Shown here: piece by piece, positions 1-41,059 of the stretch
Layout: each line of letters starts with the position of its first letter
Position numbering within the stretch: position 1 is the stretch's first letter
From: Gammaproteobacteria bacterium
GTDB taxonomy: Bacteria > Pseudomonadota > Gammaproteobacteria > S012-40
Assembly (NCBI GenBank): GCA_029883265.1
Contig: JAOUJM010000017.1
Span: forward strand, 1-41,059
Direction of reading: 5' to 3'
Length of the DNA stretch: 41,059 nucleotides
The notes under the pieces: generated by a model
What the model was told of the DNA's origin: nothing
The model's input: only the letters and a program-made list of their open reading frames with translations
The model's database searches: none
Translations under genes and position numbers: made by a program

Positions 1-2039
1 GCTTCCGTATCTTCTTCAATATAGTGATCAATGCCTTTGATAAGGGCATGTTCCAGACGTTTTTCCACGGGCAAACTACGCCATGCATCATCTTCTTTTT
101 TTGCAACGCTACCATCACCTTTATATTTATCGGCAATGGCTAGCAAATTATCTGTTGCATTCGGCTTACGATTCAACACCACGTCTTCCACTGCATCACG
201 TAATTCAGCCGGCAGTTCATCATAAACCGCTAACTGACCCGCATTTACAATCCCCATATCCATTCCGGCTTTCACCGCATGATAGAGAAAAACCGAATGA
301 ATGGCTTCACGCACAGGATTATTACCACGAAAAGAAAACGAGACATTAGAAACACCACCCGAAATCAAAGCATATTTCAAATTTTGCTTAATAAAACGAG
401 TCGCCTCAATAAAGTCGACACCGTAATTATTATGCTCATCAATACCTGTCGCCACTGCAAAAATATTGGGATCAAAAATAATGTCCTCTGGAGGAAAACC
501 AACTTTTTCAGTTAACAATTGATAACTACGTTGACAGATTTCAATTTTACGCTCATACGTGTCCGCCTGCCCTTGTTCATCAAAGGCCATAACAATTACA
601 GCAGCACCATAGTCACGCACAAGCTTCGCTTGTTTGAGAAAACTTTCTTCACCTTCTTTCAGGCTGATAGAGTTGACTACACCTTTACCTTGAATGCATT
701 TCAAACCCTCTTCAATTATTTCCCATTTTGATGAATCTAGCATAATGGGCACACGCGAAATATCCGGCTCACTTGCAATTAGATTTAGAAAGTCATGCAT
801 GGCCTTTTTACCATCGAGCATGCCTTCATCCATATTGATATCGATAATCTGTGCACCATTTTCTACTTGGTCACGTGCCACATCAAGTGCGGTTTCATAA
901 TCATTTTCCAGAATTAAATGTTTAAAACGTGCCGAACCCGTAACATTGGTACGTTCACCAACATTCACAAACAACGAATTATCATCGATGGTCAGCGGCT
1001 CCAATCCACTTAAACGGCACGCCGGTGGAATATTTTTCATATGTCTCGGTTTGATCGGTTCAACGGCTTCAGCAATCGCTTTGATGTGCGCCGGTGTTGT
1101 ACCACAACATCCGCCCACAATATTAAGAAAGCCTTGCTCCGCCCAATCCTTAATTTGTGCAGCCATCGCTTCAGGCGATTCATCGTATTCACCAAATGCA
1201 TTTGGCAGGCCCGCATTTGGATGCACATTCAAATTGACATTATTAATGCGCGACAACTCTTCCACATAGGGTCGTAATTGCTCCGCACCTAAGGAACAGT
1301 TAAAACCAATGCTCACCGGATCAGCGTGCAACATGGAATTGTAAAAGGCTTCTACTACTTGACCCGATAAGGTACGGCCGCTAGCATCGGTGATCGTTCC
1401 TGAAATCATTACCGGTAACTCAATACTACGCTCAGCAAATAATTCCTTGATGGCAAACACACCTGCTTTTGCATTGAGCGTATCAAAAATAGTTTCTAAA
1501 AATAAAATATCAACGCCGCCATCAACTAACGCTGCGGCGGCTTGTTTATAAGCCACTTTTAATTCATCAAAAGAAATATTACGAAAACCTGGATTATTCA
1601 CATCTGGCGACAAACTTGCTGTGCGTCCTGTTGGGCCTAATACCCCTGCAACAAAACGCTTTCGACTGGGATCTTTTTGATTGAACTCATCAACCAAACG
1701 CCGCGCAATTTGCGCTGCAGCTATATTGATTTCCTCAACCTTGTGTTGAAGATTATAGTCTTCCATGGAAACCGTTGTTGCATTAAAAGTATTAGTACTA
1801 AGAATATCCGCACCGGCTTCTAAATACTGGCGTTGAATTTCTTCAATCAACTCTGGCTTGGTCAGACAAAGTAAATCATTATTGCCTTTAAGTTCGGTTT
1901 TATGATCAGTGAATTGGCTGCCACGATAATCGTTTTCTTCTAATTTATATTTTTGCACCATAGTACCCATGGCACCGTCCAAAATCAAAATACGCTCAGC
2001 TAACTGCTGTTTAAAAAAAGCAATTGAATTTTCAGTCAT
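1..2039 (-). CDS. metH: Methionine synthase, cobalamin-dependent (N-terminal part, cut by window edge)
   Basis: Transfers the methyl group of 5-methyltetrahydrofolate to homocysteine through cobalamin, the last step of methionine synthesis, in the cytosol. I translated the minus strand from the ATG at 2037-2039 and it stays open to base 1, giving 679 codons; the C-terminal part (most of the B12 and activation domains) lies outside the window. The homocysteine-binding barrel is complete: it opens with ILDGAMGTM and carries the three zinc-ligand cysteines, C248 in GFNCSLG and C311/C312 in GGCCGTTP, within one residue of their E. coli positions. The pterin-binding domain follows from about residue 345 ([13 protein letters not shown]) to about 615. 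A weak Shine-Dalgarno (GAGA) precedes the start. The rhodanese gene ends 66 bases upstream and may share its transcript. No riboswitch fits in that gap. Confidence 0.97.
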
Positions 2040-2105
2040 TTTATTTCTCAAATAGTTTAGATAAAACAGAATTCATGCCATCTGTGGCTTGTATATTGTG
2101 TTTGA

Positions 2106-2525
2106 TTAACATTGTTCCCATGGCAAAGCGTCAAAGCGCCAGCCATTGACCGTACTACGATGATGCATCTCGTCGAGTGAACCTTCAAAACCGTGTTCAA
2201 TGTTATAGACATCCTGAAAACCGTCTTCGATAAGTTTTTCACCTGCCTCCAGCGAGCGCTTACCACTACGGCAAATCAGAAGAATAGGTACGCAACCATC
2301 TTCACTACAGGACACACCGCCGAGCATGAGCTGGCGAATATGTGTGGCGAAGTGTGGGTCAATTTTCCAGTCAGGCTCATCAATCCAGGGAATACTAATG
2401 GCACCTTTGGCATGACCAACAAACAAATATTCCATGGACGAGCGCACATCCACTAAAATTGCTTGGGGTTGAGTTTGCAAAAGATCCCATGCTTGTTTGG
2501 CGCTAATGCTTTTCACTTGGCTCAT
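2106..2525 (-). CDS. Single-domain rhodanese-like protein
   Basis: A 139-residue single rhodanese domain, probably a cytosolic sulfurtransferase or persulfide carrier. The visible signatures are ILVDVRSSMEY near residue 25 (the DVR motif) and the active-site loop CRSGKRS near residue 85, with the catalytic Cys first in a six-residue loop. A GFEGSLDE segment follows, as in single-domain rhodaneses. There is no signal peptide or membrane segment. It sits directly upstream of metH on the same strand (66-base gap), so a link to sulfur amino-acid metabolism is plausible but is only inference from position. Its promoter overlaps the start of the divergent acyltransferase gene. The substrate cannot be told from sequence. 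Confidence 0.88.
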   Translation of the reverse strand: MSQVKSISAKQAWDLLQTQPQAILVDVRSSMEYLFVGHAKGAISIPWIDEPDWKIDPHFATHIRQLMLGGVSCSEDGCVPILLICRSGKRSLEAGEKLIEDGFQDVYNIEHGFEGSLDEMHHRSTVNGWRFDALPWEQC

Positions 2526-2537
2526 AAACTGACCCTT

Positions 2538-2568
2538 TTGGTTTATCCGGTACGAAATACGCTATACT
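2538..2568 (+). promoter_or_regulatory. Candidate promoter for the lpxL-like acyltransferase
   Basis: TTGGTT at 2538-2543 and TATACT at 2563-2568 have a 19-base spacer, which is longer than ideal. The site faces the acyltransferase and overlaps the leader of the rhodanese transcript. It would give a leader of roughly 30 bases. Weak evidence. Confidence 0.35.
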
Positions 2569-2584
2569 GCGGCATTTAGCTCTG

Positions 2585-2613
2585 ATTATACCCTGGCAAA
2601 TCACATATGACAG
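2585..2613 (-). promoter_or_regulatory. Candidate sigma70 promoter for rhodanese-metH
   Basis: On the minus strand a perfect -10, TATAAT, lies at 2585-2590, and a -35-like CTGTCA at 2608-2613 is separated from it by 17 bases. Transcription would start near 2578, leaving a leader of about 50 bases before the rhodanese ATG. The -35 lies inside the first codons of the divergent acyltransferase gene. Confidence 0.5.
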
Positions 2614-3515
2614 TAACTAAGCGCATTAAAATCCGCTTACGCGAGCCTTTAAGCCGTTGGTTTATCAAATTATTAGCATTATTGCCTCTGCCATTGAACC
2701 ACGGCTTCGCCTGGTGTATTGGGCGTTTATTGATTTTATTGCCCAATAGCCTTAAAACAATCAGCCAGACAAATATTAATTTGTGTTTTCCTCAGATGAG
2801 CGTCACACAAGCCAAACAGCTTTGTCATCAATCCTTAATTGAAACTGCAAAAGCCGCCGCCGAAACCGGCCCTTTGTGGTTATGGCCAAAAAATAAGGCC
2901 CTCGGTTTAATTAAACAGGTCAGTGGCGAAGAACATGTCACTCAGGCCTTGGCGCAAGGCAAAGGTGTGATAATCATTGCACCCCATTTAGCTTGTTGGG
3001 AAGCGATTGGCATGTATTTAACACCAAAATATCCCATGACCACACTTTATCGACCCCACCCCATTGCCAGTCTCGATAGCATGATGCGATATGGACGCGA
3101 GCGCATGAGCGGCAAACTTGCGCCGACTGATGCCAGTGGCGTACGGGTTCTAATGCAAGCCTTAAAGAAAGGCGAAATCATCGGTATTTTACCTGACCAA
3201 GATCCTGGGCATGACGGCGGCGAGTTCGCACCATTTTTTAATATTCAAGCGAATACGATTACTTTACTGGCCAAACTCGCGCATAAGACCCAAGCAGCTG
3301 CCATTCCGGCTTATGCAGAACGATTAAGCGCAGGCCACGGTTATCATTTACGATTTTTTGCGCCCGTCGCCGAGATTGCTGATGCAGATGTGGCGATTGC
3401 ACTGACCAGCTTAAACCAATGCGTAGAAGATTTAATTCGTCGTTGCCCTAGCCAATATCAATGGGGCTATAAACGCTTTCGCACACGCCCTGAAGGCGAA
3501 AAAAGTTTTTATTAG
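2607..3515 (+). CDS. Lipid A biosynthesis lauroyl/myristoyl acyltransferase family protein (LpxL/HtrB-like)
   Basis: A 302-residue member of the LpxL/LpxM late acyltransferase family, which moves an acyl chain from acyl-ACP onto the Kdo-lipid A precursor at the inner membrane. The N-terminal hydrophobic stretch (about residues 18-48) fits a membrane anchor. The catalytic HX4E motif is present as H127-LACW-E132 in IIIAPHLACWE. The later GILPDQDP (about residues 192-199) and the C-terminal YQWGYKRFRTRPEG are family landmarks. The length is typical. The gene stands alone on the plus strand between two minus-strand units, so its neighbours do not show which acyl position it modifies. The start is the first ATG, with no strong ribosome site. 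Its stop is one base from the stop of the convergent tetraheme gene. Confidence 0.9.
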   Translation: MTVTKRIKIRLREPLSRWFIKLLALLPLPLNHGFAWCIGRLLILLPNSLKTISQTNINLCFPQMSVTQAKQLCHQSLIETAKAAAETGPLWLWPKNKALGLIKQVSGEEHVTQALAQGKGVIIIAPHLACWEAIGMYLTPKYPMTTLYRPHPIASLDSMMRYGRERMSGKLAPTDASGVRVLMQALKKGEIIGILPDQDPGHDGGEFAPFFNIQANTITLLAKLAHKTQAAAIPAYAERLSAGHGYHLRFFAPVAEIADADVAIALTSLNQCVEDLIRRCPSQYQWGYKRFRTRPEGEKSFY

Positions 3516-3516
3516 A

Positions 3517-4818
3517 TCAGTGCGCGATCTTTGGCCAATATTTTTCAAACACAAAATCGGGACTGTGTTTTTGAATATGACACTGATCGCACATTTGTTT
3601 AGGTTTCCAATTTTTATTTGCCACCGACGTTCGTCCGCTACTATCCGCATGCGCCTTGCCTGCACCGTGACAAGACTCACATTGCACATGCATGAGATTA
3701 GCAGTCAATGAAGAATCGATAAAACCACCGGGTTTTTCAAAACCAACGGTGTGGCATGCAATACAGTCGGGATCAAACGCTTTATTCACATCCTGCAACG
3801 CATAAAATGCTTGTGCATGACGACTATCAAACCATTTGGCATGCTGTTTCATGTGACAATTCTGACACACTTTTTCACCAGCATAAGGACTCTCACCACT
3901 GTCCATGGCTTTGCGAATTTCCACACGCTTTTGATAATCCGCTTTTACCTGTGCATTATAATCGTCGTACCACTGCGTCATACGTGGAGCATCTTTCACT
4001 TCTGGCGGCAAAGGAATAACTTCATGGCGCCAGGATTTAATTTTTCCCTGCGGATTAATCACCAAATCCAGTTGCGCAATACGCATACCGCGTGATCCTG
4101 GCTGTAAAATCAAAGTATGTCCGACTTGCTGTGGATCGCCAAATTCTTCGTATTTCGCTTTAATAATGGCGATATCAACATTTTGCAAATCAAATTCTTT
4201 TTGCAATTGACTTAACGACAGAGTACTAGCTAATACGGTGGTCTCACCTTTGGTTTTGGCTGCGGCTAAGGCTTGCATAAGTTGCGATTTATTTTTGTCG
4301 ACCAATGCAAGACCCATATTTTTGACAGACTGCGATGCTGGATCAAGCCATTGAAAATAACGCACAGCAGTATGTTTCGATTGAATTAGTTTTGACGCTG
4401 CAAAATCATTGTTAAGCCAATTACTGCTAACCCAGGGCAATGAGTGTTGTAATAAAAACTGCTCACTAAATGCTAGATCGCGCCATTGCACACCAATAGC
4501 ATCGTAGGGCAGTTGCGCCAAACCTTTAAGAATATATTCGCTTTTTAAACGATCCTGAGGCATTTCACTAACTAACAAACCACCGGCTGAAATTAAAACT
4601 GCATTTGGGTTTTCTTTTTTTAGCTCGTCGATTTTTTGCACTCGACGCTTGATACCACCCTTATTACCGCCTTCGCTGCAACCGCAGGGTTCAAGCTCGC
4701 CATCAAGATTTCCTGAATAAATAATACTGAGCTTGCGCGCTTCCGACTGGCTCACGGGCTGACTCCCACAAGCGCTGACAACAATAAGAACTAAGAGAAT
4801 ATAAACAGTACGCAACAT
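3517..4818 (-). CDS. UshA-like lipoprotein with C-terminal tetraheme cytochrome c domain
   Basis: A 433-residue exported lipoprotein. The signal segment ends in a lipobox-like VVSAC (Cys17). Residues about 30-290 resemble the 5'-nucleotidase/UshA metallophosphoesterase fold in a form that begins IIYSGNLDGELEPCGCSEGG, a motif I associate with multiheme and UshA-like (seleno)protein families. Four CxxCH haem sites follow at about residues 318 (CQNCH), 352 (CIACH), 380 (CESCH) and 410 (CDQCH), a cytochrome c554-like domain. I chose the start at 4818 rather than the upstream ATG at 4851 because AAGGA lies six bases ahead of it and the signal peptide begins there; this leaves 22 bases after the hemF stop. 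It is probably the last gene of the purD operon and an extracytoplasmic electron-transfer protein. The substrate is unknown. The canonical metal-binding set of active metallophosphoesterases is not obvious. Confidence 0.85.
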   Translation of the reverse strand: MLRTVYILLVLIVVSACGSQPVSQSEARKLSIIYSGNLDGELEPCGCSEGGNKGGIKRRVQKIDELKKENPNAVLISAGGLLVSEMPQDRLKSEYILKGLAQLPYDAIGVQWRDLAFSEQFLLQHSLPWVSSNWLNNDFAASKLIQSKHTAVRYFQWLDPASQSVKNMGLALVDKNKSQLMQALAAAKTKGETTVLASTLSLSQLQKEFDLQNVDIAIIKAKYEEFGDPQQVGHTLILQPGSRGMRIAQLDLVINPQGKIKSWRHEVIPLPPEVKDAPRMTQWYDDYNAQVKADYQKRVEIRKAMDSGESPYAGEKVCQNCHMKQHAKWFDSRHAQAFYALQDVNKAFDPDCIACHTVGFEKPGGFIDSSLTANLMHVQCESCHGAGKAHADSSGRTSVANKNWKPKQMCDQCHIQKHSPDFVFEKYWPKIAH

Positions 4819-4840
4819 AAGTCGTCCTTGACGTTTACAA

Positions 4841-6338
<1,498 letters not shown>

Positions 6339-6339
<1 letters not shown>

Positions 6340-6839
6340 TAAACCTTGGACTGAATAGCAGCGTCTTTTTCGGCAATAGCTTTGGCGTTTTTCGCACGAT
6401 CATCAGCTAAAGCTTGAGCAACGTTTTCATCAGCGATGGATAACATTTGTGCGGCTAAATAGGCTGCGTTTTTCGCCCCAGCTTTACCAATCGCCACACA
6501 GGCAACGGGAATTCCGCCCGGCATTTGCACGGTTGACAATAATGCATCCATTCCTTGTAACGGACCTGCGTCCATAGGAATACCAATCACAGGTTTAGTT
6601 GTGAGACCTGCAACTGTGCCTGCTAAATGCGCAGCTAAGCCAGCCGCAGCAATAAATATTTTACAACCGCGTTGCTCTGCATCTTTGACGTAGGCATGCG
6701 TGCGGTCAGGTGTGCGATGGGCTGAAGTGATTTTTACTTCATAATCAATTCCCAAGGTTTTCAACGTATCCAAACAGGTTTGCATCACTGGCAAATCCGA
6801 ATCAGAACCCATTAGTACTGCAACAAATTGCTTACTCAT
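6339..6839 (-). CDS. purE: N5-carboxyaminoimidazole ribonucleotide mutase (class I PurE)
   Basis: Converts N5-CAIR to CAIR in de novo purine synthesis. The 166 residues carry the class I signature: MGSDSDLPVM at residues 10-19, TSAHRTPDR near 38 with the catalytic His, and the AAAGLAAHLAG and KPVIGIP loops. Class I enzymes need PurK to supply N5-CAIR, and no purK lies in this window. The ATG follows an AGAGG ribosome site by five bases. purD ends 8 bases upstream and tsaC begins in the stop codon. The C-terminal tail (Lys/Ala-rich from about residue 143) resembles proteobacterial PurE. Confidence 0.97.
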
Positions 6840-6847
6840 TTCTACCT

Positions 6848-8137
6848 CTACTCTTGTTGTTCACGCGCCACGGCGCGATAGCCAATATCATTACGAAAAT
6901 AAACACCTGACCAGGAAATTTGCTTGCACAATTCATAGGCTTTCGTTTGCGCGTCGGCAACAGTCGAGCCCAAAGCCGTTGCGCACAACACACGACCACC
7001 GGCGGTTACAACCGACTCATTGTGCAATGCTGTTCCTGCATGAAAAACTTTTGTATCAGCTTGATCAAGGCCGACCAGACCACTAATGACATCCCCTTTT
7101 TTGTATTCGTTAGGATAGCCACCGGCAGCCAAAACCACACCTAAAGCCGCACGTTCATCCCACTGTGCCGTCACTTGGTTTAGCCGTCCATCGCAGCCGG
7201 CTAAACATAGTTCAACCAAATCGGATCGCAAACGCATCATAATCGGTTGAGTTTCAGGATCACCAAAACGACAGTTATATTCCAACACTTTTGAGTGACC
7301 CTTGGCATCAATCATCAGCCCAGCGTATAAAAATCCAGTATAAGTATGACCTTCTGCCGCCATGCCTCTGACTGTTGGCCAAATGACATCTTGCATCACT
7401 CGATCGTGAATAATTTGATCAACAACAGGGGCTGGGGAATAAGCGCCCATACCGCCGGTATTCGGCCCTTGATCAGCATCATCACGCGCCTTGTGATCCT
7501 GTGAAGTGGCAAGCGGCAATACGTGCTCACCATCGACCATAACAATAAAACTGGCTTCTTCGCCTTGTAAAAATTCTTCAATCACCACTCGATGACCCGC
7601 ATCACCGAAGGCATTACCCGCCAACATATCTTCCACTGCGGCAATCGCTTCAGCTTCGGTTTGCGCCAATATGACACCCTTGCCAGCGGCTAAACCATCA
7701 GCTTTGACGACGATTGGCGCGCCATGTTGTTTAATATAGGCAACGGCTTGTTTAATATCGGTAAAATTGCCATAGGCTGCCGTGGGAATTTGGTGGCGCG
7801 CGAGAAAATCCTTGGTAAACGCTTTGGAACCTTCCAATTGGGCAGCCGCTTTTGTCGGGCCAAAACACTTTATTCCGGCTGCACGAAAGGCATCAACTAT
7901 GCCTAAGACCAGCGGCACTTCTGGTCCAATAATACTCAAAGCTATTTGCTGGTTTTGGGCAAATTCAACGAGGGCATCAATTTGCTCCACGCCAATGGCG
8001 ATGTTTTCTAATTTTGCTTCCATTGCGGTGCCTGCATTTCCCGGGGCAACATACACTTTTTCGACCTGGGGAGATTGCGCTGCTTTCCACGCTAAAGCAT
8101 GCTCTCTACCACCGCCGCCAACCACTAGAACCTTCAT
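6848..8137 (-). CDS. purD: Phosphoribosylamine-glycine ligase
   Basis: ATP-grasp enzyme that joins glycine to phosphoribosylamine in the second step of purine synthesis. An open frame runs upstream to 8308, but I place the start at 8137: this gives MKVLVVGGGGREHAL at the N-terminus, the family's usual beginning, with a GAGG ribosome site six bases ahead, and exactly 429 residues, the length of the E. coli enzyme. Other landmarks are GPEVPLVLGIVDAF near 75, the ATP-grasp VVKADGLAAGKGV near 143, GGMGAYSPAPV near 225 and YNCRFGDPETQ near 285. It is the first gene of the operon purD-purE-tsaC-hemF-tetraheme lipoprotein. Confidence 0.97.
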   Translation of the reverse strand: MKVLVVGGGGREHALAWKAAQSPQVEKVYVAPGNAGTAMEAKLENIAIGVEQIDALVEFAQNQQIALSIIGPEVPLVLGIVDAFRAAGIKCFGPTKAAAQLEGSKAFTKDFLARHQIPTAAYGNFTDIKQAVAYIKQHGAPIVVKADGLAAGKGVILAQTEAEAIAAVEDMLAGNAFGDAGHRVVIEEFLQGEEASFIVMVDGEHVLPLATSQDHKARDDADQGPNTGGMGAYSPAPVVDQIIHDRVMQDVIWPTVRGMAAEGHTYTGFLYAGLMIDAKGHSKVLEYNCRFGDPETQPIMMRLRSDLVELCLAGCDGRLNQVTAQWDERAALGVVLAAGGYPNEYKKGDVISGLVGLDQADTKVFHAGTALHNESVVTAGGRVLCATALGSTVADAQTKAYELCKQISWSGVYFRNDIGYRAVAREQQE

Positions 8138-8183
8138 TTTTAACCTCATCACCAGGGGATTTTGCTTAAATCCAAAGGGCGAA

Positions 8184-8212
8184 ATAATAGCGCAAAACAA
8201 CCCGTCTGTCCC
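8184..8212 (-). promoter_or_regulatory. Candidate promoter for the purD operon
   Basis: On the minus strand TATTAT (8184-8189) lies 17 bases downstream of GGGACA (8207-8212). A transcript would begin near 8177 and leave about 40 bases of leader, too short for a purine riboswitch. I did not find a convincing PurR palindrome. The spacing and matches are reasonable but not perfect. Confidence 0.5.
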
Positions 8213-8395
8213 CGCAAACTGCACTCCGGCAAGGCTTTGCTCAAACGATGGCGTTTCACAGGCTAGTAAAGAACGAGTTTTTGCGCGTTTCTTGGCGAAA
8301 AACCCCAATATCCAAAAGCTTCGAAAAATTCTTATTTTAGGTATAGTCTCTGCGGGCCGATATAGAATCTAGGCAGATTTCCGTTGGACGGAGTC

Positions 8396-8782
8396 ATGAG
8401 CAACTGGTTAAGCGAAAAAAATGATCGTGGCGAAGCGAAACAGCAAAAACCACACATTAAAAAAGATCCGATGTACCAGCTTTTACGTGAAGGCAAAATT
8501 GAGGAATTTAATAAGCTCAAAGCCAAAGGTAAAACCTGTGACTTAACATTTTGCGACTTTCGTGGCTTGGAGTTGTCTGGATTAGATGCCAGTGGCCTCG
8601 ATTTTTCTGGTTGTTATTTTCGTTTGACGGATTTACGTGGAATCGATTTTTCCAAAAGCTGTCTCGAAGGAGCAAGTATTCACGAAGCTAAGATATCCGG
8701 GGTTTATTTTCCCAAAGAACTTAGCTCCGATGAAATCACGATGTCCTTGATACGCGGCACTCGTTTACGCTATGGCTGCTGA
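8396..8782 (+). CDS. Small pentapeptide-repeat protein
   Basis: A soluble 128-residue protein whose central part (about residues 46-105) is built of pentapeptide repeats with Leu/Phe at the centre: successive units read CDFRG, LELSG, LDASG, LDFSG, CYFRL, TDLRG, IDFSK. About eleven units would make a short right-handed quadrilateral beta-helix. The N-terminus is charged and Lys-rich (KPHIKKDPMYQLLREGKIEEFNKL) and the C-terminus departs from the repeat. I start at the ATG at 8396, with GGACGGAG just upstream; a TTG at 8384 is an in-frame alternative. Function is unknown; pentapeptide proteins include gyrase protectors and many of unknown role. Its last 13 bases overlap the end of cysQ on the opposite strand. 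Confidence 0.75.
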   Translation: MSNWLSEKNDRGEAKQQKPHIKKDPMYQLLREGKIEEFNKLKAKGKTCDLTFCDFRGLELSGLDASGLDFSGCYFRLTDLRGIDFSKSCLEGASIHEAKISGVYFPKELSSDEITMSLIRGTRLRYGC

Positions 8783-9591
8783 AATAGCGGTTTAAAATAT
8801 TTTCCCCAATCAAATGATTCATCACCGATCACGATAAATTCCGGATTAAGCAGGGAAGACTTGGTGTTATAGGGTAAACGCTCGATATTCAAATTAGTTA
8901 AACGACCACCGGCCGCCTCGACTATCGCTTGTGCCGCACCGGTATCCCACTCAGATGTTGGTCCCAAGCGTGGATAAATATCGGCTTTGCCTTCTGCCAC
9001 TAAACAACTTTTCAGGGAACTCCCCATCGGAATGAGCTCGTAATCAGGCAAATCTGCAAACACAGGTGTTAAACGATCATTAAAATGGGAACGACTACCT
9101 GCCACCACCAACTGCTGTAAATCAATTGAACGCGAGTTTATCGACTGACGCTGTTTATTTTCATCGATTTTATAAGCACCCTTTCCCTCTGCGGCGTAGT
9201 AACATACGCCTGTCACGGGCACATAAATGACACCAAGCACCGGATAATTCTCATCAATTAATGCTATATTCACCGTGAACTCACCATTGCGTTTTATAAA
9301 TTCACGCGTTCCATCAAGTGGATCTACCAACCAATAACGACTCCATTGCTGGCGTTGTTCAAATGGAATAGCAGCAGATTCTTCTGACAATACTGGCACC
9401 TCAGGCGTCAGTTTTTTTAAACCATCGACAATAATTCGATGGGCGGCCATATCGGCCTTGGTCAGTGGTGTGTTGTCTTTTTTATGCTCTACATCAAAAT
9501 CCGTATTATAAATTTCCAGGATTGCATGCGCAGCTTGCTCAGATAAACTAACCACCGGCTCTAAATATTGTGAAAACCCCTCATTACTCAC
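8770..9591 (-). CDS. cysQ: 3'(2'),5'-bisphosphate nucleotidase CysQ
   Basis: Inositol-monophosphatase superfamily enzyme that hydrolyses 3'-phosphoadenosine 5'-phosphate, the by-product of sulfate assimilation and ACP loading. It shows SKxDxTPxT-like KKDNTPLTKAD near residue 38, VLSEES near 67, the metal-binding WLVDPLDGTREF near 86 and SEWDTGAAQAIVEAAGG near 215. With a start at the GTG at 9591 it is 273 residues, somewhat longer than the E. coli protein (246), with extra residues at both ends. A GTG at 9600 is an alternative start, but GAGG lies eight bases before the one chosen. It follows nudE by 13 bases on the same strand, a frequent pairing in gammaproteobacteria. Its tail overlaps the pentapeptide gene by 13 bases. 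Confidence 0.94.
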   Translation of the reverse strand: MSNEGFSQYLEPVVSLSEQAAHAILEIYNTDFDVEHKKDNTPLTKADMAAHRIIVDGLKKLTPEVPVLSEESAAIPFEQRQQWSRYWLVDPLDGTREFIKRNGEFTVNIALIDENYPVLGVIYVPVTGVCYYAAEGKGAYKIDENKQRQSINSRSIDLQQLVVAGSRSHFNDRLTPVFADLPDYELIPMGSSLKSCLVAEGKADIYPRLGPTSEWDTGAAQAIVEAAGGRLTNLNIERLPYNTKSSLLNPEFIVIGDESFDWGKYFKPLFQQP

Positions 9592-9604
9592 TCGCAGCAC
9601 CTCA

Positions 9605-10159
9605 TCATTTTTGTAAAAACTCTTTAGCTAAAAAAAGCGCGGCAATACTGCGCGCCTCGGTAAAATCCTCTTGCGCCATAAGGTCAGACAGACGATCCAT
9701 GCGCCAAGGAACCACTTCGATTTCTTCAGGCTCGTCACCGTCTTCATGGTGTTCATAAAGGTCACGTGCCAATATGATTTGGGTAACATGGCTTAAATAA
9801 CCCGGCGCTATCGAAACTGATTGAAGATGCTCCAGTTGTTTTGCCCCGTAACCAATTTCTTCTTTGATTTCGCGATTAGCAGCATCGAGCTTATCCTCGC
9901 CGGGTTCAATTCGGCCTTTGGGTAAGGCCAATTCGTAACGCCCAACACCCGCAGCATATTCGCGAATCATGACCACAGTGTTATCATCCAACATTGGCAC
10001 TACCAGAACCGCGCCATGGCTGCCACTATTTAAACGCTCATATTGCACTTCTGTACCATTGGAAAAACGTAAATCCAATTGCTCAATATGAAATAAGCGG
10101 CTACGCGCCAGCGTATTCGTTCTCAAAATTTCGGGAACTTGTCGTTTGTTTACAGACAC
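9605..10159 (-). CDS. nudE: ADP compounds hydrolase (Nudix)
   Basis: Nudix hydrolase of ADP-ribose, Ap3A and NADH, cytosolic. The Nudix box is complete: GRIEPGEDKLDAAN followed by REIKEEIGYG, matching Gx5Ex7REUxEExGU. The flanking text (TLARSRLFHIEQLDLRFSNG near the N-terminus, SIAPGYLS after the box, EARSIAALFLAKEFL at the end) matches E. coli NudE closely. I start at the GTG at 10159, not at the earlier ATG at 10192, because TGGAG lies five bases ahead and this gives 184 residues, close to the 186 of E. coli; the earlier start would also overlap the hemJ stop. cysQ follows at 13 bases. Confidence 0.93.
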   Translation of the reverse strand: MSVNKRQVPEILRTNTLARSRLFHIEQLDLRFSNGTEVQYERLNSGSHGAVLVVPMLDDNTVVMIREYAAGVGRYELALPKGRIEPGEDKLDAANREIKEEIGYGAKQLEHLQSVSIAPGYLSHVTQIILARDLYEHHEDGDEPEEIEVVPWRMDRLSDLMAQEDFTEARSIAALFLAKEFLQK

Positions 10160-10175
10160 CTTTACTCCACTATAT

Positions 10176-10598
10176 TTAAAATGGTCGTACAATGACTAAA
10201 ATCAAAATACCCGCTAGTAAAAATACTGGAAATTCATTAAACCACCGATAAAACACATGGCTTCGATGATTCTGATCCTGGCGAAATTGCTTCATAATGC
10301 GATAACACCATAAATAATAGCCGATTAACACCAGTACCAGAGTCAGTTTTGCATGTAGCCAGTAACTGCCCTGGCTAGCTTGCCAGGCATAAGCAAATAA
10401 TAACCACAAACCCAATAACAAGGAACCCACAAAACCCATAGTGGTAATGGCAAATAATTTACGTTCCATTATTTTAAAGCGCTCAATACTTACCACATCA
10501 TCAGTCATGGCATGGTAAACAAAAAGACGCGGTAAATAAAACAAGCCTGCGAACCAGGAAACCACGAAAAACAGATGAAACGCTTTCACCCACAACAT
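10176..10598 (-). CDS. hemJ: Protoporphyrinogen IX oxidase HemJ family membrane protein
   Basis: A 140-residue integral membrane protein with four hydrophobic segments (about residues 5-28, 50-72, 80-98 and 120-139). The N-terminus MLWVKAFHLFFVVSWFAG and the FYLPRLFVYHA stretch are typical of HemJ (UPF0093/DUF2269-like), which oxidises protoporphyrinogen IX to protoporphyrin IX as the step after HemF. The end NEFPVFLLAGILILVIVRPF is also characteristic. It lies 16 bases before nudE on the same strand. Together with hemF it indicates the HemF-HemJ version of late haem synthesis; hemG or hemY are not seen here. Confidence 0.9.
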   Translation of the reverse strand: MLWVKAFHLFFVVSWFAGLFYLPRLFVYHAMTDDVVSIERFKIMERKLFAITTMGFVGSLLLGLWLLFAYAWQASQGSYWLHAKLTLVLVLIGYYLWCYRIMKQFRQDQNHRSHVFYRWFNEFPVFLLAGILILVIVRPF

Positions 10599-10641
10599 GA
10601 TTTAGCTCCTTTGTGTATAAAATGGGTATTTGTTTTGCGGT

Positions 10642-12330
10642 TTAAGCTTTAATTGGAAATGCCATCACGTCTTCCGCCGTCAGTACACCTTTTATCTTGC
10701 TGTGTCCTGAATCGCCTAGAATAACACATGCGTCAGCAAATCCGGCCCGAATTTGCTCATAAGCGGTTTGTAAATTATCCGATTCCTTGATACTAACAGC
10801 ACTTAATGATCGCGCGGGAATTGCATCAAGTTCAATTTCAAGTTGCTGGTGATGTTGCAAAAAACGAAGAACGTCGACTGCGGCTATGAGTTGGTAATAG
10901 CCATCACCACGCTCGTACACCAACCATTGCGGCTTATTAGCAAAAATACTCGCCACAGAATCGCGTGAGAATACCTGATCAATCAGCTTAATATCACGGT
11001 TGGCCACCGACAATGCTGATTTATTACGCAATTGTTTAATTGTTGCATCATTCTCGTAGTGAAAACCACGCTCGCTTAACAAAGCAAGGAAAATACTCGG
11101 CTGACGGAATAAGGTTTTGACCACTAAACCAGAGAAAATAATTGCACATAGCCCCGGCAGGATAATATGTGGTGAATAACTTAGCTCGAGAATGGCAATT
11201 ATCGCAGCAACCGGCGCATGTAGACTGGCCGACATCATCGCACCCATGCCAATCAAGGCGTAGACACCCGGTTCACTCACCGAACCCGGCCACATTTCCT
11301 GAGCAATCAACCCCATAATTGCGCCACAAACTGCACCGATAAATAAACTTGGGCCTATCAATCCGGCCGGAATGCCCAAACCAAGAGCAAAACAGGTTGC
11401 GAATAACTTAGCGGCAAGCAAAATTAATAGGGTTGCCATAAGCATTTCATTGCTAAGCGTAGACTGAACCGTATCCCAGCCCAGACTCATGATAGCCGGT
11501 ACAAATAAGGCCACCACGCCCGTGACTACACCAGCAAGACTAAAACGAGTCAGGATGGTCAAAGCAGAACTAATACGGGAAAACCATACAATGCTGCGAA
11601 TAAAAACCATTGCAACCACACCAACAACTAATCCAGTCACCACAACCCATAAAAGTTCTGCATTTTGCATATGCGCAATAGCCTGAGGTGGAACCAAAAT
11701 CACCTCATTGCCAAAAACTATTCGAGAGAAAACGGTTGCGGAAATGGCTGCAACCAGTACCGGCACCAAGCTTATAATCGTATATTCCAGTAAAATAACT
11801 TCAGTCGCAAAAATAACCCCGGCTAACGGAGTATTGAAAGACGCTGCTATCGCTGCCGCCATTCCACTAGCAATTAGGGTGCGTTGAGCTTTATTGGGCA
11901 AATCCTGCCACAAGCCTAACAAACTTCCACATGCCGCACCTAAATGTATCGCCGGGCCTTCACGTCCAACCGAATGGCCGAAGACAATACTGATAGCTGC
12001 CGCGAAAAATTGTACTACCGCATTCGTCATAGGCAAGTGGCCATGAAAATAGCGTAAACGTTCCATCACATGTACAACCCCTACTGCACGATAACCAGGT
12101 GATAGAAAATGAAATAACAAACCTAGAACGACCCCACCCATGGTCGGTAAAAGAAAAATCCAAAGCTGATCCAAGGCTTCGTAATTTTCAATATTGCCGT
12201 CGGGTAATAAACTGGATTGAGCGGTTTCTACTAATAAACGAAACAATACAATTACGCCGCCAGTGAAAATACCGACGAGAAATCCCAGAAAAGCGAGTTT
12301 ACGTATAACGGGAAAATTGGCTAATTGCAT
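10642..12330 (-). CDS. ClC-family chloride/proton transporter with C-terminal CBS pair
   Basis: A 562-residue ClC protein. The gating glutamate lies in VGREGPAIHLG (E124), and the second anion-pore motif in GIPAGLIGPSLFIGA. A GNEV segment lines up by position with the internal 'proton glutamate' region of E. coli ClcA, which suggests an antiporter, though this is inference. The canonical GSGIP loop is replaced by AVGVVHVME, so the central anion-site Ser of ClcA is not present in its usual context and the anion preference is uncertain. After about ten membrane segments a cytoplasmic CBS-domain pair occupies roughly residues 430-562. I use the ATG at 12330 (GAGAG upstream) rather than a TTG one codon earlier. 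It is divergent from the YqaA gene. Confidence 0.92.
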   Translation of the reverse strand: MQLANFPVIRKLAFLGFLVGIFTGGVIVLFRLLVETAQSSLLPDGNIENYEALDQLWIFLLPTMGGVVLGLLFHFLSPGYRAVGVVHVMERLRYFHGHLPMTNAVVQFFAAAISIVFGHSVGREGPAIHLGAACGSLLGLWQDLPNKAQRTLIASGMAAAIAASFNTPLAGVIFATEVILLEYTIISLVPVLVAAISATVFSRIVFGNEVILVPPQAIAHMQNAELLWVVVTGLVVGVVAMVFIRSIVWFSRISSALTILTRFSLAGVVTGVVALFVPAIMSLGWDTVQSTLSNEMLMATLLILLAAKLFATCFALGLGIPAGLIGPSLFIGAVCGAIMGLIAQEMWPGSVSEPGVYALIGMGAMMSASLHAPVAAIIAILELSYSPHIILPGLCAIIFSGLVVKTLFRQPSIFLALLSERGFHYENDATIKQLRNKSALSVANRDIKLIDQVFSRDSVASIFANKPQWLVYERGDGYYQLIAAVDVLRFLQHHQQLEIELDAIPARSLSAVSIKESDNLQTAYEQIRAGFADACVILGDSGHSKIKGVLTAEDVMAFPIKA

Positions 12331-12439
12331 CAAGAGCTCTCGTTTATTTAATTAAGTATTTGAACCTTATCGTTTTAACGTGTCGAGACTTAAAAATCCA
12401 GTTACAATAAAGCTCAATTTTTAGTAACTCGAAGATACT

Positions 12440-12856
12440 GTGACCGATCCTAGTCTCTGGACTTTATTTTTTAGCGCACTTATTTCGGCCACGCTATTCC
12501 CCGGCGGCTCTGAAGCTTTACTGATTTATCTTGCCCTAGAACAACAATATTCTCACTTGCAATTATTATTCATTGTTTCCAGCGGAAATATATTAGGTGG
12601 TATGAGTTCCTGGTTGTTAGGCTGGTATTTAGCAAAACGCTTTCCACAAAAACAGTGGCTCAAACCCAAGCAACAAAAAGCACAGCACCTAGTCAAACAA
12701 TGGGGTGGGCCTGTTTTAATTTTTTCCTGGCTACCCATTATTGGAGATCCTCTATGTTTACTTGCGGGTTGGTTACGAATTAATTGGTTTTTGGCCTTAA
12801 TTTTCATTTCCCTGGGTAAAATTGCACGTTATAGCGTGATTTTATTTTTTGTTTAA
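12440..12856 (+). CDS. YqaA family (DedA/SNARE-associated-like) inner membrane protein
   Basis: A 138-residue membrane protein related to the short YqaA branch of the DedA superfamily. Landmarks are ALISATLFPGGSEALLIYLA at the N-terminus, the SSGNILGGMSSWLLGWYLAKRF block near residue 50, the W-L-P-I-I-G-D-P-L loop near 98 and LGKIARYSVILFF at the end. It begins at a GTG; no ATG is available in frame nearby. DedA proteins are implicated in lipid-carrier flipping and membrane homeostasis, but the YqaA branch has no settled role. The gene is divergent from the ClC gene with 109 bases between. Confidence 0.85.
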   Translation: MTDPSLWTLFFSALISATLFPGGSEALLIYLALEQQYSHLQLLFIVSSGNILGGMSSWLLGWYLAKRFPQKQWLKPKQQKAQHLVKQWGGPVLIFSWLPIIGDPLCLLAGWLRINWFLALIFISLGKIARYSVILFFV

Positions 12857-12947
12857 GCTATTGTTTTTTTTGAGTTTCAGAAATTTATACCCCGTCCGAT
12901 AGAGTGAGTACAGATCTGATTATGGTAAAAAACCGAGTTAACGTGAC

Positions 12948-13682
12948 GTGCATATCCAGCGTTTAGAAATTAATGCATCTGGCTGTGATTACGTGGTAGG
13001 AGATGTCCACGGCAATTTTGAGCTATTAGAGCATTTATTGAAAAAAGTTAATTTCAATATGGACAAAGATCGCCTGATTAGCGTCGGCGACTTAGTCGAT
13101 CGTGGACCACAGAGTGAACGTGTAGTCGAATATTTGGATCAACCTTGGTTTTTCGCAACTAAAGGTAATCACGAAGAATTACTCACCTCCGCATTGGCCA
13201 AAGAACCCGGCATTCAGGATTTATGGATGCGCGTGGGTGGTCGCTGGGCCAATGATGTCGAAATCGATTTCCTCAAAAGTCTCGGCAAACGTTTTGAAAC
13301 ACTACCTTATGTTATTGAAATAGATACACTAAATGGTTTGGTCGGGGTTGTGCACGCAGATGTTCCGTTTGAGGTTTCTTGGTCTCAATTAGTCGCTGAA
13401 CTCGAAAAGAAAAAACCCGATGCAAAATTACTTAAATCCCTAATCTGGTCACGCGAGCGGCATAATAAGCTCAATATGAAACTGCAATACCCTGGTTCCG
13501 TTAAAACCAAACCAGTTGATGATGTTCACCGAGTTTATGTGGGTCACAATATCGTCAATGAAGCCCGCAGTATGGACAATGTTGTTTTTCTCGATACAGG
13601 CGCATTTTGTAACGGCATTCTAACCATGGCCAACCTGGACACTGAAGAATTCATACAAGCCCATTTTGATGAATTGCTCTAG
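12948..13682 (+). CDS. PPP-superfamily metallophosphatase (PrpA/PrpB or ApaH-like)
   Basis: A 244-residue cytosolic phosphatase with the three PPP signatures: VVGDVHGN (D19, H21), [10 protein letters not shown] (D48, D51, R52) and KGNHEE (N74, H75). A downstream VHADVP and VGHN supply the further metal ligands, and FLDTGAF ends the core. The length fits bacterial serine/threonine phosphatases of the PrpA/PrpB type (about 218 residues) or shortened ApaH-like enzymes (about 280), so either protein phosphatase or dinucleoside-polyphosphate hydrolase activity is possible. The start is a GTG with no clear ribosome site. The next gene follows in the same direction after 65 bases and may be co-transcribed. 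Confidence 0.87.
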
Positions 13683-13747
13683 CAGTTGGCCCAATCACGC
13701 TTGGATTCGTGTTAGTATTCGGCACGGCTTATATACATCCTGACGCT

Positions 13748-16700
13748 ATGCGAATTCGTGAAATACCTTATAACTACACTTCCTTTTCAGATCGTGAAAT
13801 TGTCATTCGTTTTCTCGGCGAAACATCCTGGGAAACATTAAACCAATTACGTGGCAGTCGACGCACGGGTCGTTCCGCACGTATGCTATTTGAAGTCTTA
13901 GGCGATATGTGGGTCATCACCCGCAATCCTTATATCCAAGACGACTTGTTGGAAAACAGTCAACGTCGCAGCTCGCTTATCCATGCGTTGCATCATCGCA
14001 CAGATCAAATATTTCAGCGTGCCGATGAAAACCCTTTGACTTTGGAACTTGTCACACGTACCCGTGAGGCGATAAAGAATTTTGAATCCTGGTTTATTGA
14101 AGAACAACAATTACGCAAAAAAGCCATCAAACATCTCGGTCAGTTCACGCTAAAAGATAATATTGATTTTAGTGGTCTCAGCAAAGTTTCTCATGTGACT
14201 GATGCGACGGACTGGCGGGTTGAGTTTCCCTTTGTTGTAATTACACCTGATAGTGAAACTGAAATTCCCTATATCGTGCGTGGATGCAAACATCTCGGTT
14301 TAATTATTATTGCCCGTGGTGGCGGTACCGGCTATACCGGCGGCGCAGTACCGTTGCATCGCAACACAGCAGTTATTAATTTAGAAAAACTTGATCGCTT
14401 AGCAGAGGTCAAACAACTACATCTACCCGGCTTAGAACAACCTGTCGCAACCATACGCGCCGAAGCGGGTGTGGTTACCAGACAAGTGTCAATTAAAGCA
14501 GAAAAGGCCGGGCGCGTATTTGCGGTCGACCCTACATCCCAGGATGCATCAACTATCGGCGGTAACATCGCCATGAATGCCGGTGGAAAAAAGGCCGTAC
14601 TATGGGGCACCACCATCGACAATCTAGCCAGTTGGCGCATGGTCAACGCCGATGGTCATTGGCTGGAGATCCAACGCCTTAATCATAATCTCGGCAAAAT
14701 TCACGAGCAACAAAATGTCGAATTTAAAGTTACCACTTATGAAGCAGATGGCAACACTGTTATTGGCGAAGCACAACACATTAGACTTCCCGGCAGTTTA
14801 TTTCGCAAACGCGGCCTGGGAAAAGACGTAACCGATAAATTTCTTGGCGGACTACCCGGCGTGCAAAAAGAGGGCTGCGATGGGTTAATCACTTCAGCAG
14901 TTTTTGTTTTACATAAAATGCCAAGTATTACGCACACGGTTTGTTTAGAATTTTTCGGCCAAGATATTGGCAAGGCCGTTCCCGCAATTGTCGACATTAC
15001 ACAATATTTCCAACAGAATCCCGATGTCGCCTTATCCGGCTTGGAACATTTGGATGAACGTTACATCAAGGCAGTTAACTACACCACTAAAGCCACACGT
15101 CCTGTGCGACCCAAAATGGTTTTGTTATGTGATGTGGCCGGTGAACAAGAAGAACATGTGATTGCCGCCACACAAACAATCATAAACTTAACTGAAGCAC
15201 GTGAGGGCGAAGGCTTTATTGCCATTAGCCCCGAAGCGCGCCATCAATTCTGGCTTGATCGTTCCCGCACCGCGGCAATCGCGGCTCACACGAATGCTTT
15301 TAAGATTAATGAAGATGTGGTTATCCCGCTGCATCGTCTCGCTGAATATAATCGTGGCATCGAACGCATCAATATCGAACAATCAATAAAAAACAAAATC
15401 TCCATAGCACAATCGTTTCATTCGCACTTGCAAGCCAATAAAGGTAAGTTTACTTATCGCCAAGACAGTGAAAATAGTGACGAAAACCAAACAATAATCA
15501 CTAATAAAACACAAGCCGCTATGACTTTAATCGAAGATGTAATATTTGATTGGCAGCAAATATTACAGAATATTGAACAAGCACTCAATTTGATCGCAGC
15601 ACGATTCAAAACCCTGGACTATACTGACGAACAAAATAAGACCGTGCTTGTGAATTTACTAGAACGTCGCTTAAAAATATCATTTCGAGAAAGTATCGAG
15701 CGACCTTTAAAAGAAATACTTGTTGGTCGCGACTGGACTGAACTTCGACAACAACTTGACCAACTACACACACAACAGCGTAATAGCCGTTTATTTGTCG
15801 CCACTCATATGCACGCTGGTGATGGCAATGTTCATACAAATATTCCTGTGCATTCCAATGATTATGAAATGCTGCAAGAAGCGGATCGCATTGTCGATCG
15901 AATCATGGAATTAGCCGTTAAACTCGATGGCGTGATTTCCGGCGAACACGGTATTGGCATCACAAAAATCCAATATCTCGGCGATGAAACCATTGAGGCT
16001 TTCCAAAAGTATAAAGACCAAGTTGACCCTGAACATATTTTTAATCGCGGCAAATTGTCAAAAAATGCTGGATTACAAAATGCTTACACACCCTCTTTAC
16101 AGTTACTGCAACAAGAGGCCATTATTCTTGAAGACAGTGACTTGGGTGATTTGAATGACGACGTACGTCACTGCTTGCGTTGCGGCAAATGCAAGTCTGC
16201 TTGTAACACCCATATCCCTCGGGCGAATTTGTTATATTCACCACGCAATAAAATTCTCGGCACCGGATTAATCATTGAAGCCTTTCTTTACGAAGAACAA
16301 ACCCGGCGCGGCATTTCATTTCGCCATTTTGATGAACTTGATGATATAGGTGACCACTGCACAGTTTGTCATAAATGCTTAACACCGTGTCCTGTCAATA
16401 TCGACTTTGGCAATGTTAGTATGCGGATTCGAAAGTTATTAAAAGACCGCGGACAAAAAAAGCCCGCACTTGCAACAAAATTAGCCTTGGCTTTTTTGAA
16501 CACATCCGAACCACCAACATTGCGCTTAATGCGTCGTTTATTTATTCGCAGTGGTTATCGGGTGCAACGCATGGGCCATCGATTGTTTCGTTACATGGGT
16601 TTAATTAACAATAATAAACCACCACGCACGACTCAGGGCAAACCTAAACTTGAAGAACAGGTGATTCATTTTGTACGCCGCCCCTTGCCAAAACATTTAC

Positions 16701-17572
16701 CGAAAACCACCACCCGTGCGTTATTAGATATTGAGGATAATAAAACTATTCCTATCATTCCTGCAATGACGCCTGGCAATGAGGAAGTAGAAACCGTTTT
16801 TTATTTTCCTGGTTGCGGCTCTGAACGCTTATTCTCACAAATAGCGCTGGCTACTTTGACCATGTTGCATCACAGTAATACTCAAACCGTGCTACCGCCT
16901 GGTTATTTGTGTTGTGGTTACCCACAAAAAGCGGTTGGTGATGCCAAACTCGGCCAAAAGATTACCACCGAAAACCGTGTTTTGTTTCACCGCATGGCAA
17001 ATACTCTGAACTACCTAGATATCAGTACAATAATTGTTTCTTGTGGAACCTGTATGGATCAGTTGATGCTATATGAGTTTTCTAAAATTTTTCCTCAAGC
17101 GCGCTTACTCGACATCCATGAATTTTTGTTAGAAAAAGGCATTTCGCTGGAAAATAATAACACCAATTATTTGTATCACGACCCCTGTCATACACCGATG
17201 AAACAGTATCGGGCAAACACAGTCGCTGAAAAACTATTAGGCAGCGATGTACAATTAACTGAACGTTGCTGCGGAGAAGCGGGCACCTTTGCTGTCTCTC
17301 GTCCTGATATTGCATCACAAGTTCGTTTTCGCAAAAAGGAAGAACTACTAAGCGATCTTGACGCATTGCACCAACGCTCAAGCAAAACAACAACCAAACT
17401 TTTAACTTCTTGCCCGGCTTGCATGCAAGGTTTATCACGTTATGAGAGCGAAACAAAAATAGAAACTGATTATATTGTCGTCGAATTAGCTAAACAGCTT
17501 TTAGGTGATCAATGGGATCAACAATTTTTACAGACTATGAAAAGCAACAAAATTGAACGCGTGTTGCTCTAA
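13748..17572 (+). CDS. DUF3683 / FAD-linked oxidase / iron-sulfur oxidoreductase fusion
   Basis: A 1274-residue redox enzyme joining GlcD-like and GlcF-like modules. Residues about 1-85 ([21 protein letters not shown]) match DUF3683. An FAD-binding PCMH domain follows near 160-340 ([34 protein letters not shown]), then the C-terminal FAD-oxidase domain ending in [11 protein letters not shown] and [10 protein letters not shown] near 690-745. Two ferredoxin-type 4Fe-4S motifs sit near 809 ([11 protein letters not shown]) and 871 ([12 protein letters not shown]). Two CCG domains end the protein (PGCG with CCGYP near 1055, DPCH with CCGEAG near 1174). Likely an alpha-hydroxyacid (D-lactate or glycolate type) dehydrogenase feeding electrons to the respiratory chain; the substrate is not known. 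I start at the ATG at 13748; a GTG at 13709 would add 13 residues unlike the family. Its stop is two bases from the convergent Rieske gene. Confidence 0.93.
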
Positions 17573-17574
17573 TT

Positions 17575-17919
17575 TCACGTACCAAACAACATCAAACGCT
17601 GGTTTTCAATTTTCACGCTTAGTGATTTTAACGATTGATTCAAACACGGCCCCCAAACACATCGGCCATCCTCGATGCGAAAACGAGCACCGTGCACAGC
17701 ACATTGAATATACTCATTAGACAAATCCAAGAATTGATCGGCTTGCCAATTTAACTCCACACCTGTATGCGGACAGGAATTTTTGTAGGCAAAGAATTTA
17801 TCATCACGTCGAACGACAAATAGGGAAATCGATTGCTGATTAATTTCAAGAGTAAACGATTTAGCCTGATGGTTAGGAATTGCATCCAGATCGCATAAAA
17901 ATACAGCGTCTGAATTCAC
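17575..17919 (-). CDS. Rieske-type [2Fe-2S] ferredoxin
   Basis: A 114-residue soluble Rieske protein. The cluster ligands are clear: C49-P-H51-TG and, 21 residues on, C73-AVH76-GARF. A WGPC follows the second motif. There is no signal peptide, TAT motif or membrane anchor, so it is a cytosolic ferredoxin of the NirD/BphF kind rather than a bc1 subunit. The start is a GTG that overlaps the stop of the hydrolase gene by one base (TAGTG), so translation is coupled. Partner enzyme unknown; no oxygenase subunit lies nearby. Confidence 0.88.
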   Translation of the reverse strand: MNSDAVFLCDLDAIPNHQAKSFTLEINQQSISLFVVRRDDKFFAYKNSCPHTGVELNWQADQFLDLSNEYIQCAVHGARFRIEDGRCVWGPCLNQSLKSLSVKIENQRLMLFGT

Positions 17920-18620
17920 TAACCCGCCGCTTGAGGCAGCGCATTGTGATGCGCACTAAACACAGGCATTATAAAACTTTCAATGCTTTCGCGCAGGGCG
18001 TTTAATTGCCGATGAAAAAAATGACCAACATTACTCAGAACAATCACGTCCGGTGCCCGTAGCAAATCATCCAGCCATAACTGAACTTCATCGAATGGTA
18101 CGATTTCATCGTCATTACCTTGTATCACTAACCAAGGACAGCTCGGCGTGGTCAGCGAACGAAAATCGAAAAAATTAACCGGTGGGGCAACCGTAATCAA
18201 GCGGTCGACAACCGTTTGTGTGGAGACTTTCAATGACACATAAGCACCGAAAGAAAATCCTGCTAACCATAAGGCATGGCCAGGATAGGTTTTACGCACA
18301 TAGGCGATAACGGCTTTTAAATCTTCGGCTTCACCCACACCTTCAGAATATTCCCCTTCGCTATCACCTACCCCTCTAAAATTGAAGCGCAAAGCAGTAA
18401 CACCTTGCTGGGAAAGTGTGCGAGCAATGGTATAGGTCACTTTGTTGTTTAAGCTACCATCGTACAGCGGGTGTGGATGACATACGACAGCGATAATTTT
18501 TTTCTTACCGCTTTGTGGAATACTTAATACCGCTTCCAAACGCCCCTCAGGGCCATTTATATAAAAAGCAGGTTGTTCACCACTTTTCCTTGTTTCGTCT
18601 TTTGTTATTCCTAAATTCAT
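17919..18620 (-). CDS. Alpha/beta hydrolase (dienelactone hydrolase/esterase-like)
   Basis: A 233-residue alpha/beta hydrolase. CHPHPLYDG (about 47-55) is the oxyanion-region signature of the YsgA/Xaa-Pro-like small hydrolases. The nucleophile elbow is GFSFG with S123, the acid is in QGNDDEIVP (D170/D171) and the base is H200 in NVGHFFH. A FRGVGDSEG stretch near 81 is also typical. The start is the ATG at 18620 with GAGG seven bases upstream; a TTG 12 bases earlier is less likely. It is the first gene of a two-gene unit with the Rieske ferredoxin, under the promoter at 18653-18681. Substrate unknown. Confidence 0.88.
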   Translation of the reverse strand: MNLGITKDETRKSGEQPAFYINGPEGRLEAVLSIPQSGKKKIIAVVCHPHPLYDGSLNNKVTYTIARTLSQQGVTALRFNFRGVGDSEGEYSEGVGEAEDLKAVIAYVRKTYPGHALWLAGFSFGAYVSLKVSTQTVVDRLITVAPPVNFFDFRSLTTPSCPWLVIQGNDDEIVPFDEVQLWLDDLLRAPDVIVLSNVGHFFHRQLNALRESIESFIMPVFSAHHNALPQAAG

Positions 18621-18652
18621 GAAAAACCTCAAACTACCCGAAGGAACCGAGC

Positions 18653-18681
18653 ATCCTATCGTTAAAATTAAAACCTGTCAA
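18653..18681 (-). promoter_or_regulatory. Sigma70-like promoter for hydrolase-Rieske unit
   Basis: On the minus strand a perfect -35, TTGACA (18676-18681), is followed after 17 bases by TAGGAT (18653-18658). Transcription would begin near 18646, giving a leader of about 26 bases with the GAGG ribosome site. This is the best promoter match in the window and separates this unit from the upstream patatin gene. Confidence 0.65.
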
Positions 18682-18744
18682 TTTGTATAATAAATAGACT
18701 AGCCCATGGTATCGGCACTGCTAATTATAAATTGAGTAATTGCT

Positions 18745-19659
18745 TCACTTATTCAACATCTTCTTTATAAAAGGGATTTGTGCTTGAACTGCGTCAAAAC
18801 CAGCCTCGATTAACTCTTCTCCACGATCAAAATCTAGCAAATTCACCTGCGAAAGCTGTGGCCTTATGCTTAAATCAGGTGGATCACCGCCCATGCGGCT
18901 GCGAGTAATGCGATCTTGCATAATGTTAATTGCACTTGCCATAACATCAAACACACTTGGATTTTGCTCATCATCGTGATTAATTCTTTTCAGGAAGTTA
19001 TTCGTACGAGATCGGATATCTTCACTCATCCATGAACCCAGCCAACTAACTAAAGCATTGTTATTCACTTCCTCAGGGTTTTGTTTTGCAAAATGTTTGC
19101 CTACAATGTCACTATTAAGATTAACAGCAATAACAATATCAGCACCCATGGCCCGACACAAAGACACAGGCACAGGATTTACCAAACCACCATCAACCAA
19201 CCAATGCTCTTCTTTTCTAACGGGTGCAAACATTCCTGGCAAGGCCATGGACGCTCGAACTGCTGACCATAGATCACCTTGGCGCAACCAAATCTCACGG
19301 CCTGTTTGTAAATCAGTTGCAACACAGGCAAAAGGCTTGGGCATATTTTCAATTTTAAATTCGCCAATTTGTTTCTCTAGCTCTGCAATTAATTTTTTTC
19401 CTTCAATTAAACTACCGCTAGAAAACAAACTAATGTCAGCAAGCTTAAAAATAAATCGCTTATCAAGCGCAAGCACCCAATGCTTCAACTCAGCAAGCTT
19501 ATCGGCAGCATAGGCAGCGGACACTAAAGAACCAATAGAGCTTCCGCAGATAATATTTGGGTGAATTGATTCAGCCGCTAGCGCTTCTAATACCCCAATA
19601 TGTGACCAACCACGCGCTGCGCCGCTTCCTAGTGCAATACCAAGCTTGAGTTGACTCAT
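18745..19659 (-). CDS. Patatin-like phospholipase (RssA/NTE family)
   Basis: A 304-residue patatin-domain hydrolase. The oxyanion hole is GSGAARGWSHIGVL (residues 11-24), the nucleophile is S41 in GSSIG, and the catalytic Asp is D156 in VDGGLVNPVPV. The layout matches the RssA group of short bacterial patatins. There is no signal peptide, so it should act on the inner face of the membrane as a phospholipase or lysophospholipase. The gene begins 29 bases after the stop of the large lipoprotein gene and is probably co-transcribed with it. No secretion or effector genes lie near. Confidence 0.92.
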   Translation of the reverse strand: MSQLKLGIALGSGAARGWSHIGVLEALAAESIHPNIICGSSIGSLVSAAYAADKLAELKHWVLALDKRFIFKLADISLFSSGSLIEGKKLIAELEKQIGEFKIENMPKPFACVATDLQTGREIWLRQGDLWSAVRASMALPGMFAPVRKEEHWLVDGGLVNPVPVSLCRAMGADIVIAVNLNSDIVGKHFAKQNPEEVNNNALVSWLGSWMSEDIRSRTNNFLKRINHDDEQNPSVFDVMASAINIMQDRITRSRMGGDPPDLSIRPQLSQVNLLDFDRGEELIEAGFDAVQAQIPFIKKMLNK

Positions 19660-19688
19660 AAAAATATGACCTGAATTAGAAAAAGAAA

Positions 19689-21455
19689 CTATTCGTTAAT
19701 ATTAACAAAAGCGTCTAATAATTCACGAGAAGGTTGCTGTGTAGACGTGGCATTTGCATTGGCGGTTGATTGTTGTGCCGTATGGCTGGTTTTTGTGCCA
19801 ACGGATTCGCGTCTGTCGGTGCTAACCAGTCGCTCGGCACGAGTAATCAAAGCTTCTTCTTTAGCTATTTTATCTTCCACCGACGATTTTTGATATGCAT
19901 CATCATTGAGCTTTAATCGCTCTACAAGATTTTTTGACGTTTGCCCGGAAATCGTTGTGACGGGAATTTCTTCTCCTAGTCCAGTGATGTTAGTGACACT
20001 ATCCATATTAGTTGATTCAGCCGTGTTTTCAGCCTCAACTAATTCGGCATCATGTGTCTTAGATAGCGATGGAGTTGGTTCAGTTATGGATATATTCGGT
20101 GTGTCAATCAGTTGCTCACGATTCAAATCAGATTGAAGCTCTGAATCCAATGACTCGGCTTTTGGCTTCGGCGCAGGCTGTAATAGGGTTTTTTTAACAT
20201 CAGGCTGAGATTGTTTCGTAGATACTTGCTCTTGGGCGAATTTTAGTAAACTAGCTTGTAATCCGATCACCTGGGCGTTGCGCTCTTCTAATTTGTCTTG
20301 CAAGGCCTGAATACGCGCCTTATACAATGCATCTTTGGCCAGCCATTCTTGTTTCTCTTTTTTCAAGTTTTCAATGCGTTTTCCTATGGCTAAAATCTGC
20401 CCATCACCGCTTTGATCCTGCGTGTGTATAATCGCATTTCGTAAAATATCAGTAACATTCGTGCTTTGAATGAGTTTTTCATTCAGTTGATTTGCTTTTG
20501 ACGCCAACATCTCTGACTGGACTTCTAATGGATTATCTCGAACATCATCATTAGAAAGCGTTCTGGCAATACGATACATGCGATATTCTGCATCTAGCAC
20601 TAATTGCTCAAGCGGCAATTTAACTTTGTGCTGTAAAGCAGCAACTTCTTTGGTAATGTAAAGCGCCCGTTTGGCAGAAAAAACCACTTCCTCACGCAAG
20701 GTATCAATATTGTAAGAACGACCAACATTCTTATCCATGAAGTCTTTTGCTTTACTGATAACCGCGTTTGCATCTGTATAAGCCGTAGGCGCTAATTGTT
20801 CGCCACCCCAACTTTTTACCCGGCGCATAATCTCATCAGCTTCATGTAAAACCCGATACTGCATGGCTCTACTTTCAAGTGCTTGCATATCTTTCACTAA
20901 ATTAGGGCGTTGCTCATCGGCTTTTCTAGCCTGACCAGTTTCGATTTGACGGATAACCCGCTGTAAACGATCCATCACACTTTCATATTCATTACTATAA
21001 ACATCGCTTGTTGATAATTCATCCAAGCTTTGCTTGATTTCCAATTCATCTTTTAACATGCTTTTGACTTGCTTAACGACACGATCACTGTTTTTCAAAA
21101 CTGCATTTGCTACCGCTACTTTTGTAATGCCTTTGTCTCGGGTCGCTTCTTCCGACAACAATTGACGTGCATCATTAATGGCTTTATTGGCAACATCCAC
21201 GTGTTCAGGCACAAGAAATCCACTCTCGGACTGTTGAGTTTGAGTCAATGCTTGCTCGGCTTGTTGCAATGCCGTATCGGCACCAAGATCATGAACTGAC
21301 TGAATATCTGCCTCAGTTGGCTCAATACTCTCAACCAATGAAACACTAGCGCAAGAAGTGAGCACTAACACACTTATTATGCATAGCATATTTCTGATTT
21401 GTTTTATGATATTTTTACATTCCATTTTGTATTCAAAGATCATCATGTTCTTCAT
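19689..21455 (-). CDS. Large coiled-coil lipoprotein, DUF4398-like, no OmpA domain
   Basis: A 588-residue predicted lipoprotein. The N-terminal hydrophobic segment ends in a lipobox, LVLTSC (Cys35 from the first ATG). In-frame ATGs at 21446, 21443 and 21425 would give a more ordinary signal length; none has a strong ribosome site. Residues about 50-330 are helical and Ala/Gln/Glu-rich (LQQAEQALTQTQQSES, VANKAINDARQLL) and resemble DUF4398 proteins, which usually continue into an OmpA peptidoglycan-binding domain. Here residues about 370-420 are a predicted coiled coil (KKEKQEWLAKDALYKARIQ), then a Ser/Thr/Glu-rich low-complexity tail runs to DAFVNINE without any OmpA domain. I do not recognise a specific family. 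It is divergent from the P-type ATPase-like gene and upstream of patatin. Confidence 0.75.
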   Translation of the reverse strand: MKNMMIFEYKMECKNIIKQIRNMLCIISVLVLTSCASVSLVESIEPTEADIQSVHDLGADTALQQAEQALTQTQQSESGFLVPEHVDVANKAINDARQLLSEEATRDKGITKVAVANAVLKNSDRVVKQVKSMLKDELEIKQSLDELSTSDVYSNEYESVMDRLQRVIRQIETGQARKADEQRPNLVKDMQALESRAMQYRVLHEADEIMRRVKSWGGEQLAPTAYTDANAVISKAKDFMDKNVGRSYNIDTLREEVVFSAKRALYITKEVAALQHKVKLPLEQLVLDAEYRMYRIARTLSNDDVRDNPLEVQSEMLASKANQLNEKLIQSTNVTDILRNAIIHTQDQSGDGQILAIGKRIENLKKEKQEWLAKDALYKARIQALQDKLEERNAQVIGLQASLLKFAQEQVSTKQSQPDVKKTLLQPAPKPKAESLDSELQSDLNREQLIDTPNISITEPTPSLSKTHDAELVEAENTAESTNMDSVTNITGLGEEIPVTTISGQTSKNLVERLKLNDDAYQKSSVEDKIAKEEALITRAERLVSTDRRESVGTKTSHTAQQSTANANATSTQQPSRELLDAFVNINE

Positions 21456-21483
21456 CGTGGAGGAGTCTGTCTATAGACCTATC

Positions 21484-21489
21484 ATTATA
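21484..21489 (-). promoter_or_regulatory. Candidate -10 element for the lipoprotein-patatin unit
   Basis: A perfect TATAAT on the minus strand at 21484-21489 would start a transcript near 21477, about 22 bases before the first ATG. No good -35 lies 16-18 bases upstream, so this may be activator-dependent or chance in AT-rich DNA. Confidence 0.4.
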
Positions 21490-21779
21490 ACTGATTATCT
21501 TGGACGAATAATACAGAAAAATTATTTCAATACCGCCTAAATATTTTTACTTCTGCTTCCGCTACACCTAAATAACTTGAAACATATTGCTTGCTATTGT
21601 GTGACGACAAGGAGTCATCGCTGAAAACTATGGCTATTAATAAATTTTTCCAGCTTAGTGCAATAAAAACCAATCGCAATTTGACGAATTGTTTACCTGC
21701 AAAGCTTTATATTTTATTCGCTTATTCAAATACTAGATCAACACCTAGGTACGCTAACTGCATTCACAAGCCACTCCCA

Positions 21780-21785
21780 TATAAT
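21780..21785 (+). promoter_or_regulatory. Candidate -10 element for the P-type ATPase-like gene
   Basis: TATAAT at 21780-21785 lies 24 bases before the ATG at 21810. No matching -35 is seen at the proper distance, and the gene has no clear Shine-Dalgarno, so expression may be weak or regulated. Confidence 0.35.
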
Positions 21786-21809
21786 TTATTTTTATAGCAA
21801 ACAACATTT

Positions 21810-24191
21810 ATGCAAACTTATTCAATTGAAATTGTAAATTTAGTCAACACTCGCCAGATTCCATGCATTGTGGATGCAGTGACACAGCTTCCAGGTGTGC
21901 AAAATGTAAGCCTTGAATTCGACATTGGCGAATTATATTTTTCAGCCGACTCCAATGACGCTATTCGATTAGTCAAAAATAGAGTCTTACGACTCGGCTT
22001 CATATCGCGCAACCCCTTTGCTCAACGTCGCAGTGAAATCGAGATACCCGACCTTGCACAGATAACGGTTCAGCAAAAGTTGAAACAACTTTTGCATAAT
22101 ACCAATGGCGTGCAGCGTTTTCTATTCAAGCCTAGAAAAAAACTGCTCTTGGTATTTCATAACCCAGAACCCAACTGTGAAAATCTGCTATGTAAAATCA
22201 ATAATTCAGGCATTTACGCAAACCGTTATGTTGCCAATCAGCCTATCGAAAAACATATATTTCAGGATAGCGTTTTACTCATGAATGCGTTGATGGCATT
22301 CCTTGGCGTACTTATACAAGGATTCATACCGCAAGCAAATATTTTAGAGTTTAGTTTTTTCTTAGTGTCAATTATATTAAGCAGCATTCCACTCACACGC
22401 TATGGTCTTTATTTGCCTCTATTCACGCATCGTTTGAATACCTTTACCTTAACCATTTTCGTAATGCTATTTGCCATCAGTATTGACCAATGGTTTATTG
22501 CTGCCTTCATTGGTTTGTGCCACTCGATAACTCTAATGCTACAACGTAAGGCGCTTGATAAGACCAAACTACAACTTACAAAACTTAAGTCGTGCCTACC
22601 ATCAATCTCACGAATACTACTAACTGACAATAAGATTACAACCATTGCAACTCGGATGATAAAGAAGGGATACGTGGTTGCGGTAAAAAAAGGCGAATAC
22701 GTTCCTGTGGATGGCTCGCTGGTATCCGGTAATATCGTCTGCCAGGAAAAACCTCTAACCGGGATTTTTAAACAACAGCGCTATCAAAAGCAGCAAATGG
22801 TTTTTGCCGGGCAAAAAGTCGTCGAAGGTGAAGCATTCATAAGAACACAAAAACTACAATGCGAAACAATTGCAAGAAACGTCTTGAACAGCTTAGTTAA
22901 CTCTCAATACACCGAGCTCAAACACGAAACCAATATAAGCCTAATCGAATTTGGTGCTCGCGCACTCTTCATCATAAGTGCGATTTTGCCATTTGCACTG
23001 GCTTTTCCACCCGGAGGCACAATCGAGCCTCAATGGCTAAGTTTAGGACTGGCCTTGGTCATCATTTCACTGCCAATTTCATTAAGTGTTGCCACGCATA
23101 TTTCTTACTTGCAAGGCATTTACAAACTCGCCAATCGTGGCTTGCATATAAAAAACCTAGCATTATGGCCAGAGCTTAGTCGATTAAAACAATTAGTCAT
23201 AGATAAAACAAGTGTGCTTACCATCAATCAACCCGAAGCAATGGAAGTCATTTCCCTGGATGGCAAACCTATTAAAGTGATACTAAGTCTCGCCGCTAGT
23301 ATCGCCAAGCATCACAAGAATCCATCGTTCAAGGCTATCGTGCGACGTGCCGAGCAAAATGATATTGAGCTACATCAGAGCAAATTACTAGACAAGCATG
23401 AGCAATATATTAAAGCAGATATCAATCAACAAACATTACTCCTTGGTGACTACAAAACCATAAGAAAGAACCAACTTGACACACCCGAGCTTCAGAGAAA
23501 ACTAAATTTATGGGAAAACGAAGGCAGTAATGCGATTTTACTTGCAACCGAGGATCATGTGCTCGGGTTTATAACTATCCTCGACCCGGTCCGCACTAAA
23601 CTTGGTAGCGCAATAGAAAATCTTCACGCCAGTGGCATAGAGTCTGTCGCGGTTTTATCCGAGGATAATACTGGTCCTAGCGCAAGTTTTTATGAACAGT
23701 ATGGATTCGACAAAGTTTTTGGTGAACTCAACAATCAAGAAAAAATTGACTATATTCAACGTATCGACCCACAAAACCCATTTGCCGTAATCACCAATCG
23801 AGGCGACATTGCCAATCAGATAAATTGTCTGCGTATTTCAACAGACAACTTCAACCAGCCCAAGAACATATCCACAAGCGATGTATTCGTCATGGGCGAT
23901 GATGTGAATTATATTAGTGAATTACGCCAAGTCAGTTACGATACTGTACAAAGGACAAATAAACTCGGTGTTGTTTTTTGCACGAGCAAATTAGCGCTGG
24001 CTTGCTTGATTTATTTTGACCTGATAAGCCTATGGGGAATTGTCGCATTTGAGTTATTAAGTAGTTTTGTCTTGCTAAAATTTGCGTTACTTGGTGAATC
24101 CCGGAGCACGAAACCCAAACGCCCCCAGGTCAAAGTCACAAGAGATCAAATTATTAAGCCAGCCAGCCAGTTAAGGTCATTAATGCGATGA
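21810..24191 (+). CDS. Degenerate heavy-metal P-type ATPase homologue (probable pseudo-enzyme)
   Basis: A 793-residue protein with the P1B-ATPase layout but altered catalytic sites. Residues 1-65 form an HMA-like fold without CxxC (one Cys, C19); a second such unit spans about 82-140. Membrane helices lie near 153-172, 178-200, 210-245, 380-400 and 408-430, with a final pair near 718-760. The actuator keeps VPVDGSLVSG (298-307) but has TGIF (317-320) for TGES. The membrane motif is LPI (421-423) for CPC. The phosphorylation loop is DKTSVLT (465-471) for DKTGTLT, Asp kept. The HP site is NP (N505-P505 region, in HHKNPSFKAIV), TGDN is SEDN (617-620), and GDGxND has become NRGDIANQ (663-670); DPVR (592-595) is retained. 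The frame is intact, so this is not a decaying gene. Metal transport by the normal cycle seems unlikely; a regulatory, sensory or scaffold role is inference. Its 3' end overlaps ampE by 38 bases. Confidence 0.85.
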   Translation: MQTYSIEIVNLVNTRQIPCIVDAVTQLPGVQNVSLEFDIGELYFSADSNDAIRLVKNRVLRLGFISRNPFAQRRSEIEIPDLAQITVQQKLKQLLHNTNGVQRFLFKPRKKLLLVFHNPEPNCENLLCKINNSGIYANRYVANQPIEKHIFQDSVLLMNALMAFLGVLIQGFIPQANILEFSFFLVSIILSSIPLTRYGLYLPLFTHRLNTFTLTIFVMLFAISIDQWFIAAFIGLCHSITLMLQRKALDKTKLQLTKLKSCLPSISRILLTDNKITTIATRMIKKGYVVAVKKGEYVPVDGSLVSGNIVCQEKPLTGIFKQQRYQKQQMVFAGQKVVEGEAFIRTQKLQCETIARNVLNSLVNSQYTELKHETNISLIEFGARALFIISAILPFALAFPPGGTIEPQWLSLGLALVIISLPISLSVATHISYLQGIYKLANRGLHIKNLALWPELSRLKQLVIDKTSVLTINQPEAMEVISLDGKPIKVILSLAASIAKHHKNPSFKAIVRRAEQNDIELHQSKLLDKHEQYIKADINQQTLLLGDYKTIRKNQLDTPELQRKLNLWENEGSNAILLATEDHVLGFITILDPVRTKLGSAIENLHASGIESVAVLSEDNTGPSASFYEQYGFDKVFGELNNQEKIDYIQRIDPQNPFAVITNRGDIANQINCLRISTDNFNQPKNISTSDVFVMGDDVNYISELRQVSYDTVQRTNKLGVVFCTSKLALACLIYFDLISLWGIVAFELLSSFVLLKFALLGESRSTKPKRPQVKVTRDQIIKPASQLRSLMR

Positions 24192-25050
24192 GCCCTACCC
24201 ACAACGCTATGGTACGACGGATCAAATCGAGCGCCGCAGAAGCATTACAACGCTGTTTTGCATCATCATCTGACTTTAAACCTAATGAGCCCAAACCAGA
24301 TGATACGAGTAAACGCTCATTTTGATTGGGCCAACGCTCAACAGCATCGTCATCGGCATTTTTAAAACGGGCCATACCTTCAACAAAGTTTCCGGCAACC
24401 GCATAACTTAAAGCCAATAAACGTACCGGTATCCATTGCACATAAAACGCAAGTTGTTGCGAAGTTTCCAGTAGAGGATTCTCGTCATCATCAGCACTTT
24501 CCACTGGTTCTGCCAGGCGCTCGGCCAACAGTAAAATCAAACGATAAGTCAAAGCTGCTATTGGTCCCAATATGGAGAACCAAAAAATCACACCAAACAA
24601 ACTATTCACCGACTTTACTAACATCATTTCCGTGACGGCTTGATCCAAGTGAGTTTTTTCTTCCTCGCTAACCTCACGACCTAACAGTTTTTCTGCATTG
24701 GCAATCGCCTCTTCACTGGCAGATTCGCCTGGCTGGATGACTTCGCAGAAATCTTTAATCTGATGATAAAAACGTTGCGGACCCAAAGAAAACAACAGCA
24801 CCACCACACCAAATAAAAACCCGAACAAGTAAAACCAATCGTGTAACTCGTGATAAATAAAAGCGGCTACTAACGGGATAGCAATCACAATGGCAATAAC
24901 ACCTAGCCAGCCATTAAATGCACTTTCCTTGGAAATCTTAGTCCGCGACCAATCAACAAAACGCGCAAACCAATCGAATTGGCGATATTCATTAATGGCA
25001 TTAAAGAAACGTTCTGCTAATAAACTAAAAATTATGCTAATTAAAGTCAT
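24154..25050 (-). CDS. ampE: AmpE/CobD-like regulatory inner membrane protein
   Basis: A 298-residue membrane protein of the AmpE family, linked in enterobacteria to beta-lactamase induction and peptidoglycan recycling. It begins MTLISIIFSLLAERFF, a usual AmpE start, with AGGAAAGGAT just upstream; the frame is open further to 25128 but those residues do not fit. Hydrophobic segments lie near residues 47-65, 70-90, 155-180 and 278-297. The FWFSILGPIAALTYRL motif near 158 is shared by AmpE and CobD. The E. coli protein is 284 residues. No ampD is adjacent, which differs from the classic ampDE arrangement. The last 38 bases overlap the P-type ATPase-like gene tail to tail. Confidence 0.87.
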   Translation of the reverse strand: MTLISIIFSLLAERFFNAINEYRQFDWFARFVDWSRTKISKESAFNGWLGVIAIVIAIPLVAAFIYHELHDWFYLFGFLFGVVVLLFSLGPQRFYHQIKDFCEVIQPGESASEEAIANAEKLLGREVSEEEKTHLDQAVTEMMLVKSVNSLFGVIFWFSILGPIAALTYRLILLLAERLAEPVESADDDENPLLETSQQLAFYVQWIPVRLLALSYAVAGNFVEGMARFKNADDDAVERWPNQNERLLVSSGLGSLGLKSDDDAKQRCNASAALDLIRRTIALWVGLIALMTLTGWLA

Positions 25051-25075
25051 ATATCCTTTCCTGGCCAAATCGACC

Positions 25076-25081
25076 ATTATA
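25076..25081 (-). promoter_or_regulatory. Candidate -10 element for ampE
   Basis: A perfect TATAAT on the minus strand at 25076-25081 lies 26 bases before the ampE ATG. No convincing -35 is seen 16-18 bases upstream. Confidence 0.4.
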
Positions 25082-25306
25082 CAAAGTGCACACAAATTAG
25101 ATCTTCTACGAAGCAACCTAGTGTGCAAATAGTAACTCTATACATAAAGGCTTTGGCCTTAAGAATCAATAGGTTTTCTGGCAATAACTGCGCTAATTCA
25201 CTTTAAATTTAAAAAGAATTCGCTAAGTCGATGTATTCACGAGCTTAAGCGGTACTTTGAAAATAGTCTGACAAGCTAAATAAGTACTACTCGATTCACA
25301 AAACAG

Positions 25307-25334
25307 GCGACATCTGTCTAAAAATCAGTACAAT
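25307..25334 (+). promoter_or_regulatory. Promoter of tRNA-Arg
   Basis: GCGACA at 25307-25312 and TACAAT at 25329-25334 have a 16-base spacer. A GC-rich discriminator (CGGTGCG) follows, as is common at stringently controlled stable-RNA promoters. The start would be near 25341, 20 bases before the mature tRNA. Confidence 0.55.
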
Positions 25335-25360
25335 ACGGTGCGTAAAGCTCACCTTATCAA

Positions 25361-25437
<77 letters not shown>

Positions 25438-25443
25438 TAATTC

Positions 25444-25476
25444 AAAAAAGCCTACTGACATTTGGTAGGCTTTTTT
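25444..25476 (+). terminator. Intrinsic terminator of tRNA-Arg
   Basis: The stem GCCTAC (25450-25455) pairs with GTAGGC (25465-25470) around a nine-base loop. It is preceded by six A and followed by six T, which extend the pairing to 12 base pairs. The symmetrical A/T flanks let it work in both directions, so it could also end the convergent transcript of the small secreted protein, whose gene ends at 25555. Confidence 0.85.
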
Positions 25477-25554
25477 ATTCTCTAAGACTTAAGACACGAC
25501 CGCACAAATTGCGTGGCCACAATTAAACCTGCTGCATACCAAAGCACACCATGT

Positions 25555-25935
25555 TTATTGCCCGGTATAGTTTGCACCCATCATCTCACCAAAGCGGCTA
25601 AGGAAAATATAATAGGTTTGCTCTTCTTTTTTTTCAATGACTGGATTGTGAAATGCCACACGCCATTCTTCTTCTTTGGCGAATACTTTCTTTAGCGTTT
25701 CGGTAATTTTTGCGTCATTCCAAGACTTGTCTAAACTACCGCTGATTATTAGCTTATGCAAAACATCACGCGCCATTTTTTTCGCCGTCGCTTTGCGAAT
25801 TACGTAGCCGAAATCATCATCAGGTTTTTTTTTGGCTTCAGATTTTTGCTCATCTGCAATACCAACAGAAAAAGCAAAAAAGAAAACACATATGCTAAAA
25901 AAGAAACACCAGCCAGGTTTGTGTAAGCGGTTCAT
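25555..25935 (-). CDS. Small secreted protein of unknown function
   Basis: A 126-residue protein with a clear Sec signal: positive N-terminus (NRLHKPG), a Phe-rich hydrophobic core (about residues 9-24) and probable cleavage after SVGIA-D. The mature part is about 99 residues, Lys-rich at first (KSEAKKKPDDDFGYVIRKATAKK), and ends in a WRVAFHNP...YYIFLSRFGEMMGANYTGQ pattern. This reminds me of small periplasmic DUF6488-type proteins, but I cannot confirm that family. No catalytic motif, haem site or membrane anchor is visible. It lies 99 bases downstream of pmbA on the same strand, separated by an inverted repeat. The ribosome site is poor. Confidence 0.7.
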   Translation of the reverse strand: MNRLHKPGWCFFFSICVFFFAFSVGIADEQKSEAKKKPDDDFGYVIRKATAKKMARDVLHKLIISGSLDKSWNDAKITETLKKVFAKEEEWRVAFHNPVIEKKEEQTYYIFLSRFGEMMGANYTGQ

Positions 25936-25993
25936 ACTTGTCTGATAGTCCGTGTTTTAGTTTGTTTCTCAATAATATATCTTCAACAAAATG

Positions 25994-26023
25994 TAATAAT
26001 CGTTTTTTAAATAACGATTATCA
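25994..26023. repeat. Inverted repeat (hairpin) after pmbA
   Basis: TAATAATCGTT (25994-26004) and AACGATTATCA (26013-26023) form an 11-pair stem with one G-T (read as minus-strand RNA), around an eight-base AT loop. It lies 12 bases past the pmbA stop. There is no long T run after it, so as an intrinsic terminator it would be weak; it may instead protect the 3' end of the tldD-pmbA transcript or be an operator for the following gene. Confidence 0.6.
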
Positions 26024-26034
26024 AGCCGATGATA

Positions 26035-27357
26035 TTATTCACCCGCAATCGTCATTTTATCAACTAGAATTGATCCCGTGCGGATATTTCGCCGATGATC
26101 CATATCATTGCCGACGGCAATAATACCTTTAAACATTTCTTTTAAATTACTAGCAATAGTAATTTCATGGACTGGGAATTGAATTTCGCCATTTTCCAGC
26201 CAAAAACCGGCTGCACCACGAGAATAAGTGCCCGTCACATTGTTCACACCTTGCCCCATTAAATCAGTAACAATTAATCCTGTTCCCATTTGCGACAGCA
26301 AATCTTCGTACGAATGACCGCTGCTTTCCAAGGTTAGATTGTGCACACCACCGGCATTACCAGTGGTTTCCATATTTAAACGTCGTGCTGAATAGGTGTC
26401 CAGTACATAAGCTTGAACCACACCTGCTTTCACCAAATCCCTTGATTGAGTTGCCACGCCTTCACTGTCAAAAGGCGCACTACCCAAGGCTGCTTTAATA
26501 TGTGGCTGCTCATCCATGTGTATCCAGTCCGGAAAAATTTGTTCACCCAAGGAGTCCAGTAAAAACGATGTTTTTCGATAAAGACTACCACCTCGAATAC
26601 CACGAATAAAATGACCAACCAAACCAATGGCGGTATCGGGAGTGAATAACACGGGCCATTGCCCTGTAGGAAGCTGTCTTGCATTGAGTCGTGCCACGGC
26701 ACGTTTCGCGGCAGTTTCGCCGATTTGGCGCATACTTTCTAATTCTTTCGGGTTACGACTAGCGGTATACCAATAATCGCGTTGCATGCCTTGCTCATCT
26801 TGTGCAATGACTGAGCACACTACACTGTGACGCGATGAAGGATAGTGTCCAATAAAACCGTGACTATTTGCGTAAAAATGATTGCCGCGATGACTAGATG
26901 TGGTCGCTCCTTCGGAATTACTTATACGCTTGTCAAAAGCCCGTGCATGGTCTTCGCATTCTTTGGCTAATTCCAAAGCTTGCTCGGCTTGCACATCCCA
27001 AGCGTGATATAAATCTAAATCCGGATAGTCCCAAGCCAGGCGATCCTTTTCAGGCAAACCGGCGCATTCATCAGCAGCGGTGTACTTGGCAATTCCACAG
27101 GCAGCACTCACCGTTTGTTTTATCGAGTCAGCACTGAGATCCGAAGTACTGGCTGAGCCTTTGCTTTGACCAAGATAAACCGTAATTCCCAGGCCTTTGT
27201 CTTGATGATATTCCAAAGTTTCAACTTCACCTAAACGCACACTGGCTGATAATCCGGCTTCGACCCCCATGGCACATTCACATGCACTTGCACCTTGCGC
27301 CTTGGCTTCATCCAAGACTAATTGAATTGCATCAAGATAAGCTTGTTTGTCTTGCAT
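26035..27357 (-). CDS. pmbA: Metalloprotease-related protein PmbA (TldE)
   Basis: A 440-residue TldE subunit. TldD and TldE together form a cytosolic protease that degrades or matures small peptides (microcin B17, CcdA in E. coli). The family features are the N-terminal domain, HFIRGIRGGSLYRKTSFLLDSLGEQIFPDWI near residues 245-275 (seen as successive blocks), VAYVLDTYSARR-like VQAYVLDTYSARR near 320 and NVTGTYSRGAAGFWLENGE near 378. As expected for TldE it lacks the HExxxH zinc motif, which is in TldD. Its ATG overlaps the tldD stop by one base (TAATG), fitting a one-to-one complex. Confidence 0.96.
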   Translation of the reverse strand: MQDKQAYLDAIQLVLDEAKAQGASACECAMGVEAGLSASVRLGEVETLEYHQDKGLGITVYLGQSKGSASTSDLSADSIKQTVSAACGIAKYTAADECAGLPEKDRLAWDYPDLDLYHAWDVQAEQALELAKECEDHARAFDKRISNSEGATTSSHRGNHFYANSHGFIGHYPSSRHSVVCSVIAQDEQGMQRDYWYTASRNPKELESMRQIGETAAKRAVARLNARQLPTGQWPVLFTPDTAIGLVGHFIRGIRGGSLYRKTSFLLDSLGEQIFPDWIHMDEQPHIKAALGSAPFDSEGVATQSRDLVKAGVVQAYVLDTYSARRLNMETTGNAGGVHNLTLESSGHSYEDLLSQMGTGLIVTDLMGQGVNNVTGTYSRGAAGFWLENGEIQFPVHEITIASNLKEMFKGIIAVGNDMDHRRNIRTGSILVDKMTIAGE

Positions 27358-28805
27358 TATGCGCTTGTCCCACCCACGGTTAAACCATCAACTTTCAAAG
27401 TGGGCTGACCTACACCAACCGGAACACTTTGCCCATCTTTACCACATGTCCCGACACCCTTGTCCAAATTCATATCACTTCCAACCATGGATACCCGTGT
27501 TAAGACATCAGGACCATTACCAATTAAGGTAGCGCCACGCACCGGCTGGGTAATTTTTCCGTTTTCGATTAAATAAGCTTCGCTCGCACTGAATACAAAT
27601 TTTCCCGAAGTGATATCAACCTGGCCCCCACCAAAATTGGCGGCATAAATGCCTTTGTCTACCGATGCAATAATTTCTTCGGGATCATGTTCACCGGCAA
27701 GCATATAAGTGTTGGTCATGCGTGGTAGCGGTAAATGCGCATATGACTCTCGCCGACCATTACCGGTGGGCTTCATGCCCATTAAACGGGCATTGAGTTT
27801 GTCTTGCATATAATTTTTTAGAATGCCATTTTCAATAAGTGTGGTCACTTGCGTTGGCGTGCCTTCATCATCAATATTCAATGAGCCGCGACGACCACTT
27901 AACGTACCATCATCAACGACTGTGCAGATCGGTGAGGCAACTTTTTCACCTATGCGACCTGAAAATGCAGAGCTGCCTTTACGATTAAAATCACCTTCAA
28001 GACCATGACCAATCGCTTCGTGCAATAACACGCCTGGCCAACCGGAACCTAACACGACTTTCATATTTCCTGCGGGCGCATCTACGGCTTCCAAATTGAG
28101 CAAGGCCTGACGCACAGCTTCGCGAGCGTACTCCAAACCACGGTCTTGGTTGAGGAAAAAATCATATTCCGTACGACCACCGCCACCGGATGAACCTTGT
28201 TCGCGACGTCCATTTTGCTCCGCTACCACAGAAACACTTAAACGCACCAATGGCCGCACATCAGCTGCCAAGGTGCCATCGGCGGCAGCTACTAAAATCA
28301 CATCACGGCTTGAAGCCATACTGACCATGACTTGCTTTATTCGCGGGTCTTGCTTACGCGCTTCTACGTCTACTGACTCAAGCAAGGCAATTTTCTGTTC
28401 CTGGCTTAAACTACCCAAGGGATCGAGTGCTTGATAAAGTTGATGACCGGTTTGCATACCCGTCCAAGCTTGCACCGATTGGCTTTGTCCTTGACGCGCA
28501 ATTGCACGTACGGTTTGCGCCGATTTTTCCAATGCTGCAAGTGAAATGTCATCACTATAGGCAAAACCAGTTTTTTCGCCATTCACGGCGCGTACACCTA
28601 CACCCGACTCAATGCCGAAGCTACCGTCTTTAACTCTACCGTCTTCTAAAGACCAGGATTCATAGTGTGTATGTTGAAAGTATAAATCCGCATCATCCAC
28701 ACCCCCAGGTGACATAATCTTGGCTAGGGTTTGGTTCAAATCGGATTCTTGTAATCCAAACGGGTTTAGGAATGTCGCTTTGGCAATTTCTATCGTATCA
28801 CTCAT
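27357..28805 (-). CDS. tldD: Metalloprotease TldD
   Basis: A 482-residue zinc protease subunit, close to the 481 residues of E. coli TldD. The catalytic HEAIGH lies at residues 262-267 in [13 protein letters not shown]. Further matches are the [13 protein letters not shown] stretch near 205, PSRMTNTYM-like [20 protein letters not shown] near 355 and [16 protein letters not shown] near 440. Downstream pmbA is coupled by a one-base overlap; the nitrilase-like gene lies three bases upstream. This is the usual rng-yhdP-nit-tldD-pmbA order of gammaproteobacteria, except that no yjgA is found between or after tldD and pmbA. Confidence 0.97.
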
Positions 28806-28808
28806 AGG

Positions 28809-29618
28809 CTATAGTTTTCGGTGCTCCAACACGGGAAAGTTGCGGCGAATGCTTTTTAGGCGTTTGAGATCGAGCTCGGCAATAACAAATCCAGAACCTC
28901 GTTGTAGCCGATCCAACACGTTGCCCCACGGGTCGACAATCATGCTATCACCATGGGTTTCGCGTCCGCTTACATGGTAACCACCTTGGGCAGCGGCTAC
29001 CACAAACGATAAATTTTCTACCGCACGGGCACGTACAATAATTTCCCAATGAGCCCTACCGGTGATGGCTGTGAAGGCCGATGGCACAGCAAAAACTTCC
29101 ACACCCTGGTCATGCATTTGGCGAAATAATTCGGGAAAACGTAAATCATAACAAACAGCTACGCCCATTTTTCCGATTGGCGTATCGATCACCACGGTTT
29201 CAGAGCCGGGCTCAATCGCCGTTGATTCAGCGTAACTCTCCTCGGCATCAGGTACAGCTACGTCAAATAAATGAATCTTGTCATATCGAGCAACTTGTTT
29301 GCCCTTGTTATCAATAACCAAACAGGCCGCACGAACTTTATTCGGATCTTGGCATTTCATCGGCAATGTACCACCAACAATCCATACACCTAGTTTTTGT
29401 GATTTTTCTTTGAGAAAATCCTGAATTTTACCGCTGCCTTCGTCTTCCGCGAATTTTAGTTTTTCTTGTTCGGAAACCCCCATATGGGCAAAATTTTCAG
29501 GCAACACGACTAATTCAGCACCGGCATCCACTGCACGTGATATTAGTCGATCAGCCTCAATAAGATTTGCGCCTACATTAGGCCCTGAGGCCATTTGAAT
29601 CGCAGCAACCCGACTCAT
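28809..29618 (-). CDS. Carbon-nitrogen hydrolase (Nit1/YbeM-like amidase)
   Basis: A 269-residue nitrilase-superfamily enzyme. The Glu-Lys-Cys triad is E41 (VLPENFAHMG), K114 (RYDKIHLFDV) and C156 (AVCYDLRFPELFR). The Nit1/Nit2-like pattern suggests an omega-amidase or deaminated-glutathione amidase in the cytosol; the exact substrate is not shown. A strong ribosome site, AAGGAG, precedes the ATG. It is the usual neighbour of tldD and yhdP in this lineage. It ends three bases before tldD. Confidence 0.93.
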   Translation of the reverse strand: MSRVAAIQMASGPNVGANLIEADRLISRAVDAGAELVVLPENFAHMGVSEQEKLKFAEDEGSGKIQDFLKEKSQKLGVWIVGGTLPMKCQDPNKVRAACLVIDNKGKQVARYDKIHLFDVAVPDAEESYAESTAIEPGSETVVIDTPIGKMGVAVCYDLRFPELFRQMHDQGVEVFAVPSAFTAITGRAHWEIIVRARAVENLSFVVAAAQGGYHVSGRETHGDSMIVDPWGNVLDRLQRGSGFVIAELDLKRLKSIRRNFPVLEHRKL

Positions 29619-29697
29619 GCTTAACTCCTTGATAACTCCCTAAGAACTGGGTAGTTGTATGTTTAAAAATCTCAGATTGTTTTATAACACACTCAAA

Positions 29698-29718
29698 ACC
29701 AACAATGTTAAGGTTGGT
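29698..29718 (-). terminator. Possible weak hairpin at the end of yhdP
   Basis: ACCAAC (29698-29703) and GTTGGT (29713-29718) form a six-pair stem with a nine-base loop that spans the yhdP stop, followed on the minus strand by a short T run (TTTTG). It could weaken read-through between yhdP and the nitrilase gene, whose gap of 89 bases is the longest in this block. Marginal. Confidence 0.3.
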
Positions 29719-32700
29719 CAATAAATTCTTCCTCAACCTTACCCACACCGCGCTCAACTTTTTCTATGACCGGGTTATCCCACGGACCGGTGACGGTATA
29801 TTGTAAGGTGCTGAGATCATCAATCTGTTTCTGAAACAATGTTTTTAAAACCAACAAGGTTACACCCATGGTCGGTTCCACTGCCAAGACACCTAAGAGA
29901 GGCAAACTTTCTGCCACTTTAACATTTAGGTGAATAACTTGGTCATAGTCTTCTTTGGCCAATCCAACCCTACCTGCCATGTTGATTTTCATGGTAGGGC
30001 CATCGAGTAATAAATCACTGGTAAAGGCATCGCCATTACGGATATCAAAATCACCTTTGATTAAATCAAAGGTCATGCCTTTGGCGAATAAATCTCTAAA
30101 ATCCAAAAATATTCGTCTTGGCAATGCCGGTAAACTCAAAACGCTAAGCAAACGACTGGCACCAGGGTCAACAGCTAATAAACGTCCACCTTGAATCTTC
30201 ATGGAAATTTTTCCATCCAAACGCTCAAACGCAAAATCCGTTGGTTTACCATCCCAAGAAGCCTGAATATCAAAATCGGTAATGCCTTCGGCGAAGGTGC
30301 CTTCATAACCCCAATTGGTGAGCGACTTGCCCAAATCCTGACTATGCATTTTTATTTCAAATTTGGACTGTTGTTTTACATCATCGGCCAACCAATTTCC
30401 CGTGGCGTTGATTACTTCATTTTTTGACTGCATGATTAAACGCTGTAGATTGAGACCCACACCTGGACGTTGTTTCGCCACCAATTCTAAATGACCAAAT
30501 TTGCTATTGTTGTATTCGAATTCACCGGCGCTAATTCTCACTTCGGGAAGATCTCGGGGATCAAGATTTACACTCGACTCTTGAGTCGGATCGGTTTTAA
30601 TGACCAATCGCTCCATATCCATAGTTAAGGTTGAACTCTTCCACACCGATGGCACAAACATATCGCCTGTCAAATCTGGACCGCTGGTATGCACCGTCCA
30701 GCCTTGGCTAGAGCCTGATGCTTGAATATCAGTGTTTTTAAATTTTGAACCAAACACCTCCAAGTCTTGAACACTAACATCAAAAAATATTGAACTTCCA
30801 CCGCCACCGGTCGCGAGAAGTGGTGTTACTTCCGTGGTAGGAAACAACAAAGGATCCCATTGCGACCAGTAAAACTTGTCCAGCTTACCATTGAAACGAA
30901 AACCAAATTCAGTAGGAATGCTGCCCAGCGTGTTAAAACCGATTCCGCCTTTAACCAGTTCAAGCGAATCACCAACTTCATTAAGCTGAAATAATGCGTG
31001 GGTGTTGCCATATTTCAAATTTATCTTGCGCTCTAAACCGGCCAAGTCGACAGCTAAATCAAACTTGACGGCATCATCAATGGTTTTCAGCATTGGATAC
31101 GGTAACTCCACCGCCATGCCAATTAAATTTGAGCTTACATTTAAAACTGGGATCTGGGTTTCTTCGATGGATGAAATCGGAATATGGATATCTAAATTCA
31201 TATGGCTTTGCCCGCGCAAATAATCCGCCCAGTGAGGCGTTTCCAAAAACGTGGCAAACAAATAACGCATATCATCACCATCAACCACACCTTGATGCGA
31301 GATAACTAAGTCCCGCCCAAAAGCCGTATCAGCAGTGTCGATTCGGGCATTAAGCGCTTGCTTGCCCATGCGTCCAGTTAAACGCGATGACCAAATATTG
31401 GTTTCTGTAAAATTTAGAATGCCGTTGAGTTCGTAAATATCAAGACGCGCACCCGGTGCACTTAATCGGTTATTGCTAAACTCTATTTCACCATCGACTT
31501 TTGTTTCAGCGCCTTTACTCAAGGGAATAGACAAACCTAATTTCAAATGACTTTCACCACTTAAGTTGAATGGCTGCAAATGCCGCGCAAATACTTGCTC
31601 CAGCGGACTACGGTGCAAGTAGCGTAGTTTATCTTGTGTATTACCGGAAACTTCGCCGTCAATTTTTAGCAGCAGTGGCTGTACTTTTAAATCTTCGACA
31701 GCGACCACTACATTGCTCAGCCGATTTGAAAAAATATTACCCTGATTCGCAACAAACTCTAAATCATAGCCGCTATAGCGAAACTCACCATCGATGTTTT
31801 TAATGGTGGGCCAACCAGGCAGGTAATCTAAACTAACGTCTTTTATCCCCAGTTGTAGATTAAATTTCCCTGTGTTTTCGCGAAACGGAAACTCATTGGC
31901 CTGACCGTAAAAAACTGCGCCGCCTGAGACCACTTTGCCGCGCCGAATTGAACGCTGCATCCAACTTACTACATCCGTATTCATAATGCCGACGGGCATA
32001 TAAGCATAGACTTTGGATGCATCATCACTGGCTACTCGAAAAATCATATCAAGAAACGGAGGCTTACCCTGTGGGAAACGCATATTGAAGCGACCATCCA
32101 AGGTTAAATCGTCACTGAAAAGTTTTAAGTCATGGGCATCAACCACCCACTCCTGGTCCACTTTAACCCAGTTCACTTCACCGCTTAACTGAGTGAAATC
32201 GAAAGCTTGTGCAAATAACCAGGGATAGCGAAAAGTCCAGTCCCGCGAATAAAGAATCATATTGCCTGATGACTGCGTGAAATGCAGTGAACCTGAGACG
32301 TTTTTAAAACCCGGAATTTTACGCCAGGAAAACATATTAAGGCCCCGCATTTCAGTTTGTACGGTAAATTGTGGTTGATCAGAATGACGATAATTCACTT
32401 GTAGATTCATCGCCGAGCCATTGGGTTTGGCTTGTTCAAAAAAATCGGTTAATGTCTCCCCTCCAAGTTGTGAAATCACCAAAGCCCGGGACAGTTCAAC
32501 AAAGTTTATATACGACGCTTTTAATGTATAGCTGGAATTGCCTTTGTCATGCTCCATTACAACTCGCGTTTCAGGCCAATGATTTTTTCCATCACTTAAC
32601 ACCAATCGGTCCAGCAATAAACGCCAACCTTGCTTGGTGAAAAAAAACGCAAAATCAGTGCTCAACTCATCAACGACTAATAATCGCGCACGATCCAACG

Positions 32701-33610
32701 ATGCAATTTGACCATCATGAATTTTTATTTTTCCACTAACATTTTCCAGCTTGCCATTACGCCACTCACTCCACAAAGACAATACAGCGCTTCCATCGCT
32801 TAATTGAGCGCGCCCAACTTCATGTTTGGGCAATACGGTATGAATATTTATTCGATCCCCACTGAGAAATATTTTACCCGACCAAGCATTCGCCACTAGA
32901 ATATTGCCATCAAGATTCATTGCAAAATTAAGCTTCCGCCCAAACTCAGAGGGCAAATTTACAGAGCCCGTTAATTGGTGAACATCATCAGAATTTCGCA
33001 ACTCCAGGTTAACCTTGGAAAACTCCAAGTCCTTGCGATCAGTTTGGCGATCAGTCCAAATAATTTCACTGTCTTTTATCTGTACCAGCTCTCGACTCAA
33101 GAACCAATTACCCAGCACTTGGTCGTTACTTGGAGGCTCGGCTTGAACAGTTTGATCATTATTGTTTTTCGTTGGCGCACTATCGTTAGCCGCCATTCCT
33201 TCTACTGTGATGTGACCATCCTGATGACGCAATACTTTCATTCTCGCGCCTTCAACCGTCAAACTACCTGGCACAATTGTGCCTTGTTGCGCGGAAGCAA
33301 AAAGATTGATACCTATTTTTAATTTGGAGAATTTTGCGAATGATTGCTCAGTTTTTTCAGTAAAAAGCTCAACGTTATTGAGCACGAGCAAAGGCTCGAA
33401 ACCCTGCCATTCAGCATCCATATTTTCAATGGCAATTGTTTCACCGACAAACGCTTTTGCCCAGGTTTCAATATCATGAATATAGTCACCCGCAAAAGTC
33501 AACGCAATACGCACAACGCTTAAACTAACAGCAGCCAATACCAACGAGATAATAACCACATACCAAAGCGTGAACCAAGTGTAACGAATATGTTTTTTTA
33601 CTTCTGCCAC
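29708..33610 (-). CDS. yhdP: YhdP family AsmA-like lipid transport protein
   Basis: A 1300-residue inner-membrane anchored protein, near the 1266 residues of E. coli YhdP. One membrane segment (about residues 13-36, WFTLWYVVIISLVLAAVSLSVV) leads into a very long periplasmic beta-rich region, typical of the AsmA-like bridges (YhdP, TamB, YdbH) that carry phospholipids to the outer membrane. The AsmA-like C-terminal part includes GRVGLAKEDYDQVIHLNVKV and PLLGVLAVEPTMGV near 1220-1260. It starts at a GTG three bases after the rng stop, so expression is probably coupled to rng. There are no catalytic motifs, as expected. Confidence 0.95.
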   Translation of the reverse strand: MAEVKKHIRYTWFTLWYVVIISLVLAAVSLSVVRIALTFAGDYIHDIETWAKAFVGETIAIENMDAEWQGFEPLLVLNNVELFTEKTEQSFAKFSKLKIGINLFASAQQGTIVPGSLTVEGARMKVLRHQDGHITVEGMAANDSAPTKNNNDQTVQAEPPSNDQVLGNWFLSRELVQIKDSEIIWTDRQTDRKDLEFSKVNLELRNSDDVHQLTGSVNLPSEFGRKLNFAMNLDGNILVANAWSGKIFLSGDRINIHTVLPKHEVGRAQLSDGSAVLSLWSEWRNGKLENVSGKIKIHDGQIASLDRARLLVVDELSTDFAFFFTKQGWRLLLDRLVLSDGKNHWPETRVVMEHDKGNSSYTLKASYINFVELSRALVISQLGGETLTDFFEQAKPNGSAMNLQVNYRHSDQPQFTVQTEMRGLNMFSWRKIPGFKNVSGSLHFTQSSGNMILYSRDWTFRYPWLFAQAFDFTQLSGEVNWVKVDQEWVVDAHDLKLFSDDLTLDGRFNMRFPQGKPPFLDMIFRVASDDASKVYAYMPVGIMNTDVVSWMQRSIRRGKVVSGGAVFYGQANEFPFRENTGKFNLQLGIKDVSLDYLPGWPTIKNIDGEFRYSGYDLEFVANQGNIFSNRLSNVVVAVEDLKVQPLLLKIDGEVSGNTQDKLRYLHRSPLEQVFARHLQPFNLSGESHLKLGLSIPLSKGAETKVDGEIEFSNNRLSAPGARLDIYELNGILNFTETNIWSSRLTGRMGKQALNARIDTADTAFGRDLVISHQGVVDGDDMRYLFATFLETPHWADYLRGQSHMNLDIHIPISSIEETQIPVLNVSSNLIGMAVELPYPMLKTIDDAVKFDLAVDLAGLERKINLKYGNTHALFQLNEVGDSLELVKGGIGFNTLGSIPTEFGFRFNGKLDKFYWSQWDPLLFPTTEVTPLLATGGGGSSIFFDVSVQDLEVFGSKFKNTDIQASGSSQGWTVHTSGPDLTGDMFVPSVWKSSTLTMDMERLVIKTDPTQESSVNLDPRDLPEVRISAGEFEYNNSKFGHLELVAKQRPGVGLNLQRLIMQSKNEVINATGNWLADDVKQQSKFEIKMHSQDLGKSLTNWGYEGTFAEGITDFDIQASWDGKPTDFAFERLDGKISMKIQGGRLLAVDPGASRLLSVLSLPALPRRIFLDFRDLFAKGMTFDLIKGDFDIRNGDAFTSDLLLDGPTMKINMAGRVGLAKEDYDQVIHLNVKVAESLPLLGVLAVEPTMGVTLLVLKTLFQKQIDDLSTLQYTVTGPWDNPVIEKVERGVGKVEEEFIDQP

Positions 33611-33613
33611 GAT

Positions 33614-35086
33614 CTACATTAACACCACATCAAATAATTCTTGGGTATATTCTGTTTCCACTTGAAACTTGATCGGCTTCCCAATGAATGCTTCCAATTC
33701 CGCAACACTGGCAGATTCCTCATCCAACATAATATCAACCACAGTTTGTGCCGCTAGAACCAAAAACTGCTGCGCTTCAAACTGACGCGCTTCGCGTAAA
33801 AGTTCACGAAATATCTCATAACAAATCGTCTCTGGAGTTTTGACGGTACCTCGACCATGACACACCGGGCATGGCTCACACAATACATGCTCTAAACTTT
33901 CACGCGTACGCTTGCGTGTCATCTGCACTAAACCCAATGACGAAACTTCACTGATATTGGTTTTTGCATGATCTCTTTCCAAGCTTCTTTCCAGCGCACG
34001 TAACACTTGACGTTTATGCTCATCATCACCCATATCAATAAAATCGACAATAATTATTCCACCCAGATTACGCAAACGTAATTGCCGCGCAATCGCTTGA
34101 GTTGCTTCGAGATTGGTTTTAAAAATGGTTTCATCCAAATTACGGTGACCAACAAATGCACCCGTATTAACATCAATGGTTGTCATAGCTTCGGTTTGAT
34201 CAATCACCAAATGACCACCTGATTTTAATTGAACTTTTGACTGCAAGGCTTTTTGTATTTCATCTTCAACGGAATACAAATCAAAGATTGGACGTGGACC
34301 TGAATAATATTCAATTCCAGCTAAGCGTTCCGGAATAAATTTTTTTACAAACTTGGAAATTTTTTGAAAATGCTCTTTTGAATCAATGCGAATTTTCTCG
34401 ATATCTTTGCCAACCTTATCACGAATTGCACGCATGGATAGGGGTAGATCTTCATGCACCACTTGGCCTTTATGTTTGTTATGAATCCGCTCTTGAATAT
34501 CATTCCATACACGCTCAAGAAAAATCACATCGGCTTTTAGCTCAGCCTCACCCACACCTTCGGCTGCCGTTCGCAATATAAATCCACCTTGCGATACCTC
34601 AGAACGCAAAGACTCTACAATATCAATTAATCGTTGCCGTTCGGCGTCGCCTTCAATTTTTTGCGATACACCCACATGGTTGGTGTTTGGCATATAAACC
34701 AGAAATCTCGCTGGAATGGTGATAAAACTTGAAAGCCTGGCCCCTTTTGTACCTAACGGGTCTTTGACTACCTGTACTAAAAGTTCCTCACCGTCACGAA
34801 CAATTTCAGTGATCGGTGGCACATCGGTTTTTTCCTCGGCATTAGGAATAGGTGCATTATCCGATTGAATATCCGATGCATGTAAAAATGCGGCTCGTTC
34901 AAGACCAATATCAACAAATGCCGCCTGCATGCCTGGTAATACCCGACTGACCTTGCCTCGATAAATATTACCAACAATGCCTCGTTTACGACTACGCTCA
35001 ATAAATACTTCCTGCAACACCCCGTTTTCCAGCACCGCAACTCGCGTTTCCTGGGGGGTAATATTGATTAGCATTTCTTCGCTCAT
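33614..35086 (-). CDS. rng: Ribonuclease G
   Basis: An endoribonuclease that matures the 5' end of 16S rRNA and turns over mRNAs. The 490 residues match the 489 of E. coli RNase G. The start MSEEMLINITPQETRVAVLENG aligns with the E. coli N-terminus, so the first ATG with AAAGGAT upstream is right. The S1 domain holds GNIYRGKVSRVLPGMQAAFVDIG near residues 40-62. The catalytic Asp residues lie in TIDVNTGAFVG near 302 and IIIVDFIDMGDDEHK near 345. The zinc-link CEPCPVCHGRG lies near 405. It lacks the long C-terminal scaffold of RNase E. It follows maf by 22 bases. Confidence 0.97.
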   Translation of the reverse strand: MSEEMLINITPQETRVAVLENGVLQEVFIERSRKRGIVGNIYRGKVSRVLPGMQAAFVDIGLERAAFLHASDIQSDNAPIPNAEEKTDVPPITEIVRDGEELLVQVVKDPLGTKGARLSSFITIPARFLVYMPNTNHVGVSQKIEGDAERQRLIDIVESLRSEVSQGGFILRTAAEGVGEAELKADVIFLERVWNDIQERIHNKHKGQVVHEDLPLSMRAIRDKVGKDIEKIRIDSKEHFQKISKFVKKFIPERLAGIEYYSGPRPIFDLYSVEDEIQKALQSKVQLKSGGHLVIDQTEAMTTIDVNTGAFVGHRNLDETIFKTNLEATQAIARQLRLRNLGGIIIVDFIDMGDDEHKRQVLRALERSLERDHAKTNISEVSSLGLVQMTRKRTRESLEHVLCEPCPVCHGRGTVKTPETICYEIFRELLREARQFEAQQFLVLAAQTVVDIMLDEESASVAELEAFIGKPIKFQVETEYTQELFDVVLM

Positions 35087-35108
35087 GATCCTTTGATCCT
35101 ATGCGGCA

Positions 35109-35690
35109 TTAACTCGGCCACAATTTGATACCAAAACGATTTAAAAGTGCAGCGGTTTCTAATAGCGGTAAACCAACTATTCCACTATAACTTCCATTTA
35201 TTTTTTCGACAAACACACTGGCTTTTCCTTGGATCGCATATGCGCCGGCTTTATCCAGTGGTTCACCACTTGCCCAGTAAGCCTCTTGTTGCTGCCGTGA
35301 GATTGGCCCCATGTAAACTTCACTACTCACACAAACACTTTCCAATTGATCGTGCTGACTCACAACAACCGCTGATAAAACTTGGTGCACACTGCCCGCC
35401 AATACCTGCCACATGGCAAAAGCGTCTTGTTTATCTATTGGCTTGCCAAAAATCTTTTCACCCTGAACAACAAGGGTATCTGCAGCCAAAACAGGTTTAG
35501 CTGATGCGACTTGCGCTAGGGCTATTTCTGCTTTCATACGCGCCAAGCGCATCACAGCTTGCTCGGCAGTTTCACCTTCGCATAAGCTTTCATCACAATC
35601 CACTGCCATGGCATGAAAGTTATAGCCTAGTTGGCTTAACATTTCCCGTCGTCGAGGAGAAGCAGAAGCTAGATAAAAATCAAATCCCAT
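35109..35690 (-). CDS. Maf-family nucleoside triphosphate pyrophosphatase
   Basis: A 193-residue Maf/YhdE-type house-cleaning pyrophosphatase (dTTP/UTP type). Landmarks are FYLASASPRRREML at the N-terminus, VLAADTLVVQGEKIFGKP near 75 with the metal Asp, the YAIQGKASVFVEKINGSYSGIVGLPLLET block near 150-178. I start at the ATG at 35690 because AAGGA lies six bases ahead and the family starts there; an ATG seven codons earlier lacks this. It sits in the usual maf-rng order, but the mreBCD genes that normally precede maf are absent and rlmH lies there instead, after a 71-base gap. Confidence 0.94.
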   Translation of the reverse strand: MGFDFYLASASPRRREMLSQLGYNFHAMAVDCDESLCEGETAEQAVMRLARMKAEIALAQVASAKPVLAADTLVVQGEKIFGKPIDKQDAFAMWQVLAGSVHQVLSAVVVSQHDQLESVCVSSEVYMGPISRQQQEAYWASGEPLDKAGAYAIQGKASVFVEKINGSYSGIVGLPLLETAALLNRFGIKLWPS

Positions 35691-35761
35691 GGTTTTCCTT
35701 AGGGTGATCATTTTGCAGCAGTTAATATACCAATAATTGCACGATTACTGATAGCAAGCAC

Positions 35762-36232
35762 TCAAGCTCGATGATATGGGTGTCCTTGTAAAATACTCCA
35801 AGCTCGATAAAGCTGTTCTGCAAGCATCACTCGAACCAGGCTGTGAGGAAAGGTCATGGCGGATAATGACCAACGCTGATCACATTGTTGTAAAAACGTA
35901 GAAGACATGCCGTCAGGACCGCCGATATAAAACACAACTGACTCTCCAAGACGCTGCCATTGCTTCATTTCATTAGCTAACTGTTCGGTGGAAAGCGGCT
36001 TACCACTAACATCCAGCGCAATCTTGTGACAAGTAGCCGGACTCGCTGCCAACATTTTTTCACATTCAACACTTTGGTTCTGACTTACACTAATACTTCG
36101 GCCGCGCTTTGCTAAAGGGATTTCAATTAATTGTAGACGGCAGTCGCCACTGAAACGTTTAACATATTCATCAGCCCCTACTTGCACCCATTGCGGCATC
36201 TTGCTGCCAACAGCAATCAAAAAGAGTTTCAT
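35762..36232 (-). CDS. rlmH: 23S rRNA (pseudouridine1915-N3)-methyltransferase RlmH
   Basis: A 156-residue SPOUT methyltransferase that methylates pseudouridine 1915 in helix 69 of 23S rRNA. It begins MKLFLIAVGSKMPQWV, has the SAM-binding knot FYIGGPDGMSSTF near 102-114 and ends in SAMTFPHSLVRVMLAEQLYRAWSILQGHPYHR, all typical. The length equals E. coli RlmH (155). It starts 6 bases after rsfS. In E. coli mrdA and mrdB follow this gene; here maf follows. Confidence 0.97.
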   Translation of the reverse strand: MKLFLIAVGSKMPQWVQVGADEYVKRFSGDCRLQLIEIPLAKRGRSISVSQNQSVECEKMLAASPATCHKIALDVSGKPLSTEQLANEMKQWQRLGESVVFYIGGPDGMSSTFLQQCDQRWSLSAMTFPHSLVRVMLAEQLYRAWSILQGHPYHRA

Positions 36233-36238
36233 TTTGAC

Positions 36239-36616
36239 TTAGCCGTGACCTGCACGCGCCAAGTCTTCATCTTCGAACGCTGATTCGCCTGCCATTGGTG
36301 TACTCCACAAACGTTCTAATTGATAATAGTCACGAACCGCTTGCTGCATGATATGCACGACAAGTTCACCCAAATCCACCAATACCCATTCCGCTTGCTT
36401 ATCAGCTTCACTGCCAAGCGGTGTGACACCGGCTTGTTTGACTTTTTCTTCCAAGTGTTGCGCCATGCTTTGAACCTGGCGACTGGAACTACCCGTAGCA
36501 ACCACCATTAAGTCGGTGACGTTAGATAAACCCCGCACATCGATAACACGAATATCCTTTGCTTTTAAATCATCCAAGGCATCCACCACTAAGTCTTTTA
36601 ATTGCTCTAACTGCAT
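36239..36616 (-). CDS. rsfS: Ribosomal silencing factor RsfS
   Basis: A 125-residue protein that binds uL14 on the large subunit and blocks subunit joining in starvation. The DUF143 signatures are present: DDLKAKDIRVIDVRGLSNVTDLMVVATGSSSRQVQ (seen as successive blocks near residues 15-48), WVLVDLGELVVHIM near 83-96 and YQLERLW near 103. An acidic tail follows. A good ribosome site (AGGAAAG) precedes the ATG. nadD lies 10 bases upstream and rlmH follows at 6 bases, the standard order. Confidence 0.97.
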   Translation of the reverse strand: MQLEQLKDLVVDALDDLKAKDIRVIDVRGLSNVTDLMVVATGSSSRQVQSMAQHLEEKVKQAGVTPLGSEADKQAEWVLVDLGELVVHIMQQAVRDYYQLERLWSTPMAGESAFEDEDLARAGHG

Positions 36617-36626
36617 ATTTTCTTTC

Positions 36627-37259
36627 CTAACAATACAATTTTTCCGATTCTATGATTTGTAAAACACTTTGCGGCAATAGGAACCGCACACTTTTATGTT
36701 GTTTGATTTGTTGTCGAATTTTTGAAGCTTCTATGCCTAATTGGGTTACCGGCCAAACCATAATTTGCCCTTGGGCTTCTTGGCGAAGCAAGCGTGGGTC
36801 CTGAATTATACGAGCGTGCAGGCGCCGCCCCATATCACTCGCTTCATCCGAGCCCCAACCAGGCCGCGATGCTACGATTATATTCGCCAACTCTGGAATT
36901 TGTTCCCACTGATGCCAGGTATCCAAGTTTTGAAAACTATCTGAACCTACAATTAAATTTAAGCTGGTTTTAGCATAATAGTGGCGTAGCTCACGCAGAG
37001 TATCGACGGTATAAGAAGGCCCACTACGGTTTAGTTCTCGCGCATCACATTCAAATCCTTCGACAGACTCAATCGCTCTCCGCAAAAGTTTTAAGCGTTG
37101 TGGCGCAGAAACTTCAGGCTGTTCGCGATGCGGCGGTCGGGCGCAAGGCACAAATAACACCTTATCCAGTCCCAAATCTTGATAGACATCTAATGCGATC
37201 CGCAAGTGACCATTATGAATGGGGTTAAACGTACCACCAAACACGCCTAACGCTTGCAA
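36627..37259 (-). CDS. nadD: Nicotinate-nucleotide adenylyltransferase
   Basis: Adenylates nicotinate mononucleotide to deamido-NAD in NAD synthesis. The 210-residue protein shows the nucleotidyltransferase start GVFGGTFNPIHNGHLRIA with the HxGH motif (H17-N-G-H20), FVPCARPPHR near 36, SYTVDTLRELR near 85, LIVGSDSFQNLDTWHQW near 102 and, in place of the usual ISSTxIR, IEASKIRQQI near 176. Loss of the two Ser residues in that motif occurs in some homologues. It follows proA by 24 bases. Confidence 0.95.
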   Translation of the reverse strand: MQALGVFGGTFNPIHNGHLRIALDVYQDLGLDKVLFVPCARPPHREQPEVSAPQRLKLLRRAIESVEGFECDARELNRSGPSYTVDTLRELRHYYAKTSLNLIVGSDSFQNLDTWHQWEQIPELANIIVASRPGWGSDEASDMGRRLHARIIQDPRLLRQEAQGQIMVWPVTQLGIEASKIRQQIKQHKSVRFLLPQSVLQIIESEKLYC

Positions 37260-37283
37260 ATGCGACCACCTAGCAAATAACTA

Positions 37284-38543
37284 TTATTGTCGAATATGGC
37301 CATCACCTAACACAATATATTTCTGAGAAGTTAACCCTTCTAACCCCACTGGACCGCGCACATGAAACTTGTCGGTACTAATGCCGATTTCCGCGCCTAA
37401 TCCATATTCAAAGCCATCGGCAAATCGAGTCGATGCATTGACCATAACCGAACTGGAATCAATTTCCGCAAGAAAACGTCGCGCCCGAGAGTAATCTTCA
37501 GTCACGATCGCGTCGGTATGCGCTGAACTATAACGATGAATATGTTCCATAGCTTCATCCAAATCTTTTACGACTTTGATCGCCAAAATTGGTGCAAGAT
37601 ATTCTTCTGCCCAGTCACTTTCGCTAGCACTATTGATTCCAGATAAAATCGCTCTTGTCGCTTCGCAGCCACGCAATTCCACACCTTCGCTTTGATATTT
37701 TTCTGCAAGCACGGGCAACACGTGACGCGCAATTTCCTGCGCCACAAGCAATGTCTCCATGGTATTACAGGTGCCATAACGTTGCGTTTTTGCATTATAG
37801 GCAATATCAACCGCCTTATTCACATCAGCTTTGTCATCAATATAGACATGACAAACACCATCTAGATGTTTAATCACTGGCACGGTAGCTTCTTTGCTCA
37901 CGCGCTCGATTAATCCTTTACCGCCACGAGGTACAATCACATCGACGTATTCAGGCATTTGAATCATGGCGCCAACCGCTGCACGATCGGTCGTCTCGAC
38001 TACTTGCACTGCCGTGTCCGGCAAACCGGCTTTACGTAAACCTGCTGCAATACATTTGGCAATAGCCTGATTAGATTCGATCGCTTCTGAACCTCCACGA
38101 AGAATCGCAGCATTACCGGATTTCAAACATAAAGCAGCTGCATCAGCGGTTACGTTGGGACGTGATTCATAAATTATTCCGACTACGCCTAAAGGCACAC
38201 GCATGTGGCCCACTTGAATTCCACTGGGACGATAATTCAGGTTACTAATTTCACCCACAGGATCGGGCAAAGTCGCCACCTGTTGCAATCCTTCGGCCAT
38301 GGCTTGAATGCGGGATTCATTCAGTTCTAAACGATCTAACAAAGCTGCGTCCAAACCATTTTTTGCACCGGCTTGCATATCTTTGTGATTCGCAGCCTGA
38401 ATAACATTCGCCTGCGCTAGAATTTCTTCAGCCATCGCGAGCAAGGCTTGATTTTTTTCCTGGGTGGTAGCACGCGCCAAACGCCGTGCGGCTGTGCGCG
38501 CCTGAGAACCCAAAGTTTGCATGTATTGATTCACATCATTCAT
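37284..38543 (-). CDS. proA: Gamma-glutamyl phosphate reductase
   Basis: NADPH-dependent reductase that makes glutamate semialdehyde for proline synthesis. At 419 residues it is close to the 417 of E. coli. Seen are [29 protein letters not shown] near 118-145 (as blocks), [12 protein letters not shown] near 210, the catalytic Cys in [14 protein letters not shown] near 257, and [23 protein letters not shown] with [11 protein letters not shown] near the end. The gene lies between holA (19-base gap) and nadD, the arrangement of several gammaproteobacteria. No proB is in the window. Confidence 0.97.
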
Positions 38544-38562
38544 TGATCTTTCTCGGTCTTTT

Positions 38563-39567
38563 TTAATTGCTTAACAGCGGTTTACCTGACATGGCAAAAC
38601 CCAATTTTAATAATTCATCCCATTCATTACCACGACGTTGACCTTTTATCACTTGGTCCACGGCTAAACAGTGTTGAAGTAAGCGTAAATAATGGGATTT
38701 TGGCCTTGGTGTCGCCATATAACCCGAATTTCCAGTATAACGCTTATGACTTGCCTGAGTATTAAAATTAGCTTTTGCACCTGCATGAGGGTTAGGCGAA
38801 ATATTTTCGCGTATCGCGCGGCTCAGCGCCCAAAGCATTAAACTGGCGGCCAAGCCGGAGGCTCTCAACCCATTAAAAATATTAACAAAACGTTTAACAT
38901 CGCCACTATTAGCGGCTTCCGCCAATGCAAATACATCATATTGCGCACTATCGCCTACAGCTGCTAACACATCTTGCGCCGTCACTCTTTGATCACAGAG
39001 CAATGCCAATTTTTCTATTTCCTGCTTGGCTGCGAGCAAGTTTCCTTCCACACGTTCGATTAATAATTCGACAGCTTCGCGGTCAGCATTTAAGCCTTGA
39101 GCTCGCAAACGCTGATTAATCCATTGCGGCAATTTGTCCGCTTTAATTGGCCATACTGTTACGTGGACACCAACCTGCTCAATTTGTTTCAGCCATTTGG
39201 AACGCAAACCGTCTTTTTCAATACGTGGCATCGTTAAAAGTAACAGTGTATCTTCCGGCAGTATCTCACAATATTTCTGCATGACCTGCGAACCAGCCGT
39301 ACCAATTTTGCTGCTATAAGCACGTAGTTCAATGACACGTTTTTCCGCAAACAACGACATGCTGCCTGCACTTTCAAGTAATCGTTCCCAAGCAAAGTCT
39401 TTCTCAACATGCATGACTTCACGCTCGCTGAAACCATGAGTTTTCGCACACGCACGAATCGCATCAGCCGCCTCAATTTGCAATAAGGCCTCATCACCGC
39501 TGACCAAATAAATCGGCGCTATGGTCTTTTTCAGCTCATCATTTAACTGCCATGATGGAATTTTCAC
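38563..39567 (-). CDS. holA: DNA polymerase III subunit delta
   Basis: Clamp-loader subunit that opens the beta ring. I start at the GTG at 39567 (GAGG five bases upstream), which gives 334 residues, close to the 343 of E. coli HolA; the frame is open to 39678 but that extension overlaps lptE and is unlike the family. The protein begins [28 protein letters not shown], a usual HolA start, with KRVIELRAY near 77, [14 protein letters not shown] near 178 and the WALSRAIRE segment of domain III near 250. An Asn/His-rich stretch near residue 270 ([17 protein letters not shown]) departs from the family. lptE lies 10 bases upstream. Confidence 0.95.
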
Positions 39568-39577
39568 ATTAGCCTCT

Positions 39578-40048
39578 TTATAAAAACGATAAACGACGCA
39601 AAACCTGTTGTGCTGCTTGTAATAGCAATTCATCTTTAATGCGCTGAATTTCGCTATCGCTCGCCAGCAACTGATCACTGCTAAAACTATAATCTCGACT
39701 CAAAACGATGTTTTCTGAATCCAAAAGCATTTGTTTGTCTGTATTTTGAATCGAATAAAGCGCATTGAGTTTCAATTCATATTGAATTGGCTGTCCACTC
39801 GCGTCCATCGTGAGAATGCGTTTTTGCCAAGTAGTGCTACCCAGCACAATCGTCGATTTTGCTTTGGTCGCATCCTCGGCGGCAAATCCTTGCTGGTTTA
39901 ACAGCGATTGTAAAACTTGCCCCAAAGCTTGATTTGCATACTCCACAAATACCGGCGCATATTGTGCAGGCACGCTCACGCTACCACGCAAATGAAACCC
40001 GCAGGCACTGCAAATCACTAATAGAAGCGAAACCAAAAAAAGACGCAT
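39578..40048 (-). CDS. lptE: LPS-assembly lipoprotein LptE
   Basis: Outer-membrane lipoprotein that plugs the LptD barrel in LPS export. The start is the ATG at 40048; a TTG three codons earlier is less likely. It gives 156 residues with a signal segment MRLFLVSLLLVICSAC, lipobox Cys16 and the family's CGFHLRG right after it. The middle strand pattern (YELKLNALYSIQNTDKQ) and the end DELLLQAAQQVLRRL also fit. It is 11 bases after leuS and 10 before holA, the conserved order. Confidence 0.96.
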   Translation of the reverse strand: MRLFLVSLLLVICSACGFHLRGSVSVPAQYAPVFVEYANQALGQVLQSLLNQQGFAAEDATKAKSTIVLGSTTWQKRILTMDASGQPIQYELKLNALYSIQNTDKQMLLDSENIVLSRDYSFSSDQLLASDSEIQRIKDELLLQAAQQVLRRLSFL

Positions 40049-40059
40049 CGATTTCAACC

Positions 40060-41059
<1,000 letters not shown>

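Follow-up and report, generated by a model that had tools for sequence, protein, structure and literature searches.

The locus and its protein

In the window, that is, the whole stretch of 41,059 nucleotides analysed here, a gene of 793 codons (21810..24191, plus strand) encodes a protein of 793 aa with the marks of a pseudo-P1B-ATPase, and it has orthologues in three further genera. The ORF list and the translation gave zero internal stops, as the original prediction had stated. The gene lies between a divergent gene for a putative lipoprotein of 588 aa (19689..21455, minus strand) and a gene for an AmpE-like, CobD/CbiB-related membrane protein (24154..25128, minus strand), both conserved in position, so that the ATPase gene is antisense to both neighbors; according to the sequence and the ORF coordinates, its tail overlaps the ampE-like gene at the 3' end of the latter (24154..24191). 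The AmpE-like protein matches the AmpE and CobD/CbiB families, under the NCBIfam equivalog cut-offs, while the lipoprotein has no Pfam or NCBIfam match and is present in 10 of the 13 genomes sampled from the order, which makes it an unnamed conserved family. A promoter scan of the divergent region stayed at chance level.

The layout comprises two HMA-like domains, eight membrane helices, and the A, P, and N domains. The original prediction of an HMA-like N-terminus holds as to homology (hhalign 99%, E 5e-18, for the N-terminal 150 residues against the tandem HMA domains of the intact pumps L087–L090), but the domains number two, in tandem, and neither has kept its metal motif. HMA-like domain 1 (aa 1–70; 21810..22019) has the secondary structure beta-alpha-beta-beta-alpha-beta in the AlphaFold model and carries NLVNTRQI where the metal motif GMDCPDCA would be, and HMA-like domain 2 (aa 71–140; 22020..22229) has lost GMDCAEE. 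The model then places helices MA and MB at aa 147–200 (22248..22409) and M1 and M2 at aa 210–260 (22437..22589). The actuator domain (aa 261–366; 22590..22907), delimited by Pfam (PF00122, aa 264–443) and per-region conservation, retains its VPVDG loop; the N domain (aa 480–583; 23247..23558), located by the motif table and the model, is missing the nucleotide motifs HP and GxG. Helices M5 and M6 follow at aa 700–761 (23907..24092) in the model and in the profile alignment to ZntA (4umv).

By homology and by its A/P/N and membrane fold the protein belongs to the P-type ATPase superfamily. Pfam recognized E1-E2_ATPase (PF00122; E 1e-20) and HAD hydrolase (PF00702; E 3e-8), both over cut-off, and the heavy-metal ATPase model TIGR01525 matched at E 1.4e-57; with such E-values the resemblance is not due to chance. 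The TIGR01525 score of 196 bits is far from the cut-off of 346, however, and the protein scores under all curated P1B cut-offs of NCBIfam, a heavy-metal P-type ATPase by family that falls short of every curated subclass. The AlphaFold2 model (pLDDT 83.2, pTM 0.78; low confidence only in the linker 144–147 and residues 764–793) retains the P-type fold, with two ferredoxin-like domains, MA, MB, M1–M6, and the A, P, and N domains, although its input alignment contained active pumps, which biases it to the canonical fold, and its exact conformation means little. Foldseek matches were P-type ATPases (top E 2e-35), and the best global structural match was the P1B pump 7r0g (TM 0.70/0.83, rmsd 3.7).

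Motif loss in the pseudo-ATPase clade

The order, one of uncultured Gammaproteobacteria, was sampled as one family with 13 genomes, and the gene was present in four of them, representing four genera that are only distantly related. The search for relatives identified the orthologues in G007 (26% identity), G011 (28% over the matched part), and G003 (24%). The four proteins are 22–26% identical, 769–802 aa long, uninterrupted, and degenerate in every case, and they form one clade in the maximum-likelihood tree (support 1.0), descended from a common ancestor. A contig scan with the single protein returned no relative, and an alignment-based scan returned two orthologues, the rest being ordinary P-type ATPases. 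Searches of the class and phylum samples gave no additional clade member, and their top matches were intact double-HMA pumps. The actuator-domain scores separate the two groups, at 149–217 bits for the 41 canonical P-type ATPases in the 13 genomes and 52–79 for the four.

All of the substitutions listed in the original prediction are present at the motifs named. The motif table of 109 relatives shows TGIF (aa 317–320; 22758..22769) in place of the dephosphorylation motif TGES, with TGIF, TGAD, SGSS, or a degenerate sequence at this position in the four. LPI (aa 421–423; 23070..23078) replaces the CPC metal site in M4, as the M3–M4 alignment also indicates; the region reads SLPIS, AGTTS, AGSVF, and SGPAA in the clade, while Cys is found at column 423 in 101 of the other 105 relatives. 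DKTSVLT (aa 465–471; 23202..23222) stands for DKTGTLT and keeps Asp465, whereas the orthologues have EKTGTLT, DKNGVVT, and DKQGVIT in the alignment, the first of these, in G007, placing Glu at the phosphorylated-Asp position. NP (aa 504–505) replaces the HP of the P1B N domain in the window copy, the other three orthologues also have no HP, and both HP and GxG are missing in most clade members. SEDN (aa 617–620; 23658..23669) replaces TGDN, with D619 and N620 retained but Gly absent in all four. NRGDIANQ (aa 663–670; 23796..23819) takes the place of GDGxND, a motif found in none of the four; the claim of its loss is right for the full motif, but GDIANQ aligns over GDGVND, so that G665, D666 (the first Asp), and N669 may remain in the window copy, a set absent from the orthologues. 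The TGES Glu and the Mg site of GDGxND are gone throughout the clade, as are Cys423, Gly618 (of TGDN), Pro642, Gly667, and Asp670, and the M2 Glu (aa 245) is gone in two of the four.

What is kept is also informative. VPVDG (aa 298–302), Asp465, and DPVR (aa 592–595; 23583..23594) were confirmed in the window copy, with the P-domain Asp592 retained in all four, and the residues of the VxxGExxPxDG loop together with K466, T471, D592, D619, and K645, part of the P-domain pocket, are unchanged across the four and across nearly all pumps. Among P1B-2 hallmarks, CPC in M4, the HMA Cys motifs of both domains, and the N-domain HP are lacking, but the pairing of Lys in M5 with an acidic residue in M6 survives as Lys727 (23988..23990), equivalent to ZntA K693, and, conservatively, Glu748 (24051..24053), equivalent to ZntA D714, both invariant in the four; Lys with Asp occurs in 26 of the 105 other relatives. 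Of the 46 columns with conservation of at least 90% among active relatives, 45–46 agree in intact pumps and 22 in the window protein.

Nearly all of the other 105 relatives retain TGE, CPC or a motif close to it, DKTGT, HP or H, GxG, TGD, and GDGxND. Joint motif loss was seen only in the four and, less fully, in L034 (1396–3333; G022:C58:9782–11719), a second degenerate P1B-like ORF of 646 aa with an intact frame from another order, which has DLVGT(LT), SGER, TPVC, TEES, and SGIDNAQ where the canonical motifs would stand. L034 adjoins the clade in the tree (0.987), but we rejected it as a member: unlike the pseudo-ATPase it has no HMA domains, it lies at another locus, its best matches are other P1B ATPases at ~27–30% identity, and its position fits long-branch attraction or independent loss. 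It is probably an independent case. In L035, L042, and L043, P-type ATPases of Candidatus Parabeggiatoa (Thiotrichaceae; G044), DKTGT, TGE, and GDGxND are intact and the M4 CPC is absent (NGHIAQ, YSAPSN, and TAHFGS); in the first search for relatives no genome gave more matches than G044, with ten.

Ancestry, selection, and history of the locus

When the profile of the four was compared with solved structures, its best match was 4umv, a zinc-transporting ATPase (E 8e-63). The K693 (M5) and D714 (M6) pair of ZntA is a P1B-2 hallmark, serving as built-in counter-ion and metal ligand (PMC8880997). By this best match, the double HMA, and the M5 Lys/M6 acid pair, the pseudo-ATPase is a former P1B-2 (ZntA-type) pump. 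It has in common with ZntA/CadA (PDB 4umv/4umw) the double HMA seen also in L087–L090, eight helices, the A, P, and N domains, the M5 Lys, and the M6 acid; it differs in being without the HMA Cys motifs, CPC, and TGES and in its degenerate DKTGT, HP, TGDN, and GDGxND.

The genes have evolved under purifying selection. Pairwise dN among the four is 0.89–1.08 and dS is infinite or >4; since dS is saturated with dN near 1, dN/dS is at most ~0.25, an upper bound only, and neutral evolution is rejected. In simulated neutral drift from the window gene, the mean number of stops was 20 at 0.25 substitutions per site, ~30 at 0.5, and 38 at 1.0, and the minimum at 0.25 was 8 in 300 runs, against an observed 0 in four genes. 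G+C by codon position varies as in neighbor genes. The original prediction, that the gene reflects selection for a non-transport role and not decay, is upheld, with three orthologues from other genera degenerate, free of stops, and below ~0.25 in dN/dS. As to whether the same substitutions recur, all four are degenerate, but the exact replacements differ from member to member, the phosphorylation site being an example. The one clade, wholly degenerate, is under purifying selection and appears to be selectively maintained as a pseudoenzyme. Decay of the clade as a whole is refuted, while a loss of function recent to the window genome alone would be visible only with close relatives.

Constraint has moved from the transport helices to the cytosolic head. 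In active P1B-2 pumps, M3–M4 is the best conserved region (0.61), whereas in the degenerate clade it is among the worst (0.18), the A, P, and N domains being the best (0.27–0.29), with M5–M6 at 0.25. A protein with a non-transport role would be expected to show constraint shifted off the metal path in this way.

The locus is conserved. The arrangement of the window is identical in G003, G007, and, as far as the contig end, G011. The non-carriers G005, G008, and G001 have no ATPase at this point, their ampE-like and lipoprotein genes adjoining directly and reading in one direction, and G002, also a non-carrier, has the lipoprotein with no ampE match adjoining; no normal-motif orthologue was found at this locus, the non-carriers examined having an empty site or no ampE by the lipoprotein. 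Because these four genomes without the pseudo-ATPase keep the lipoprotein, three of them with ampE adjoining, the gene is dispensable. In the flanking-gene tree the carriers G000, G007, G003, and G011 are interspersed with the non-carriers G002, G005, G001, and G008 (one deep split, support 65), and G005 and G011, a non-carrier and a carrier, belong to one genus. Given this scatter, the gene is probably old and was lost several times. Most simply, the gene was gained once at this site and then lost several times; that it reached the site independently on four occasions is unlikely.

The order ampD-ampE-lipoprotein-rssA is apparent in a non-carrier and also in G003, where the ATPase gene is interposed, ampD having been named by eye from the sequence; the ampD-like gene adjoins the ampE-like gene in G003 but not in the window. 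The C-terminal overlap with the ampE-like gene occurs also in G003 and G007 and couples both C-termini. RSLMR, a C-terminal match between the window and G007 proteins, was considered as a new functional motif and rejected, since it is located in this overlap and probably mirrors, in antisense, the C-terminal residues conserved in the AmpE-like protein.

Role of the protein and its relation to known systems

The pseudo-ATPase is very probably not a metal pump, and the motif losses suggest that all pump activity is gone. An inherited, selectively maintained pseudo-ATPase that acts as an inner-membrane regulator or scaffold is the reading that we consider best, a probable one though by no means secure. 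A ZntA-like double-HMA P1B-2 pump gene would have settled between ampE and the lipoprotein gene in the ancestor of the order, the ancestral pump would then have lost metal binding and catalysis, and purifying selection since then would have kept a non-pumping membrane protein. The most likely location of this protein is the inner membrane, with an ordinary P-type architecture; its cytosolic A/P/N head, on which constraint is now strongest, would serve as a docking or regulatory platform, not as an engine. We lean towards a regulator or scaffold role, whereas a partnership with one of the neighbors, the AmpE-like protein or the lipoprotein, is a rather doubtful speculation from gene position. 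The flanking genes hint at the cell envelope, again by position. Several observations do not sit easily with our reading: the gene is dispensable, it evolves faster than its neighbors (22–26% vs. 29–66% identity), the structural model leans to the canonical fold, and K466, T471, D592, D619, and K645 persist in all four, with D465 and D666 besides in the window copy. With these surviving residues the protein may still bind a nucleotide or phosphate, or even form a weak phosphoenzyme. A variant that we entertain tentatively is that the head is a regulatory or ligand-sensing module with this remnant phosphate pocket and that the membrane part keeps only the Lys-Glu pair, the whole being a sensor or gated path in the envelope.

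It is unlikely that the protein is an ATP-independent ion path, in which a cation or proton would pass through the M5 Lys/M6 Glu pair, gated by the dead head. The invariance of Lys727 and Glu748, the equivalents of the P1B-2 counter-ion pair (PMC8880997), favors it, and the persistence of a deep M6 acid without the CPC site needs a reason; against this, CPC is gone in all four and the M2 Glu in two, M3–M4 is among the least conserved regions, and a Lys-Glu salt bridge may be merely structural. Slightly less likely still is a prozyme-type role, in which the dead protein would pair with and regulate a P-type ATPase that is active in its cell. Regulation of a live paralogue by a dead one is a known principle (PMC5201418), and the genome itself has two canonical P1B ATPases, the CopA-like L001 and the CcoI-like L002, but these nearest paralogues belong to other P1B subclasses, the genome yielded no active paralogue of the double-HMA ZntA type, and non-carriers keep P-type pumps without the pseudo-ATPase. 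The original prediction had also allowed for a changed cycle, that is, a working ATP-driven pump with unorthodox motifs; this we judge very unlikely. D465, K466, D592, D619, and K645 do remain in the window copy, and D666 may, but the TGES Glu, the CPC Cys, the TGDN Gly, the second GDGxND Asp, and both HMA motifs are lost clade-wide, HP and GxG are lost in most members, the phosphorylated Asp is Glu in G007, and the replacements differ among orthologues, unlike a new shared mechanism. Most improbable of all is that the gene is decaying or arose as an artefact when this draft genome was assembled, a reading that dispensability, fast evolution, and loss in several relatives might suggest, but that is contradicted by four assemblies with one locus and no stops or frameshifts despite saturated synonymous divergence, where even 0.25 neutral substitutions per site would leave ~20 stops.

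Searches of open-access papers brought up no P-type pseudo-ATPase from bacteria. The closest counterpart in print is TMEM94 of humans, a membrane protein that resembles P-type ATPases but has no TGES and for which ATPase activity was not detected in the study concerned (PMC12134183), although its status is disputed, a 2026 paper calling ERMA the ER Mg2+ ATPase (PMC13322241). TMEM94 is eukaryotic and has ten helices, whereas the present family is bacterial, P1B-2-derived, and has lost more motifs. With the trypanosome AdoMetDC prozyme (PMC5201418) the pseudo-ATPase may share the principle of catalysis lost, fold kept, and a regulatory role, but that is an unrelated enzyme.

What is new here is a branch of P1B-2 ATPases made up of pseudoenzymes, so far recorded in four draft genomes from a single order. 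P-type ATPases are a textbook case of strongly conserved catalysis. A bacterial lineage that dropped the reaction cycle and vertically kept the 800-residue machine would be a natural experiment on what the fold does without pumping, and the panel of four degenerate orthologues, empty sites, and intact double-HMA cousins could serve to tell the residues needed for folding from those needed for transport.
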